Source of the DNA: Patulibacter minatonensis DSM 18081
GTDB taxonomy: Bacteria; Actinomycetota; Thermoleophilia; Solirubrobacterales; Solirubrobacteraceae
Assembly: GCF_000519325.1 (NCBI RefSeq)
Contig: NZ_KI912613.1
Coordinates: forward strand, 4,782,469-4,846,468
Direction: 5' to 3'
Length of the DNA: 64,000 bases
This document shows positions 1 to 64,000 of the stretch, piece after piece; position 1 is the stretch's first letter; every line of letters starts with the position of its first letter. The position numbers were made by a program, and so were the translations under genes. The notes beneath the pieces were generated by a model. It ran no database searches and was not told the origin of the DNA. It saw only the letters and a list, made by a program, of their open reading frames with translations.

Positions 1-1
1 G

Positions 2-1435
2 ATCGACGTCGCGATCGACCTCTCGACCGCCATGACCGCCGTCGGCGACTACCCCGGGGCCGTCGCGATGCTCGACGAGACCGCCGCCGGCGCGACGGGC
101 GACGCGGCCCTGCGGCTCGACGCGGTCCGCACGACGCTCGCGCTCTACGTCCCGCCGCTCGCCCCCGAGGCGCAGCGGCGCATGCTCGGGTACGCGACGC
201 TCGCGGGCGACACCCCCGCCGAGCGGATCGCCCTCGCGAACGCCGCGCTCGCCACCGCCTTCTCGACGGCGTCGCGGGCCGACGACGCCCATCCGCTGGC
301 CTTGCGGGCGCTGGCCGACGGCACGCTGCTCCAGGAGTCGGGCCTGGGCGCCCCGTGGGGCCAGTCCTCGTACGTGCTGCTGTTCGCCGAGGACTACGAC
401 CGCGTCGCCCGCGAGTGCGGCCACGCCGCGACCCTCGCCCGCGCCCAGGGGTCCCCCCTCGCCGCGACGTCGGTGGCCCTCGGTGGCCTCCAGCTCGAGC
501 TGATGCGCGGCGACCTCGCCGCCGCGATCGCGCACGGGGAGGGTGCCGTGGCGTACTGGGACGGACCGATGGCCGACACCGTCGTCGAGCGCTGGGCGAC
601 CGCGGCGGTCGGGTTCCTCGTCGACGCGGTCGCGCAGACCGGCGATCTCGCCCGGGCCCGCGAGCTCGTCGACGCGTGGAGCGCCCGCGGCGACCTCGAC
701 ACCCCCGAGCGGATCTTCGTCCGGTACGGGGCGAGCGTCCTCGCCGAGGCCGCGGGCGACCCGGTGGCCGCGCACGAGGAGGCCGCCGCGTTCGGCCGGA
801 TCTCGGCGCTCGTCGGCTACGAGGACCGCACGGCGCCGTGGCGTCTCGTCGCGGCGCGGGCGCTGCTCGCCCAGGGCCGGCGGGACGAGGCCGTCGCCCT
901 GGCCGACGAGGCGGTCGCGATCGCCCGTCGCTGGGGCACGCCCGGGGGGCTCGGGAACGCGCTGCACGCGCGGGCGCTGGCCGAGGAGCCCGCCGCCGGC
1001 GCCGAGGCGCTCGAGGAGGCCGTCGGCGTCCTCCGGACGTCGCAGCGGCGCGCCGTCCTCGCCGGCGCCCTGGTCGACCTCGGCGTGCTGCACCGCCGGG
1101 CCGGTCGCCGCCGGGACGCGCGGACCGTGCTCGAGGAGGGGATGGACCTCGCCGCCCGCAGCGGTGCCCGGCCGCTGGCCGAGCGCGCCCGGAGCGAGCT
1201 GCACGTCCTCGGCGCCCGACCACGCCGGTACCTCGCCAGCGGGGCCGAGAGCCTGACCGCCACGCAGCGGCGGATCGCGGAGCTCGTCGCCGAGGGGCTG
1301 ACGAACCGCGAGATCGCCCAGGCGGCCTTCATCACGCAGAAGACCGCCGAGACGCACGTCAGCGCGGTGCTGCGGAAGCTCGACGTCCGGCGCCGGACCG
1401 AGGTCGCCGCCGCGCTGGCGGAGCCCGGCGCCTGA
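2..1435 (+). CDS. LuxR-family transcriptional regulator, C-terminal part (5' end outside window)
   Basis: The frame is open from the first bases of the window, so the gene begins upstream; the ATG at 32 is probably internal. The visible part is a long Ala/Arg-rich helical region resembling the TPR-like repeats of large LuxR (LAL/MalT-type) regulators. It ends in a LuxR-type helix-turn-helix over roughly the last 60 residues, with motifs LTATQRRIAELVAEG, TNREIA and KTAETHVSAVLRKL. Family knowledge: such proteins bind promoters through this domain and often carry an N-terminal AAA ATPase, which would lie outside the window. Target genes cannot be told from the sequence. Confidence 0.85.
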   Translation: MDVAIDLSTAMTAVGDYPGAVAMLDETAAGATGDAALRLDAVRTTLALYVPPLAPEAQRRMLGYATLAGDTPAERIALANAALATAFSTASRADDAHPLALRALADGTLLQESGLGAPWGQSSYVLLFAEDYDRVARECGHAATLARAQGSPLAATSVALGGLQLELMRGDLAAAIAHGEGAVAYWDGPMADTVVERWATAAVGFLVDAVAQTGDLARARELVDAWSARGDLDTPERIFVRYGASVLAEAAGDPVAAHEEAAAFGRISALVGYEDRTAPWRLVAARALLAQGRRDEAVALADEAVAIARRWGTPGGLGNALHARALAEEPAAGAEALEEAVGVLRTSQRRAVLAGALVDLGVLHRRAGRRRDARTVLEEGMDLAARSGARPLAERARSELHVLGARPRRYLASGAESLTATQRRIAELVAEGLTNREIAQAAFITQKTAETHVSAVLRKLDVRRRTEVAAALAEPGA

Positions 1436-1441
1436 CCGCCC

Positions 1442-2686
1442 TCAGGAGCCGCGCAGGTGCGGCTTCAGCAGCGTCTGCCAGGCGTTGTCGATCTTCGTCC
1501 ACTCCGACGGGCAGCGCTCCAGTCGCGAGCGGCCGAGGATCCCGAGCGACCGGACCCCGTCGAAGTTCTCCTCGCTGGAGCCCGCGACGAGGCACGCGAT
1601 GTCGTAGGCCCGCTGAATGCTGAGGGAGTGCTCGTCCCAGTAGTCGGACTGCTTCAGCGCCTTCCGGTCGTCGAACAGGAGCCGGAAGAAGCGGGCGGCC
1701 TGGATCGCGTACGTCGCGCCGTTGTTCACGCCGCCGACGAGGAACACCGTCGCGAGCTGGTCGACCGAGTCCTCCTCGCGGCCGGTGAGCGGCAGCTCGA
1801 AGACGTCGGCGAACGCGTGCCCGAGCTCGTGGACGAGGATGAACCCGTCGATCGCCGCGATCTCGCCGCCGAGGTCGTCGTCGGTGATCTTCGGGTCGTT
1901 GCGGCGGATCACCGACGCGATGTAGTCGACGAACCCGTAGGAGAGCGTCACCGTCTTCGTGCTCGGGTCGTAGTTCGGCCCGACGAAGCCGCGCACCGCC
2001 TGGATCTTCAGGTCGGTCGGCAGGACGAAGCGCTGCGAGAAGCCGGCGGCGACCCCGTCGGTCCCGCCGACCTCGAGCAGCTGCTGGGCGAGCTTCTCCG
2101 TCTTCGTCCGGGGCGGCTCGTACTCGACGGTGATCTTGCCGGACGTCCCGTCCGCCCCCGTGTCGGCGCCCGTCACGCCCGCCACGCCGGCGAGCCGGTC
2201 GCCGGCCGCCCCGATCGCCGGGCTGTGGGCGATCAGGGCCTTGGTCGCCGCCGTCGCGGCCTCGACGTCCCCGCGGTCGGCGGCGGTCGCGATGTCCTGG
2301 AGGTCGGTCGCCCCCGTCTCCACCGCGGTGCGCAGGGCGGCGAGCTCATCGGAGGCGTCGGTCGGCGCCCGCAGCGCCCGGAGCGTCTCCAGGGCGGCGC
2401 GCGTGCGGTCCGCGAGGGCGGAGAACTGCTGGGCGAGCTCGGCGTTGCTGCGCTGGTCCGCGGACCTGATCGCGGTCTCGACGTCGGTACCGATCGAGCC
2501 GATCGTCGTCTTGCCCTCCGCGACCGCCAGCCGGAACGCCGCGGCCCCGCCGCCGTCGGGGGCCGGGGCCGTCGTGGTGGTGGTCGCGGACGCGCGGTCG
2601 GGTCCGTCGTCGCCTCCCCCGCACCCCGTCAGGGCGGCGGTGGCGAGCAGGGCGGACGCGAGCAACGAGGGGACTGGTCGGAGCAT
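1442..2686 (-). CDS. lipoprotein with DUF4344-type putative metallopeptidase domain
   Basis: The 414-residue protein starts with a lipoprotein signal, lipobox LTGC with Cys22, so it should be anchored outside the membrane. A Thr/Ala/Gly-rich linker and a helical region follow. The C-terminal half carries HELGH at residues 286-290 (zinc-protease type HExxH) inside ILVHELGHAFADVFELPL, then EEDSVDQLA, which matches the DUF4344 putative metallopeptidase pattern. The ATG at 2686 was chosen because it gives a compact signal peptide; an in-frame GTG at 2734 adds 16 non-signal-like residues. The gene converges on the LuxR gene with a 6-nt gap. Substrate unknown; activity is inferred from the HExxH motif only. 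Confidence 0.72.
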   Translation of the reverse strand: MLRPVPSLLASALLATAALTGCGGGDDGPDRASATTTTTAPAPDGGGAAAFRLAVAEGKTTIGSIGTDVETAIRSADQRSNAELAQQFSALADRTRAALETLRALRAPTDASDELAALRTAVETGATDLQDIATAADRGDVEAATAATKALIAHSPAIGAAGDRLAGVAGVTGADTGADGTSGKITVEYEPPRTKTEKLAQQLLEVGGTDGVAAGFSQRFVLPTDLKIQAVRGFVGPNYDPSTKTVTLSYGFVDYIASVIRRNDPKITDDDLGGEIAAIDGFILVHELGHAFADVFELPLTGREEDSVDQLATVFLVGGVNNGATYAIQAARFFRLLFDDRKALKQSDYWDEHSLSIQRAYDIACLVAGSSEENFDGVRSLGILGRSRLERCPSEWTKIDNAWQTLLKPHLRGS

Positions 2687-2889
2687 GGCGCGGAGGCTGA
2701 CGACGCGACCGTCGCCCAGCGACGGGACCCGCACCCCGAACTTTCCCGTCGCCGTGCCGCGGTCGACCCCGAACCCGGTGCCGGTCGGTCCCTGCGGCGC
2801 TGCCGAAACTCGGGGGTGGAGCCCCGGTCGTGGCCGAGCGCCGCATCGGGGAGCGTGCCCGGTCGTCGACCGACCCGAAGGAGCCCCCC

Positions 2890-3360
2890 GTGCCCACGAT
2901 CCGTACAGCCACCACCGCCGCGCTCGCCGCGCTGACCCTGTCCCTCGCCGCCTGTGGCGGGGACGACGGCGGCAGCGGCGACGGCACGCTCAGCAAGGGC
3001 GACCTGCAGTCGAAGGCCAACGCCGTCTGCAAGGACGTGGAGACGAGGCTGAAGGCCGTCACGCAGCCCAGCGACATCCAGGACGCGAACGTCGCGAGCG
3101 CGTACTTCGACAAGGTCGCGCCGCTGGCGACCGACCTCGTGGACCGCCTGAAGGCCCTGAAGCCGGGCGACGCGGAGAAGGCGGACTACGACGCGTTCAC
3201 CGCCGCGAGCACGAAGGTCTCCGACCTCCTGGGGACGCTCAAGGACAAGGCGAAGGCGAAGGACCAGAGCGGCCTGCAGGACCTCGCCAAGCTCGACCCG
3301 CTCGGGAGCGAGGCGAACGCCGCGGCGAAGAAGCTCGGCCTCGACGCCTGCGCCGACTGA
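2890..3360 (+). CDS. small secreted lipoprotein of unknown function
   Basis: The protein has 156 residues. The GTG at 2890 is preceded by GAAGGAG with a 6-nt spacer and gives a clean lipoprotein signal with lipobox LAAC (Cys22) followed by a Gly/Asp-rich tether. The mature part is helical and Lys/Asp/Ala-rich, with two cysteines (one near residue 44, one four residues from the end) that could form a disulfide. An upstream in-frame ATG at 2830 would bury the signal sequence. No enzymatic motif was recognised. It is divergent from the DUF4344 lipoprotein, with about 200 nt between their starts. Confidence 0.7.
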   Translation: MPTIRTATTAALAALTLSLAACGGDDGGSGDGTLSKGDLQSKANAVCKDVETRLKAVTQPSDIQDANVASAYFDKVAPLATDLVDRLKALKPGDAEKADYDAFTAASTKVSDLLGTLKDKAKAKDQSGLQDLAKLDPLGSEANAAAKKLGLDACAD

Positions 3361-3362
3361 CC

Positions 3363-3382
3363 CGCACCTCGGCCGGGGTGCG
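3363..3382 (+). terminator. hairpin after the small lipoprotein gene
   Basis: CGCACC and GGTGCG pair perfectly around an 8-nt loop, starting 3 nt after the stop codon. No T-run follows, as is common at this GC content, so the terminator role is inferred from position. Confidence 0.45.
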
Positions 3383-3448
3383 CTAGACGACGGCGCGCCC
3401 CCGGGCCGGGCGTGACGGGCCCGCGATCCGGGCTACGATCCCCGACCG

Positions 3449-4621
3449 ATGCCGACCCGAGCGACCAAGCGCGGCGACGACCGGACGCCGCTGGACGTCG
3501 ACTGCGACGTCCTGATCTGCGGCGCGAGCTTCGCCGGCCTGACCGTGGCGCGCGAGCTCGCCGGGTCCCCGGCGCGGCCCCGCGTCCTCGTGGTCGACCG
3601 GTACGAGATCGGCGAGCGCCAGACGTCCGCCTGCGCCGTGCCGGGGCCGTGGCTCGAGCTGCTCGGCCTGACGGACGCCGCGCTGCAGTCGTTCGACGAG
3701 ATCGTCGCCCACACGGCCGACCGGTCGTACTCGTGGGCGCTGCCCGAGCCGTTCGTCACGTTCGACTACCGGCGCCTCTGCCGCCTGCTGGCGGACCAGG
3801 GCGACTTCCTCTTCGAGACCGCGAAGGTCGAGGGCCTCGGTCCGCGCCCCGCGGTCCCGGGCGGTCCGATGACCGTGATCACCGACCGCGGGCCCGTCCG
3901 GGCGCCGCTGGTCGTCGACGCGCTCGGCTGGCGCCGGGTGCTCGCGCCGGAGTCCGAGGACGCGATCCAGCCGCCGGACGCGTACATGTCGCGCGGGCTC
4001 GAGGTCCACCCCGAGGGCCGCTCCGACGAGCTCGCGCTCTACCTCAACGACCGGTACGTGCCCGACGGGTACTCGTGGTCGTTCCCCGCCGGCGACGAGG
4101 TCCGCGTCGGCGTCGGCTCCTTCGACCCGCACCACCACGTGAAGGACCCGACGCTCCGGCTGGTGCAGGACCTCCGACGCGAGCCCGACGGGTTCCAGGG
4201 CAACTGGATCCCGCACCGCCTGCGGTCCGCGACGGGCGGCGGCGTCTTCTTCGTCGGCGACAGCGCGGGGCACTGCCTCCCGCTGACCGCCGAGGGGATC
4301 CGGCCGGCGTTCCACTTCGGGATCGCGCTCGGCCGGGAGCTCCGGGACGTCGTCGAGGGTCGACAGACGCGGGAGCAGGCGCTCCGGCGCTACGCGGGGA
4401 TCTCGGCGCAGAAGCACCCGGCCTACCGCTGGCTGCTCCGCCTGCAGCGGCTCGTCGGACGGGTGATCCCGCACCACCGGACGCTCGAGCTCGCGCTCCG
4501 CGCGACCTCGCCCCCGCGGGTCGGCCGGCGCGCGTGGAGCGCGTACCTGCGGACGCTCTCGGCGTCGACGTGGACCGCGGACGACCCCGAGGGCCGGCGG
4601 CCCTTCAGCCGCCGATCGTGA
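3449..4621 (+). CDS. FAD-dependent oxidoreductase, geranylgeranyl reductase-like
   Basis: The protein has 390 residues. The N-terminal Rossmann motif [20 protein letters not shown] binds the FAD ADP moiety. The second FAD motif, [20 protein letters not shown], lies near residue 270, and the linking region resembles the geranylgeranyl reductase/halogenase group of flavoproteins. No transmembrane segment is seen. Likely a soluble flavoprotein acting on an isoprenoid or aromatic substrate; the substrate is not predictable here. No strong ribosome binding site precedes the ATG. The last 17 nt overlap the 3' end of convergent purT. Confidence 0.75.
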
Positions 4622-5858
4622 CCGCCGCGGCCGCCGTCGTCGCCCGCGCGCGGGCCTCGTCGACGTCGGCTCCGCGGGCGAGCGCGACGCCGAGCCGGCG
4701 TCCGGGGCGCGCGTCCGGCTTGCCGAACAGCCGGACGTCGACGGCGGGATCGACCGCGTAGGCCGCCGCGACGCCCGCGAACGTCGGGGCGTCCCGGTCC
4801 GCGTCGCCGAGCACGACCGCGCTGGCGGCCGGTCCCAGCAGCGGCACGCGACCCGCGGCGTCGGTCGGCACCGGCAGCCCCAGGATCGCGCGCACGTGCA
4901 GCGCGAACTCCGACGCCGCCTGGCTGGCCATCGTGACCATCCCCGTGTCGTGCGGCCGCGGCGAGACCTCGGAGAAGAGGACCTCGTCGCCGGCGACGAA
5001 CAGCTCGACACCGAACAGGCCGAAGCCGCCGAGGCCGTCGGTGATCGTGCGGGCGATCTCCTCGGCGCGCGCGGCGGCCGCGTCGCTCATCGGCTGCGGC
5101 TGCCACGACTCGCGGTAGTCGCCGTCCTCCTGCGTGTGCCCGATGGGCGCGCAGAACGTCGTGCCCCCGGCGTGCCGGACGGTCAGGAGCGTGATCTCGT
5201 AGTCGAAGTCGACGAAGCCCTCGCAGATGACGGCCGACGCGCCGGTTCGGCCGGACTCCTGGGCGTACGTCCACGACGCGTCGGCGTCCTCGGGCCGCCG
5301 GACCACCGACTGGCCCTTGCCGCTCGACGACATCACCGGCTTGACGACGCACGGCACGAAGGCGCCCGACGCGGGCTGCAGCGCGGCGACGGCGTCACGG
5401 AGCTCTCCTGCCGTCGTACAGAAGCGGTACGGCGAGGTCGGGATCCCGAGCTCCTCCGCGGCCAGGCGCCGGATGCCCTCGCGGTCCATCGTCAGCCGGG
5501 CGGCGCGGGCGGTCGGGACGACGTGCAGGCCCTCGGCCTCGAGCTCCTCGAGGACCGGGGTCGCGATCGCCTCGATCTCCGGGACCACGAGCATCCGGGC
5601 GCAGGGACGCTCCCGCTCGGACCGCAGCAGCGCCCGCAGCGCGTCGGGGTCGGTCATCGCGATGGTGTGCGAGCGGTGCGCGACCTGCTGGGCGGGCGCG
5701 CCGTCGTAGCGGTCCACCGCGACGACCTCGCAGCCCAGCCGCATCGCCTCGATCGCGACCTCGCGCCCGAGCTCGCCGCTGCCGAGCAGGACCAGCCGGA
5801 CCGCGCCGGCGGTGCCGGGGGTGCCGAGGACGGGCGAGGAGGCGTCGGGCGCGGGCAT
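4605..5858 (-). CDS. purT: formate-dependent phosphoribosylglycinamide formyltransferase (PurT-type)
   Basis: PurT makes formyl-GAR from GAR, formate and ATP in purine synthesis. The 417-residue protein shows the N-terminal fold [19 protein letters not shown], the family stretch [17 protein letters not shown], then ATP-grasp features [21 protein letters not shown] and [15 protein letters not shown]. This matches PurT rather than PurK, and the length is near the usual 390-400. The ATG at 5858 is the first start that leaves only a short Pro/Ala tail before the fold. The gene stands alone, divergent from the NlpC/P60 gene across 226 nt. Confidence 0.9.
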
Positions 5859-6084
5859 CGGCCGGATGATGCCAGCGCACCCCCGGCCCGCGCCGCCCTC
5901 GGCAGCGCGCGCCGGATCCTGATTCTGCAAGACCGCTTGCAACGGGGGTCCGGGAGTTGGTCCCGCAGCGGTCCCGCCACTAGCGTCGCGCCCTGCTCGA
6001 CGTCCGTCGAGCGCCTTCGCCCGCCGTCGCCTGCCGCCCGACGCGAGCGCCCGCGCGTCCCCGCGCACGACATCACGAGGTTCC

Positions 6085-7278
6085 ATGCCGCCGACCCCAC
6101 GACGCCGACCCCTGCTGCGCGCCCTCGCAGCCACCGCCACCGGTGCCGCCGCCATCGCGGTCGGAGCCGGCGTGCCGTCGAACGGGTACGCCGACGTGGC
6201 CGCCGAGCGGGCCGCCGCCCAGTCGCTGCGGGAGAAGGTCGCCGCCGAGACCGCCCGGATCGAGCGGACGAGCGCCGGCCTCGCGGCCGCCGAGAGCCGC
6301 TTGAACGCGCTCGACCAGAAGGTCGACCTGCGGCAGGGCCAGGTGCAGAGGACGCAGGACGACCTCGTCCGCGCCCGCGTCCGCATGGCGACCCTGGAGC
6401 GCAAGGCCGAGAAGGCCACCGAGGTCCTCTCGGACAACCTCCAGAACGCCTACGAGTCCGGCCGCCCGGACCTCGTCTCCGTCGTCCTGACGTCCAAGGG
6501 CTTCAGCGACCTGCTCGAGCGGGTCGACTTCCTCAAGCGGGTCTCGGCCCACAACGGCCACATCCTCGACGAGACGCGCGACGCGAAGGACGCGGTGACG
6601 AAGCAGGCCGCCGACCTGAAGGTCATGCGGCAACGCTTCAGCGTGCTCGCGAAGGAGGCGGTCGAGGACCGCGACCAGGCCGACGTCGTCCGCAACGCCA
6701 TCCTGCGCCGCAAGCAGGCGCAGCTCGCCTCCCGCGCCGGGACCAGCGCGCAGCTGTCCCGCGTCCGCGGCCGGATCGCCCGGCTCGAGCGCGCCCAGGC
6801 CGCCGCGGCACGCGCCGCGCGCGAGCAGGCGTCGGCCACGCAGGCGGCCCCGCGCGCCGCGTCGGCCCCCTCGTCGGGCGGCGGCGGTGGCGGCGGCTCC
6901 AGCGCCGCGCCGTCGAGCAACGACGGCAGCGCCGTGGCGCGCGTCGTCGCGGCGGCCAACGAGATCGCGACCACGCCCTACGTGTGGGGCGGCGGCCACG
7001 GCGGGGCCAGCGGCGGCTACGACTGCTCCGGCTCCCTGAGCTACGCCCTCGCCGCCGGCGGCCTCCTGAGCTCGCCGTTGACGTCGGGCGCCTTCATGAG
7101 CTGGGGCGAGCCGGGTCCCGGCAAGCGGATCACCGTCTACGCCAACGGCGGCCACGCGTACATGGTCGTCGACGGCCGGCGCTACGACACCTCCGCGCTC
7201 AGCGGCGGCGGCACCCGCTGGACCACCGAGATGCGCAGCTCCGCCGGGTTCGTCGCCCGGCACCCGCCGGGGTACTAG
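6085..7278 (+). CDS. secreted NlpC/P60 peptidoglycan hydrolase with N-terminal coiled coil
   Basis: The 397-residue protein has a signal peptide (about residues 1-36), a long heptad-rich coiled coil (about 40-250), a Gly/Ser linker and a C-terminal NlpC/P60 domain. The catalytic Cys is C314 in YDCSGS and the His is H357 in GGHAYM; YVWGGGH precedes the Cys as in the family. Members cleave stem-peptide bonds in peptidoglycan, and the PcsB-like coiled coil usually ties activity to a division complex. GAGG sits just upstream of the ATG. No partner gene such as ftsEX is adjacent. Confidence 0.87.
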
Positions 7279-7286
7279 ACCGGGCC

Positions 7287-7310
7287 CCGGCCCGAGCGTC
7301 TCGGGTCCGG
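7287..7310. terminator. hairpin between convergent genes
   Basis: CCGGCCCGAG pairs with CTCGGGTCCGG (one bulged base) around a 3-nt loop, 9 nt after the NlpC/P60 stop. It lies between that gene and the convergent importer ATPase, so it could stop both transcripts. No T-run. Confidence 0.5.
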
Positions 7311-7365
7311 ACGGCGTCGGACCTCGACAGGGCTCGGGCCACCCGGAAGGCCGGGCCCCGCGTCG

Positions 7366-8220
7366 CTACGTCGCCGCGGCAGGGAGCGACGGAGCCGGAG
7401 CGTGCTCCCGCTGCCGCTGCCGGGCGGCCGGGACGATCAGCGGCGTGCCGGTCTCCGGATCCGGGATGACGCGGCAGCGCAGCCCGAAGACGCGCTCGAC
7501 GAGCTCGGCGTCGACGATCTGCGACGGGTCGCCCTCCGCGACCACCGCGCCGTCGCGCATGGCGATCAGGTGCGTCGCGTAGCGGCAGGCGTGGTTGAGG
7601 TCGTGGAGCACCGCGACGAGCGTGCGGCCCTGGTCCTGGTGGAGCTCCGCGCAGAGGTCGAGGACCTCGATCTGGTGCGCGATGTCGAGGAACGTCGTCG
7701 GCTCGTCGAGCAGGACGATCGGGGTCTCCTGCGCGAGCACCATCGCCAGCCACACGCGCTGGCGCTGGCCGCCGGAGAGCTCGTCGACCGCCCGCGACGC
7801 GAGCTCCGTCACGTCGGTGGAGGCCATCGCCGCCGCGACGGCGCGCTCGTCCTCGCGGGACCACTGGCGCAGCAGGCCCTGGTGCGGGTAGCGGCCGCGC
7901 GCGACGAGGTCGGCGACGGTGATCGCGTCCGGGGCGATCGAGCTCTGCGGCAGCAGCCCGAGCCGGCGCGCGACCTCCTTGCTCGGGAGGCTCTGGATCG
8001 GGCCGCCGTCGAGGAGGACGGTGCCGACCGACGGCTTCAGCATCCGTGCCAGCGCGCGCAGGAGCGTCGACTTGCCGCAGGCGTTCGGGCCGACGATGAC
8101 CGTGAACGACCCGTCCGGGATCTCGACGGTGAGGTCGTGGGAGACCGCACGGGCGTCGTAGCCCAGCGAGAGCTCCTCCCCGCGCAGCCGCACGCCGCCG
8201 TCCGTCGCCGTGTCCGTCAT
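7366..8220 (-). CDS. iron-siderophore ABC importer, ATP-binding protein (FecE/FhuC type)
   Basis: It energises uptake of the ferric siderophore. Seen: Walker A GPNACGKST, Q-loop LLPQSS, signature LSGGQRQR, Walker B IVLLDEPTTFLD and switch His in VLHDLNHACRYA, all in the form typical of FecE/FhuC proteins. About 284 residues from the ATG at 8220; an in-frame GTG at 8256 would add 12 residues. It is the last gene of a three-gene operon behind two permeases, 58 nt after the previous stop. Which siderophore it handles is inferred from the adjacent biosynthesis genes. Confidence 0.9.
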   Translation of the reverse strand: MTDTATDGGVRLRGEELSLGYDARAVSHDLTVEIPDGSFTVIVGPNACGKSTLLRALARMLKPSVGTVLLDGGPIQSLPSKEVARRLGLLPQSSIAPDAITVADLVARGRYPHQGLLRQWSREDERAVAAAMASTDVTELASRAVDELSGGQRQRVWLAMVLAQETPIVLLDEPTTFLDIAHQIEVLDLCAELHQDQGRTLVAVLHDLNHACRYATHLIAMRDGAVVAEGDPSQIVDAELVERVFGLRCRVIPDPETGTPLIVPAARQRQREHAPAPSLPAAAT

Positions 8221-8278
8221 GCCGTGTCCCGTCGTCGAAGTCCCATGCCCGTCCACCGTGTCGTCGGTCCGTCGGCGC

Positions 8279-9367
8279 TCATGCCCTGCCGCCCCGCCAC
8301 TCGTTCGCCAGCAACCAGATCAGGTAGGCGCCACCGAGGACGCCCGTGACGACGCCGACCGCGAGCTGCTGGTCGGGGAAGAGCCGCTGGGCGGCGAAGT
8401 CGGAGACGAGCAGCAGGAGCGCGCCCGTCATCGCGGCGGCCCCCACCCCCGGTCCCGTCGCCGCCGTCAGGCGCCGCGCGATCTGCGGCGCCGAGAGCGC
8501 GACGAAGAGCACCGGGCCGGTGGCGGACGTCGCCACCGCGGTGAGGACGACGGCCAACAGCAGGAGCACGTTGCGCGCCCATCCGACCCGCACGCCGAGC
8601 GCGACGGCGGCGTCGTCGCCCATCTCGAGCATCCGCAGCTCGCGGGCCATGAGGAAGAAGATCGGCAGGACGACGGCGAGCGCGATCCCGACCGGGACCA
8701 CCTGCTCCCAGCCGCGGCCGTTCAGCGTGCCGGTGATCCAGACGTTGGCCTGGGCGGCCTCCTCGAGCTTCGCCCGGGTCTGGAGGTAGTCGATGACCGC
8801 GATCATCACGAAGCTGACGCCGACGCCGACGAGGATCAGGCGGTAGCCCTGGATCCCCTCTCCCCCGCGGTACGCGAGCAGCCAGATCACCGCGGCGGTC
8901 CCGAGGCCGCCGAGGAGCGCCCCGACGGCGACCGCGCCCGATCCGCCGTCGAACACGACGATCTGCAGCACCGCCCCGGCGGAGGCGCCGGACGTGAAGC
9001 CGATGATGTCGGGACTGCCGAGCGGGTTGCGCGTGACGCTCTGGAAGACCGCGCCGGCGGCGCCGAGCGCCGCGCCGACGAGGATCGCCGTGATCGCCCG
9101 CGGCAGGCGGATCGTCTCGATGATGAAGCGCTGGGCGTCGTCGCCGCCGCCGAAGAGGGCGCTGACGACCTCCCCCGGCGACATCTTGTAGGTGCCGGTC
9201 CCGACTGCCAGCACGAAGACCGCGACGGTCAGGACGAGGAGGATCCCGACGACGACGAGGACCCGCGGGGCGACGCGCAGCGTGATCCCGACGCCGGGGA
9301 CCCGGACGATCTGCCCGAGCCCCGTCCGCACCTGGTCCGGCGCGGGCTTCTTGACCATCGTGCTCAC
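8279..9367 (-). CDS. iron-siderophore ABC importer permease 2 (FecCD family)
   Basis: A 362-residue polytopic protein of the FecCD/BtuC permease family. Seen: the family segment IRLPRAITAILVGAALGAAG, then VTRNPLGSPDIIGFTSGA, and GPVLFVALSAPQIARRL, a coupling-helix region contacting the ATPase. About nine to ten hydrophobic segments follow a basic N-terminus. Its ATG overlaps the stop of permease 1 by 4 nt (ATGA), so the two are translationally coupled and presumably form a heterodimeric channel in the cytoplasmic membrane. Confidence 0.92.
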   Translation of the reverse strand: MSTMVKKPAPDQVRTGLGQIVRVPGVGITLRVAPRVLVVVGILLVLTVAVFVLAVGTGTYKMSPGEVVSALFGGGDDAQRFIIETIRLPRAITAILVGAALGAAGAVFQSVTRNPLGSPDIIGFTSGASAGAVLQIVVFDGGSGAVAVGALLGGLGTAAVIWLLAYRGGEGIQGYRLILVGVGVSFVMIAVIDYLQTRAKLEEAAQANVWITGTLNGRGWEQVVPVGIALAVVLPIFFLMARELRMLEMGDDAAVALGVRVGWARNVLLLLAVVLTAVATSATGPVLFVALSAPQIARRLTAATGPGVGAAAMTGALLLLVSDFAAQRLFPDQQLAVGVVTGVLGGAYLIWLLANEWRGGRA

Positions 9368-10425
9368 AGCTGGGCGATGCGCCGGCGGCGCACGATCGCG
9401 ATGAACACGGGGGCGCCGATGACGGCGGTCACGATCGCGACCTGGAGCTCCCCGGGGCGCGTGACGATGCGACCGATGACGTCCGCGACCAGGAGCAGGA
9501 TCGGGGCCAGGACGACGGAGTACGGCAGCACCCAGCGCTGGTCGGGCCCGGCGATCGCGCGGGCGACGTGCGGGATCGTCAGGCCGATGAACGTGATCGG
9601 CCCGACGGCGGCGGTGGCCGCGCCACAGAGCAGCGTGATCGCGACGGCCCCGAGCGCGCGGGTGCGGGCGACGTTGGCGCCGAGGGCGCGGCTCATCTCG
9701 TCGCCGAGCGCCAGGGTGTTCAGCGGCCGGGCCAGCGCGAGGGTCATGACGAGCCCGACCACGATGAACGGCGTGATCTGCCGCACGAGCGACGCGTCGT
9801 GGCCCGAGAGCGCCCCGACCTGCCAGTAGCGGTACTGGTTGAAGACCTGGGGCTTCAGCGTGGTGATCCCCTGCACGACCGCGTAGAGCGCGAACGTCAG
9901 CGCGATCCCGGCGAGCGCCAGGCGGACGGGCGTGGCGCCGCTGCGACCACGGGAGGCGACCCCGTAGACGATCACCGTCGCCAGGCCGGCGCCGAGGAAC
10001 GCGAACCAGACCTGCACGGCGGGCTCGACGTAGCCGAAGATCGCCACGGCGACCACGACCGCGGTCGCCGCCCCGGCGTTGACGCCGAGGATCCCGGGGT
10101 CCGCGAGCGGGTTGCGGGTCAGCGCCTGCATCAGCGCCCCCGCGGCGCCCAGCGCCCCACCGACGAGCAGCGCGAGCAGGGTCCGCGGGATCCGCTGGTC
10201 CTGCACGATGATCGCGTCGTACGACCCGTCCGGGCTGAAGACCAGGCTCCAGACGCGGTCCAGCGGCAGCGACCGCGCGCCGACGCTGATGCTGACCGCG
10301 ACCATCACGAGCAGCAGCGCCACGCAGCCGAGCAGGCCGAGGGTGAGGAGCGAGCCGCGACGGCGGGTGCCCGCCGGGGCGGCGGGCTGGACCGTCGGCG
10401 CGCTCGTGGTGACGCTGGCGCTCAC
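9364..10425 (-). CDS. iron-siderophore ABC importer permease 1 (FecCD family)
   Basis: A 353-residue FecCD permease and the first gene of the importer operon. Seen: RIPRTLLALLVGGALGAAG, LTRNPLADPGILGVNAGAA and GPITFIGLTIPHVARAI, plus many hydrophobic segments. The start is a GTG directly abutted by a TTAGG-type box (10426-10444), so a repressor bound there would also block initiation. The binding protein for this importer is not in this operon; the best candidate is the lipoprotein at 27635-28696. Confidence 0.92.
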   Translation of the reverse strand: MSASVTTSAPTVQPAAPAGTRRRGSLLTLGLLGCVALLLVMVAVSISVGARSLPLDRVWSLVFSPDGSYDAIIVQDQRIPRTLLALLVGGALGAAGALMQALTRNPLADPGILGVNAGAATAVVVAVAIFGYVEPAVQVWFAFLGAGLATVIVYGVASRGRSGATPVRLALAGIALTFALYAVVQGITTLKPQVFNQYRYWQVGALSGHDASLVRQITPFIVVGLVMTLALARPLNTLALGDEMSRALGANVARTRALGAVAITLLCGAATAAVGPITFIGLTIPHVARAIAGPDQRWVLPYSVVLAPILLLVADVIGRIVTRPGELQVAIVTAVIGAPVFIAIVRRRRIAQL

Positions 10426-10444
10426 GTGCGAAGGGGACCCTAAC
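10426..10444 (-). promoter_or_regulatory. putative iron-regulator operator, importer operon
   Basis: Read on the minus strand it begins GTTAGGGTCCCCTTCG and ends directly at the GTG start of permease 1. It shares GTTAGGGT with three of the other four sites in this locus. The left arm resembles one half of a DtxR/IdeR iron box; the regulator identity is inferred. Confidence 0.55.
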
Positions 10445-10534
10445 AGCGTGTCCTTCGCGTGCGCCGTCCGCTCCCGGCCGCGGCCACGGACCGGGTCCCG
10501 TCGGCGGCGCGACCCGCGACGGTCGCCGGGTCGA

Positions 10535-11206
10535 TCACCGTGGACGGTGACGCGGCGCCGCCGCGCCCACGGCGGGGAGCCGGCCGCCGGCCGAGCGCTG
10601 CAGGGCGTCCCACCGCCGGTGCGCGCCCTCCGCCGCCGCGAGCTCGCGCGGCCAGCGCAGCGCGACGTCGTCCCGGCCCCAGGCCACCAGGGCGGCCCGC
10701 TTGCGCCCGCCGAAGTCGAACTCCTCGAGCACCCGCCCGCCGTTGCGGGCGCAGAAGCCCAGCATCCGGCCGTTGCGGACGTCCGGCTCGCAGAGGACCC
10801 GCTCGACGCCGGGCTCCGCGAACAGCCCGCAGACCGTGGCGGCGACCAGGCGGTCCGCCGCGCCCGTGCCCTGCCGGCCGCGCTCGCCGATCAGGACGTG
10901 CCAGCCGCGGTCGCCCTCGTCGACGCGGACGTGGTCGGCGAGCGCGTCGTCCGCGGCGCGGTACGTCTCGACGTACCCGAACGCGCCCAGGTCGTCGGCG
11001 ACGAGCCAGGAGCGCTGGTGGTCGGCGGCGAGCGCGCCCTTGAGGTACGGGCCCACCGCCGGCACCGCCCACCACGGGCGCACGTGCTCCGCGCCGAACC
11101 AGCCGCCGAGCAGCGGACCGTCGCGGTCGGCGTCGACGGGCACGAACGCGGCGTCCCCCGGCGGGAGCGGCGCGTCGTGCGTGATCGGGGTCTCCACGGG
11201 GTCCAT
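10535..11206 (-). CDS. siderophore N-acyltransferase, IucB/AlcB-like GNAT (hydroxyornithine acylation)
   Basis: The 223-residue protein matches the acyltransferase domain found in hydroxamate siderophore pathways. Seen: VRPWWAVPAVG near residue 43, the CoA-binding region RGWHVLIGERGRQGTGAADRL, and FCARNGGRVLEEFDF. It should transfer an acyl group (acetyl in the best-known homologues) from CoA to the N5-hydroxyl amine made by the monooxygenase 19 nt upstream. Ornithine as substrate is inferred from that neighbour. The acyl group cannot be predicted. Last gene of the mbtH operon. Confidence 0.83.
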   Translation of the reverse strand: MDPVETPITHDAPLPPGDAAFVPVDADRDGPLLGGWFGAEHVRPWWAVPAVGPYLKGALAADHQRSWLVADDLGAFGYVETYRAADDALADHVRVDEGDRGWHVLIGERGRQGTGAADRLVAATVCGLFAEPGVERVLCEPDVRNGRMLGFCARNGGRVLEEFDFGGRKRAALVAWGRDDVALRWPRELAAAEGAHRRWDALQRSAGGRLPAVGAAAPRHRPR

Positions 11207-11225
11207 GCTCGGCGATCCGCCGGGG

Positions 11226-12530
11226 TCAGGCCGCGACGCCGACCTTCGCGTCCGCGGTGCGGCGGGCCTTCGTCGCGTCGAAGACCTGCCCCGCGCGGAC
11301 CGCGACCATCGACAGCAGCGTCGACGTCAGCCCGAACGCGTGCTCGGCGGCGCCCTGCAGGAAGATCGCGGCGTCGGCGTCGTCGTGCAGCGCGAGGCGG
11401 TTGTCGCCGAGGACCTCCGTCAACCCGTCGGCGTCGCGCCGGCAGAGCTCGCCGGCGGTCCCGAGGAGCCCGATCGGGTCGATCGGGCGGTAGCCGGTCG
11501 CGTAGACGACGGCGTCGCACGTGAGCACCGACCGGTCGCCCGTCGCCAGCGCCACCACCGAGGCATCGACCGCGCCGTCGGCCGGGGTCAGCGTCTCGAT
11601 CCGCGACGTGCCGAGCATCCGCAGGCGCTCGTTGCCGAGGACGCGCTCGCGGTAGTGCTCGCGGTACAGGCTCTCGATCAGCTCGCCGTCGACCACCGAG
11701 TAGTTCGTGCTGCGGTGGTACGCGATCAGGGAGTCCTTGACCTCCGGCGGGGCGCCGTGGAACAGCGCCGCGGCGTCGGGGTCGAAGATCCGGTTGGCGA
11801 ACGCGGAGTCGTCGGCCGGGGTGTAGCCGAACTTCGAGAACACGCCGCAGACCTCGGCGTCCTCGAACTCGCGGTGCAGGTGCGCGACGGCCTCCGCCGC
11901 GCTCTGCCCGGCGCCGACGACGGCGAAGCGCTCCGGGGTCGCCCCGGCGGCCTTCAGCTCGTCGATGCGGTGCAGGAGCTCGCTGGTGTGCCAGACGTGC
12001 GGGCCGCACTCGACGCCCTCGGGCACGACGGGCGTGAGGCCGGCGGCGAGCACGACGTTCCGGGCGCGGGTGACGATGCGGTCGCCCGTCCGGTCCTCGG
12101 CGACGACGTCGAACGCGACGACGCGGTCGTCCTCCTCGACGGGCACGACGTCGACGACCTCGTGGCCGTACGTGACGAGGTCGTCGACCCGCGCGGCGGC
12201 CCACTCGAGGTACGCGTGGAACTCGATCCGCAGCGGATAGAGCGTCTTGTAGTTGATGAAGTCGACGAGCCGGCCCTCTTGGTGGAGGAACGAGACGAAG
12301 CTGAAGTCCGACGACGGGTTGCGCATCGTCGCCAGGTCCTTGAGGAACGAGACCTGCATCGTGGCGTCGTCGATCAGCATGCCCCGGTGCCAGGCGAACT
12401 CGGGCTTGCGCTCGAAGAACTGCGCGCTGGTGTCGCCGTCCTCGTGGATGGCGATGGCCAGCGCGAGGTTCGAGGGGCCGAACCCGATGCCGGCGGTCTC
12501 GACGTCGGGCATGCGCCGGGTGCCGCTCAT
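11226..12530 (-). CDS. L-ornithine N5-monooxygenase (PvdA/SidA family)
   Basis: This flavoprotein hydroxylates the side-chain amine of ornithine with FAD, NADPH and O2, the first step of a hydroxamate siderophore. The 434-residue protein shows the FAD motif [15 protein letters not shown] (about residue 15), the substrate region [19 protein letters not shown] with [14 protein letters not shown], the NADPH motif [17 protein letters not shown] (about 205), and the C-terminal ATGYRP and [11 protein letters not shown] motifs. The substrate region looks more PvdA-like (ornithine) than IucD-like (lysine), a judgement by eye. It overlaps mbtH by 4 nt. Confidence 0.92.
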
Positions 12531-12775
12531 GCGACCGACCCCTTCAGCGCGCGCCGGTCCTCGTCCGCGGCCTCCATCGCCGTCCGCAGGCTCGCGGGGC
12601 GCATGTCGGTCCAGTGCTCCTCGACGTACGCGAGCGCCGCGGCGCGGTCGGCGCCCTCGAGCACCGTCCGCCAGCCCTCCGGCACGGCGGCGAAGGCGGG
12701 CCAGATCGAGTGCTGGTCCTCGTGGTTGACGAGCACGTGGAACGTGCCCTGCTCGTCGTCGAACGGATTAGCCAT
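12527..12775 (-). CDS. mbtH: MbtH-like NRPS accessory protein
   Basis: This 82-residue protein is a textbook Mbt[16 protein letters not shown], then Q-S-WP, PEGW and [14 protein letters not shown]. MbtH proteins bind adenylation domains and are often needed for their folding or activity; the client is surely the NRPS encoded immediately upstream on the same strand. First gene of its own operon with the hydroxylase and acyltransferase; the 165 nt between it and the NRPS stop contain a TTAGG-type box, so it can be expressed independently of the NRPS transcript. Confidence 0.97.
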
Positions 12776-12871
12776 GGAGGGCTCCTTCGGCTTGCTGGGG
12801 ATGCGGAGGAAGGGCCGTCGGGGACGGTCCCCCCACGGCTCCGGGGACGGGTCCCGCCGCCCGGTGCCGTG

Positions 12872-12890
12872 AAGATTTGGTAACCCTAAT
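12872..12890 (-). promoter_or_regulatory. putative iron-regulator operator, mbtH operon
   Basis: On the minus strand it reads ATTAGGGTTACCAAATC. By hand count the 19 bases 12871-12889 match 13 of 19 positions of the DtxR-type palindrome, the best of the five sites. It lies about 97 nt upstream of mbtH in the only gap between mbtH and the NRPS stop. Confidence 0.6.
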
Positions 12891-12940
12891 ACTACCGGGT
12901 CGGGTGGGCGTTCCGGTGACTCGCCCGTGACGCTCGGCTC

Positions 12941-15900
12941 TCATCGGCGATCGGCCTCCGGGAGCGCGCCCGGGGCCACGCCCGCGGCCCGGACGATGCC
13001 GCGGAGCGCCGCGAACCAGAGCGTGCACAGCAGGCCGACCTCGCCGTCGGCGAAGAGCCCGGGCGTCCAGTCCCACGAGGCGTGCAGCACCGCGCCGTCC
13101 GGGCCGTCGATCGCCATGGCGTCGAGCACCAGCGGGTACGGGACGGGCATCGCGGGGTCGCTGCCGCCGTCCAGCGGGTTCCGGCCCGGGGCCGTCCGCC
13201 AGTCGCCGTCCGCCCCGCCGCCGTACTGCCCGAGGTAGTTGAATTGCAGCTCGGGTGTCGGCGTGCCCGCCAGCCCGGCCCGGTCCTCGGGGTCGAGGTG
13301 GCGCAGCACGCCGTACCCGAGGCCGCCGTCGGCGATCGCGCAGAGCCGGTCGCCGGACGCCCGCACGAGGTCCCCCACGGCGCCGGGGTCGCCCGACGCG
13401 ACGGCGTCGAAGCGGTCGGCCGCCACGTCGAGGTGGAGCGGGAAGACCGACGTGAACCAGCCGACGGTGCGGCCGAGGTCGGCGTCGAAGGCGTGCTCCT
13501 CGCGCCCGTGGCCCTCGAGGGCGACCGTGGTGCCGTCGCCGGCGTCCCGGCCGGCGCGCCGGCGCCACTCGGCCGCGGCGACGCCGAGCCCCGCCAGGAG
13601 CACGGCGCTGACGGTGGCGCCCAGGGCCGCCGGGGCGGCGCCGAGGAGCGGGGCCGTCCAGTCGGCCTCGAGGTCGTCGGCGTGCTCGCGGACCGTCGCG
13701 ACGACGTCCCGTGCGGGGTCGGGGTCCTCGCGGACGAACCGGCCGGGTCGCCGGGCGGCGAGCGCCTTCCAGTACGGGGCCTCGGCGCCGTAGCCGTGCG
13801 CGGCGCCGGCGCCCGAGAGGGCTTCGGCCCAGCGGCGGAACGACGTGGCGACGGGCTCCAGCGCGATCTCCTCCCCCGCGGCGAGCTGGGCCCACGCGGT
13901 CGCGACGTCCTCGCCGAGGATGCGCCACGAGACGCCGTCGACGACGAGGTGGTGCGCGACGAGGACGAGCCGGCCGGGGGCGTCGTCGTCGGGCCGGACC
14001 AGCGCGGCCCGCAACATCGTGCCGGCCTCCGGGGCGAGCCCGTCGACGGCGCGCTGCTGCTCGCCGGTGGTGCGGTCCTCGAGCTCGGCCGCCGGGACGG
14101 TCGCGGAGCGGAGCACGTCCGCGGCGTCGACCGCGCCGGGCTCCGGGACGTCGAACCGCCAGCCGTCCGGGTCGCGGACGAGCCGGGCGCGGAGGAGGTC
14201 GTGGTGGTCGAGGAGGGCCTGCACGATCCGGCGGACCTCCTCCTCGCCGGCGTCGTGCGGCGTCTGCACGATCGTGGACTGGTGGAACGCGTCGACGGGG
14301 CCGCCGAGCTCCTCGAGCCAGCGCACGATCGGGGTGGCGGGGACGCTGCCGGTGCCCGGGTCGGAGACGACGGCGCCGGTGGCCGCGGAGGACCGGGCGG
14401 CGATCGCCTCGACGGTGCGGCCGAGGACGACGTCGCGCGGCCGGAACAGCACGCCGTTCCGGCGGGCGTGGCTGGTCAGGGCGATCGAGACGATGCTGTC
14501 GCCGCCGAGCGCGAAGAAGTCGTCGTCGAGCCCGACCGCGTCCTCGTCGAGTCCGAGCACCGCGGCGAAGGCCTGGAGGACGACCCGCTGGAACGGGGTC
14601 TCCGGCGCGCGGCGGGGACCGTCCGACGCGAACGACGGTGCCGGCAGCGCGCGGACGTCGAGCTTGCCGTTGACCGTCAGCGGCAGCGCTTCGACGACCA
14701 CCAGGGCGGCCGGGATCATGTAGCCGGGGAGCCGGTCCTTCAGGGATTCGGTGATCGCGGCGCGAATCGCGTCGGACGTGTCCGCGTCGGAGGCGGCGCC
14801 GGCCGGCACGACGTACCCGACGAGCCGCTTGACCGGACCCGACTGGTCCACGACGACCGCCGCCGCACTGACACCCTCGACGGCCTCGATCGCCGCGACG
14901 ACCTCGCCCAGCTCGATCCGGTACCCGCGGATCTTGACCTGGTCGTCCGTGCGCCCGAGGAAGTCGATGTTGCCGTCGGCGCGCTCACGGACGAGGTCGC
15001 CCGTGCGGTACATCCGGCCGCCCGGCTCGACCGCGAACGGGTCGGCCACGAACCGCTCGGCCGTCAGGTCGAAGCGGTCGTGGTAGCCGCGGGCGAGTCC
15101 GGCGCCCGCGATGTACAGCTCCCCCGCGGAGCCCTGCGGCACAGGGCGCAGCGCGGCGTCGAGCACGTACGCGCGGGTGTTGAAGATCGCCCGGCCGACG
15201 GTCGGGGTCGCCGAGTCCGCGGTGCCGCCACCGAGGGTGTTGATCGTGTACTCGGTCGGGCCGTAGAGGTTGTAGCCCAGGACGCCGTCCGTCTCGGCGA
15301 GGTCCGTCCAGACCGAATCGGAGACCGCCTCGCCGCCCAGCAGCACCAGCGCCGGGCGGTGGCCCGCCGCGCGGCCCGCGGTCGCGTCGTCCGCGGTCTC
15401 GAGGACGACGTCGCCGGCCCCCCGGGTGTCGCCCCCGCCCTGCAGCAGGCCCTCGTCGATCAGCGACCGCGCGTACGTCGGCGTCACGTTCACGACGTCG
15501 ATCCGCTCCCGGTCGCAGTACGCCACCAGCGCCGTCGCATCACGACGCAGCTCCTCGTCGCACACGTGCACCTCGTGCCCCTCGACGAGCCACAGGAGCT
15601 CCTCCCACGACATGTCGAAGGAGAACGACACGGTGTGGGCGACGCGCATCCGCCGGTCGCCGGCGTCGCGCACGACCGGGCCGAAGATCTCGTCCCGGTG
15701 GTTGAAGTGCATGTTCGTCAGGCCGCGGTACGGCGTCACGACGCCCTTCGGGCGACCCGTCGAACCGGACGTGAAGATGAGGTACGCCGGGTGGTCCAGG
15801 CGGGCTGGCGTGCCGACGGTGAAGCCGGGGCGCTCCTCGTCCGCGAGGTCCGTCCCGGCGACCGCGGCGAGCTCGTCGGTCACGTGGTCCGCGTCGAGGC

Positions 15901-18900
15901 TGACGAGCGCGGCGTCGCCGACGATCGCGGGCGTCGCGGCGACGACGGCGGCGGTCGAGAGCACGCACACGGGCGCGGCCTCCTGCACCATCAGCGCCAG
16001 GCGGTCCGCCGGGTGGTCGAGATCGAGCGGCAGGTACGCCGCGCCGGTCTTCAGCACCGCGAACAGCGCGGCGACCATGTCCAGCGACCGCGGCAGCGCC
16101 AGCCCGACGACCTTCTCGGGACCGGCGCCCCGCGCCAGCATCACCCGCGCCAGGCGGTTGGTCCGGTCGTTCAGCTCCGCGTACGACCACCGTTCGCCCG
16201 ACACCGACACCAGGGCGGTCTCGTCCGGGGTCGCCTCGACCTGGAGCTCCAGGAGCTCGGCGACCGTGAGCTCGGACTCGTCGCGTGCCGACGCGTCCCA
16301 GCCGGCGCGCAGGGCGTCCAGCTCGTCGGCGTCGGTGATCGAGAGCGCGCCGATCGTCGTGTCCGGGTCCTCCGTCGTCTGCCGCAGCAGCAGCAGGAAC
16401 GTGTCGAGCAGGCGGCGCGCGCGGGCGGCCGGGATGCGGCGGTCGTCGTACTGCAGGCGCAGCGCGAGCCCGTCGCCGGGGAACACCTGGAGCGAGGCCG
16501 CGAAGTGGGTGCGGGCCTCGACCGACTCGCGGACCCCGGCGATGCGCGGGGCGTCGCGGTCGTCGTCCCCGCCGCCGGGCGGGAAGTTCTCGAACACGAA
16601 CAGCGTGTCGAAGAGCTCGCGCTCGCCGGACAGCGCCTGGATCTCGGTCGACCCGAGCCACTGGTGGCCGAGCAGGTCGGCCTGCTCGGCCTGCAGGCGC
16701 GCGAACGCGGCGCCGACGGGCTCGGCGTCGGACCAGCGCACGCGGACGGGGACGGTGTTGATGAAGAGCCCGACCTGCTCCTCGATGCCGGGAACCTCGG
16801 CGTCACGGCCGGAGACGACGGCGCCGAAGACGACGTCGCTGCGGCCGGTGGCGACGCCGAGCGCCAACGCCCAGAAGCCCTGGACGACGGGGTTCAGTGT
16901 CAGGCCGTGCCGGCGCCCGGCGGCGCGCAGGCGCTCCTCGTCGGCGGCCGCGACCGTGGCCTCGACCACCTCGGGGGCGACGGGCTCCGCGGTCTCCGCG
17001 AGCGCCTCGCCGACGAACGTGGGCGACCCGACGTCGGCGAGCGCGTCCGTCCACGCGGCCGTCGTCTCCGCGCGGTCGCGGTCGGCGAGCCAGCCCAGGT
17101 AGGTGCGGTACGAGGACACCGGCCGCAGGTCGCGGCCGCTGCCCGCGGCGTCGTAGAGCCCGAGCAGGTCGTCGAAGAGCACCGGGACCGACCAACCGTC
17201 GGCGACGAGGTGGTGGAGCGTCAGGACGAGCGCGTGCTGCCGCTCGCCGGTGCGCACGCAGGCGGCGCGGAGCAGCGGCGGGGCGTCGAGCACGAACGCG
17301 CTCGCTCGCTCGTCCCGGGCGACGCGATCGACGGCGTCGTCGGCGGTGCCGGTCGCCGGGCCGTTCGCGGGTCCGTCGCCGGACGGCACGTCCTCCCAGC
17401 GCAGGGGCACCCGGACGCGCCGGGCGACGGGCTGGACGAGGACGCCGTCGGCGGTCTGCCGGAACCCGGCGCGCAGGGCGGCGTGCCGGGCGGCGAGGGC
17501 CTGCAGCGCGTCGTCGAGGCGGTCCCGGGCGACGGCGCCGTCGAGGTCGACGACGTACTGGACGACGTAGCCGTCGGGGTCCTCGGGACGGTGCTCGTGG
17601 TAGCGGGAGTGGAAGTACATCCCCTGCTGCAGCGGCGTCAGGGACCAGACGTCGTCGAGGTCGTCGAACGTCGCCCGGAGCTCGTCGACGTCGTCCTGGG
17701 TGAGCGTCGCGAGCGGGAAGTCGGACCGAGACCTCCCCCACGCGCCGGCCTCCGGGGCGTGGGCGGCGAGGGCGCGGAGCGCGGCGATCCAGCGCTCGCC
17801 GATCGCCGCCGCGTCGGCGTCCGTCAGGACCCCTGCGGGCCAGGTCAGCTCGGCGCTCAGCGCGGGGCCGTCGGCGGTGTCGCTGACCCCGGCGTTGATC
17901 TCGAGCGCGTGGCCCGCGGCGGCCGAGGCGCTGGCGCGCTCGCCGAGCTCGGGCGCCTCGGCGGCGAGGTCCCAGTCGCGGGCGGAAGCGTCGTCGGACG
18001 CGGCGAAGCGGCCGAGGTAGTTGAAGAGGACCTGCGGGTCCGGGGCGTCCGCGAGCTCGGGGACGACGTCGGGGCGGAGCCACCGGAGGAGCCCGTGGCC
18101 GACGCCGCCGTGGGGCACGGCGGCGAGCTGGTCCTTGACCGCCTTGACGGCGGAGCGCATCGCGTCGCCGCCGGCGACGAACGCGTCCCAGGCGTGCGGC
18201 CCGGGGTCGACGCGGACCGGGGCGATGCTCGTGAACCAGCCGACGGTGCGGGCGAGGTCGAGGTCGCCGGCGATGCCGGGCTCGCGACCGTGGCCCTCGA
18301 GGGCGACGAGCAGCGCGGAGCGGTCGGGGTCGTCGTGGCCGACCGCGACGGCCAGCGCGGTCAGGAGCACGTCGTTGACCGTGCCGTGGAACGCGGCGGG
18401 GACGGGGCCGAGGATCCGGGTGGTCTCGGCGCCGCCGAGCGCGACGCGCAGCGACCGGGACGTCCCGACGGTGTCGGTCGTCGGGTCCAGCGCGCGTCCG
18501 CCGATGCGGAGCGCGCCGTCCTGGTCGGCGACGGTGGTGCGCCAGCGGTCCTGCTCGGCCTCCGGCACGTCGCCGGTGTCGCGCAGGGCCTCGGCCCAGC
18601 GCCGGAACGACGTCCCGACCGGGTCCAGGGCGATCGGCTCGCCCGCCGACAGCTGGTCCCACGCGGTCCGGAGGTCCTCGCCGAGGATGCGCCACGAGAC
18701 CCCGTCGACGACGAGGTGGTGGGCGACGAGCACGAGCCGGCCGGGGCCCTCGGCGCCGGTCAGGAGGACGGCCTGCAGCATCGTGCCGGCGTCGGGGTCC
18801 AGGCGCAGGACGGCGTCGTCGCGGTGCGTGGTGAGCGCCTCGGCGATCCCGTCCGGGGTGCCGGGCAGCGGGGCGACGCGCAGGAGGTCCTCGGCGTCGA

Positions 18901-21900
18901 CCGTCCCGGCCGCGGGGACGTCGAACGACCAGGTCCCGGCGTCGCGGACGAGCCGGGCGCGGAGCAGGTCGTGGTGGTCGACGAGGGCCTGGAGGATCCG
19001 GCGGACCTCGGGCTCCCCCGCGCCGGCCGGCGTGCGGACCGCCATCGACTGGAAGAACCCGTCGACGGGGACGTCGTCGGCGGCGAGCGACGCGAGGATC
19101 GGGGTCGCGGGGACGACGCCGACGCCGACGTCGGACGTCCGCGTCGCGTCACCGGCGACGGCGATGAGCGCGAGCGCCTCGGGGGTGCGGTGCTCGAAGA
19201 CCTGTCGCGGCGTCAGCGCCAGGCCGTCCCGGCGCGCACGGCTGGTGAGCGCGATCGAGACGATGCTGTCGCCGCCGAGCGCGAAGAAGTCGTCGTCGAT
19301 CCCGACCTCGTCGTCCGCGAGCCCGAGGACCGCGGCGAACGCCGCGACGATCGTCGTCTCCGTCGCGGTCCGCGGCGCGCGCCGCGGGCCGTCCGACGCG
19401 AACGACGGAGCGGGGAGCGCGCGGACGTCGAGCTTGCCGTTGACCGTCAGCGGCAGCGCGTCGACGACGACCAGGGCCGCGGGGATCATGTAGCCGGGCA
19501 GGCGGTCCTTCAGGGCGTCGGCGATCGTGGTGCGGACGGTGTCGTCCGACCCGTCGGCGGCCATGGGCGTCGTGGTCGCGGGCGTCCTGCCCGGTCCGTC
19601 TTGGCCGACCGGCTTCCCGTCCGGCACCACGTAGCCCACCAGCCGCTTGACCGGGCCCGAGCGGTCGACGACCACGGCGGCGGCGGTCACGACGTCGACG
19701 GCCTCGATCGCGGCGACGACCTCGCCGAGCTCGACCCGGTAGCCGCGGATCTTCACCTGGTCGTCGGTGCGTCCGAGGAAGTCGATGTTGCCGTCGGGGC
19801 GCTCGCGCACGAGGTCGCCGGTCCGGTACATCCGGCCCCCGGGCTCGGTCGCGAAGGGGTCGGCGACGAACCGCTCGGCGGTCAGGTCGACGCGGTCGTG
19901 GTAGCCGCGGGCGAGGCCCGCGCCGGCGATGTAGAGCTCGCCCGGGGCGCCCTGCGGGACGGGACGCAGCGCGCCGTCGAGCACGTACGCGCGGGTGTTG
20001 AAGATCGCGCGCCCGACCGTCGGGGTCGCGGAGTCCGCGGTGCCCCCACCAAGGGTGTTGATCGTGTATTCGGTCGGCCCGTAGAGGTTGTACCCGAGGA
20101 CGCCGTCGGTCTCCGCCAGGTCGGTCCAGACGGAGTCGGAGACCGCCTCGCCGCCGAGCAGCACGAGCGCCGGGCGGTGCCCGCCGTCGGTGTCGGTCAG
20201 CAGCCCCTCGTCGATCAGGGTGCGCGCGTAGGTCGGCGTCACGTTGACGACGTCGATCCGCTGGTCGTCGCAGTACGCCACGAGTGCCGCGGCGTCGCGG
20301 CGGAGCTCCTCGTCGCAGACGTGGACCTCGTGGCCCTCGACGAGCCAGAGCAGCTCCTCCCACGACATGTCGAAGGAGAACGACACCGTGTGCGCGACCC
20401 GCATCCGCCGGTCGCCGGCGTCGCGCACGACCGGGCCGAAGATCTCGTCCCGGTGGTTGAAGTGCATGTTCGTCAGGCCGCGGTACGGCGTGACGACGCC
20501 CTTCGGGCGCCCCGTCGAGCCGGACGTGAAGATCACGTAGGCCGGGTGCTCCAGGCGTCCGGGCGCGTCGACCGCGAACCCGGGGCGCTCGTCGTCGCGG
20601 AGCGGTCCCCCGGAGGTCTCCGCCGCCTCGGCGACGACGGCGGGCTCGTCGAGCACGACGGCCGGGGCGAGGGTCGCCACGTCCGGGAGCCCCGCGAGCA
20701 CGTCCGCGGTCGAGAGCACGCAGACCGGCGAGGCCTCCTCGACCATCAGCGCCAGGCGATCGGCCGGATGGTCGAGATCGAGCGGCAGGTAGGCCGCCCC
20801 GGTCTTCAGCACCGCGAACAGCGCCGCGACCATGTCCAGCGACCGCGGCAGCGCCAGCCCGACGACCCGCTCCGGACCGGCACCGCGGTCCAGCATGATG
20901 CGCGCCAGGCGGTTGATCCGGTCGTCGAGCTGCGCGTAGGACCAGCGCTCGCCGGTGACGGACACCAGCGCGGTCTCGTCCGGGGTGGCGGCGACCTGGA
21001 GCTCGAGCAGCTCGGCGACGGTCAGGTCGGACTGCTCGCGGGACGACGCGTCCCACGTGCGGCGCAGCGCGTCGAGCTCGGCGTCGTCGACGACGCCGAT
21101 CGCGGCCAGCGGCGCGTCCTGTCGGTCGACCAGGCGCGCGGCGACGAGGGCGACGCGATGCAGGAGCGTCCGCGCGTGGTCGGCGTCGGCGATCCGCTCG
21201 TCGTGCTCGAGGGTCAGCTCGAAGGCGTCGCCCGGGGTGGCGATGAGGACGAGCGGGTAGTGCGTGGCGTCGACGTGCGCCTCGTCGAGGACGCCGAGGG
21301 CGTCCGCGGCGCCGGCGTCGATGCCGGGGAAGTTCTGGAGCACGAACAGCGTGTCGAACAGGCGGTCGTGCCCTGCGGCGCGCTGGATCTCCCCGAGACC
21401 CACGTGGTCGCCGGCCATCAGGCGGACGCGCTCGTCCTGTGCCCGGCGCAGCAGGGCCGCGGCGGGCTCCGCCGCGTCGAGGCGGACGCGGGCGGGGACG
21501 GTGTTCAGGAACATGCCGACGGTGCGGTCGGCGTCGGCGAGCTCGGCGGGGCGGCCGGAGACGGTGGTCCCGAAGACGACGTCGTCGCGGCCGGTGAGGG
21601 TCCCGAGGACGACGGCCCACGCGACGTTCAGCACGGTGTTGAGCGTCACCCCGGCACCGCGCGCGCCGGCGTCCAGCCGCTCCGCGTCGGCGGGGTCGAG
21701 GGTCAGCGTCGTGCGCTCCGGCACGACGGGGCGGTCCCGGGCGGTGGTGCCGGAGCCGACGAGCGTCGGGTCCTCGAGGTCCTGAAGCGCGGCCTGCCAG
21801 TCGCGGAGCGCGGCGGGGGCGTCCTGGTCGGCGAGCCAGCGCAGGTACGACGGGAACGATCCGGGCGTGGAAAGGCCGTCGTCGTCGCCGTCCTCCAGGT

Positions 21901-24900
21901 GCAGGGCGAACAGCTCGCCGAAGACGGTGCCGTGGGACCAGCCGTCCCACGCGAGCAGGTGGTAGGTCGTGACCAGGCGGTCGGTGCCGTCCGGCATCCG
22001 CACGACGGTGATCCGGAAGAGCGGGGCGGCGGCGAGGTCGAACCGCTCGACGCGATCCGCCGCGGCCAGGTCGGCCAGCGCAGCGTCGGCGTCGGCGTGG
22101 TCGGCGAGGTCCACGACGCGCACGACGTCGGCGTCGACCGCGGTGGCGATCGCCTGGCGGACCGTGCCGGTGCCCGGGTCGACGAACGCCCCGCGGAGCG
22201 CGGGGTGCCGGCGGACGAGTGCGGTGACGGCGCGGCGGAGCCGGTCGACGTCCAGGCGCGTCCCGACCGTGAAGGTCGTCTGCCCGGCGTAGACGTCGAG
22301 GCCGTCGTCGTCGTAGGTGGCCTGGAAGTACAGGCCCTGCTGCAGCGGGGAGAGCGGCCAGACGTCCTCGACGGGACCGACCTGCCGCTCGATCCCGGCC
22401 CGCTCGTCGACCGTGAGCTCCACGAGGGAGAACGGGGCGACGGGCTCCTGCTCGTCCGACGCGACGACGCCGGCGACCCGCGCGAGCGCCTCGGGGGTGC
22501 GGTGCTCGAAGACCTGCCGCGGTGTGAGCGCCAGACCGTCCCGGCGCGCACGACTGGTGAGCGCGATCGAGACGATGCTGTCGCCGCCGAGCGCGAAGAA
22601 GTCGTCGTCGATCCCGACCTCGTCCTCCACGAGCCCGAGGACGACGGCGAACGCCGCGACGATCGTCGTCTCCGTCCCGGTCCGCGGGGCGCGGCGGGGA
22701 CCGTCCGATGCGAAGGACGGCGCAGGCAGGGCGCGGACGTCGAGCTTGCCGTTGACCGTCAGCGGCAATGCGTCGACGACCACCAGGGCCGCGGGGATCA
22801 TGTAGCCCGGGAGCCGGTCCTTCAGGGAATCCGCGATCGCGGAGCGGACGGTGTCGGACGCGTCCGCGCCGGACGCGGCCTCGGAGACGGAGGCCGTGTC
22901 GGAGACCGAGGCGGCAGGCACCACGTACCCGACCAGCCGCTTGACGGGCCCGGACCGATCCACCACGACCGCCGCCGCACTGACGCCCTCGACGGCCTCG
23001 ATCGCCGCGACGACCTCGCCCAGCTCGATCCGGTACCCGCGGATCTTCACCTGGTCGTCCGTGCGCCCGAGGAAGTCGATGGTGCCGTCGGGACGCTCGC
23101 GCACGAGATCCCCGGTGCGGTACATCCGCCCGCCCGGCTCCGACGCGAACGGGTCCGCCACGAACCGCTCCGCCGTCAGGTCGAAGCGCCCGTGGTAGCC
23201 GCGCGCCAGGCCGGCTCCCGCGACGTACAGCTCGCCCACGGAGCCACGGGGCACCGGGCGCAGCGCGCCGTCCAGCACGTACGCGCGGGTGTTGAAGATC
23301 GCCCGGCCCACCGTGGGCGTCGACGAGTCCTCCGTGCCACCGCCCAGCGTGTTGATCGTGTACTCGGTCGGCCCGTAGAGGTTGTACCCGAGGACCCCGT
23401 CGGCCTCCGCCAGGTCCGTCCAGACGGAGTCCGAGACGGCCTCGCCGCCGAGCAGCACCAGCGCCGGGCGGTGGCCGGCCCCGGTGTCGGCGAGCAGCCC
23501 CTCGTCGATCAGCGACCGCGCGTACGTCGGCGTCACGTTCACGACGTCGATCCGCTCCCGGTCGCAGTACGCCACCAGAGCGCTCGCGTCGCGGCGGAGC
23601 TCCTCGTCGCAGACGTGCACCTCGTGCCCCTCGACGAGCCAGAGCAGCTCCTCCCACGACATGTCGAACGCGAACGACACGGTGTGCGCGATCCGCAGCC
23701 CCCGGCCGCCGGACGCCGCCACCACGGGCGCGAAGATCGCGTCGCGGTGGTTGAAGTGCATGTTCGTCAGGCCGCGATACGGGGTCACGACGCCCTTCGG
23801 CCGCCCCGTCGAGCCGGACGTGAAGATCACGTACGCCGGGTGGTCCAGGCGCCCGGGCGTGCCGACCACGAACCCGGGGCGCTCCTCGTCGGACAGGTCG
23901 TCGCCGGAGGCCTCGCCCAGCTCGCGCACGACCGCCGCGTCGTCCAGCGCGACCGCCGGCGCGGCGTCCGCGACGGCGGGCAGCCCGGCGAGCACGCCGG
24001 TCGTCGACAGCACGCACACCGGTGCTGCCTCCTCCACCATCAGCGCCAGACGGTCGGCGGGGTGGTCGAGATCGAGCGGCAGGTACGCCGCGCCGGTCTT
24101 CAGCACCGCGAACAGCGCCGCGACCATGTCGAGCGACCGCGGCAGCGCCAGCCCGACGATCCGCTCCGGACCGGCGCCCCGGGCGAGCATGAGCCGCGCG
24201 AGCCGGTTGGTCCGGTCGTTGAGCTCCGCGTACGACCACCGCTCGCCCGACACCGACACGAGCGCCGCGGCGTCCGGGGTCGCCCGCACCTGCTGCTCGA
24301 GCAGCTCGGCGACCGTCAGCACGGACTCCTCGCGCGCCGACGCCTCCCAGGTGCGCTCGAGCGCGGAGCGCTCCGCGGCGGCGGTCACGTCGACGGCGGC
24401 CAGCGGCGCGTCGGGGTCCGCGAGGAGGTCCTCCGCGGTGCGCAGCACGCGCCGGACCGTCGCGGCGGCCTCGTCGGCGCCCATGGCGGCGGTGCGGTGC
24501 TGCAGCGCCAGGCGCAGCGTCCGGCCGGGCGTCGCGATCAGGACGAGCGGGAAGTGCGTCCGGTCGGCGTAGTCCTCGTACGCGACCCCGGCCGCGTCGA
24601 GGACCCCGGCGTCGATGCCCGGGAAGTTCTGCAGCACGAAGAGCGTGTCGAACAGCCGGTCGTGGCCGGTGGCCCGCTGGATCTCGCCGAGCCCGACGTG
24701 GTCGGCGGCGGTCTGCGCCGCCCGATCCGCCTGGACCCGCCGCAGCAGCTCGGCGACGGGCTCCGCGGGGTCCGTCCGCACCCGTGCGGGGACGGTGTTG
24801 AGGAACATCCCGACGGTGCGGTCGGCGCCGGGCAGCTCTGCCGGGCGGCCCGAGACGGTCGTGCCGAAGACGACGTCCTCGCGGCCGGTGAGCGTCCCGA

Positions 24901-27616
24901 GGACCACCGCCCACGCGACGGTGAGGACGGAGTTCAGCGTGACCCCGACGCCGCGGGCGGCCTCGCCCAGCGCCGCGAACCGCTCCTCGTCGAGCTCGAC
25001 GGTCGCGGTCTCCGGGGCCGCGGTGCGGTCGCCGTCGTCGGGCGCCACCAGCGTGGGCTCCTCGAGGCCGGCGAGGGCGTCCTCCCAGAGCCCGAGCGCC
25101 CGCTCGTGGTCCTGCCGGGCGAGCCAGCGGGCGTGGTCGACGTGCGTGCCCGGGTCGGGCAGGTCGGCGTCGTCGCCGTGCGCGTAGAGCGCGAAGAGCT
25201 GCTCGAAGACCGCGTGCTGCGACCAGCCGTCCCACGCGGCGAGGTGCTGGGTCACGAGGATCTCCGACGGCGCACCGTCCGCCCCGGCGACCACGAGGAC
25301 CCGGAACAGCGGCGGGGTCGCGAGGTCGAACGGCCGGGCGCGCTCGTCGGCCGCCAGCTCCGCGATCCGCGCCGCGCGCCGGTCCGGCGACCCCGCGTCG
25401 GGGGCGGTCGCCGGATCCCGGTCGTCGCGCGACGCGTCGACGCGAGCCTCGCGCACGTCGACCGGCGCGTCCCCGAGGACGACCTGCAGCGGCCGTCCGT
25501 CGTCGTCGGCGACGAGCGCCGTGCGGAGGATCGTGGTGCGCCGGACGAGCGCCACCGCGGCGGCGCGGAGGCGCTCGACGTCGACCGCCGCGCTGCTCGT
25601 GAACCGGTGCTGCCCGGTGTAGACGTCGGCGTCGCCGCCGTCGTACATGGCCTGGACGTACAGGCCCTCCTGCAGCGCCGACGGCGGCCAGACGGCGGAC
25701 GGCTCGGCCCCCGTGCGGGCCGCGACCCGCGCGGCGACGTCCGCGGGGACGCTCGAGGGCGCGTCGCCCGGGACGGGGGCGTCGTCGAGCGTCCCGACCT
25801 CCGTGGCCAGCGCCGCGGCGGTCCGCAGCGCGAACACGTCGCGCTGCGTCGCGGCGAGGCCTGCCCGGCGGGCGTCCGCGACGACGCGCATCGCGGTGAT
25901 GCTGTCGCCGCCGAGGGCGAAGAAGTCCTCGTCAGCGGCGACCTCGTCCAGCCGGAGGGCCCCGGCCAGCACGGCGCACCAGGCGCGCTCGGCGTCGGTG
26001 CGCGGCGGACGGCCGCCGCCGGCGCGCTCGGGCGCGGGCAGCGCGGCGCGGTCGAGCTTGCCGTTGGTCGTCCGCGGGAGCCCGCCCGGGACCTCGACGA
26101 GCACGGCGGGGACCATGTGGTCGGGCAGGACGCCGGCCGCGCCGGCTCGGACCTCGTCGAGGACCGTCGCGTCCGCGCCGCCGCGCAGGACGACGTAGCC
26201 GACCAGGCGCCGCAGGCCCGGCCGGTCCTCGCGGACGATCACGGCGGCCTGGGCGACGCGCCGGTCGCGCATCAGGACGGCCTCGATCTCGCCGGGCTCG
26301 ATCCGGCGGCCCCGGATCTTCACCTGGTCGTCGCCGCGGCCGAGGAAGTCCAGGACGCCGTCGGGTCGCCGGACCACTCGGTCGCCGGTGCGGTACATCC
26401 GCGCGCCGGGTCCGCCGTCCGGGTCGGGGACGAAGCGCCCGGCGGTCAGGCCGGGCTGCCCGAGGTACCCGCGGGCCAGCCCGCGACCGCCGACGTACAG
26501 CTCGCCGGCGACGCCGTCCGGGACGGGACGGAGGTCCTCGCCGAGGACGTGGGTGCGGGTGTTCGGGTCGGCCACCCCGATCGGGACGGCGGTCTCCCAC
26601 GCCGGGTCGGCGGTCCACAGCGTCGAGTTGACCGTCGCCTCGGTCAGGCCGTAGGCGGCGACGACCGTCATCGTCGGCGACCAGCGCCGGACGAGCTCGA
26701 GCGGCACGGTCTCGGTGCCGACGAGCAGGAACCCGCCGTGCGGCAGGTCGCAGTCGTCCGGCAGCGCCCCGACGAGCGCCGGGGGCAGCGCCATGTGGGT
26801 GACGCGGTGGTGCGCGAGGTAGTCGGTGAGCTCCGGGCCCGCGACCCGCCGCGCGCTCGGGACGACCACCACGGTCGCGCCGACGCACAGCGTCATCGTC
26901 AGCTCCCAGACCGCGACGTCGAAGCCGATCGACGCGAACTGCGAGACGCGGCTGTCCCGGTCCACGGCGATCCGGTCCAGGGCGGCGGCGACGAGGCTGC
27001 CGATGCCGTCGTGGCTGACGACGACGCCCTTCGGCGTACCCGTCGAGCCGGACGTGAAGATCACGTACGCGGCCTGCTCCAGCGTCATCGGGGCGCGCAG
27101 CTCGTCGTCCCGGAGGACGTCCGGTGCGTGGTCCGCGAGCTCGCGCTCGGTGGCCGCCGTCCCGAGCGTCAGGCGATCCTCGGTGAGCGTGCCCGGCAGC
27201 CGGCCGGCCAGCTCGTCGGTGGTCAGGACCATCCGCGCGCCGGACCGCTCGAGCATCGACGCGAGGCGCTCGGCGGGGTGGTCGAGGTCGAGCGGCAGGT
27301 ACGCCGCGCCGGCCTTCAGCACGCCGAGCAGCCCGACGACCATCTCGACGGACCGCGGGAGCGCGACGCCGACGACGTCCTCGGTGCCGACACCGCGCGC
27401 ACGCAGCGCGCGGGCGACGCGGTTGGCCCGCGCGTCGAGCTCCGCGTACGTGCGCTCGTCGTCCTCGCAGACGACGGCGACGGCGTCGGGGGTCTCCGCG
27501 ACCCGGGCCTCGAAGGCCCGGGTCCACGTGCGCTCGTCGACCGGACGGTCGGGGGCGTGGAGGCTCCCGTCCGGGGTGGAGGAGGACGAGGTGGCGTGGG
27601 GGCGCGGAGACGTCAT
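12941..27616 (-). CDS. four-module siderophore NRPS (A-T-C-A-T-C-A-T-E-C-A-T-E), no release domain
   Basis: A 4,891-residue synthetase. Approximate order: A1 30-530, T1 (Ser572), C1 640-1080, A2 1110-1600, T2 (Ser1680), C2 1745-2170, A3 2200-2700, T3 (Ser2784), E1 2830-3270 (HH 2966-2967), C3 3300-3740 (HH 3468-3469), A4 3790-4290, T4 (Ser4374), E2 4420-4880 (HH 4555-4556). It starts with an A domain, so module 1 initiates. A2, A3 and A4 are nearly identical and share the pocket segment FDMSWEEL; A1 differs (FDVAVWEL). Inference: residues 2-4 are the acyl-hydroxyornithine made by the adjacent enzymes, with 3 and 4 epimerised. Both E domains keep [14 protein letters not shown] and FNYLG. C1 and C2 read HLAAWDGWS and HLLAWDGWS in place of HHxxxDG. 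The protein ends in E2 with no thioesterase or reductase. The start has GAGG 7 nt upstream. Confidence 0.95.
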
Positions 27617-27634
27617 GGGGGACCTCGGGAGGGG

Positions 27635-28696
27635 CTAGCGGCTCGGCTGCTTCGCAGCGATCAGCTGCGGGAGCACGCGGTCGAGCGCGTACGGGATGCT
27701 CAGCACCGTGTTGAACGTCACCGCCGCGCCGGTGAACGGCGCCTTCGTGTAGTCGAGGTACGACACGCGGCCGTCCTTGACGACGTTCAGCGTGTTGTAG
27801 AGCTGGTTCTTCCTCAGCTTCCCGACGAGCACCGGGTCCGACGTCCACGCGAGGCGGTCGACGTCCAGGAGGCTGACGTCCTCCGCGCTGATGATCGTCG
27901 TGTTCTCGCCGGTCTTGAACTTGCCGTCGAGGAACTTCGGCGTCGTCTTGAAGCCGAGCCCGGCGAAGAAGCGCGTCTTGGCGTCCTGCGGGGAGAAGAC
28001 GCTGAAGTTGCCATTGACGAGGTCGGCCATCATCACGAGCGTCTCCTTGCTCCACTCGGGGTGGTCGGCGCGGAGCTTCGTGAAGCGGCCCTCGAGGTCG
28101 GAGACGAGCTTCCGGGCCTGCGGCTCCCGGCCGACGGCCTTGCCGGTCGTGATCGTCAGGTCCTGCCACGTCGTGCCGAAGCCGTCGTACTTCGGGTCGT
28201 TCGCGACGACCGGGGCGATCTTCGACAGCTTCTCGTACGTCGGGCCGTCGATCTCGTCGTAGAGGGCGAGGATCAGGTCCGGCCGGGCGGCGGCGAGCTT
28301 CTCGTAGTCGATCTGGTCGGTGGTGGCGACCTTCTCGGCGGGCGTCCCTCCGGCGGCGGCCTTCTCGGCCCACGGGAACACGCCGCCGGGCTCCTCGTTG
28401 AACCACTCGGTGTAGCCGACGGGCTTGACGCCGAGCGCCAGCAGCGGGTCCTGGTCGCTCCAGCCCAGCGCGACGACGCGCTTGGGCTCGCTCTTGATCG
28501 TCGTGCTCCCCTGCGCGTGCTTGATCGTCACCGGGAAGGCGGCGGTCGTCGACCCCGCGGCGGTGGAGGTCGACGCCGACGCCGACTCGTCGGAGTCGCT
28601 GCCGCAGGCGGTGACACCGAGGGCGAGCGCCCCGGCGACGAGCAGCGTGGGGACCAGCCGCAGCACCGGGCGCGGCCGTGCGAGGACTGAGGGCAT
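27635..28696 (-). CDS. iron-siderophore ABC transporter substrate-binding lipoprotein
   Basis: A 353-residue lipoprotein (lipobox VTAC, Cys31) with a Ser/Thr/Ala tether, then a FepB/FhuD-type binding fold: RVVALGWSDQDPLLALGVKPVG, the long-helix linker region, and RPDLILALYDEI. It captures the ferric siderophore outside the membrane and delivers it to the FecCD permeases. It is the first gene of the NRPS operon, ending 18 nt before the NRPS start, so uptake receptor and biosynthesis are co-expressed. The 193-nt gap to the divergent exporter holds two TTAGG-type boxes. Confidence 0.93.
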   Translation of the reverse strand: MPSVLARPRPVLRLVPTLLVAGALALGVTACGSDSDESASASTSTAAGSTTAAFPVTIKHAQGSTTIKSEPKRVVALGWSDQDPLLALGVKPVGYTEWFNEEPGGVFPWAEKAAAGGTPAEKVATTDQIDYEKLAAARPDLILALYDEIDGPTYEKLSKIAPVVANDPKYDGFGTTWQDLTITTGKAVGREPQARKLVSDLEGRFTKLRADHPEWSKETLVMMADLVNGNFSVFSPQDAKTRFFAGLGFKTTPKFLDGKFKTGENTTIISAEDVSLLDVDRLAWTSDPVLVGKLRKNQLYNTLNVVKDGRVSYLDYTKAPFTGAAVTFNTVLSIPYALDRVLPQLIAAKQPSR

Positions 28697-28772
28697 GTCG
28701 ATCCGTTCGGTCGTGTGGGAGCGGGCGGTGGGGGCCGCCTCGCCGGAGGGTTCGGGGGATGGAGAGGGTGCC

Positions 28773-28791
28773 CTACGAAGGACGCCCTAAC
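28773..28791 (-). promoter_or_regulatory. putative iron-regulator operator, binding protein-NRPS operon
   Basis: On the minus strand it reads GTTAGGGCGTCCTTCGTAG. GTAGGGCA follows immediately, a possible second half-site on the same strand. It lies about 77 nt upstream of the lipoprotein start in the divergent promoter region. Confidence 0.55.
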
Positions 28792-28865
28792 TCGGCGGAG
28801 AGTACACACGACGCGGCACCGGCGGCGTCCGCCCCCGGACGCTGACGGGGCGACGGACGACGGGC

Positions 28866-28884
28866 TTCGTATGAGTACCCTAAC
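28866..28884 (+). promoter_or_regulatory. putative iron-regulator operator, exporter operon
   Basis: The plus strand reads TTCGTATGAGTACCCTAAC, the same TTAGG-type motif in the opposite orientation to its neighbour at 28773. It ends 5 nt before the GTG start of the first exporter gene, so the promoter lies at or above the site and the transcript may have almost no leader. Confidence 0.55.
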
Positions 28885-28889
28885 TCGTC

Positions 28890-30632
28890 GTGCCCGCCCC
28901 CCAGGCCACCGCCGTCGCGCCTCCCCCGCGCCCGCTCCGACCGCTCCGCGACGCCGTCCGGGAGGAGCGCCGCCGCATCGCGATCTCCGCCTCGGGGGCC
29001 GTCGGGCACCAGACCTGCGAGGCCCTCGTCCCGGTCGTGATCGGGGCCACTGTCGACCGGGCGATCGCCCCCGGCGACACCGGCGCGCTGGTCCTCTGGA
29101 TCGGGCTCCTGCTGCTGCTCTTCGTCGCCCTGACGCTCGCGTACCGGACCCAGCTGACCGCGGGTGAGCGGGCGATCGAGCACACCCAGCACCGCATGCG
29201 GATGCGCCTGACCCGGCGCGCACTGGACCCGGTCGGCCTGGACCCCGCCGGCGCGCCCGACGACGTGGCCGGGTCGACCGGCGCGCTCGTCAGCGTGGCC
29301 GGCACCGACGCGCGGACCGCGGCGCTCGGGATCGAGGGCGTCGTGGTCGCGCTCGGGGCCGTCGCGGCGATCGGGGTGTCGGCGATCGTGCTGCTGACCA
29401 TCTCGCTGCCGCTGGGCCTGCTGGTGCTGCTGGGCGCCCCGCCGGTCGTCCTGCTGCTCCACCGCGTCGCGGTGCCGCTCGAGGCCCGCAGCGAGGAGCA
29501 GCAGGCGCGCGCCGCCGACGCCTCGGCCGTCGCGACCGACCTCCTGACCGGGATCCGCGTCCTGAAGGGCCTCGGCGCCGAGGCCGCCGCCGAGCGCCGC
29601 TATCGCGACGCCAGCCAGTCCGCCCGGAGGGCGTCGCTGGCCGCGGCGGTCCCGGACAACGTGCTCGCCGGCCTGAACGTCGTGATCGGCGGCGCGTTCC
29701 TGACCGTCGTCGCCTACGTGGGCGGCCGCCTCGCGCTCGACGGCACGATCTCGATCGGCGACCTGATCGCCGCGGTCGGCCTGACGCAGTTCCTGCTCGG
29801 TCCGCTGCAGCGGATCGGCTGGGCGCTCGGCCTGCTCGCCCAGGCGCGCGGGTCCGCCCGGCGCGTCGCGGCGCTGCTCGAGATCCCCCCGGCGGTGCGC
29901 GGCGGGACGACGCCGCTCCCGGAGGACCGTCCCGGGGCACTCCGGATCGAAGGCGTCGGACTGCGTCCCGACGGCACGCCCGCGACGACCGGCCTCTGGA
30001 TCGACGTCGCCCCCGGCGACCACGTCGGCGTCGTCGTCCCGGACGCCGCGGAGGCCGCGCGGCTGCTCGACGTCCTCGCCCGGCGACGCGCACCGGACTG
30101 CGGGTCCGTCCGGGTCGAGGACGTCCCGCTCGACGGCCTCGCCGTCGCCGACGCCCGGCGGCTCCTCCTCGTCTCCGACCACGACGCCGACCTCTTCGAC
30201 GGCACCGTCGGGGAGAACCTCACCGCCGACGCGGTGCCGCCCTCCGCGGAGGTGCTGGCCGCCAGCGGCGTCGACGAGGTCCTCGCGGTGCTGCCGGCCG
30301 GGCTCGAAGCGGCCGTCGGCGAACGCGGGTCCCGGCTCTCCGGCGGCCAGCGCCAGCGGGTCGCCCTGGCGCGGGCGCTGGCCGCCGACCCGCCGGTGCT
30401 CGTGCTCCACGACCCGACGACCGCCGTCGACGCCGTGACCGAGCAGCGCATCGCCACCGGCATCTCCCGCGTCCGCCGCGGACGGACGACGGTGCTCGTG
30501 ACCACCAGCCCGTCGCTCCTGGCCGCGTGCGACCGCGTCGTCCTCGTCGTGGACGGGCGGATCGTCGCCGACGACGTCCACGACCGCCTGGCGGCGGACC
30601 ACGGGACCTACCGCGAGGCGGTGCTGCGATGA
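28890..30632 (+). CDS. heterodimeric ABC exporter subunit 1 (degenerate ATP site, intact signature)
   Basis: A 580-residue fusion of a six-helix exporter membrane domain (about 1-310) and a nucleotide-binding domain (about 345-580). The ATP-binding parts are lost: Walker A reads GVVVPDAAEAARLL without the GKS/T core, the Q-loop Gln is replaced (LVSDHDADLF), Walker B reads VLVLHDPTTAVD without the catalytic Glu, and the switch-His region is TTSPSLL. The signature LSGGQRQRVALARAL and the D-loop AVD are intact. This is the expected partner of the next gene, overlapping by 4 nt. Likely exports the siderophore or its precursor; inferred from location. GTG start. Confidence 0.85.
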   Translation: MPAPQATAVAPPPRPLRPLRDAVREERRRIAISASGAVGHQTCEALVPVVIGATVDRAIAPGDTGALVLWIGLLLLLFVALTLAYRTQLTAGERAIEHTQHRMRMRLTRRALDPVGLDPAGAPDDVAGSTGALVSVAGTDARTAALGIEGVVVALGAVAAIGVSAIVLLTISLPLGLLVLLGAPPVVLLLHRVAVPLEARSEEQQARAADASAVATDLLTGIRVLKGLGAEAAAERRYRDASQSARRASLAAAVPDNVLAGLNVVIGGAFLTVVAYVGGRLALDGTISIGDLIAAVGLTQFLLGPLQRIGWALGLLAQARGSARRVAALLEIPPAVRGGTTPLPEDRPGALRIEGVGLRPDGTPATTGLWIDVAPGDHVGVVVPDAAEAARLLDVLARRRAPDCGSVRVEDVPLDGLAVADARRLLLVSDHDADLFDGTVGENLTADAVPPSAEVLAASGVDEVLAVLPAGLEAAVGERGSRLSGGQRQRVALARALAADPPVLVLHDPTTAVDAVTEQRIATGISRVRRGRTTVLVTTSPSLLAACDRVVLVVDGRIVADDVHDRLAADHGTYREAVLR

Positions 30633-32410
30633 GCGGCCGGCTGCTCCTGCCCACCGCCTCGCCGCGCGAGACCCGCCGGGCGATCGGCCGCCTCGTCCGG
30701 CCCCGCCGCGGCCTGGCCGTCGCGGCGCTCGGGCTGCTCGTCGCCGCGGCCGCCGCAGGGCTCCTCGTCCCGCCGCTGCTCGGCCGGCTCGTCGACGTCA
30801 CGATCGACCGCGGGACGGTCTCGGAGCTGACGGCGCCCGCGGTGCTGCTCGGCGCGGCCGCGGTGACCCAGGGACTGCTCACCGCCGTCGGGGGGCTCCT
30901 GCTCGCGCGGCTGGGCGAGGCGCTGCTCGCGGAGCTCCGGGAGCGCGTGGTCGCCCGGTCGCTCGAGCTGCCGCTCGAGGAGCTCGACGGGGCCGGGGCG
31001 GGCGACGTCCTCAGCCGCGTCAGCGGCGACGTCGCGGTCGTCTCGCAGGCGATCCGTACCGTGCTGCCCGCCGTGGCGACGGCCGGCTTCACCGTCGCGC
31101 TGACGGTCGGCGGGCTCGTGCTGCTCGACTGGCGGCTCGCAGTCGCCGCGCTGGCCGCCGTCCCGATCCAGGTCGTCGGCCTGCGCTGGTACCTGCGGAC
31201 GGTCGTGCCGATCTACCGCCGCGAGCGGGTCGTCCAGGGCGAGCGGACCCAGCAGCTCGTCGACAGCGTGTCCGGTGCCCGCACGGTCCGGGCGCTCGGC
31301 CTCCACGAGGACCGGGAGGCGCGGGTCCGCGCGAGCTCCGAGCGCGGCCGCGACGTGGCGCTCGAGGGCGTCCTGCGCCTGCGCGGCTTCCTGCACGCCG
31401 TCAACGGCGCCGAGCTCGTGGGCCTCGCGTCGGTCCTGGTCGTCGGCTTCCTGCTCGTCCGCGCCGACGCCCTGACCGTCGGTGCCGCGACCGCCGGCGC
31501 GCTCTACTTCCACCGCGCGTTCGACCCGGTCGGCGAACTCCTGATGGTCTTCGACGACCTCCAGGAGGCGATGACCGCGCTGGCGCGGATGGTCGGCGTG
31601 GCGTCGTTGCCGGAGACCGCGCGGGACGGCGCGGAGACCGAGGACGCGCACCGGCATCACGGACCGGTCGACGTCGACGTCCTGGCGCTGCGGCACGACT
31701 ACGGCGGATCACCGGTCCTCCACGGCGTCGACGTGCGGATCGCCGCGGGCGAGCACGTCGCCCTGATCGGCACCACGGGTGCGGGCAAGACGACGTTCGC
31801 GAAGATCGTCGCCGGCGTGCTCGAGCCGTCCGCCGGTGACGTCCGGATCGGTGGCACGGCGCTGGGCGACCTCGGGCCCGGCGAGCTGCGTCGCACGGTC
31901 GCGCTCGTCGCGCAGGAGCCGCACGTCTTCGCGGGCACGCTCGCCGACGACCTCCGCCTCGTCGCCCCCGGGGCACCCGACGACGAGCTCTGGGACGCGC
32001 TGCGGCACGTCGGCGCCGACGGCTGGGTGCGGGAGCTCCCGGACGGCCTCGGCACGCGGGTCGGCGAGGGCGGCCTGCGCCTCAGCGCCACGCGAGTCCA
32101 GCACCTCGCGCTCGCGCGGATCGTCCTGCGCGACGTCCCCGTGGTGCTGCTCGACGAGGCGACCGCCGAGGCCGGCAGCGCCGGTGCCCGGATCCTGGAG
32201 GACGCGGCGCTCCGCGCGCTCCGGGGCCGCACGTCCGTCGTCGTCGCCCACCGCCTGACGCAGGCGGCCACGGCCGACCGCGTGCTCGTGATGGACCGCG
32301 GCGAGATCGTCGAGGACGGCCACCACGACGAGCTCGTCGCCGCCGGCGGCCGCTACGCCGACCTGTGGCTCGCGTGGACGGGGGCCGGGCGGGACGCCCC
32401 GGCCGGCTGA
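30629..32410 (+). CDS. heterodimeric ABC exporter subunit 2 (intact ATP site, degenerate signature)
   Basis: A 593-residue membrane-plus-ATPase half transporter. Here Walker A (GTTGAGKTT), Q-loop (LVAQEPHVF), Walker B with catalytic Glu (VVLLDEAT) and switch His (VVVAHRLTQ) are all intact, but the signature reads LSATRVQHLALARI instead of LSGGQ and the D-loop is AEAGS. With subunit 1 this makes one complete ATP site (its own Walker motifs plus subunit 1's LSGGQ) and one fully degenerate site. The ATG overlaps the stop of subunit 1 (ATGA), fitting equal production. Confidence 0.88.
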   Translation: MSGRLLLPTASPRETRRAIGRLVRPRRGLAVAALGLLVAAAAAGLLVPPLLGRLVDVTIDRGTVSELTAPAVLLGAAAVTQGLLTAVGGLLLARLGEALLAELRERVVARSLELPLEELDGAGAGDVLSRVSGDVAVVSQAIRTVLPAVATAGFTVALTVGGLVLLDWRLAVAALAAVPIQVVGLRWYLRTVVPIYRRERVVQGERTQQLVDSVSGARTVRALGLHEDREARVRASSERGRDVALEGVLRLRGFLHAVNGAELVGLASVLVVGFLLVRADALTVGAATAGALYFHRAFDPVGELLMVFDDLQEAMTALARMVGVASLPETARDGAETEDAHRHHGPVDVDVLALRHDYGGSPVLHGVDVRIAAGEHVALIGTTGAGKTTFAKIVAGVLEPSAGDVRIGGTALGDLGPGELRRTVALVAQEPHVFAGTLADDLRLVAPGAPDDELWDALRHVGADGWVRELPDGLGTRVGEGGLRLSATRVQHLALARIVLRDVPVVLLDEATAEAGSAGARILEDAALRALRGRTSVVVAHRLTQAATADRVLVMDRGEIVEDGHHDELVAAGGRYADLWLAWTGAGRDAPAG

Positions 32411-32512
32411 TCGCCGGGTCCAGGCCCGGGACGGCGCCGGAGCGGCTCGGACCCCGGAGGGTGCGAGACGGCCCGGGAGCGACGCGCCCGCGCACCGTCG
32501 CGGCCCGCCCAC

Positions 32513-32531
32513 GGCGCCGCCACGAGGCGCC
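32513..32531. terminator. hairpin between convergent exporter and reductase genes
   Basis: GGCGCC occurs twice 7 nt apart and, being self-complementary, can form a 6-bp stem. It sits directly at the 3' end of the convergent minus-strand gene, about 100 nt past the exporter stop. Terminator role is inferred from position. Confidence 0.35.
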
Positions 32532-33026
32532 TCACGCCGCGGTGTCGTCGTCCCCGCGGTAGAGGACGGCGCGGAGCGGGCCGACCCGGAGGCCGTGGTC
32601 GGTCCGCAGGTTCCGGCAGACGCCGCGGTCCACGAGCGACGCGGCGGCGACCCAGACGCTCGGGGATCCGGCAGGCAGGTCCGCGGCGGCGACCGCCGCC
32701 TCGAGCGCGCGGTCGTCACCCCGGTCGCCGGACCCGCGGGCGACCCACTCGACCACGAGGCCCGGGCTCGCGAAGCGCTCCGCGGGCCGGCGGTCGTCGT
32801 CGACCTCGACGAACACGACCGTCGGGCCGACCGCCCGCCGGCGGTCGAGCAGCGCGTCGATCGAGGACAGGCTCAGGTCGTCCCCGAGGACGAGGGTCCA
32901 CGTGGGGTCCTCGAACCCGTAGACGTGGACGCGCCGGTCCGCCGACGGGCACGGGGACGCGCTCCCGGCTGACGCGGGCTCCGTGCGGTCGGCGGTCCGG
33001 CGCGGGGGCGCGCCGGCGGTCGTCAC
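32532..33026 (-). CDS. truncated siderophore-interacting protein paralogue (C-terminal domain only)
   Basis: The 164 residues from the GTG at 33026 align by eye with the C-terminal, NAD(P)H-binding half of the complete reductase just upstream: DPTWTLVLGDDLSLSSIDAL against DADWTLLVGDETGLPSIAAT, then VVFVEVDDD, LVVEWVARG and LPAGSPSVWVAAASL. The N-terminal flavin-binding barrel with its R-x-Y-T-x-R motif is absent. The start overlaps the stop of the full-length gene (GTGA), so it is translated with it. Either a duplicated domain kept as a separate subunit or a decaying copy; it lacks internal stops. Function uncertain. Confidence 0.72.
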   Translation of the reverse strand: MTTAGAPPRRTADRTEPASAGSASPCPSADRRVHVYGFEDPTWTLVLGDDLSLSSIDALLDRRRAVGPTVVFVEVDDDRRPAERFASPGLVVEWVARGSGDRGDDRALEAAVAAADLPAGSPSVWVAAASLVDRGVCRNLRTDHGLRVGPLRAVLYRGDDDTAA

Positions 33027-33844
33027 TCGACGTCGTCGGGCGTGTCGCGGTGCTTCCAGTAGCCGATCGCCTGCTGCGGGCCGATCGGCAGGCCGCGCTC
33101 GCCCTTCAGGTGCTCGCGGATGCCGCGGACGGCGAGCGACTCCCCGGCCACCCAGACCTTCGGCGTGCCCGTCGGCAGCGACGCGGCGCGGACGGCCTGC
33201 TCCAGCCGGCGCGAGCGACCGGCGGGCTCGCCGTCGCGGGTCACCCACTCGATGACGAGGTCGGCCTCGGTCGAGAGCTCCTGCAGCTCGGCCGCGTCCG
33301 CGACCTCGACGAACGCCAGCGTCGGGTGCCCGGACGGGAGGCGCTCGAGCGTGGCGGCGATCGACGGGAGCCCGGTCTCGTCGCCGACGAGCAGCGTCCA
33401 GTCAGCGTCGGGCTCGGCGTAGAAGTGGATGCGCGGGCCGGCGAACCCGAGGACGTCGCCCGGTCGGGCGGCGGCCGCCCAGCGCGCGCAGAACCCGTGG
33501 TCGCCGTGGAGCACGAAGTCGACGGTCAGGAGCGGGCCGTCGGGACCGTCGGCCACGTGGTCGCGGACCGTGTAGTTCCGCCAGTGCTGGTCCGGGGTGC
33601 CGGGCGCGTAGCGCCAGCCGTCGGTGGGCAGCGTCGGGCGGTCGGCGCCGTCGGCGGGCCAGATCAGCGTGATGATCTCGCCGGGCTCCTCGTCCGGGAG
33701 CCGGGCGAGGTCGGGGCCGGAGAAGACGATGCGCTGGACGCCGGGCGTGAGGCGCTCGGTCCGGACGACCGTCGCGTGCCCGGTGGTCAGGGGTGACGGT
33801 CGGTCCTTCGCCCGGCGCGCTGCGGGGGACAGCGATGCGGTCAT
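33023..33844 (-). CDS. siderophore-interacting protein (ferric-siderophore reductase, SIP/ViuB family)
   Basis: A 273-residue flavoprotein that releases iron by reducing the ferric siderophore in the cytoplasm. Seen: FAD-binding barrel with RNYTVRD and VLHGDHGFCARWAAAARPGD, then the nucleotide-binding half with LLVGDETGLPSIAATL, LAFVEVAD and VWVAGESLAVRGIR. Two in-frame ATG codons exist, at 33853 and 33844; the second is used here because the first lies inside the TTAGG-type box. It completes the cycle of import, reduction and reuse encoded in this locus. Confidence 0.93.
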   Translation of the reverse strand: MTASLSPAARRAKDRPSPLTTGHATVVRTERLTPGVQRIVFSGPDLARLPDEEPGEIITLIWPADGADRPTLPTDGWRYAPGTPDQHWRNYTVRDHVADGPDGPLLTVDFVLHGDHGFCARWAAAARPGDVLGFAGPRIHFYAEPDADWTLLVGDETGLPSIAATLERLPSGHPTLAFVEVADAAELQELSTEADLVIEWVTRDGEPAGRSRRLEQAVRAASLPTGTPKVWVAGESLAVRGIREHLKGERGLPIGPQQAIGYWKHRDTPDDVE

Positions 33845-33859
33845 GTAGGGCATCCTAAC
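33841..33859 (-). promoter_or_regulatory. putative iron-regulator operator, reductase gene
   Basis: On the minus strand it reads GTTAGGATGCCCTACATGA, that is, the box runs into the ATG of the reductase. The centre TAGGGCATCCTA is itself a near palindrome. Bound repressor would cover the start region. Confidence 0.55.
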
Positions 33860-33929
33860 AGTCAGTCCGGTGCGACGCCCCCGGCCCCGGCCCCCGACCC
33901 GCGGCGGGCGGGTGCCACACTCGTCGGCG

Positions 33930-34262
33930 GTGCCCCGTCCCTCCCCCACGGACCCCGCGGTCCGGCGCTGGACCGCCGTCGCGGTGGCGTCGGCGGCCGG
34001 CGGGTTCGCCGCGGCGGCCGTCGGCGTGCCGTCCCCCGCGCTGTTCGCAGGGCTCCTCGTGGGCCTCGCGTTCGCGCTCCGGACGACGTGGTCGCTCGAC
34101 GTGCCGCCGCTCGGGGCCCGGGCGGCCCAGGGCGTCCTCGGCGTGTCGCTGGGGATCCTCGTGCAGAGCTCGACGCTGTCCGAGATCGGGCGGAACGCCG
34201 CGCCGATCCTCGGGGTGACCGTCGCGACCCTGGCGGCGACGATCGCCGCCGCCTGGCGATGA
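33930..34262 (+). CDS. AbrB-family membrane transporter, N-terminal half (split gene)
   Basis: About 110 residues from the GTG at 33930 (earlier in-frame starts exist). Three hydrophobic segments follow WTAVAVASAAGGFAAAAVGV, and GARAAQGVLGVSLG and LGVTVATLAATIAAA resemble the first repeat of the AbrB family of small membrane proteins (formerly annotated as ammonia monooxygenase), which are normally one chain of about 350 residues. The stop at 34262 overlaps the next ATG, and the family fold continues without loss in the other frame. Either a natural split or a single-base frameshift. Confidence 0.6.
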   Translation: MPRPSPTDPAVRRWTAVAVASAAGGFAAAAVGVPSPALFAGLLVGLAFALRTTWSLDVPPLGARAAQGVLGVSLGILVQSSTLSEIGRNAAPILGVTVATLAATIAAAWR

Positions 34263-35002
34263 GCCGCCTCACCGGCCTCGACCGCGCGACCGCGTCGTTC
34301 GGGATGGTGGCCGGCGGGGCGTCGGGCATCGTCGCGATCAGCCGCGAGCTCGGGGCCGACGAGCGGCTCGTGGCCGTCATGCAGTACCTGCGGGTGCTCG
34401 TGATCGTCGTCCTGACGCCGCTGGTGGCGGGGTTCGCCGGCGGCGGGGACGGGCGGGCCGCGGGGGCCGGCGGTCCGTCCGGCACGTGGCTCGAGGGGCT
34501 GGCGATGCTGGCGCTCTGCCTCGGCGCGGGTGCGGCGCTCGCCCGGGTCACGCGCCTGCCGGCCGGCTCGCTCCTCGGCCCGCTGCTCGTCGCGGCGGGC
34601 CTCTCGCTCGGCGGGGTGCAGATCGTCGCGCCCGTCCCGGCGGCGGTCCTGCAGGTCGCCTACGTCGCGATCGGCCTGTCGGTCGGCCTGCGGTTCACGG
34701 TCGCGAGCCTGCGCCACGCCGCGCGGATCCTCCCGGCGACGCTGGCCATGGTCGCCGCGCTGATCCTGGTGACCGCGGGCCTCGGGCTGCTGCTCGTCCC
34801 GCTCGCCCACGTCGGTGCGCTCGACGCCTACCTCGCGACCACGCCGGACGGCCTGTACGCGGTCCTCGCGGCGGCCTCGACGAGCGACGTCGACGCGACG
34901 TTCGTCCTCTCCGTCCAGGTCCTCCGCCTCTTCGCGATGCTCCTGGCGGCCCCGCTCCTGGCGCGCTGGCTGGCGGGGCGGGAACGGGCGGCGCCGACCT
35001 GA
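34259..35002 (+). CDS. AbrB-family membrane transporter, C-terminal half (split gene)
   Basis: 247 residues, starting in MSRLTGLDRATASFGMVAGG, which is the usual mid-protein stretch of AbrB-family proteins, followed by the second half-repeat with LPAGSLLGPLLVAAGLSLGG, AYVAIGLSVGLRFT and YLATTPDGLYAVLAAA. About six hydrophobic segments. It starts at an ATGA overlap with the first half, so it could be made by termination-reinitiation, by a frameshift, or the split may be a sequence error. Ends 1 nt before the convergent polA stop. Substrate unknown. Confidence 0.65.
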   Translation: MSRLTGLDRATASFGMVAGGASGIVAISRELGADERLVAVMQYLRVLVIVVLTPLVAGFAGGGDGRAAGAGGPSGTWLEGLAMLALCLGAGAALARVTRLPAGSLLGPLLVAAGLSLGGVQIVAPVPAAVLQVAYVAIGLSVGLRFTVASLRHAARILPATLAMVAALILVTAGLGLLLVPLAHVGALDAYLATTPDGLYAVLAAASTSDVDATFVLSVQVLRLFAMLLAAPLLARWLAGRERAAPT

Positions 35003-35003
35003 C

Positions 35004-37799
35004 CTACTTCGCGTCGATCCAGGTCTTCCCGACGCCGCCCTCGACCCGCAGCGGCGGGTCCTGCTTCCAGGGGGCGATCATCTCGCGCTCGACCAGGGCC
35101 TTGACGCCGTCGGGGCCCTCCATCTCCGACGCCGGGCCCTCGACGAGCAGTTCGTCGTGGATCGTCAGGACCATGCGGGAGCGGTGGCCCGACTCGTCCA
35201 GCGCGCGGCGGACGCCGATCATCGCGAGCTTCATGATGTCCGCGGCGGTGCCCTGGATGATCGTGTTGACCGCGAGCCGCTCGCCGAGGGAGCGCATCTG
35301 CGGGTTGCGGGCGCGGAGCTCGGGGATCAGGCGACGGCGGCCGAACATCGTGCGGACCTCGCCGGCCTCCTTCGCCTGCTCGATCGTGGAGTCGATGAAC
35401 GTCTTGACCCCGGTGAACTCGGCGAAGTAGCGGTCGATGACCTCTCCGGCCTCGCCCCGCGGGATGTTCAGGCGCTCCGCCAGGCCGAAGTCGGTCAGGC
35501 CGTAGGCGATGCCGTAGTTGACCATCTTGGCCTTCGACCGCAGGCCGGCGTCGAGCTCGTCCTCCTCCACGCCGAAGACCCGTATCGCGGTCGCGGTGTG
35601 GACGTCGCGGTCCTCGCGGAACGCGTCGCGGAGCGTCTCCTCCTCGGCGTAGAAGGCGAGGATCCGGAGCTCGACCTGCGAGTAGTCGCACGACAGGAGC
35701 ACGAGGTCGTCGGCGGCCTCGAAGCACCCGCGGATGCGGCGGCCGAGCGCCGTGCGGACCGGCACGTTCTGCAGGTTCGGGTCGGTCGAGCTGAGGCGCC
35801 CGGTCTGGGCGACGGTCTGCTGGAACGTCGTGTGGATCCGGCTCTCCGGATCCTTCGCGGCGAGCTTCGGCAGGACGTCGAGGTACGTCTTCGTCAGCGT
35901 CGAGAGCTCGCGCCAGCGCTCGATCAGCGGGATGATCTCGTGCTCGTCGCGGATCTGCTGGAGCACCCGCGCGTCGGTCGAGAAGCCGGTCTTGCCGCGG
36001 CGCTTCGTCGTCAGGCCGAGCTCGGTGAAGAGGACCTCGCCGAGCTGCTTCGGCGACCCGATCGTGAACTCGCGGCCGGCGAGCTCGTGGATCTTGACCT
36101 GGAGCTCCGTGATCTCGGTGCGGACCTCGGTGCCGACCTCGTCCAGGCGCGGCACGGAGAGCCGGACGCCCTCGCGCTCGATCTCGCGCAGCACGTCGAC
36201 GAGCGGCAGCTCGACGTCGCGGACGAGGTCCGTCAGCCCGGCGTCGTGCAGCAGCTTGCGCTGGTGGACCGCGAGCAGCGCCACGCGCCCCGCGGTGGCG
36301 GCCGCGACGTCCTTCACGGCGTCGGCGACGGCGACGCCGGCCTCGTCCGCGAGCTCGTCCAGCGGGTAGCCGCGGCGCTGCGGCTCGAGCACGTACTGCG
36401 CCAGGAGCGTGTCGAACTCCAGGCGGGGAGCGTGGTACCCGCCGGCCGCGTCGACGTCCCCGTCGGCCGGGTCGGTGGTGCCGCCGTCGGCCCCGGCCCG
36501 CGCCGCACCGCCCTCGGCGAGCGCCTTGCCGTCGTGGACGACGAGCGGGCGGTCCTGCAGCGCCCGCAGGACGGCGGCGGGCTCCTCGCAGCCGCCGACG
36601 AGGAACTCGACGGGGCGCGAGTCGCCGAGGCGGGCGACGGCGAAGCGCAGCGGGAAGGCGTCGTCCGGCGACCCGTCCTCGCCGTCCGCGGGGGCCTCGG
36701 CCGTCGCGTCGGGGTCGAACAGCTGGCCCGACTCCTCCTGCTCCGCGGCGACGGGCTCGACCACCGCGACGGCCACGGCGAGGGGGTCGCCGTCCGCCGG
36801 GTCGTGCTCGGCGAGCGCGGCGGCGAGGTCGGCCAGCGCGACCTCGCGCACCGGCGCGTCGACCGTGGAGGCGTCGGGCTTCGCGCCCTTCGCGACGGCG
36901 GGCCGGCCGTCGGAGTCGAGCAGCGGCTCCAGCCGGCGCCACGGGTCCCGCAGCTCGAACCGCATGAACGACTCGCGCAGGACGGCGGCGTCGGGCTTGG
37001 CGGCCAGGAGCGCGTCGAGGTCGTAGTCGACCGGGACGTCGCAGTTGATGCGCGCGAGCTCCCGGGAGATCCGCGCGTTCTCGGCGTGGTTGGTCAGGTT
37101 CTCCTTGCGCTTGGCGCCGGAGATCTGGTCGACGGACTTCAGGACGGTCTCGAGGTCACCGAACTGCTGGAGCAGCTGCGCGGCGGTCTTGTCGCCGATG
37201 CCGGGGACGCCCGGGATGTTGTCGGAGGTGTCGCCCTTCAGCCCGTAGAAGTCGGGGATCAACGCGGGCGGCAGGCCGTAGCGATCGATCACGGCCTGGT
37301 GGTCGTAGACCTTGACCTCGGTGATGCCGCGGGCGGTCGCCATCACGCCGACGAGGTCGCCCTCGTCGATCAGCTGGAACTGGTCGCGGTCGCCGGTGAC
37401 GATCACGGTGCGGAGCTTCCGTTCGCGTGCGTGGACCGAGAGCGTGCCGATGACGTCGTCCGCCTCCCAGCCCTCGGAGGAGACGTTGGCGTAGCCGAAG
37501 CCCGCGGCGATCTCGGCGAGGAACGGCCACTGCTGGCGCAGGAGGTCCGGCTTGCGCGCGCGCTGGGCCTTGTACTCGGGGTAGACCTCCTTGCGGCCGG
37601 ACATCCCGGCGTCCCAGACGACGGCCGTCGGGACGGGCCCGAGGTCCTGGTAGAGCTTCACGAGCATCGACGCGAACCCGAAGATCGCGTTGGTCGGCTC
37701 GCCCGTCGACGTCGCGATCGACTCCGGCAGCGCGAAGAACGCCCGGTAGGCCAGCGAGTTGCCGTCGATCAGGAGCAGGTCGGGGGTCTTGGGGGCCAC
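35004..37799 (-). CDS. polA: DNA polymerase I
   Basis: The 931-residue protein has a 5'-3' nuclease domain (DLLLIDGNSLAYRAFFALP, GWEADDVIGTL, VTGDRDQFQLID, GLKGDTSDNIPGVPGIGDKTA), a central region and a family A polymerase domain with motif A DYSQVELRILAF, the O-helix region KAKMVNYGIAYGLTDFGLA and motif C TIHDELLVEG. The central region lacks the acidic DxE residues of a proofreading exonuclease and carries Ala/Asp/Glu-rich insertions (about residues 310-460), so proofreading is probably absent, as in other actinobacterial Pol I. GTG start chosen because VAPKTPDLLLIDGN begins the fold. It fills Okazaki gaps and repairs DNA. Confidence 0.96.
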   Translation of the reverse strand: MAPKTPDLLLIDGNSLAYRAFFALPESIATSTGEPTNAIFGFASMLVKLYQDLGPVPTAVVWDAGMSGRKEVYPEYKAQRARKPDLLRQQWPFLAEIAAGFGYANVSSEGWEADDVIGTLSVHARERKLRTVIVTGDRDQFQLIDEGDLVGVMATARGITEVKVYDHQAVIDRYGLPPALIPDFYGLKGDTSDNIPGVPGIGDKTAAQLLQQFGDLETVLKSVDQISGAKRKENLTNHAENARISRELARINCDVPVDYDLDALLAAKPDAAVLRESFMRFELRDPWRRLEPLLDSDGRPAVAKGAKPDASTVDAPVREVALADLAAALAEHDPADGDPLAVAVAVVEPVAAEQEESGQLFDPDATAEAPADGEDGSPDDAFPLRFAVARLGDSRPVEFLVGGCEEPAAVLRALQDRPLVVHDGKALAEGGAARAGADGGTTDPADGDVDAAGGYHAPRLEFDTLLAQYVLEPQRRGYPLDELADEAGVAVADAVKDVAAATAGRVALLAVHQRKLLHDAGLTDLVRDVELPLVDVLREIEREGVRLSVPRLDEVGTEVRTEITELQVKIHELAGREFTIGSPKQLGEVLFTELGLTTKRRGKTGFSTDARVLQQIRDEHEIIPLIERWRELSTLTKTYLDVLPKLAAKDPESRIHTTFQQTVAQTGRLSSTDPNLQNVPVRTALGRRIRGCFEAADDLVLLSCDYSQVELRILAFYAEEETLRDAFREDRDVHTATAIRVFGVEEDELDAGLRSKAKMVNYGIAYGLTDFGLAERLNIPRGEAGEVIDRYFAEFTGVKTFIDSTIEQAKEAGEVRTMFGRRRLIPELRARNPQMRSLGERLAVNTIIQGTAADIMKLAMIGVRRALDESGHRSRMVLTIHDELLVEGPASEMEGPDGVKALVEREMIAPWKQDPPLRVEGGVGKTWIDAK

Positions 37800-38048
37800 G
37801 CCGGGACCATAACCCGCGGGACCACGGGCACCCGCCCCGGGAGCGGCCTCCGCGGACCGGACGTGTCCGCGTCGGCACCGCTGTCCATCCCCCGGACGGC
37901 TCCCACCCACCCGGCGGGGACGCTGGACGCCGGACGGCGGGCATCTCCTGCACCACCGGACGATCCCCCGGATCCGTCGTCGTGCAGGGCGAACTTGCAT
38001 ACTAGGTCGCACCGAACCCGGTGCTTGGGGCGTACTAGTGTTGCCGCC

Positions 38049-39461
38049 GTGAACGGAACGCCGTCAGCGCAGTACTCGATCGTGATCCGGGTGGAGATCG
38101 ACCACAAGCCCGGGGCCCTGGGCGAGGTCGCATCGGCCATCGGGCACGCCGGAGGCGTCATCGGCGACGTCGCGCTCGTATCGGTCGCGGGCGACACCCT
38201 CGTCCGCGACATCACGGTGTCCGCCGACGGCCAGGACACCTGGGCGGCGATCTCGACGGCGATCACGGAGCGCGCCGGCGCCCGGGTCCTCGCGATCACG
38301 GACCGCACGTTCCAGGTGCACGAGGGCGGCAAGCTCGAGACGACGGCGAAGTACCCGCTCAAGACCCGCGACGATCTCGCCATGGCGTACACGCCGGGCG
38401 TGGCCCGGGTCTGCACGGCGATCGCCGAGGATCCGGAGCTCTCGCACGACCTGACGATCCGCAAGAACACCGTCGCGGTCATCACCGACGGCACCGCGGT
38501 CCTCGGGCTCGGCGACATCGGCCCCGAGGCCTCGATGCCCGTGATGGAGGGCAAGTGCGTGCTCTTCAAGGAGTTCGCCGACGTCGACGCCTTCCCGCTC
38601 GCCCTGCGCACGAAGGACACCGACGAGATCGTCGCGATCTGCAAGGCGGTCGCCCCGACGTTCGGCGGCATCAACCTCGAGGACATCTCGGCGCCCCGCT
38701 GCTTCGAGATCGAGGAGCGCCTGAAGGCCGAGCTCGACATCCCGGTCTTCCACGACGACCAGCACGGCACCGCGATCGTCGCGCTCGCCGCGCTGATCAA
38801 CGCGTGCAAGATCACCGACCGCCGGATCGAGGACCTCAAGGTGCTCGTGACCGGCCTCGGCGCGTCGGGCATCGCGGTGTCGAAGATCCTGCTCGCCGCG
38901 GGCGTCACCGACATCATCGGCGCGGACTCCAAGGGCTTGGTCTCGACGACGCGCGCCGACTACCTCGACGGCACGATGAACAGCGTCAAGCGCTGGTACG
39001 CCGAGATGAGCAACCCGGAGAACCTGACCGGGCACCCCGGCGACCACCTCGCGGGCCGCGACCTCTTCATCGGCCTGTCCGGCGCGCGGATCTTCCCGGC
39101 CGAGAAGCTCGCCGCGATGAACGACGACGCGATGGTCTTCGCGATGGCGAACCCGAATCCGGAGGTCTCCCCCGAGGAGGCCGCCCCGTACGCGCGCATC
39201 ATCGCCACGGGCCGCTCGGACTACCCGAACCAGATCAACAACGTCCTGGCGTTCCCGGGCATCTTCCGCGGCGCGCTCGACGCCCGCGCGAAGCACATCA
39301 CCGAGGGCATGAAGATCGCCGCGGCCCACGCGATCGCCGATCTCGTGAAGCCCGAGGACCTGCGCGAGGACAACATCATCCCGTCGGTCTTCGACCGGGA
39401 CGTCGCGCCGGCCGTCGCGGCCGCGGTGGCCGCCGAGGCGCTGGCGGCGACCGGGGCCTGA
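38049..39461 (+). CDS. malic enzyme with N-terminal ACT domain
   Basis: The 470-residue enzyme oxidatively decarboxylates malate to pyruvate. An ACT domain (about 1-80, IVIRVEIDHKPGALGEVASA) precedes the malic domain: YTPGVARVC, TDGTAVLGLGDIGPEASMPV, VFHDDQHGTAIV and the Rossmann motif VTGLGASGIAVSKILLAAG. ACT domains bind amino acids, so allosteric control is likely (inference). Cofactor preference is not decided. GTG start at 38049; the 249-nt gap to divergent polA holds its promoter. AT-richer patches TTGCATACTAGG and GTACTAGTGTT lie within 70 nt of the start and may be promoter parts. Confidence 0.9.
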   Translation: MNGTPSAQYSIVIRVEIDHKPGALGEVASAIGHAGGVIGDVALVSVAGDTLVRDITVSADGQDTWAAISTAITERAGARVLAITDRTFQVHEGGKLETTAKYPLKTRDDLAMAYTPGVARVCTAIAEDPELSHDLTIRKNTVAVITDGTAVLGLGDIGPEASMPVMEGKCVLFKEFADVDAFPLALRTKDTDEIVAICKAVAPTFGGINLEDISAPRCFEIEERLKAELDIPVFHDDQHGTAIVALAALINACKITDRRIEDLKVLVTGLGASGIAVSKILLAAGVTDIIGADSKGLVSTTRADYLDGTMNSVKRWYAEMSNPENLTGHPGDHLAGRDLFIGLSGARIFPAEKLAAMNDDAMVFAMANPNPEVSPEEAAPYARIIATGRSDYPNQINNVLAFPGIFRGALDARAKHITEGMKIAAAHAIADLVKPEDLREDNIIPSVFDRDVAPAVAAAVAAEALAATGA

Positions 39462-39520
39462 GGGCGGAGGCGGGGCCTTCGCCCACGCGCCCCGGCGGGC
39501 GGGGCGGCGCCGCGCGGCCG

Positions 39521-39690
39521 CTGCGGATTCCTGCCGCCCCACCGCACCGATCCGCAGCGGTCCACACGGGCGGCCCGGGCGCTGCGGATTCCTGCCGCCC
39601 CACCGCACCGATCCGCAGCGGTCCACACGAGCGGCCCGGGCGCTGCGGATTCCTGTCGCCCCACCGCACCAACCCGCAGCAGGTCCACCG
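39521..39690. repeat. 61-bp tandem repeat array, about 2.8 units
   Basis: Units begin at 39521, 39582 and 39643, each with CTGCGGATTCCTG then the core GCCCCACCGCACC. CTGCGGAT pairs with ATCCGCAG inside a unit, and ATCCGCAGCG pairs with CGCTGCGGAT across the unit boundary (10 perfect pairs, 20-nt loop). It fills most of the 297-nt gap between the malic enzyme and the epimerase gene; no gene was recognised there. Possible structured RNA, terminator or binding array. Confidence 0.85.
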
Positions 39691-39758
39691 GAACGGGTAC
39701 CGGGGCCGCCGATCCGTAGCCTTCCTGGCGACAGGATCACCGACCGAGGAGCAGCCAG

Positions 39759-40685
39759 ATGCACGTCACCGTCACCGGAGCGACCGGACTCGTCGGGTCC
39801 CGCCTCGTCGCACGGCTTCAGGAGCGCGGCGACCGGGTCACCGTCCTCTCACGCGACGCGGAGAAGGCGAAGCAGGCGCTCGGCGACGTCGAGGCCGTGG
39901 CGTGGACCCCGGGCCGCGGTGCCGCCGCGGGGGCCGACCCCGCGTTGATCGCGGCGCTCGAGGGGCGCGACGCCGTCGTCAACCTCGCCGGCGAGCCCGT
40001 CTTCCAGCGCTGGACCGCGACGTCGAAGCCGCGGATCAAGGCGTCGCGCGTCGAGACGACGAACCAGCTGGTCGCCGCGATCGGCGCGACGACCGACCGG
40101 CCGGCGACGCTCGTCAACGGGTCCGCCACGGGCTACTACGGCGACACCGGTGACGCCGAGGTGACGGAGGACGCCCCGCCGGCGGACGACTTCCTCGGCG
40201 ACCTGGCGAGCGGCTGGGAGGCCGCCGCGAGGGGGGCCGAGGCCCACGGCCTGCGCGTGGCGGTCGTCCGCACCGGCCTCGTGCTCGCGGACGACGGCGG
40301 CGCGCTGCCCGTCATGGCGAGGCCGTTCCGGTTCGGTGCCGGGGGCTGGCTGGGCAACGGGAAGCAGTACGTGCCCTGGATCCACGTCGACGACGAGGTC
40401 GGGCTGCTCCTCGCCGCGCTCGACCACCCGACGTTCAGCGGTGCCGTCAACGCCGCGGCGCCGGAGGACGCGACGAACAAGCGGTTCTCGAAGGCCGTCG
40501 CCTCCGCCCTGCACCGCCCGGCGCTCTTCCCCGCCCCCGGCTTCGTACTCAAGACCGTGCTCGGTGAGATGTCGGCGCTCGTTCTCGACAGCTCGCGGGC
40601 CAAGCCCGGCCGTGCGGACGAGCTCGGCTACCGCTTCCTGCACCCCGGCTTGGTCGGGGCCCTGGACGACGTCTTCGGGTCGTAG
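39759..40685 (+). CDS. TIGR01777-family NAD-dependent epimerase/dehydratase-like protein
   Basis: A 308-residue extended SDR-like protein. N-terminal Rossmann motif TVTGATGLVGSRLVARL, then VAWTPGRG, DAVVNLAGEPV (family motif around the nucleotide), NGSATGYYGDTGDAEVTED and RTGLVLADDGGALPVM, and the C-terminal domain starting near PWIHVDDEVG. These are hallmarks of the TIGR01777/YfcH group, whose true substrates are mostly unknown. GAGGAGC lies 8 nt ahead of the ATG. It stands alone between two hairpin arrays. Confidence 0.85.
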   Translation: MHVTVTGATGLVGSRLVARLQERGDRVTVLSRDAEKAKQALGDVEAVAWTPGRGAAAGADPALIAALEGRDAVVNLAGEPVFQRWTATSKPRIKASRVETTNQLVAAIGATTDRPATLVNGSATGYYGDTGDAEVTEDAPPADDFLGDLASGWEAAARGAEAHGLRVAVVRTGLVLADDGGALPVMARPFRFGAGGWLGNGKQYVPWIHVDDEVGLLLAALDHPTFSGAVNAAAPEDATNKRFSKAVASALHRPALFPAPGFVLKTVLGEMSALVLDSSRAKPGRADELGYRFLHPGLVGALDDVFGS

Positions 40686-40703
40686 GCGGGGCCGCGGCCG
40701 GCG

Positions 40704-40940
40704 TGGTCGGGTGCGGTTCGTCACGCCCCACCGAACGACGGACCATGGCCTCCGGCGGCATCCGTGGTCGGGTGCGGTACGTCACGCCCCACCGAACGAC
40801 GGACCATGGCCTCCGGCGGCATCCGTGGTCGGGTGCGGTACGTCACGCCCCACCGAACGACGGACCATCGCCTCCGGCGGCATCCGTGGTCGGGTGCGGT
40901 ACGTCACGCCCCACCGAACGACGGACCATCGCCTCCGGCG
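40704..40940. repeat. 61-bp tandem repeat array, about 3.9 units
   Basis: Units begin at 40704, 40765, 40826 and 40887 and are nearly identical (start TGGTCGGGTGCGG, core CACGCCCCACCGAACGACGG). The first copy has TTCG where the others have TACG, and the last copy has CATCG for CATGG. TGGTC and GACCA pair across the unit. Its core resembles that of the 39521 array. The array occupies most of the 325-nt gap between the epimerase gene and the convergent binding-protein gene; nothing else was recognised there. Confidence 0.9.
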
Positions 40941-41010
40941 ACGCGGTCGCCGGGGACCGCCGATCGGGCGCCCTCCGTCCGCGCGGGCGCCCTCGCCCGC
41001 ACCCCGCCCG

Positions 41011-42228
41011 TCAACGCGACGTCGAGACGGCGGGCTTCGCCGGGTCCGCCGGATCCAGCGCCTCGACCGCGCGCCAGCCGTAGGGCTCGGCCTTCGCGAC
41101 GCTCAGCGCGGGGGTGGTGACAGTGCCGTCCGGGTTCTGCCGGCCCTCGGCGGGCGGGCCCGGGATCGCGGCGCGGAGCAGCCCGGCGCGGACGCCGTCG
41201 CGGCGGTTGCCCTTCGAGCCGGCGTTCCCGAGCGCGCGGAGCAGGAGCTTCGTGCTGCGCCAGCCGACGAGCACCCCGACGGGAGCCGGCGTGTCGTAGA
41301 GCGCCCGGTACAGGCCGTCGATGCGCCGGCCCTCCGCGGTGGCGTCGGGGACGCCGTCGTCGACGACGGCCTCGGCGGTGAGCCCGCGGGTGCGCACGAG
41401 GTCGGCGGTGGCCGGCGACGCGGCGCCGCGGGACAGGAAGAGCCGGTGGCCGTCGATGCGCGAGCCGATGCTCTCCAGCAGGTCCGCGGGATCGCCGCCC
41501 GACGGGTCGCCGGTCAGGACGACGCAGTCGGCGCGACGGTCGCGCAGGGCGAGCGAGACGGTGGTGCGGAGCTTCGCGTCGTCCCAGCTCGCCGCGGCGG
41601 CCTTCGCCACCGGACGCAGGGCGGTCAGGTCGTACGCACGGCCCGTCACGGGGGACCGGGCGTCCGCCACGACCGGGCGTCGGCAGTCGGCGGCGCGGAC
41701 GCGCGCGATCACGCCGGCGCGGACCGCGGCGTCGGTCGCGGAGAGGTCGACCGAGGACCGGGTGCCCCGCGGCTGCAGGTCGACGCCCGACTCGGTCTGG
41801 TCGTCACCGCTGGCCGCGACGAACGCGACGCCGGTCTGCCCGGCGAGCAGCCCGTACTCGCGGACCGAGATCGCGGAGACGCCGGCGATCGCGCCGACGG
41901 TGCCGGAGTCGCGCAGCATGACCCCGGCCTCCCGGGCGGCGCCGGCGACGCCGACGGTCACGCCGTCGTCGTCGGTGACGTCGCGCTCCGAGAGGCGGAG
42001 GCTGAAGCCACCGGCGCCGCCGCCGGAGTCGGCGAGGGCCAGCTCGGCGCCGGCGGTGACCGCGAGGCCCCGCTCGCCCCAGGGCCCGCGGAGGGGGACG
42101 CCGAGGTAGGCGGCGACCTTCGTGGCGCCGGCCTTCTCGCCGGTCGGGTCGTCCCCGCAACCGGCCACGCCGGCGCCGGAGGCGACGAGCGCCAGGCCGA
42201 GAGCGGCGCGGCGAGCCGCGCGGCTCAT
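41011..42228 (-). CDS. periplasmic-binding-type lipoprotein (branched-chain amino acid receptor fold)
   Basis: A 405-residue lipoprotein (lipobox VAGC, Cys24). The mature part follows the type 1 periplasmic binding fold: AYLGVPLRGPWGERGLAVTAG, AGFS-type lobes with GAIAGVSAISVREY, FVAASGDDQTESG and YDLTALRPVAKAA. Transport permeases are not nearby, so it could be an orphan receptor or sensor; ligand unknown. Last gene of the trp-strand cluster, 4 nt after the small membrane protein gene. Confidence 0.7.
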   Translation of the reverse strand: MSRAARRAALGLALVASGAGVAGCGDDPTGEKAGATKVAAYLGVPLRGPWGERGLAVTAGAELALADSGGGAGGFSLRLSERDVTDDDGVTVGVAGAAREAGVMLRDSGTVGAIAGVSAISVREYGLLAGQTGVAFVAASGDDQTESGVDLQPRGTRSSVDLSATDAAVRAGVIARVRAADCRRPVVADARSPVTGRAYDLTALRPVAKAAAASWDDAKLRTTVSLALRDRRADCVVLTGDPSGGDPADLLESIGSRIDGHRLFLSRGAASPATADLVRTRGLTAEAVVDDGVPDATAEGRRIDGLYRALYDTPAPVGVLVGWRSTKLLLRALGNAGSKGNRRDGVRAGLLRAAIPGPPAEGRQNPDGTVTTPALSVAKAEPYGWRAVEALDPADPAKPAVSTSR

Positions 42229-42232
42229 CGGA

Positions 42233-42415
42233 TCAGGCGTCGGGTCCCGAGGAATCGGAACCGCGGCCCGGGAAGTACGAGAGGACCTTCCAGATCGCCG
42301 TGGCGAGGACCATCAGGCCGACGGAGATCAGGGTGGCGTCGAACTGCTTCATGCCCAGCGCCCAGAGGACGATGAGGAGCAGGAAGGCCGACGTGACCGC
42401 GTAGATGAGACCCAT
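42233..42415 (-). CDS. small two-helix membrane protein
   Basis: 60 residues with two hydrophobic segments (about 2-20 and 29-46) and a polar Ser/Asp/Gly tail; DATLISVGLMVLATAIW forms the second helix. It lies 51 nt after trpA and 4 nt before the binding lipoprotein, on the same strand, so it is probably co-transcribed. No family recognised. Its compact position supports a real gene. Confidence 0.6.
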   Translation of the reverse strand: MGLIYAVTSAFLLLIVLWALGMKQFDATLISVGLMVLATAIWKVLSYFPGRGSDSSGPDA

Positions 42416-42466
42416 GGGCCGTCCAATCTACCGGGATCGGCCGACGACCGGCGACCCGGTCGGCCC

Positions 42467-43311
42467 TCAGCGCCCCAGGCCGCGGGAGAGGTCCGCGAGC
42501 ACGGACGACACCGACGCGACCGGGTCCTCGTCGCCGGCGGCACGGACCAGGCGGGAGCCGACGATCACGCCGTCCGCACCTGCCGCCGCCGCCTGGGCGG
42601 CGTTCTCGCCGTTCGAGATCCCGAAGCCGAGCCCGACCGGGACCTCCGACCCGCCACCGGGACCGGCGCCGGCGGTCTTCGCGCGGGTGACGACCTCCGC
42701 GAACTGGTCGCCCAGCGAGGCGCGCTCGCCGGTCGTGCCGGTGACCGACACGGCGTACAGGAAGCCGCGGGCGGCCTGCCGGACCTCGGCGACGCGCGCG
42801 TCGGCCGTGGTCGGCGCGACGAGCGGGACGAACGCGAGGCCGGCGGCGTCCAGCGCGGCGACGACGCCCTCGGACTCCTCGCCGATCGGGAGGTCCGGGA
42901 CGATCAGGCCGCTGAGCCCCGAGTCGCGCAGCCGGGCGGCGAACGCCCCGACGCCGGGGCGCAGCACGATGTTCGCGTAGGTCATGAGGACGACGGGGAC
43001 GTCGGCGGCGAGCTGCTCGCCGAGCGCGAAGACGTCGTCGACCGTGACCCCCGCCTGCAGGGCCGCTGTCCCGGCCGCGTGGACGACGGGTCCGTCGGCG
43101 AGCGGGTCGCTGTACGGGACGCCGAGCTCGACGAGGTCCGCGCCGCCGGCGACGTAGGCCTTCGCGATCTCGCGCGACGTCGTCAGGTCCGGGTAGCCGC
43201 CCATGATGTACGGCATCAGGGCGGCGTCGCCCTCGTGCTCCGCGAAGGCCGCGGCGAGCCGCTCCTCCCCCGCGCCGCCGCGCAGCGCGCCCGTGGTCGT
43301 CTGATCGGTGC

Positions 43312-43315
<4 letters not shown>
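42467..43315 (-). CDS. trpA: tryptophan synthase alpha chain
   Basis: The 282-residue TIM-barrel subunit cleaves indole-3-glycerol phosphate to indole, passed to TrpB. Seen: [11 protein letters not shown] (canonical MPYxTAGxPD region), [17 protein letters not shown] with the catalytic Glu, [19 protein letters not shown] and the phosphate-binding [12 protein letters not shown]. The ATG overlaps the trpB stop by 4 nt, the usual coupling of the two subunits. Confidence 0.96.
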
Positions 43316-44618
<1,303 letters not shown>

Positions 44619-44622
<4 letters not shown>

Positions 44623-45410
44623 GCCTGCTCCGTCGTCTCGAAGGCGTCGCGGACCTCGCGGACGAACGCGGTGACGAGCTCCGGGTCCTTCCTGCCGGGT
44701 GCGCTCTCGGTGCCGCTGGCGACGTCGACCGCGTACGGCCGGACGGTGCGCACGGCCTCGGCGACGTTGTCGGGCCGCAGGCCGCCGGAGAGGATCAGCG
44801 GCGGCTGCTTCTCGCCCGGCGCGGCGCGGCGGGTGCGGGCCAGCGACCAGTCGAACGTCTCGCCGGTGCCGCCCTGCATGCCCTCGACGTGCGTGTCGAG
44901 CAGGTGGAAGTCCGTGTGGAACGGGCGCAGCGCGACGACGTCGGCGCCCGTCCGGACGCGCGCGGCCTTGATGACCTTCGCCCCGGTGCGGCGGGCGACC
45001 TCGGCGCAGAACGACGGGCCCTCGTCGCCGTGGAGCTGCACGATCGTCAGCGAGCACTGGTCGACGGCGAGGTCGATCTCGTCGAGCGTCGCGTTGACGA
45101 ACACCCCTGCGACCTCGGCGCGGCGCTTGACGGCCGCCCCGATCCGCTGGGCCTCCTCGATCCGGCAGCGCCGCTTGCTCTTGCGCCACAGGATCAGCCC
45201 GATCGCCCACGCGCCCGCGTCGACCGCCTGCTCGGCGTCCTCGAGGCTCGTGATGCCGCAGACCTTGATCCGGGTCCGCACGACGGCCTTCGGGCCGGGC
45301 GCCGGGGCGGCCGACTCCACCGTGTCGCGGACGACCGGGCGTTGCGGGCGGACGGGGCGCGCGCGGGCCGTCACCGGCGACGCGGAGGGATCCTGCTGAT
45401 CGTCCTGCAC
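44619..45410 (-). CDS. trpF: phosphoribosylanthranilate isomerase
   Basis: TrpF performs the Amadori rearrangement of phosphoribosylanthranilate. Seen: [21 protein letters not shown] with the catalytic Cys, VGVFVN-like [21 protein letters not shown], and [16 protein letters not shown]. The start is uncertain: the GTG at 45410 leaves about 50 Pro/Arg-rich residues before the barrel, and its GGAGGG is only 1-2 nt away, so a later start such as a GTG nearer the KVCGIT segment is possible. It overlaps trpB by 4 nt; a 216-nt gap to trpC suggests its own promoter. Confidence 0.9.
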
Positions 45411-45626
45411 CCCTCCATCGTAGGCGGCCACCGTCGCGGCCGCCCTGCGCGCCCGTGAGCCGCCCGGCCGACCGCCGAAGGTTCGTGCCCGGAACACGCC
45501 GAGGGTGGATGCCAGGTGTTCGTGGACCGAGCAGGTCGTGGCGCCCGGTGCGAGAGCTGTGCACCCGCACTGCCGAGCTCCGGGCGGCGCGAGATGCGAT
45601 GCGTCGACGGACGCCTGGCGCCGCCC

Positions 45627-46415
45627 TCAATCCGTACCGAGCAACTCCCGCACGCCGACCTCGACGTCGGGTTGGCGCATCAGGTGCGAGCCGACGAGGA
45701 CCGCGTCGACGCCGACGCGCTCGAGCTCCTCGAGCTGGTCGTGGTGCGAGATGCCGGACTCGGAGACGACGACCTTGCCGGCCGGGATCTGGCTGAGGAG
45801 CTCGAACGTGGTGTCGAGATCGACCGTCAGGTCCTTGAGGTTCCGGTTGTTGATGCCGATCAGGTCGGCGTCGACGACCTCGAGCGCGCGCTCGAGCTCC
45901 TCCTCGTCGTGGACCTCGACCAGGACGTCGAGGTCCAGCTCGTGGGCCTCGCGGTAGAGCTTCGCGAGCTTGTCGTCCTTCAGCGCGGCGACGATCAGGA
46001 GGATCGCGTCGGCGCCGGAGACCGCGGTCTCGACCACCTGGTACGGGTGGACGATGAAGTCCTTGCGCAGGATCGGCAGCCGGCTGGCCGTGCGCGCGGC
46101 CGTGAGGTCCTCGAGGGCGCCGCCGAAGAACGGGCCGTCGGTCAGGACCGACAGGGCGGTCGCGCCGGCGCGCTCGTAGGCGGAGACGATCTCGGCCAGG
46201 TCGCCGCCCTCGCGGAGCGGCTCCGACGCCGACGGGGCGCGGCGCTTGTGCTCGGCGATCACCGAGACGCCCGGCTGCGAGGCGAGGGCCTCGGCGAAGG
46301 GCCGGCCCTCCTCACGGCCCTCGAGGCGCTTGCGGAGCTCCTTCTCGGGCGTCTCCTTGCGGCGGCGCTTCACCTCCTCCTTCGTCCGCTCGACGATGTC
46401 GTCGATGATGGTCAT
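45627..46415 (-). CDS. trpC: indole-3-glycerol phosphate synthase
   Basis: 262 residues of one TIM barrel that closes the indole ring. Seen: [29 protein letters not shown] with the catalytic Lys (the usual motif is EIKRxSPSxG, so this form is slightly divergent), [49 protein letters not shown] and VSESGI. The ATG overlaps the trpD stop by 4 nt. Confidence 0.95.
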
Positions 46416-47464
46416 GCCGGGGACCCCTCGACCAGTTCGGTGGTGCGCTTCACGTAGTGCTCCATCACGGAGTGGGCCGCGCCGGAGGCGATCGCCTCGC
46501 GGGCACGCTCCACTCCGTCGGCCAGGGTGTCGGCGCCGCCGCCGACCAGGATGCCCGCGCCCGCGTTCGCGACGACGAGCTCGAGCGCCGCGGACGTGCC
46601 GTCCGGCGTGTCGCCGCTCAGCACGCGGCGGGTGACCTCGGCGTTCTCGGCGGGGCTGGCGCCGACGACCTCGTCGAGCGCGTGGACCCGCACGCCGAGC
46701 TCCTCGGGCGTCACGGTGAACGAGCGGACGCCGTCGGGCGTGACCTCGAAGACGGTGGTCGGGGCGGCGATCGAGATCTCGTCAAGGCCGTCCTCGGACC
46801 GCACGAGCAGCGAGCGGTCGGTGCCGAGACGGTGGACCGCGTCGGCCATCCGCTCGATCATCCCGGGGTAGCCGACGCCGATCACCTGGCGGCGGGCCTG
46901 CGCGGGGCTCGTGAGCGGGCCGAGCACGTTGAAGACCGTGCGGACGGCGAGCTCCTTGCGGACCGGGATCACGAACCGCGTGGCGCCGTGATGGCGCGGG
47001 GCGAAGAGGAAGCCGAAGCCGAGCTCGTCGATCATCGCGCCGACCTGCTCGGGCTCCAGCTCGATCGACGCGCCGAGGGCCTCGAGGAGGTCGGCGGCGC
47101 CGGACTTCGACGTCGCCGAGCGGTTGCCGTGCTTGGCGACCGCGCAGCCCGCGCCGGCGATCACGAACGCCGCGGTCGTCGAGACGTTGAACGTCAGCGC
47201 CCCGCCGCCGGTGCCGACGATGTCGACGAGGTCGTCGCGAGAGCTCGAGACCTGCACCGCGCGGGCCCGCATGGCGGCCGCGAGGCCGGCGATCTCGTCG
47301 GCGGTCTCGCCCTTCGTGCGGAGCGCGATCAGGAAGCCGGCGATCTCGACGTGCGAGGCGTTGCCGGCCATGATCTCCCCGAGGACCCGTTGGGCCTCCT
47401 CGAGCTCGAGATCCTCTCCGGACGCGACCCGTTCGATCGCGGGCGTGAGCACCGGGTGCGGCAT
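46412..47464 (-). CDS. trpD: anthranilate phosphoribosyltransferase
   Basis: 350 residues. TrpD joins anthranilate to PRPP. Seen: the PRPP-binding GTGGGALTFNVSTTAAFV, CAVAKHGNRSATSKSGAADL (anthranilate site), FLFAPRHHGATRFVIPVRKEL and FNVLGPLTSPAQ. The canonical HxxxR and GTGG motifs are present. It follows the M20 amidohydrolase after 45 nt and overlaps trpC by 4 nt. Confidence 0.97.
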   Translation of the reverse strand: MPHPVLTPAIERVASGEDLELEEAQRVLGEIMAGNASHVEIAGFLIALRTKGETADEIAGLAAAMRARAVQVSSSRDDLVDIVGTGGGALTFNVSTTAAFVIAGAGCAVAKHGNRSATSKSGAADLLEALGASIELEPEQVGAMIDELGFGFLFAPRHHGATRFVIPVRKELAVRTVFNVLGPLTSPAQARRQVIGVGYPGMIERMADAVHRLGTDRSLLVRSEDGLDEISIAAPTTVFEVTPDGVRSFTVTPEELGVRVHALDEVVGASPAENAEVTRRVLSGDTPDGTSAALELVVANAGAGILVGGGADTLADGVERAREAIASGAAHSVMEHYVKRTTELVEGSPA

Positions 47465-47509
47465 AGGGTCAGCGGAGGTTAGTGGATCGTGGCGCGCCTG
47501 AGCGGGCGG

Positions 47510-48703
47510 TCAGCCCCGCGCGATCCGCTCCGCGGCGAGCGCGGCCAGCAGCGCCGCCCCGTCGGACAGGACCGCGTCGTCGAAGACGACCTCGGGCGCG
47601 TGGTGGTGCGCGGCGTCCTCGGGGGCGAGCTCCGGGGGCCGGGCGCCGAGGAGGAGGTAGCAGCCGGGGAGCTCCTGGAGGACGCGGGCGAAGTCCTCCG
47701 AGGCGGCCAGCGGGGCGGCGAGCTCCTCGACGCGGTCCGGGCCCGCCAGGCCCCGGGCGACGTCCAGGGCGAAGGCGGTCTCCCCCGCGTCGTTGTCGAG
47801 CACCGGGTAGCGGACGTCCCAGCCGACCTCGGCGGTGCAGCCGTGCGGGGCGGCGACGTCGGCGCAGAACGCGGGGAGGTCCGCCGCCAGGGTCGCCGCG
47901 GCCTCCGGGGAGAAGCTGCGGACGGCGGCGCGGACGGTCGCGACGTCGGGGATGACGTTCTCCGCACCACCGGCCGTGAGGCCCGTGACCGTCGCGACGA
48001 CCGGGTCGAACGCGCCGAACGTGCGGTCGACCCAGCCCGGGAACGCGGCGACCAGGGCCGCGGCGGCCGGGATCGGGTTGCGCGCCAGGTGCGGCATCGC
48101 GGCATGGCCCCCGCCCCCGTGGACGTCGACGGTGAGGACGGCGGAGGCCGCGAAGAGCGGGCCAGGGCGGGTCGCGATGGTCCCGCGGTCGCGCTTGGAC
48201 TCCACGTGCAGCGCGTAGGCGGCCGCTGGACGGCGGCCGGCGACGTCGACGAGCCCCTCGGCGAGCATGTGGCGCGCGCCGTCGTGGCCCTCCTCGCCCG
48301 GCTGGAACATCAGGACGACGGTCCCGGCGAGCTCGTCCCGGCGGTCGCAGAGCAGCCGGGTCGCGCCGACGAGGACGCTCGAATGGAGGTCGTGCCCGCA
48401 GGCGTGCATCGCGTCGCCGTCGGCGGCGAAGTCGAGGCCCGTGCGTTCGCTCAGGGGCAACGCGTCCATGTCGGCGCGCAGGAGCACGACCGGACCGTCG
48501 TCCGCGTCGGGGGCGGTCCCCCGGAGCACCGCGACGACCGACGTGAGTCCGCTCCCGCGATGGATCTCGAGCGGCAGCCCGTCGAGCGCCTCGAGGATCG
48601 CCGCCTGGGTGCGCGGCAGGTGCAGGCCGACCTCGGGGATCCGGTGCAGGCGCCGCCGCAGCGCGACGAGGTCGTCCTGCAGGGCGTCCGCGGTCGTGGC
48701 CAT
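47510..48703 (-). CDS. M20-family amidohydrolase
   Basis: The 397-residue metallopeptidase-like hydrolase has the M20D signature: MHACGHDLHSS (metal His and bridging region), MFQPGEEGHDGARHM (Glu pair), the lid domain with HGGGGHAAMPHLARNP, and the C-terminal SEDFARVL metal motif. Relatives remove acyl groups from N-acyl amino acids or hippurate-like substrates. It sits between trpG and trpD on the same strand, 45 nt from trpD, which hints at co-transcription but its substrate is unknown. The ATG at 48703 was chosen since the fold begins at LVALRRRLHRIPE. Confidence 0.88.
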   Translation of the reverse strand: MATTADALQDDLVALRRRLHRIPEVGLHLPRTQAAILEALDGLPLEIHRGSGLTSVVAVLRGTAPDADDGPVVLLRADMDALPLSERTGLDFAADGDAMHACGHDLHSSVLVGATRLLCDRRDELAGTVVLMFQPGEEGHDGARHMLAEGLVDVAGRRPAAAYALHVESKRDRGTIATRPGPLFAASAVLTVDVHGGGGHAAMPHLARNPIPAAAALVAAFPGWVDRTFGAFDPVVATVTGLTAGGAENVIPDVATVRAAVRSFSPEAAATLAADLPAFCADVAAPHGCTAEVGWDVRYPVLDNDAGETAFALDVARGLAGPDRVEELAAPLAASEDFARVLQELPGCYLLLGARPPELAPEDAAHHHAPEVVFDDAVLSDGAALLAALAAERIARG

Positions 48704-48774
48704 GGGGCGATCGTGCCAGGTCGGGGGTCGGGTGGCCGGATCGGGGCGGCTGGGCCAGAGCGGCCGGGTGACGG

Positions 48775-48869
48775 CGGCCGCGTCGCGGCGGCCGGGCCAC
48801 GGCGGCCGGGCCAGCGCGAACGGGTCAGGACGGCCGCGTCGCGGCGGCCGGGCCAGGGCGGCCGCTTCG
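48775..48869. repeat. GC-rich imperfect 56-bp repeat
   Basis: CGGCCGCGTCGCGGCGG begins at 48775 and again at 48831, each followed by CCGGGCCA and GGCGGCCG. The 876-nt gap 48704-49579 between the M20 gene and trpG holds this, then two hairpin arrays, and no recognisable gene; the last about 80 nt before trpG contains only a (GGTCGC/GGTCGG)-type stutter around 49510-49550. Confidence 0.6.
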
Positions 48870-48901
48870 GGGCGGTCGCGACATCCGGCGTCGGCGCGGA
48901 G

Positions 48902-49014
48902 CTGCACGATCCGACGACGAACTCGGCGGGCCGATCGAGTGTCGGATCCTGCAGCGCAGGCATGCACAAGACGACAGTCGATCGGCAGTCCGTGTTCGTT
49001 GGCGGATCCTGCAG
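48902..49014 (-). repeat. two-hairpin module (2 x 53 bp, 60-bp period), inverted copy of the 61489 module
   Basis: Units 48902-48954 and 48962-49014. On the plus strand the first has arms CTGCACGATCCGAC and GTCGGATCCTGCAG (13 of 14 pair). Reverse-complemented, the first unit matches 61549-61601 at 42 of 53 bases and the second matches 61489-61541 at 38 of 53 (hand counts), in the same order. See findings for the covarying stem position. Confidence 0.88.
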
Positions 49015-49144
49015 GTCGCGACCGCGACCCTGCCGGGCGCCGTCCTCTCTCAGCGCGCGAGGTCGTGCTCGAGGAGGCGCCGGCCGGATCGGGCGGGCGG
49101 GGGTCCGGGGCGGACTTTCGGCGTCCGGCGGAACCGCGGTCGCC

Positions 49145-49449
49145 GATGGTCGGATACCGACCATCGGTGACCTTCATCCTGGCCCGCCGGTCGATCACCC
49201 GGCCGTCGCGGTCACGGATGGGCGCACACCGACCATCGACGACCTCCACCCCCGGTGGCACGGGGCCCAATGGTCACCTCCGGTCGGGTACCGACCGTCC
49301 GGGACCTCTATCCACCCCGTCACCGGATTCCACGACCGCGACGGTCACCCGTGGTCGGATACCGACCATCCACGACATGCACCCTGGATCACCACTCGAT
49401 CCCCCGACCGCCACGGTCACCGGTGGCTGGATCCCGACCATCGGTGACC
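49145..49449. repeat. array of five short palindromes spaced 62-73 bp
   Basis: GATGGTCGG-ATA-CCGACCATC (49145-49165) is a perfect 9-bp stem. Related hairpins start near 49218, 49280, 49351 and 49424; the third has CGGTCGG/CCGACCG, a paired change from TGGTCGG/CCGACCA. At the last copy GGTCACCG (49415) pairs with CGGTGACC (49442). The elements lie upstream of the M20 gene and directly downstream of trpG on the minus strand. Confidence 0.8.
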
Positions 49450-49579
49450 CCGAACCGCTCCGCGCATGGGTCCGCACTGGATCAACCGGGTCGACGACGC
49501 TCGATCGAGGTCGCGGTCGGGGTCGCGGTCGGGGTCGGGGTCGGGGTCGCCCGGCCCGCGGTCGCAGCCCGCGTCGCGG

Positions 49580-50158
49580 TCAGCGCGCGACGCCGTGCTC
49601 CAGGAACCGCGCGAGCATGCCCATGCCGAGCGGGGTCAGGACCGACTCGGGGTGGAACTGGACGCCCTCGGCCGGGAGGTCCTTGTGGCGGACGCCCTGG
49701 ATCACGCCGCCGCCGCGGGCGGTGACCTCGAAGCAGTCCGGCAGCGCGGGCTCCTCGAGGACGAGCGAGTGGTAGCGGCCGACCTCGACCTCGTCGGCCA
49801 GCCCGGTGTAGATCGAGCGGCCGTCGTGGGTGATCAGGCAGGTCTTGCCGTGGACGGGCTCGTGGCGGACGACGGTGCCGCCGAACGCCTGACCGAGCGC
49901 CTGGTGTCCGAGGCAGACGCCCAGCAGCGGGATCCCGGCCTCGGGGAAGCGGCGGACGGCCTCGAGCGAGATGCCGGCGTCGTCGGGCGTGCACGGGCCG
50001 GGCGAGACGACGACGCGGTCCGGTGAGCGATCGAGCAGCTCGTCGACGGTCGCCTTGTCGTGGCGGACGACGTCGATCTCCGCGCCCAGCTCGCCGAGCT
50101 CCTGCACCAGGTTGTAGGTGAAGGAGTCGTAGTTGTCGATGACGAGGACGGAGGTCAT
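49580..50158 (-). CDS. trpG: anthranilate synthase component II (glutamine amidotransferase)
   Basis: 192 residues. It supplies ammonia from glutamine to TrpE. Seen: VLVIDNYDSFTYNLVQ, VVVSPGPCTPDDAG, the nucleophile elbow GVCLGHQALGQAFGG with Cys82, and the C-terminal VQFHPESVLT with the His-Glu pair. Its ATG lies 1 nt before the trpE stop end, so the two are coupled. In some bacteria this subunit also serves PabB; no pab gene is in the window. Confidence 0.96.
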   Translation of the reverse strand: MTSVLVIDNYDSFTYNLVQELGELGAEIDVVRHDKATVDELLDRSPDRVVVSPGPCTPDDAGISLEAVRRFPEAGIPLLGVCLGHQALGQAFGGTVVRHEPVHGKTCLITHDGRSIYTGLADEVEVGRYHSLVLEEPALPDCFEVTARGGGVIQGVRHKDLPAEGVQFHPESVLTPLGMGMLARFLEHGVAR

Positions 50159-50159
50159 G

Positions 50160-51842
50160 TCAGGCCCAATCCGGTTGCGCGAGGGCGACCTCGACGGCGC
50201 GGCGGATCGCGCGCGACTTGTTGACGGACTCCTCGAACTCGTACGCCGGGAGCGCGTCGGCGACCGTGCCGCCGCCGGCCTGCACGTGCGCGGTGCCGTC
50301 CTTGAAGACCGCGGTGCGGATGTGGATGCAGGAGTCGAGGTCGCCGGACCACGAGAGGTAGCCGACGGCTCCGCCGTAGCCCCCGCGCTTGACGGGCTCG
50401 AGCTCGTCGATGATCTGCATCGCCCGGACCTTCGGCGCGCCCGACAGCGTCCCGGCGGGCAGGACGGAGCGCAGGGCGTCGGTGGCCGCGACCTCGGGCC
50501 GCAGCGTGCCGGAGACCGCGGAGACGATGTGGAGGACGTGCGAGTACGTCTCGACGACCATCAGCTCGTCGACGGTGACGGTGCCGTACTCGCAGACCCT
50601 TCCCAGGTCGTTGCGGCTGAGGTCGACGAGCATCACGTGCTCGGCGCGCTCCTTCTCGTCGGCGAGCATGCCCTCGGCCAGCTCTGCGTCCTCCGCCGGC
50701 GTCCCGCCGCGCGGGCGGGTGCCGGCGATCGGGCGCATCGAGATCTCGCGCCCGCGGACGGTCACGAGCGGCTCGGGGCTCGCGCCGACGACCTGCCAGT
50801 CGCCGAAGTCGAGGTAGTACATGTACGGCGACGGGTTGACGACCCGCAGCCCGCGGTAGACCGAGAACGGGTCGATGCCGAGCTCCGCCGTCCACCGCTG
50901 CGAGGGGACGACCTGGAACGCGTCGCCGGCACGGACGTACTCGATGATCCGGGCGACCATCGCCTCGAAGGCCTCGCGCGAGTGGTTCGACACCCATTCG
51001 GGGGCCTCGCGGACGGGCAGCGGTCCGTCCTGCGTCGACGTGCGGCCGGGGGGCGTCGGGCGGAGCAGGGCCTCGCGCAGCTCGACGATGCGGGCCGCGG
51101 CGGTCGCGTAGCGCTCGGTGAGGACCTCGTCGGAGGCGCGCCCGGCGGGAGTCGCGCCTGCGCCCGCGGCCGGGCCGGAGGTGCCGTCGTCGACGGACGT
51201 GCCGGCGGTCGCGGCGCCGGTGGCGGACGACCCCGACACGCCGCTCGGCGCGCCGGCCGTGGCCGGCGCCGGCCCCTCCGCCGTCGCGTCCGCGCCCGTG
51301 TGCAGCGGGGCGAGCGCCGTGATCGTGTGCAGCAGGCCGTCGAAGACGACCATCGCGTCGGTGACCTGGAGCGCGAGGTCCGGGGTGCCGAGGACGTCGG
51401 GGTTCGGGTCGGCGAGCGGCTCGACGGTGCGGACGAGGTCGAACGCGAAGACGCCGACGGCGCCGCCGACGAACGGCGGGAGCCCGTCGACCTGGGCGAC
51501 GCGGCGGCGGCCGATCGCGTCGCGGGCCATCGCGTAGGGGTCGCCCGGGTCGCCGAGGGACCACTCGATCGTCCGTGCCGGGCGGACCCCGAGGAACGAG
51601 AAGCGGCCGACGCGGCCCTGCTCGGCGCTCTCCAGCAGGAACGACGGCTCGCCCGGGTGGGCGGCACGGAGCTTGAGGTAGGCGGAGACCGGGGTCTCGA
51701 CGTCGTCGATGGTCTGCGCGAGCACCGGGACGACGTCGTGGTCCACGGCCAGCGCGAGCGCCTCGTCGAGCGTCGGGCGCAGCTGCAGCCCGAGGGCCTC
51801 GGCCCGGGCCAGCGAGGCGGCGAGATCTGGCGCGACGGGCAC
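50160..51842 (-). CDS. trpE: anthranilate synthase component I
   Basis: 560 residues. TrpE converts chorismate and ammonia to anthranilate. Seen: the Trp-binding LLES element (PSFLLESAEQGRVGRFSFLG), PYMYYLDFGDWQVVGASPEP, RPIAGTRPRG, HVMLVDLSRNDLGRVC, PAGTLSGAPKVRAM and GGYGGAVGYLSWSGD. A low-complexity Ala/Gly/Thr/Ser insertion of about 45 residues (about 205-250) separates the N-terminal regulatory part from the catalytic part. GTG start at 51842 with GGGAG upstream. No Trp-rich leader peptide was found in the 237 nt ahead of it. Confidence 0.96.
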   Translation of the reverse strand: MPVAPDLAASLARAEALGLQLRPTLDEALALAVDHDVVPVLAQTIDDVETPVSAYLKLRAAHPGEPSFLLESAEQGRVGRFSFLGVRPARTIEWSLGDPGDPYAMARDAIGRRRVAQVDGLPPFVGGAVGVFAFDLVRTVEPLADPNPDVLGTPDLALQVTDAMVVFDGLLHTITALAPLHTGADATAEGPAPATAGAPSGVSGSSATGAATAGTSVDDGTSGPAAGAGATPAGRASDEVLTERYATAAARIVELREALLRPTPPGRTSTQDGPLPVREAPEWVSNHSREAFEAMVARIIEYVRAGDAFQVVPSQRWTAELGIDPFSVYRGLRVVNPSPYMYYLDFGDWQVVGASPEPLVTVRGREISMRPIAGTRPRGGTPAEDAELAEGMLADEKERAEHVMLVDLSRNDLGRVCEYGTVTVDELMVVETYSHVLHIVSAVSGTLRPEVAATDALRSVLPAGTLSGAPKVRAMQIIDELEPVKRGGYGGAVGYLSWSGDLDSCIHIRTAVFKDGTAHVQAGGGTVADALPAYEFEESVNKSRAIRRAVEVALAQPDWA

Positions 51843-52079
51843 GACCGTGATTCTCCCAGGAGGAGCCGAGGGGCGACGGGACGCCTCCGGGCGGACCCGG
51901 GTGGGAGTCGGTCACCGGCTCGCGGCCCCGTCGGAGCGGCCCGGGGCCGCGGGCGGGCGCCCATAGGTCCAGGCGGCCGCCCCGTCGTTCGTCCATCGGA
52001 GGACTCGAACCGTGCCACGGGAGCCCCGGCGGCCGAGCTTCTCGTCGAGAGCGCCTGCCCGACCCGGCGCCGCCATCCC

Positions 52080-53519
52080 ATGACGCTCGCCTCCCGACTC
52101 CTCCTGCCGATCCTCGTGCTGCTGGCGCTCGCCGGCGCGCCATCCCAGGCGAGCGCGCTCTCGAGCGTGGTGCAGGACGACGCGCTGCTGCTGTCGGGCG
52201 ACCAGGCGAAGGTCGACGGGGCCCTGTCGAAGGCCGAGGCGATCGGGTTCACGCACGTCCGGCTGACCGCGAACTGGCAGGAGATCGCCCCGGACGCCGC
52301 GAGCGACACCCAGCCGATCTTCGACGCGAAGAACTCGGCGTCGTACCCCGCCGGCGTGTGGGACCGTCTCGACCTCGCGGTCCGTGCCGTCCGCGCGCAC
52401 CACATGGAGCCGATGATCGACATCGGCTTCTGGGCGCCGTACTGGGCGACCACCGAGCCCGTCGGGTCGCAGGGGATCCGGGCCCGCGAGAACGTCGACC
52501 CGAGCGCGTTCTCGGACTTCGCGGAGGCCGTCGTCCGGCGCTACCACGGGGACTTCGTGCCGGCGGCCGGCGCGGCACGGTCGAAGGCGGGCGCGACGTC
52601 CGCCGCGACCGGGTCGGGCGCTCCGCAGGTGTCCACCCGCGGCCTCTTCGACGCCCTCTTCGGCGGCGGCAAGCAGCCCGCGCCGGCGCCGACGACCACG
52701 ACTCCCGCGGCGCCCGCCAAGCCGGTCGTCCAGCCCCTGCCCGCGGTGAACACGTACACGCTGTGGAACGAGCCGAACATCAAGGGCTTCCTCACCCCGC
52801 AGTGGAAGAAGACGAAGAAGGGCCGCAAGCCGGCCAGCCCGGGCGTCTACCGCCGGATGCTGACCGCCGCGTACCCGCGGGTGAAGGCGATCAGCCCGAA
52901 CGCCACGTTCCTCATCGGTGCCACGTCGAGCACCGGGTCCTACGCGCTGTCGGGGCTCCACGGCGGCGTCCCGCCGCTCCAGTTCATCCGCGAGCTGGCC
53001 TGCGTCGACGCGAAGCTCAAGCCGATCCGGAAGGGCGCGTGCAAGGGCTTCACCCAGCTGCCGGGCGACGGGTGGGCCCACCACCCGTACTCGTTCGAGA
53101 CCGGCCCGTCGAACACGTCCGCCGACGGACGGCCCGACGACGCGATCCTCGGCGACACCGCGAAGCTGCACAAGCTCCTGACGAAGCTCGCCGCCCGCAA
53201 GCGCATCACGTGGGCCGACAGCGACCTCTACCTCACCGAGTACGGCTACTTCACCACCGTGATCGGGACGCACCGCGCGGTCACCGAGCCCGAGCAGGCG
53301 AAGCTCGTCGGCGACGCGTTCCGGCTGGCCAGCCAGTTCCCGGGCGTGAAGATGATGAGCCAGTTCCTGCTGCAGGACGTCCAGTGCGACGGCGGCCGGA
53401 CGACGTCCTGCCTGAACTGGACCACCGGCCTGATGCACACCGACGGCACCCCGAAGCCGCTGCTCGGCGTCCTCACGGACATCCTGCACTCGCTGGTGCC
53501 GGAGGACGCGGGGCGGTAG
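52080..53519 (+). CDS. secreted glycoside hydrolase, GH39/clan-A-like
   Basis: 479 residues with a cleavable signal peptide (about 1-26, ending SQASA). The TIM-barrel features include FTHVRLTANWQEIAP, the acid/base motif YTLWNEPN (Glu231) and the likely nucleophile LYLTEYGYF (Glu387), the arrangement seen in GH39-like clan A enzymes. A Pro/Thr/Ala-rich stretch near residues 195-215 (between the barrel start and LWNEPN) is an insertion. It should act outside the cell on a plant or cell-wall polysaccharide; substrate not predictable. Divergent from trpE across 237 nt. Confidence 0.78.
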   Translation: MTLASRLLLPILVLLALAGAPSQASALSSVVQDDALLLSGDQAKVDGALSKAEAIGFTHVRLTANWQEIAPDAASDTQPIFDAKNSASYPAGVWDRLDLAVRAVRAHHMEPMIDIGFWAPYWATTEPVGSQGIRARENVDPSAFSDFAEAVVRRYHGDFVPAAGAARSKAGATSAATGSGAPQVSTRGLFDALFGGGKQPAPAPTTTTPAAPAKPVVQPLPAVNTYTLWNEPNIKGFLTPQWKKTKKGRKPASPGVYRRMLTAAYPRVKAISPNATFLIGATSSTGSYALSGLHGGVPPLQFIRELACVDAKLKPIRKGACKGFTQLPGDGWAHHPYSFETGPSNTSADGRPDDAILGDTAKLHKLLTKLAARKRITWADSDLYLTEYGYFTTVIGTHRAVTEPEQAKLVGDAFRLASQFPGVKMMSQFLLQDVQCDGGRTTSCLNWTTGLMHTDGTPKPLLGVLTDILHSLVPEDAGR

Positions 53520-53581
53520 GCGGCGGGCCTGACCGGTCGGCCGCAGCGCGATCGGACTGCGGCGGCGCGACGGCGCCGCGC

Positions 53582-54253
53582 CTACGCGCGGCGCTGCCGC
53601 AGGACCTCGAGGACGTCGTCCAGGGTGCGGTCGCGACCCTGGATCAGCGCGAGGAGGTGGTAGAGGACGTCGGCGGCCTCGTTGTCGACGCGGTCGTCGG
53701 TCTCCTCGCGGGCGGCGCGGAAGACCTCCTCGGCCTCCTCCTCGACCTTGCCGCCGGCGAAGGCGCGGTCGTTGAGCAGTTGCGCGGTGTAGGAACCCTC
53801 GGGCGCGTTGGCGCGGCGGTCGGCGAGCACGCGGACGAGGTCGGGCAGGACCTCGTGCGGTGCCAGCAGGGCGCCCACGCCCTCGCCCTCGGGGGCCCAG
53901 TCGTCGGCCGCGGGGCCCTCGGGCGCGCCGACGGGGTGGAAGCAGGTGCGCGCGCCGGTGTGGCAGGCGGGGCCGGCGGGCTCGACGAGCGCGAGGACGG
54001 CGTCCTGGTCGCAGTCGATCCGGAGCGCCCGGACCTTCTGGACGTTCCCGGAGGTCGCGCCCTTGTGCCAGAGCTCGTCGCGGGACCGCGACCACAGGTG
54101 CAGCTCGCCGGTCTCGCGGGTCCGCGTCAGCGCCTCGTCGTTGGCGTAGGCCAGGGTCAACACCTCGCCGGTGCTCCAGTCCTGGATCACCACCGGCACG
54201 AGGCCGGCGTCGTCGAAGCGCACGGTGGCGGTCAGGTCCGGCAGCACGGGCAC
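53582..54253 (-). CDS. hisI: fused phosphoribosyl-AMP cyclohydrolase / phosphoribosyl-ATP pyrophosphatase
   Basis: 223 residues from a GTG covering two steps of histidine synthesis. HisI part (about 1-115): VVIQDWSTGEVLTLAYAND, TGELHLWSRSRDELWHKGATSGN, RIDCDQDAVL and GPACHTGARTCF with the zinc cysteines. HisE part (about 125-223): LADRRANAPEGSYTAQLL, KVEEEAEEVFRAA and EAADVLYHLLALI. The order HisI-HisE is the common fusion (also called hisIE). No other his gene is in the window. Confidence 0.95.
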   Translation of the reverse strand: MPVLPDLTATVRFDDAGLVPVVIQDWSTGEVLTLAYANDEALTRTRETGELHLWSRSRDELWHKGATSGNVQKVRALRIDCDQDAVLALVEPAGPACHTGARTCFHPVGAPEGPAADDWAPEGEGVGALLAPHEVLPDLVRVLADRRANAPEGSYTAQLLNDRAFAGGKVEEEAEEVFRAAREETDDRVDNEAADVLYHLLALIQGRDRTLDDVLEVLRQRRA

Positions 54254-54294
54254 GCGGCGATTCTGACAGCGGGGGTCCGGCGGCGGGTCTCCGG

Positions 54295-54520
54295 GTGGGT
54301 CGGCGGTCCGGTGGCAGAGCGGTCGGGTGCTCGGGCGGCCCGGTGGCAGAGCGGTCCGGTGTCGGGTGGCCGGGCGATCGGGTGGCCGGTGCCGGTACTC
54401 GGGCGGTCGGGTGGCCGGACGGCCAGGTACTCGGGCGGCCCGGTACTCGGAGGCCAGGTGGCCGGGCGGCGGGGCCGTTCCGGTGCCCGAGCGGCCCGGT
54501 GGCCGAGCGGCTCGGCCGTG
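54295..54520. repeat. degenerate GC-rich repeat tract
   Basis: The first part of the 734-nt gap 54254-54987 is a patchwork of GGGTGGCCGGGC, GTACTCGGGCGG and GTGGCAGAGCGG motifs repeated several times each. It has no convincing gene on either strand. The rest of the gap is covered by the arrays at 54565 and 54792. Confidence 0.55.
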
Positions 54521-54564
54521 CGACGATCGCCGCGCTGCCGGGCCGAGCCGACCACGCGGCCGCC

Positions 54565-54740
54565 GCAGGAACGAACGCCGGCTCCCGCCGGGCGGCGCGG
54601 CCGGCGTTCGAACCTGCGCCCCCGGCGCAGGAACGCACGCCGGCATCGCGGAACGAGACGGCCGGCGTTCGAACCTGCGCCCCCAGCGCAGGAATGCACG
54701 CCGGCACCGTGTGACGTCCGGCCCCGGCGCGCATTCCTGC
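54565..54740. repeat. hairpin array, three units of 52-53 nt at 61-62-bp spacing
   Basis: Units start at 54565, 54627 and 54688. Each begins GCAGGAA and ends CCTGC. Unit 1 arms GCAGGAACGAACGCCGGC and GCCGGCGTTCGAACCTGC pair at 16 of 18 positions. Unit 3 has changed both arms (GCAGGAATGC with GCATTCCTGC) and still pairs. The array lies between hisI (minus) and the large secreted protein (plus), that is, in a divergent promoter region. Confidence 0.85.
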
Positions 54741-54791
54741 GGTCGTCGGCCGCTGGTCCGAGGTCTTCGGGTCGCCGACCCGCATGACCCG

Positions 54792-54898
54792 GCCGTCCGG
54801 CAGCGATCCGTGCCGCCCCGCCGCACAACCCGCTGCCACCCCCCGCCCCACGAGCCGTCCGGCAGCGCTCCGTGCCGCCCCACCCCGCGAACCGCCCG
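54792..54898. repeat. two repeats at 62-bp spacing, related to the 39521 array
   Basis: GCCGTCCGGCAGCG begins at 54792 and 54854, each followed by (A/C)TCCGTGCCGCCCC. The stretch GTGCCGCCCCGCCGCAC resembles CTGCCGCCCCACCGCAC of the 39521 array. It ends about 90 nt before the start of the large secreted protein. Confidence 0.65.
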
Positions 54899-54987
54899 CC
54901 CCCGGTCCCACCCCGCGAACGCCGTCCACCACTGGCGACCCGGCGGGTGGGGTGCCTCGGCGGCCGGAATCCATACCATTGCCGCCG

Positions 54988-57123
54988 ATGAAGGCCGCGC
55001 CGAAGCACCGGCGGCGAATCGCCGCCGCGGCGCTCGCCGCGCTCCTGGCCGCTCTGCTGGCGTTCGTCGCCTTCGGGAGCGGCGACGGCGGATCGACCCC
55101 GACGGGCACGACCCGGGTCGCCGATCCGACGACCGAGGACTCCGTCGACAACGGCAGCGACGCCGACGAGGTGCCCACGGATCCGAAGTTCGACCAGGCC
55201 GGCAAGAAGGCCGAGCGCGAACTGTCGGTGTCGGACGACGACGACGCCTGGGCGGTCCCGGACGCCGTCTCGATGCCGCTGAACCGGCTGTGGAACGAGA
55301 AGAAGGGCGTGTACGTCTCCCCGGGCGGCAGGGTCAGCACCCGACTGAACGCCGAGCTCCTGCGCCTGCACGCGGCGGCGGCCGTCGCCGGGCACAAGGG
55401 CTCCGCGCGGCACGACAACCGGGTGCGCCGGATCGTCGCCTACCTGACCGGCCCCGCGTACATCGACAGCAGCGAGGGCGAGAAGTTCGGCAGCTCCCGC
55501 CACAACTCGATCCACGTGCCGGGGTGGCGCCAGTCGTCCTCGGAGGTCGTCAACCAGCACCCGAGCATCGACGCCACCGTCGCCCGCGGCCTGCGGATGG
55601 CGTGGCTGGCGCGCGCGAACGTGAAGCTCTCGGGCAAGGCCCGCGACGCGATCCGCAAGGACGTCGTGGCCGTCGCCTCCTCGAAGGCGTTCCGCAACCC
55701 GGAGCGCCTGCTGAACCAGATCAACTGGAACGCCGACCTCTACGCGGCCGCCGCGACCGTCTCCAACGACGACACCCTGCTGAAGAACGACTACCGCGCG
55801 CAGCTGCAGTGGTTCGTCGACCACGCGCACGAGCCGACGGTCGAGGGCGGCCGGCCGAACCTCAGCAGCGGCAACGGGTTCTTCTACCAGCCCGAGGCCG
55901 ACTCGCAGACGGTGCTCAACCGCAGCGACACCGTCGAGTACGCGAGCATCGTCATGGGCGCCCTGCGCTACTACGACGAGGCCGTCAGGGCGGGCATGAA
56001 GCCGCTCTCCGACGACGACCAGAAGACGCTGACGGCCTGGGTCTCCCACACGCTCGAGGCCGACTGGACGGCGTCGGGCTACCTGAACTGGGAGACCGGG
56101 AAGGCCGGCTCCCGCCTGCACCTGCGCCAGTACTGGGCGCTCGCGCTCGACGGCGTCGCCAACGGCCTGCTCGGCAGCGCCGGGATGACGAAGCGCGACC
56201 CGACGGAGGGCGACCGCGTCGTCAGCCGCGGCGAGGAGCTCTTCCGCCGCTGGTCCTCCGGCGCCGGGACCGTCCTCCTGCCGGCGACGTCGTTCAACTA
56301 CCCGTCGCGCTTCGTCGGGGTGCGGAACAACCGCACGACCGCGAGCGTCCGGCTCGGCGCGACGATCGCCGAGTGGGCGGCGGACTGCCGGTGCCGCGGA
56401 CGCCTCGCCGCCCCCGCGTCCGCCAAGGCGCCGGTCCTGACCCGCTTCGACCCCGAGTTCAAGCGCCTCACCGTCAACGGCCCGCGCTACTCGACCGCGC
56501 TGTCCCCGACCGCGATCCCGACCGGCGGCGGCCTCGAGCCCGCCTGGCTCCTGGACGCGAACGCCGACAGCCTGATCGCCCTGGGCGGCGGCGGACAGGG
56601 CTCGCTCGGCCTGCGCCTGGTCGGCGACGGCAAGGTCCTGCTCGACACGCAGCCCGGCCCGACCCAGGTCGGCGCGCTCGCCCTGCGCCAGGCGAAGAAG
56701 GACCCGAACGCCTACACCGGCCGCGCCGCCCTGGGCGACACCGTCGTCCGCGTCACGCACCGCTTCCTGCCCGACCGGATCATCACGACCTACCTCGTGG
56801 ACCCGCGCCGCGACGTCGAGGTCCAGCTCCGCCTGCCGTCCGCCGGCCGGAGCGGCACCGTGCGCTGCGGTCCGGGCGTCCTCGGCCTGCCGAAGCGCGG
56901 CCGGCTCCCCGGCTGCGGCCGCGGTCAGGACTACGTCGTCCGCTCCGCCGGCGGCGCCTCGATGCACGTGGGCCTCCTCGGCCTCACGCCCGGCGGGATC
57001 ATCACCCGCAGCCGCCCCGGCGTCCGCTCGACCCTCCCCCGCCCGGGCAGCCAGGCGACCATCCGCATCCGCGTGAACAGCCGGACCCAGATCACCCGCG
57101 TGATCCGGCCGGACGCGGACTAG
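54988..57123 (+). CDS. large secreted or membrane-anchored protein of unknown function
   Basis: 711 residues. A basic N-terminus and one hydrophobic segment (about 10-30) act as signal or anchor, followed by a Gly/Thr/Asp-rich linker. The central part (about 95-420) is helical with repeated Trp/Tyr/Asn-rich turns such as NRLWNEKKGVYVSPGG, LNQINWNADLY, NLSSGNGFFYQPE and HLRQYWALALDG, which suggests an alpha/alpha-toroid like polysaccharide lyases; this is a fold guess only. The C-terminal part (about 480-700) is beta-rich and ends with IRIRVNSRTQITRVIRP. No catalytic motif is certain. The ATG at 54988 gives the cleanest signal. Confidence 0.7.
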   Translation: MKAAPKHRRRIAAAALAALLAALLAFVAFGSGDGGSTPTGTTRVADPTTEDSVDNGSDADEVPTDPKFDQAGKKAERELSVSDDDDAWAVPDAVSMPLNRLWNEKKGVYVSPGGRVSTRLNAELLRLHAAAAVAGHKGSARHDNRVRRIVAYLTGPAYIDSSEGEKFGSSRHNSIHVPGWRQSSSEVVNQHPSIDATVARGLRMAWLARANVKLSGKARDAIRKDVVAVASSKAFRNPERLLNQINWNADLYAAAATVSNDDTLLKNDYRAQLQWFVDHAHEPTVEGGRPNLSSGNGFFYQPEADSQTVLNRSDTVEYASIVMGALRYYDEAVRAGMKPLSDDDQKTLTAWVSHTLEADWTASGYLNWETGKAGSRLHLRQYWALALDGVANGLLGSAGMTKRDPTEGDRVVSRGEELFRRWSSGAGTVLLPATSFNYPSRFVGVRNNRTTASVRLGATIAEWAADCRCRGRLAAPASAKAPVLTRFDPEFKRLTVNGPRYSTALSPTAIPTGGGLEPAWLLDANADSLIALGGGGQGSLGLRLVGDGKVLLDTQPGPTQVGALALRQAKKDPNAYTGRAALGDTVVRVTHRFLPDRIITTYLVDPRRDVEVQLRLPSAGRSGTVRCGPGVLGLPKRGRLPGCGRGQDYVVRSAGGASMHVGLLGLTPGGIITRSRPGVRSTLPRPGSQATIRIRVNSRTQITRVIRPDAD

Positions 57124-57157
57124 CGCCGTTCGCCCGGCGCACGGGCTGCCCTGCGGG

Positions 57158-57592
57158 TCACCCGCCGAACGGCCCGTGCCCGCTGCAGACCCCGATCCAG
57201 CCGAGGAACGAGAGGCCGCCGATCACGGTCGCCGAGGCCGTGAGCACCATCTCCGCGGCTATCCAGCGGACGCGCTGCTCCGTGCGGACCCAGACGGCCG
57301 CCAGGCCCAGGAGGACGAGCAGCCCGAGCGGGACGGCGCCGAGGGCGGAGGTCACCGAGACGTAGGAGAACGTCGCCGTGCCGGGGCCGGTGCAGCGCTC
57401 CGCGGCCGGCGTGGCGACGAGCTCGATCAGGACGCCCGCGATGCCCAGCAGCGCGAGGACGAGCTCCAGGGCCAGGAACGCGTGCAGGACGGGACCGCGC
57501 CGGACCGCGCCGTCCTCCGGTGCGGACGGACCCGGCAGGTCCATGTGGGCCGGAGGGCCGGTCGGGTCCTTCGGTGCGGGCGGACCCGCCAC
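57158..57592 (-). CDS. small membrane protein, operon partner of era
   Basis: 144 residues from a GTG. A Pro/Gly-rich cytoplasmic head (about 35 residues) is followed by three to four hydrophobic segments: HAFLALELVLALLGIAGVLI, ALGAVPLGLLVLLGLAAVWV and MVLTASATVIGGLSFLGWIG. Two cysteines lie in extramembrane loops. It starts 2 nt after the era stop, so it is translated from the same message. Function unknown. Confidence 0.65.
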   Translation of the reverse strand: MAGPPAPKDPTGPPAHMDLPGPSAPEDGAVRRGPVLHAFLALELVLALLGIAGVLIELVATPAAERCTGPGTATFSYVSVTSALGAVPLGLLVLLGLAAVWVRTEQRVRWIAAEMVLTASATVIGGLSFLGWIGVCSGHGPFGG

Positions 57593-57594
57593 GG

Positions 57595-58572
57595 TCAGTC
57601 GATCTCGAGCCGGTCCAGCAGCGTGTCGTCGGAGCGCCAGTTGCGGCGGACCTTGACCTGGAGGTCCAGGTGCACGCGGGTGCCGAGCTCGCGCTCGAGC
57701 TCCTTGCGGGCGGCGGTGCCGATCGTGCGGACCATCTTGCCGCCGGCGCCGATCAGGATGCCCTTCTGGGACGGCGACTCGACCCAGGCGTTGGCGACGA
57801 TCACGTGGAGGTCGTCGCCGGGGCGCTCGATCTCCTCGATCTGGACCTCGACGGCGTGCGGGACCTCCTGGAAGGTCCGGCGCAGGATCTGCTCGCGGAC
57901 GAGCTCGGCCAGCAGGACGTGCTGCGGCTGGTCGGAGCTCTCGTCGACCGGGAAGTAGAACGGCCCCTTCGGCAGCAGGCCGACGAGGTGCTCCAGCAGC
58001 GGCTGCACGCCGATCCCGGACTTCGCGGAGATCGGGAAGACGTCCTCGCCGATCTCGAGCTCGGCGGCGGCGACGAGGACGGCCATCGTCTCGCCGCGGC
58101 TCAGGCGGTCGACCTTGTTGACCGCGATGACGGTCGGGCCGCGCGTCTCGCGGAGCTGGGAGGCGATGTAGCGGTCGCCCGGGCCGACGCCCTCCTCGCC
58201 GTTCAGGACGAGCAGCGTGACGTCGGCCTCGCGCAGCTCGGAGTCCACCCGCCGCTGCATGCGGCCCGTGAGCGAGTCCTTCGGGCGCTGCACGCCGGGA
58301 AGGTCGACGAGGACGATCTGGGCGTCCTCGCGCGTCAGGACCCCGCGGATCGCGCGGCGGGTCGTCTGCGGCTTGTCGGACGTGATCGCGACCTTCGCGC
58401 CGACCAGGGCGTTGGTGAGCGTCGACTTGCCGGCGTTCGGGCGGCCGGCGAACGCGACGAAGCCGGAGCGCTTGGCGTCCGGGTCGAGATCCGGGTCGGT
58501 CAGGGGCTTCTCGTCCGGGTCGAAGACCGGGACGGGCAGCTCGACGCCGTCGTCGGGGCCGTACGTGCTCAA
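57595..58572 (-). CDS. era: GTPase Era
   Basis: 325 residues. Era binds 16S rRNA and helps 30S ribosome assembly. G1 GRPNAGKST, G2 region SDKPQTTRRAIRG, G3 VDLPGVQRP, G4 NKVD, G5 SAKSG, then the C-terminal KH domain with KGILIGAGGKMVRTIGTAAR. The likely start is a TTG overlapping the ybeY stop (TTGA); about 38 acidic, Pro/Asp-rich residues precede the G domain. Confidence 0.95.
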   Translation of the reverse strand: MSTYGPDDGVELPVPVFDPDEKPLTDPDLDPDAKRSGFVAFAGRPNAGKSTLTNALVGAKVAITSDKPQTTRRAIRGVLTREDAQIVLVDLPGVQRPKDSLTGRMQRRVDSELREADVTLLVLNGEEGVGPGDRYIASQLRETRGPTVIAVNKVDRLSRGETMAVLVAAAELEIGEDVFPISAKSGIGVQPLLEHLVGLLPKGPFYFPVDESSDQPQHVLLAELVREQILRRTFQEVPHAVEVQIEEIERPGDDLHVIVANAWVESPSQKGILIGAGGKMVRTIGTAARKELERELGTRVHLDLQVKVRRNWRSDDTLLDRLEID

Positions 58573-59159
58573 GCCTCGGTCCCAGCGGTCGGGCCGGCGG
58601 GCGGGGAGGGGGGCGGGTCGTGGTTCTCGTACCAGGACAGGATCTGTCCCTGCACGGCGAGCATCTCGCCGGAATCGGTCTCGTGATCGAAGCCCACGAG
58701 GTGGAGGATGCCGTGTACCACGGCCTCCCGCATGCTGACCGTGTGCTCGGGGCAGACGACGACGTCCCCGATCTCGCGCGGACCGGCCACCGGACCGGCT
58801 CCGTCGACAGGGAACGAGAGCACGTCCGTCGGCTTGTCCCTGCCCCGGTGCTCGAGGTTCAGGGCGTGGATCGCCTCGGGCTCGAGGATGGTGATCGCGA
58901 CGTGGCCGTCGGTCACGCCGGCGGACGCCGCGGCGGTCTCGACGAGCTCGCGGAGGTCCTGGCCGGACGGCATGCCGTCGGGGAGCCGGTCCTCGTCGAA
59001 GTCCTCGTGGTCGACCTCGAGCTCGATCTCGAGGGCGGATCCTTCGACATCCGGGCCGAGGTCGTCGGCCGCACCGACGTCGGACGTCGAGGGCCAGCCT
59101 CCCGACCCCGAGGCACCCGGGACGGGCGTCCCGAAGGCCTCGGGGTCGGGACCGCTCAC
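58569..59159 (-). CDS. ybeY: endoribonuclease YbeY
   Basis: 196 residues. YbeY is a zinc RNase for 16S rRNA 3' maturation and ribosome quality control. The signature is HGILHLVGFDHE (three zinc His), with LNLEHRGRDKPTDVLSFPVD before it. The first 60 residues are an acidic, low-complexity extension absent from shorter homologues, and the last 20 are Pro-rich. The GTG overlaps the phoH stop by 4 nt. Confidence 0.94.
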   Translation of the reverse strand: MSGPDPEAFGTPVPGASGSGGWPSTSDVGAADDLGPDVEGSALEIELEVDHEDFDEDRLPDGMPSGQDLRELVETAAASAGVTDGHVAITILEPEAIHALNLEHRGRDKPTDVLSFPVDGAGPVAGPREIGDVVVCPEHTVSMREAVVHGILHLVGFDHETDSGEMLAVQGQILSWYENHDPPPSPPAGPTAGTEA

Positions 59160-60136
59160 GCGGGGCGACGCTCCTTGCGGCGACCGTCTGCCGGCCGGAG
59201 CTCGGGAGCGAGGCTCTCGGCGTGGGTCTCGTACGCGGCGACGATCTTCTGGACCAGGTCGTTCCGGACGACGTCACGACGCTCGAAGCGCACGAACTCG
59301 ACCTTCTCGACGTCCTCCAGCACGTCCGCCACCGCGACCAGGCCCGACCGCTGCTCACGCGGGAGGTCGACCTGCGTGATGTCGCCCGTGATGACCATCT
59401 TCGACCGGTAGCCCAGGCGCGTCAGGAACATCTTCATCTGCTCGGGCGTGGTGTTCTGGGCCTCGTCCAGGATGATGAAGGCGTCGTTCAGCGTGCGGCC
59501 GCGCATGAAGGCGAGCGGCGCGACCTCGATCACGCCGTTCTCCATGTACGCGGTCACCCGCTCGGGGTCCAGCATGTCGTGCAGGGCGTCGAAGAGCGGC
59601 CGCAGGTACGGGTCGATCTTCTGCATGAGGTCGCCGGGGAGGAACCCCAGCTGCTCGCCCGCCTCGACGGCCGGGCGGGTCAGGATGATCCGTTTGATCT
59701 CGTGGCGCGCCAGGGCGTCCGCGGCGGCGGCGACCGCCAGGAACGTCTTGCCGGTGCCGGCGGGACCGATGCCGAACGTGACCGTGTTCTCGCGGATCGC
59801 GTCGACGTAGCGCTTCTGCAGCGCCGTCTTCGGGGCCACGCGGACGTCGCGCGACGGGTTCTGCCAGACGACGTCCGTGAGGACCTCGGCCGGCTTCTGG
59901 GACGCGCCCAGCGCGGACTCGACGGCCGGGATGGTCCCGGCGTCCAGCGTGTGCCCGCGCGAGGACAGCGTGATGAGTTCCCGGACCACGGTGGCGGCCT
60001 GCTGGACCGCCTCCGCCTCACCGTCGAGCGTCAGCAGATTTCCGCGCAGGAAGACGTCGCAGTCGACGTGCTCCCCCAGTGCGCGGAGGCCGGCTTCACC
60101 GGCATCGCTGAGCTGAACGGCGACCTCATACGGCAC
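59156..60136 (-). CDS. phoH: PhoH-like ATPase
   Basis: A PhoH/YbeZ protein with Walker A GPAGTGKTFLAVAAA, ILTRPAVEAGEQLGFLPGDL, Walker B ILDEAQNTTPEQMKMFLTR and MVITGDITQVDLP. In this conserved neighbourhood it acts with YbeY in RNA metabolism. The start is uncertain: the GTG at 60136 gives 326 residues, near family length, with GAGG 12 nt upstream. An in-frame TTG at 60250 would add 38 Arg/Pro-rich residues that do not look like the family. It is divergent from the SMP-30 gene. Confidence 0.9.
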   Translation of the reverse strand: MPYEVAVQLSDAGEAGLRALGEHVDCDVFLRGNLLTLDGEAEAVQQAATVVRELITLSSRGHTLDAGTIPAVESALGASQKPAEVLTDVVWQNPSRDVRVAPKTALQKRYVDAIRENTVTFGIGPAGTGKTFLAVAAAADALARHEIKRIILTRPAVEAGEQLGFLPGDLMQKIDPYLRPLFDALHDMLDPERVTAYMENGVIEVAPLAFMRGRTLNDAFIILDEAQNTTPEQMKMFLTRLGYRSKMVITGDITQVDLPREQRSGLVAVADVLEDVEKVEFVRFERRDVVRNDLVQKIVAAYETHAESLAPELRPADGRRKERRPA

Positions 60137-60454
60137 TTCGAGCCGTCGCCTCAGAACGTTCTCCCTGGGTTCGTGGTTCCGCGGCGCGCACCACCGGAAT
60201 CGACGAGGGTGCGCGGCCCATCGGGGCCTGCCGCGGTTGCGTTCATGCAAGGCAGATCATACGCCCCTCCCCCGGACGGATCGAACGGCTCTCACACGGC
60301 GTTCACGTGATGGGGCGGGTTCGAGCCCGGGGCGGGCGGAGCGCGGACCGGGCGGTCGGCGCCCGGCGGACCGGCCGGGGCGGACCACCGGTGCATGGAC
60401 ACGGGCGCTCCGGCGCGAGAGGGTGCTCGCGAAGGCATCCCCCGAAGGAGCGAC

Positions 60455-61345
60455 ATGAGCAGCGAGCACGTCCTGAGCACCCTCGTCGACGACGGGCACT
60501 ACTTCGAGTGTCCGCGGTGGCACGACGGGCGGTGGTGGGTCTCGGACTTCTACTCGCACGCCGTCCTCGCGATCGACCCCGACGGCACGACCGAGAGGGT
60601 GCTGCGGGTCGACGCCCAGCCGTCCGGCCTCGGGTGGCTGCCCGACGGCGACCTGCTGGTCGTCTCGATGAAGGACCGGAAGCTCCTCCGCCGCGGTGCC
60701 GACGGGGCCGTGGCGATCCACGCCGACCTCGACGGGCTCGCGAGCGGCCACCCCAACGACATGCTGGTCCGCGACGGCCACGCCTACGTCGGGAACTTCG
60801 GCTTCGACCTGATGGGCGGTGCCGACCCGACGACCGCGGACCTCGTGCACGTCGCCCCGGACGGCACCGCGAGCGTCGCCGCCTCGGACCTGTGGTTCCC
60901 GAACGGCATGGTGCTCGCCGACGACACGACGCTCGTGGTCGCCGAGACCTTCGCCGCGCGCCTCACAGCCTTCACCATCGCGCCCGACGGGACGCTGCAC
61001 GACCGGCGCGTGTGGGCCCAGGTGCAGCCCGCCCCGGAGCCGGCGGACCTCGCGACGATGCTCGCGTCGTTCGCGTTCGCCCCCGACGGGTGCGCCGTCG
61101 ACGCCGAGGGCCACGTCTGGGCGGCCAACGCGCTCGGCGGCGTCCTGAACCGCATCGCCCCGGGCGGCCGGATCGTCGACGAGGTCGCGATGCCCGAGGG
61201 CCTCGGCGTGTTCGCCTGCGGCCTCGGGGGCGACGACGGCCGGACGCTGCTGGCCTGCGCGGCCCCCGACTTCCACGAGGCGGCGCGCGTCGCGGTCCGG
61301 GAGGCCGTGCTCCTGACGACGACCGTGGACGTACCGGCGGGGTGA
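60455..61345 (+). CDS. SMP-30/gluconolactonase-like beta-propeller protein
   Basis: 296 residues of repeated beta-propeller blades: DDGHYFECPRWHDGRWWVSDF, SGLGWLPDGDLLVVSM, NDMLVRDGHAYVGNFGFDL and FPNGMVLADDTTLVVAE, the last two with the Asn/Asp residues that bind the metal in lactonases. Likely hydrolyses a sugar lactone or similar ester; substrate unknown. GAAGGAG lies 5 nt ahead of the ATG. It is the only plus-strand gene within the dnaJ-prmA-phoH block. Confidence 0.85.
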   Translation: MSSEHVLSTLVDDGHYFECPRWHDGRWWVSDFYSHAVLAIDPDGTTERVLRVDAQPSGLGWLPDGDLLVVSMKDRKLLRRGADGAVAIHADLDGLASGHPNDMLVRDGHAYVGNFGFDLMGGADPTTADLVHVAPDGTASVAASDLWFPNGMVLADDTTLVVAETFAARLTAFTIAPDGTLHDRRVWAQVQPAPEPADLATMLASFAFAPDGCAVDAEGHVWAANALGGVLNRIAPGGRIVDEVAMPEGLGVFACGLGGDDGRTLLACAAPDFHEAARVAVREAVLLTTTVDVPAG

Positions 61346-61488
61346 GGCCGGGGCCGCGGGGACGGCCGGCCGGCGGGACGAGGGCGGGGCTGAAATGACT
61401 GGCGTCGGGAACGGGTGGGCGGGCCGGCGGAACACGGCCGAGATCCGGTCGACCCGGAGCTGCGGCACCGAGCACGGGTCCGATCGCC

Positions 61489-61601
61489 CTGCATGATCCG
61501 ACAACGAGATCGCGACCGCGATCGACTGTCGGGGCGTGCATCCCTGAGCTGCACGACCCGACACTCGATCGGTGGCCCGCACTCGTTGTCGGGTCGTGCA
61601 G
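61489..61601 (+). repeat. two-hairpin module (2 x 53 bp, 60-bp period)
   Basis: Unit 2 (61549-61601) has perfect 15-bp arms CTGCACGACCCGACA / TGTCGGGTCGTGCAG around a 23-nt loop. Unit 1 (61489-61541) is an imperfect hairpin with an inner perfect GATCGCG-AC-CGCGATC. The whole 113 bp reappears inverted at 48902-49014. It lies in the 485-nt gap 61346-61830 between the convergent SMP-30 and prmA genes; no gene was seen in that gap. Confidence 0.9.
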
Positions 61602-61662
61602 CTCGCTCAGCGACACGGGGTCCTCGAGGGTCGCGGAGCCGGCGCGGACCGACCTGCGCGGA

Positions 61663-61777
61663 GGCGGGAAACCCGACAGCGAAGCGCGACGGTCCGTCGA
61701 CCGTCGCGTCTCCCGCTCCTCCGGCGGGACTCCCGACAGTGAGATGCGGCGAGTCGTCGACTGTCGTCTTCCCCGCC
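61663..61777. repeat. two hairpin units at 60-bp spacing, second type
   Basis: Units start at 61663 and 61723 with GGCGGGA and carry CCCGACAG. Unit 1 contains CGCGACGGTC-CGTC-GACCGTCGCG (61685-61708, 10 perfect pairs). In unit 2 CGACAGT pairs with ACTGTCG and GGCGGG with CCCGCC. It lies 50 nt before the 3' end of prmA. Confidence 0.8.
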
Positions 61778-61830
61778 GTCCGTACCGCCCGCCCGGCGTC
61801 CGCCGGGGCGCGCCGGCCCGCCGGGCTCCG

Positions 61831-62832
61831 TCAGCCGCGCCGCAGCAGCAGCGCGGCCCAGTCGCCCTGGGTCCGGCGTTCGGCCTCGACCAGGCCGGTC
61901 CGGGCGAAGGCGGCGGCGACGCCGTCGAGCTCGTGGACCAGGAGGCCTGACGCGATCAGGTGGTGCGGGGGCTCGCCCTGGAAGCCGTCGGCTGCGACGC
62001 GGAGGAGGAGCGGGCGGAGGAGGTTCGCGAGGACCAGCGGTGCGGAGTCGGTCCCGACGGCTCCGTCGGCGGGCGCGGCGTGGTCGGCGCCCGCTCCCGG
62101 ACCGGCGGCGTGGCCGCCCGGCCCGTGGGCCCCGGGCATCGCCGTCGCGCCGTCGCGGAGCAGATCGAAGCGGTCGGCCGTCATCGGCTCGCCGTTGACG
62201 CGGGCGTTCTCCAGCGTGGCCTCGACGGAGGCGACCTCGTGGTCGACGCCGTGGACCGGGCCCCAGCCCAGACGGGAGGCCGCGATGCCGAGGACTCCCG
62301 ACCCGCAGCCGAGGTCGAGGACCGGGCCCAGCGGCTCGCCGGACGCGACGCGGGCGTCCGTCAGCTCGACGAGGAACTCCAGGCACAGCCGGGTCGTGGC
62401 GTGCGCGCCCGTGCCGAACGCCTGGCCGGGGTCGACGATCAGGTCGGAGGCCGCGGCCGCCGCCCCACCCGACGCCCCGCGTCCTCCGGGACCGGTCGGC
62501 GTGGAGTCGGCGCCCGCTCCCCCACCCTCGTACGCCGGCGACCACGGCGGGCGGACGTAGAGGCGGTCCTTGATCAGGATCGGCTCGTGGAAGGCGCGCC
62601 AGCGGTCGGCCCAGTCGTCGGCGACCTCGGTGGAGACGACCTCGACCAGGGCGTCGCCGACCACGGCACGGACCGCGGGGAGCGCCGGGAGCTCGCCCTC
62701 GGCGCCGTAGACCGCGTACTCGATCGTGTCGCCGAGGTCGGTCTCCTCGACGCCGCCCGGCGCGAGGTCCATGAGCTCGGCGAGGACGACCTCGGCGTCG
62801 GCCGGGCGGACCCGGAAGGCCAGGCGGATCAC
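61831..62832 (-). CDS. prmA: ribosomal protein L11 methyltransferase
   Basis: 333 residues. PrmA uses SAM to trimethylate L11. N-terminal substrate domain with DWADRWRAFHEPILIKDRLYV, then DPGQAFGTGAHATTRLCLE, SAM motif I LDLGCGSGVLGIAA and the post-motif LVLANLLRPLL. Two low-complexity Gly/Ala/His-rich insertions (about residues 104-125 and 235-260) make it longer than usual. It follows dnaJ after 172 nt, the usual neighbourhood. Confidence 0.93.
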   Translation of the reverse strand: MIRLAFRVRPADAEVVLAELMDLAPGGVEETDLGDTIEYAVYGAEGELPALPAVRAVVGDALVEVVSTEVADDWADRWRAFHEPILIKDRLYVRPPWSPAYEGGGAGADSTPTGPGGRGASGGAAAAASDLIVDPGQAFGTGAHATTRLCLEFLVELTDARVASGEPLGPVLDLGCGSGVLGIAASRLGWGPVHGVDHEVASVEATLENARVNGEPMTADRFDLLRDGATAMPGAHGPGGHAAGPGAGADHAAPADGAVGTDSAPLVLANLLRPLLLRVAADGFQGEPPHHLIASGLLVHELDGVAAAFARTGLVEAERRTQGDWAALLLRRG

Positions 62833-63004
62833 GCGGTCGGACTGGTCGGGCGGACGGTGGACGACCGCGTCGGGCCGGCCGGTCGATCCCGCGCGACGGG
62901 TGCTCCCGCACGAACCCGCATCACGACGGCTCCCACGAGGACCGCGGGACCCGCGTCGTGGACGCCCCGGGCAGCACGCGGGCCCGCCGACGCCACTCCG
63001 GCGC

Positions 63005-64000
63005 TCACGACTTGCGCCACAGGCGGCGCAGGCGGCCGACGACGGACTCGTCGGCGTCGTCCAGCTGGCTGTCGTCGAGGGAGTCGGCGAGCTCGCGCAG
63101 GAGCTCGCGCTGCCGGTCGTTCAGGCGGCGCGGGATCGAGATGTCGACCACGACGTGGAGGTCGCCGCGACGACCGCCGCCGATGCGGGGCATGCCGCGA
63201 CCGCGCAGGGTGATCGTCTTGCCGGGCTGGGTGCCGGCGGGGATCTCGACCTCGAGCGGCTCGTCCAGGGCCTCGACGGTGATCGTCTCGCCCAGCGCCG
63301 CGCGCGGGGCGGGGACCGGCACGACGGTGATGAGGTCGTCGCCCTCGCGCACGAAGCGCTTGTCGGGCATGACCGTGACGACGACGTAGAGGTCGCCGTC
63401 AGGGGCCCCGGGCTCGCCCTGGTGGCCGCGGCCGCTCAGGCGGATCCGCTGCCCGTCGGCGATGCCGGCCGGGACGTCGACCTCGAGGGTGCGCGTCGTC
63501 GGCTTGAGGCCCTCGCCCCGGCAGTCGGTGCACGGGTCCTCGGGGACCCGGCCGCGGCCGCTGCAGGCGTCGCAGGCCACGCGGCGGACCATCTCGCCGA
63601 ACGGGGTGCGGTTGACGCGGTCGACGACGCCGTGGCCGCCGCACTGACCGCAGGTCTTCGTGCCCGAGCCGGGCTTCGCGCCGCTGCCGGTGCACGTGTC
63701 GCAGCGCGCCACGACCTCGTACTCGACGCTCACGCGGTCGCCGGTCAGCGACTGCTTCAGCGTCATCTCGGTCTCGACGGCGAGGTCGCCGCCGGGCCGC
63801 GGGCCGCCCGGGCCCGCGCCGCCGCCCCCGCCGAACGCCTGCCCGAAGACGGCGCCGAAGAGGTCCTGCATCGACCCGAAGCCCTCGAAGCCCTGGCCGC
63901 CACCGCCGCCCATGCCGCGCTGCCGGAGGCCGTCGTGGCCGTAGCGGTCGAACGTGGCGCGGCGCTCGGCGTCGGAGAGGATCTCGTACGCCTCGGCGCA
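63005..64000 (-). CDS. dnaJ: chaperone DnaJ, C-terminal part (5' end outside window)
   Basis: The frame is open to the window edge. The visible part starts in the J-domain tail (EAYEILSDAERRATFDRYGH), followed by a Gly/Phe-rich stretch, four zinc-binding CxxCxGxG-type repeats (CDTCTGSG, CGQCGGHG, CDACSGRG, CTDCRGEG) and the substrate-binding domains ending LRRLWRKS. It stimulates DnaK ATPase. The first 30-45 residues, with HPD, lie beyond 64000. Confidence 0.97.
   Translation of the reverse strand, partial: CAEAYEILSDAERRATFDRYGHDGLRQRGMGGGGGQGFEGFGSMQDLFGAVFGQAFGGGGGAGPGGPRPGGDLAVETEMTLKQSLTGDRVSVEYEVVARCDTCTGSGAKPGSGTKTCGQCGGHGVVDRVNRTPFGEMVRRVACDACSGRGRVPEDPCTDCRGEGLKPTTRTLEVDVPAGIADGQRIRLSGRGHQGEPGAPDGDLYVVVTVMPDKRFVREGDDLITVVPVPAPRAALGETITVEALDEPLEVEIPAGTQPGKTITLRGRGMPRIGGGRRGDLHVVVDISIPRRLNDRQRELLRELADSLDDSQLDDADESVVGRLRRLWRKS

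What the first reader, a model, noticed from the sequence alone, without database searches (positions are those of the whole stretch)
48902..49014. A 113-bp two-hairpin module is present twice, inverted, with stem covariation
Seen directly: two unlike 53-bp hairpins in fixed order at 61489-61601 are repeated in reverse complement at 48902-49014 (about 79% and 72% identity by hand count). In the better pair, stem position 9/45 changes from T-A to C-G on both sides, and the outer arms CTGCA/TGCAG are kept. Conserved order, spacing (60 bp) and pairing argue for selection on an RNA or DNA structure, or for movement of the module as one unit. No known element was recognised.
Basis: seen in the sequence. 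Interest (0 to 1): 0.75.

Follow-up and report, generated by a model that had tools for sequence, protein, structure and literature searches.

The report
Dispersed intergenic hairpin repeat of Patulibacter
The 113-base module is a genuine repeat: one short palindrome present as back-to-back pairs at about ten places between genes in this bacterium (Patulibacter), resembling the REPIN and ERIC repeats of other bacteria but without the REPIN signature motif or helper enzyme, and it matters mainly because this genome holds many intergenic repeats locked to a 60-61 base unit length.

Summary
Coordinates and identities (42/53, 38/53) are exact, and the module is far beyond chance: the genome holds six full 113-bp copies at scattered intergenic sites (E 1e-53 to 2e-9). 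The interpretation needs correcting. The two "unlike" hairpins are one 53-bp quasi-palindrome in opposite orientation, 7 nt apart, so the module is itself an inverted repeat (78% self-complementary) that folds best as one long hairpin. Four further pairs share the core; most have the outer arms CTGCA/TGCAG swapped for CGGGA/TCCCG, one of them in the window at 61664-61776. Two sister Patulibacter genomes carry 54-bp versions in direct arrays with the same 7-nt spacer. Loops are saturated while stems are 93-98% identical, so the stems are constrained. Best reading: a REPIN/ERIC-like non-autonomous palindromic element, seen only in this genus, with no Y1/RAYT transposase found and no GTAG tag. 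Unexpectedly, other intergenic repeats of this genome, in nine sequence clusters, share an exact 61-bp period.

The parts
48902..49014 (.). 113-bp inverted dimer, copy 1 (CTGCA/TGCAG arms), between trpG and an M20 peptidase gene
   Evidence: Own-genome BLAST, E 4e-18; inverted-repeat search; fold z -8.0
48902..48954 (+). 53-bp unit, left half of copy 1
   Evidence: Model R2, 58.8 bits, E 4.5e-12
48955..48961 (.). 7-nt spacer of copy 1 (tip of the long hairpin)
   Evidence: Sequence; same length in all copies
48962..49014 (-). 53-bp unit, right half of copy 1; weak as a separate hairpin
   Evidence: Model R2, 53.9 bits; folds
61489..61601 (.). 113-bp inverted dimer, copy 2 (CTGCA/TGCAG arms), between an SMP-30-like gene and prmA (convergent)
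   Evidence: fold z -9.4
61489..61541 (+). 53-bp unit, left half of copy 2
   Evidence: Model R2, 52.9 bits
61542..61548 (.). 7-nt spacer of copy 2
   Evidence: Sequence
61549..61601 (-). 53-bp unit, right half of copy 2; 15-bp perfect outer stem
   Evidence: Model R2, 61.9 bits
61664..61776 (+). Related pair with GCGGGA/TCCCGC-type arms, two units in direct orientation, 60-bp spacing, 55 bp from the prmA stop
   Evidence: Model R2, 52.7 and 43.8 bits; core pattern. These units were in the training set of R2.
61664..61716 (+). 53-bp unit, first of the direct pair
61724..61776 (+). 53-bp unit, second of the direct pair

Best explanation
A low-copy, dispersed intergenic palindromic element that works like a REPIN or ERIC repeat. 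Its block is a 53-bp quasi-palindrome: outer arm CTGCA (or CGGGA), a loose 4-nt gap, core CCGACA/TGTCGG, TCGATC and TTCGT motifs, and a free loop. Two blocks head to head, 7 nt apart, make a 113-bp element that can form one long hairpin: about 20 bp outer stem, unconstrained internal loop, about 20 bp inner stem, 7-nt tip. I infer that this hairpin, in single-stranded or cruciform DNA, is what an unidentified enzyme recognises, that copies spread to new intergenic sites as dimers, and that tandem copies arise by recombination or slippage. SHOWN: discrete dispersed copies with no similarity beyond the arms; constrained stems beside saturated loops; pairing across the dimer axis; arm swaps that keep pairing; restriction to the genus in the genomes searched. 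INFERRED: mobility, action at the DNA level, the enzyme acting in trans.
For: Six full copies with sharp ends and four related pairs, all intergenic; flanks unrelated up to the arms. Loops 36% identical (34% expected at random) while arms, core and TCGATC are 93-98% identical. Long hairpin preferred by 13.7-41.4 kcal/mol over two hairpins; z -6.9 to -12.7. Inner gap pairs across the dimer in 14/24 cells, p 0.004; whole-element covariation 9 pairs against 5.7, 9/500. Compensated arm and core changes between subfamilies, 0/500 shuffles. G-T and A-C mismatches equally common, so no sign of selection on one RNA strand. The dimer is absent from the trpG-trpD junction of five sister genomes. Inverted doublets, conserved ends, variable middle and tandem clusters match the REPIN description (PMC3116915).
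Against: No movement was seen: no clean empty site (loci without the element also differ in gene content), no consistent target duplication (read). No Y1/RAYT transposase domain in the genus, and other transposase types were not searched. Only about ten pairs, 70-79% identical, so any spread is old. G007 has a hairpin pair at the same prmA-phoH junction, which also fits vertical inheritance of a functional site.
Confidence: 0.55

Rival explanations
1. A structured RNA element: a hairpin in mRNA 3' regions that stops transcription in both directions or protects the message from 3' exonucleases.
For: Four of nine intergenic sites (five of ten pairs) lie between convergent genes; very stable RNA folds; an element downstream of prmA in two species.
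Against: Two sites lie between divergent genes (one by my reading of an uncalled MFS gene start). No T-run terminator. No excess of G-T over A-C mismatches. No Rfam match. Flanking genes share no function.
Confidence: 0.2
2. A palindromic DNA site for a regulator, nucleoid protein or topoisomerase, kept in place by selection and not spread as an element.
For: Near-invariant, partly palindromic motifs (TGCA, CCGACA, TCGATC) beside saturated spacers; positional similarity at prmA-phoH in G007.
Against: Unrelated flanking genes; whole arms swap between CTGCA and CGGGA in one genome, odd for a fixed binding site; absent or undetected in several sister genomes.
Confidence: 0.15
3. A decayed minisatellite: units made by replication slippage in G+C-rich intergenic DNA, with no function and no recognition.
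For: Direct arrays of the same unit in G002 and G007; many other intergenic arrays of 61-bp period here.
Against: Saturated loops beside near-invariant stems; nine of ten pairs in this genome are inverted, which slippage does not produce; dispersal over the whole chromosome.
Confidence: 0.07
4. Chance similarity of G+C-rich sequence.
For: None beyond high G+C content.
Against: E-values down to 2e-9 or better for all six copies; 5 pattern matches against 0.04 expected.
Confidence: 0.01

Closest known systems
REPIN (inverted REP doublets; PMC3116915, PMC3733652)
   Same: Intergenic; inverted pair of quasi-palindromes; conserved ends and variable middle; folds into one long hairpin; occasional tandem clusters; several sequence classes in one genome.
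   Different: Unit 53 bp instead of 20-40 bp; spacer fixed at 7 nt; no GTAG tag seen; no RAYT found in the genus; about ten pairs, not hundreds.
ERIC / intergenic repeat unit of enterobacteria (from my own knowledge: about 127-bp imperfect palindrome)
   Same: Single imperfect palindrome of similar length, intergenic, low to moderate copy number, no transposase of its own.
   Different: Found here only in Patulibacter; modular dimer of one unit with exchangeable arms; sequences not compared here.
MIRU-VNTR of mycobacteria (46-101 bp tandem units at 41 loci; PMC3914561)
   Same: Short tandem units scattered over an actinobacterial chromosome; like the direct arrays in G002, G007 and the 61-bp arrays here.
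   Different: The window copies are mostly inverted pairs with strongly constrained stems; no shared origin was tested.

Membership tests
REPIN / REP | Inverted pair of quasi-palindromic units in extragenic space that folds into one hairpin | tested here: met
   nine of ten pairs inverted
REPIN / REP | GTAG (or CGTC) tetranucleotide tag at one end of the unit | tested here: not met
   Unit ends are CTGCA/TGCAG, CGGGA/TCCCG or GTGC/GCAC, read from alignment A4
REPIN / REP | Cognate Y1 (RAYT) transposase gene in the genome | tested here: not met
   PF01797: 0 of 8 genus genomes, while 5 of 14 control genomes ring; genomes are 75-96% complete
REPIN / REP | Evidence of movement (empty sites or excision) | tested here: inconclusive
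   Presence varies between species but flanking gene content differs too
ERIC / IRU | Sequence of the ERIC consensus | not tested
   No ERIC consensus was aligned; the likeness is of shape and size only
Known RNA families (Rfam 15) | Score above a family's gathering threshold | tested here: not met
   No match in the window
Intrinsic terminator | G+C-rich hairpin followed by a T run | tested here: not met
   None at 61300-61900; other copies not scanned
Integron attC site | R'/R'' boxes and an integron integrase | not tested
   Considered because of hairpin shape and nearby gained genes; no integrase search was run

The most novel reading that the evidence does not exclude
Patulibacter carries a class of intergenic hairpin satellites whose module length (53-54 nt hairpin plus 7 nt, 60-61 bp) is held fixed while the sequence is replaced wholesale, arm by arm, with pairing kept. 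A length-measuring enzyme or DNA-packaging protein unlike RAYT would then act on hairpin geometry more than on sequence.
Probability: 0.3. Interest if true: 0.68.

Novelty: new variant of a known kind. Interest (0 to 1): 0.46.

Why it matters
REPIN-like elements are thought to depend on RAYT transposases. A family with the same anatomy in a genus where none was found would mean that another, unidentified enzyme can spread or maintain such elements, or that structure alone is enough. The sharp 61-bp lock across nine sequence clusters gives a measurable handle on that machinery, and arrays with 94-98% identical units could serve as strain markers.

Tried and rejected
Chance similarity: rejected. 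Known RNA family: none. RAYT/IS200-type mobilisation: no PF01797 in the genus. Spread beyond the genus: model R1 in 61 genomes hit only same-genus genomes apart from two weak matches (G025, G032; E 0.002-0.005) whose sequence does not show the unit. An exact-pattern scan of 84,980 species genomes gave 67 loci; two are Patulibacter, and I take the rest as random because they are spread over unrelated phyla, without checking each. The first core pattern was one base too short and gave only spurious hits; redone. The first lag statistics were spoiled by an overwritten variable and by N runs; corrected. Lag of palindrome centres gave only a modest excess at 60-61. A test whether the other 61-bp arrays contain a 53-54 nt hairpin was positive for about half and was not significant even for the known hairpin arrays, so it is not relied on. 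Insertion next to newly gained genes: suggestive at trpG-trpD, not general. Literature searches found no earlier description in Patulibacter, within an open-access library only.

Full report
WHAT WAS CHECKED. Inverted, they agree in 85 of 113 positions: 42/53 and 38/53 by hairpin, 5/7 in the spacer, so the hand counts were right. A core pattern occurs five times in the window against 0.04 expected, and four of the five are the four units.

WHAT THE MODULE IS. The two hairpins of each module are inverted copies of each other (55-59 nt arms, 76% and 78% complementary). The module is a head-to-head dimer of one 53-bp quasi-palindrome with a 7-nt spacer. BLAST against its own genome (5.52 Mb, one contig) gives six full copies at 117178, 1415890, 2730012, 3478602, 4831370 (window 48902) and 4843957 (window 61489); most match on both strands over the full length. 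A covariance model of the unit (R1) and a core pattern add four pairs: 1412652-1412764, 1509360-1509472, a degenerate pair at 1277689, and window 61664-61776. Most of these carry CGGGA/TCCCG arms instead of CTGCA/TGCAG around the same core CCGACA...TGTCGG; the first arm at 1277689 is degenerate. Nine of the ten pairs are inverted; 61664-61776 is direct.

RELATIVES. A broader model R2 (36 units) finds units in four of eight genus genomes: this one, G007 (many), G002 (a six-unit array) and, weakly, G005. In G002 and G007 the units are 54 bp with the same 7-nt spacer and run in direct arrays of 61-bp period or in pairs. Outside the genus nothing convincing was found.

STRUCTURE AND CONSTRAINT. 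The long hairpin of the whole element beats two separate hairpins by 13.7 to 41.4 kcal/mol with RNA parameters, and in all six with DNA parameters; some single units, such as 48962-49014, hardly fold alone. Whole-element covariation is modestly above shuffles (9 pairs with double changes against 5.7, 9/500), mainly at the inner 4-nt gap, which pairs across the dimer axis in 14 of 24 cells (p 0.004). Across subfamilies and species, paired replacements in the arms and at core position 13/42 (A-T to C-G) put covariation above all 500 shuffles; this reflects a handful of events inherited by many sequences. Loops are saturated (36% identity, 34% expected) while arms, core and TCGATC are 93-98% identical. 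G-T and A-C mismatches are equally common, so nothing points to selection on one RNA strand.

CONTEXT. All ten pairs are intergenic by codon-usage gene calls: four sites (five pairs) between convergent genes, three between co-directional genes and two between divergent genes, one of these by my reading of an uncalled MFS gene start. Flanking genes share no function. In five sister genomes trpG is followed by trpD, without the M20 peptidase gene or the dimer. At prmA-phoH this genome has an extra SMP-30-like gene and two pairs, G007 has one hairpin pair and no extra gene, and G004 and G001 have neither. At the thyX-gdh and kinase-sigma loci the relatives sampled lack the element but also differ in gene content. 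Presence therefore varies, but no clean empty site was found.

A WIDER PATTERN. Tandem-repeat search of 0.86 Mb of this genome found intergenic arrays with a sharp mode at exactly 61 bp. With a further 0.4 Mb and N runs excluded, 15 intergenic regions repeat at lag 61 against a mean of 0.65 at other lags (maximum 5, reached at 70 and at 122, twice 61); they form nine sequence clusters. Same-genus G001 peaks at 59-60; one outside genus, G036, has none. Three of these arrays are in the window. Whether they share the hairpin architecture is not settled.

MECHANISM AND COMPARISON. The anatomy matches REPINs: inverted doublets, conserved ends, variable middle, long hairpin, tandem clusters (PMC3116915; PMC3733652). 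Two defining features fail: the GTAG tag, and a RAYT gene, for which PF01797 was not found in any of the eight genus genomes. It works like a REPIN or ERIC but is not filed as either. Mobility, DNA-level action and the acting enzyme are inferred, not shown.

Noticed in passing
39515-39688 and 40702-40940: Two young tandem arrays of exactly 61-bp period (94% and 98% matches) on either side of one epimerase-like gene; both repeats have relatives at distant intergenic sites.
   Followed up: partly
54576-54729: A third 61-bp-period intergenic repeat, related to repeats at genome positions 14711 and 2729689.
   Followed up: partly
own genome, 15 intergenic regions in 1.26 Mb: Intergenic repeats in nine sequence clusters share an exact 61-bp period; G001 of the same genus prefers 59-60, and one other genus shows none.
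   Followed up: partly
49135-49456: Another hairpin repeat family (GATGGTCGGATACCGACCATCGG type), several copies right beside the 48902 element.
   Followed up: no
47510-48703 and 60455-61345: An M20 peptidase gene between trpG and trpD, and an SMP-30-like gene between prmA and phoH, are extra in this genome compared with sister genomes; both sit beside the hairpin elements.
   Followed up: partly
48730-48880: 14-bp G+C-rich repeat with a 56-bp higher-order period just upstream of the M20 peptidase gene.
   Followed up: no
54302-54515: Overlapping 16- and 32-bp G+C-rich tandem repeats between the genes at 53582-54247 and 54988-57123.
   Followed up: no
49505-49550: Hexamer run TCGGGG/TCGCGG between trpG and the hairpin repeats.
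   Followed up: no
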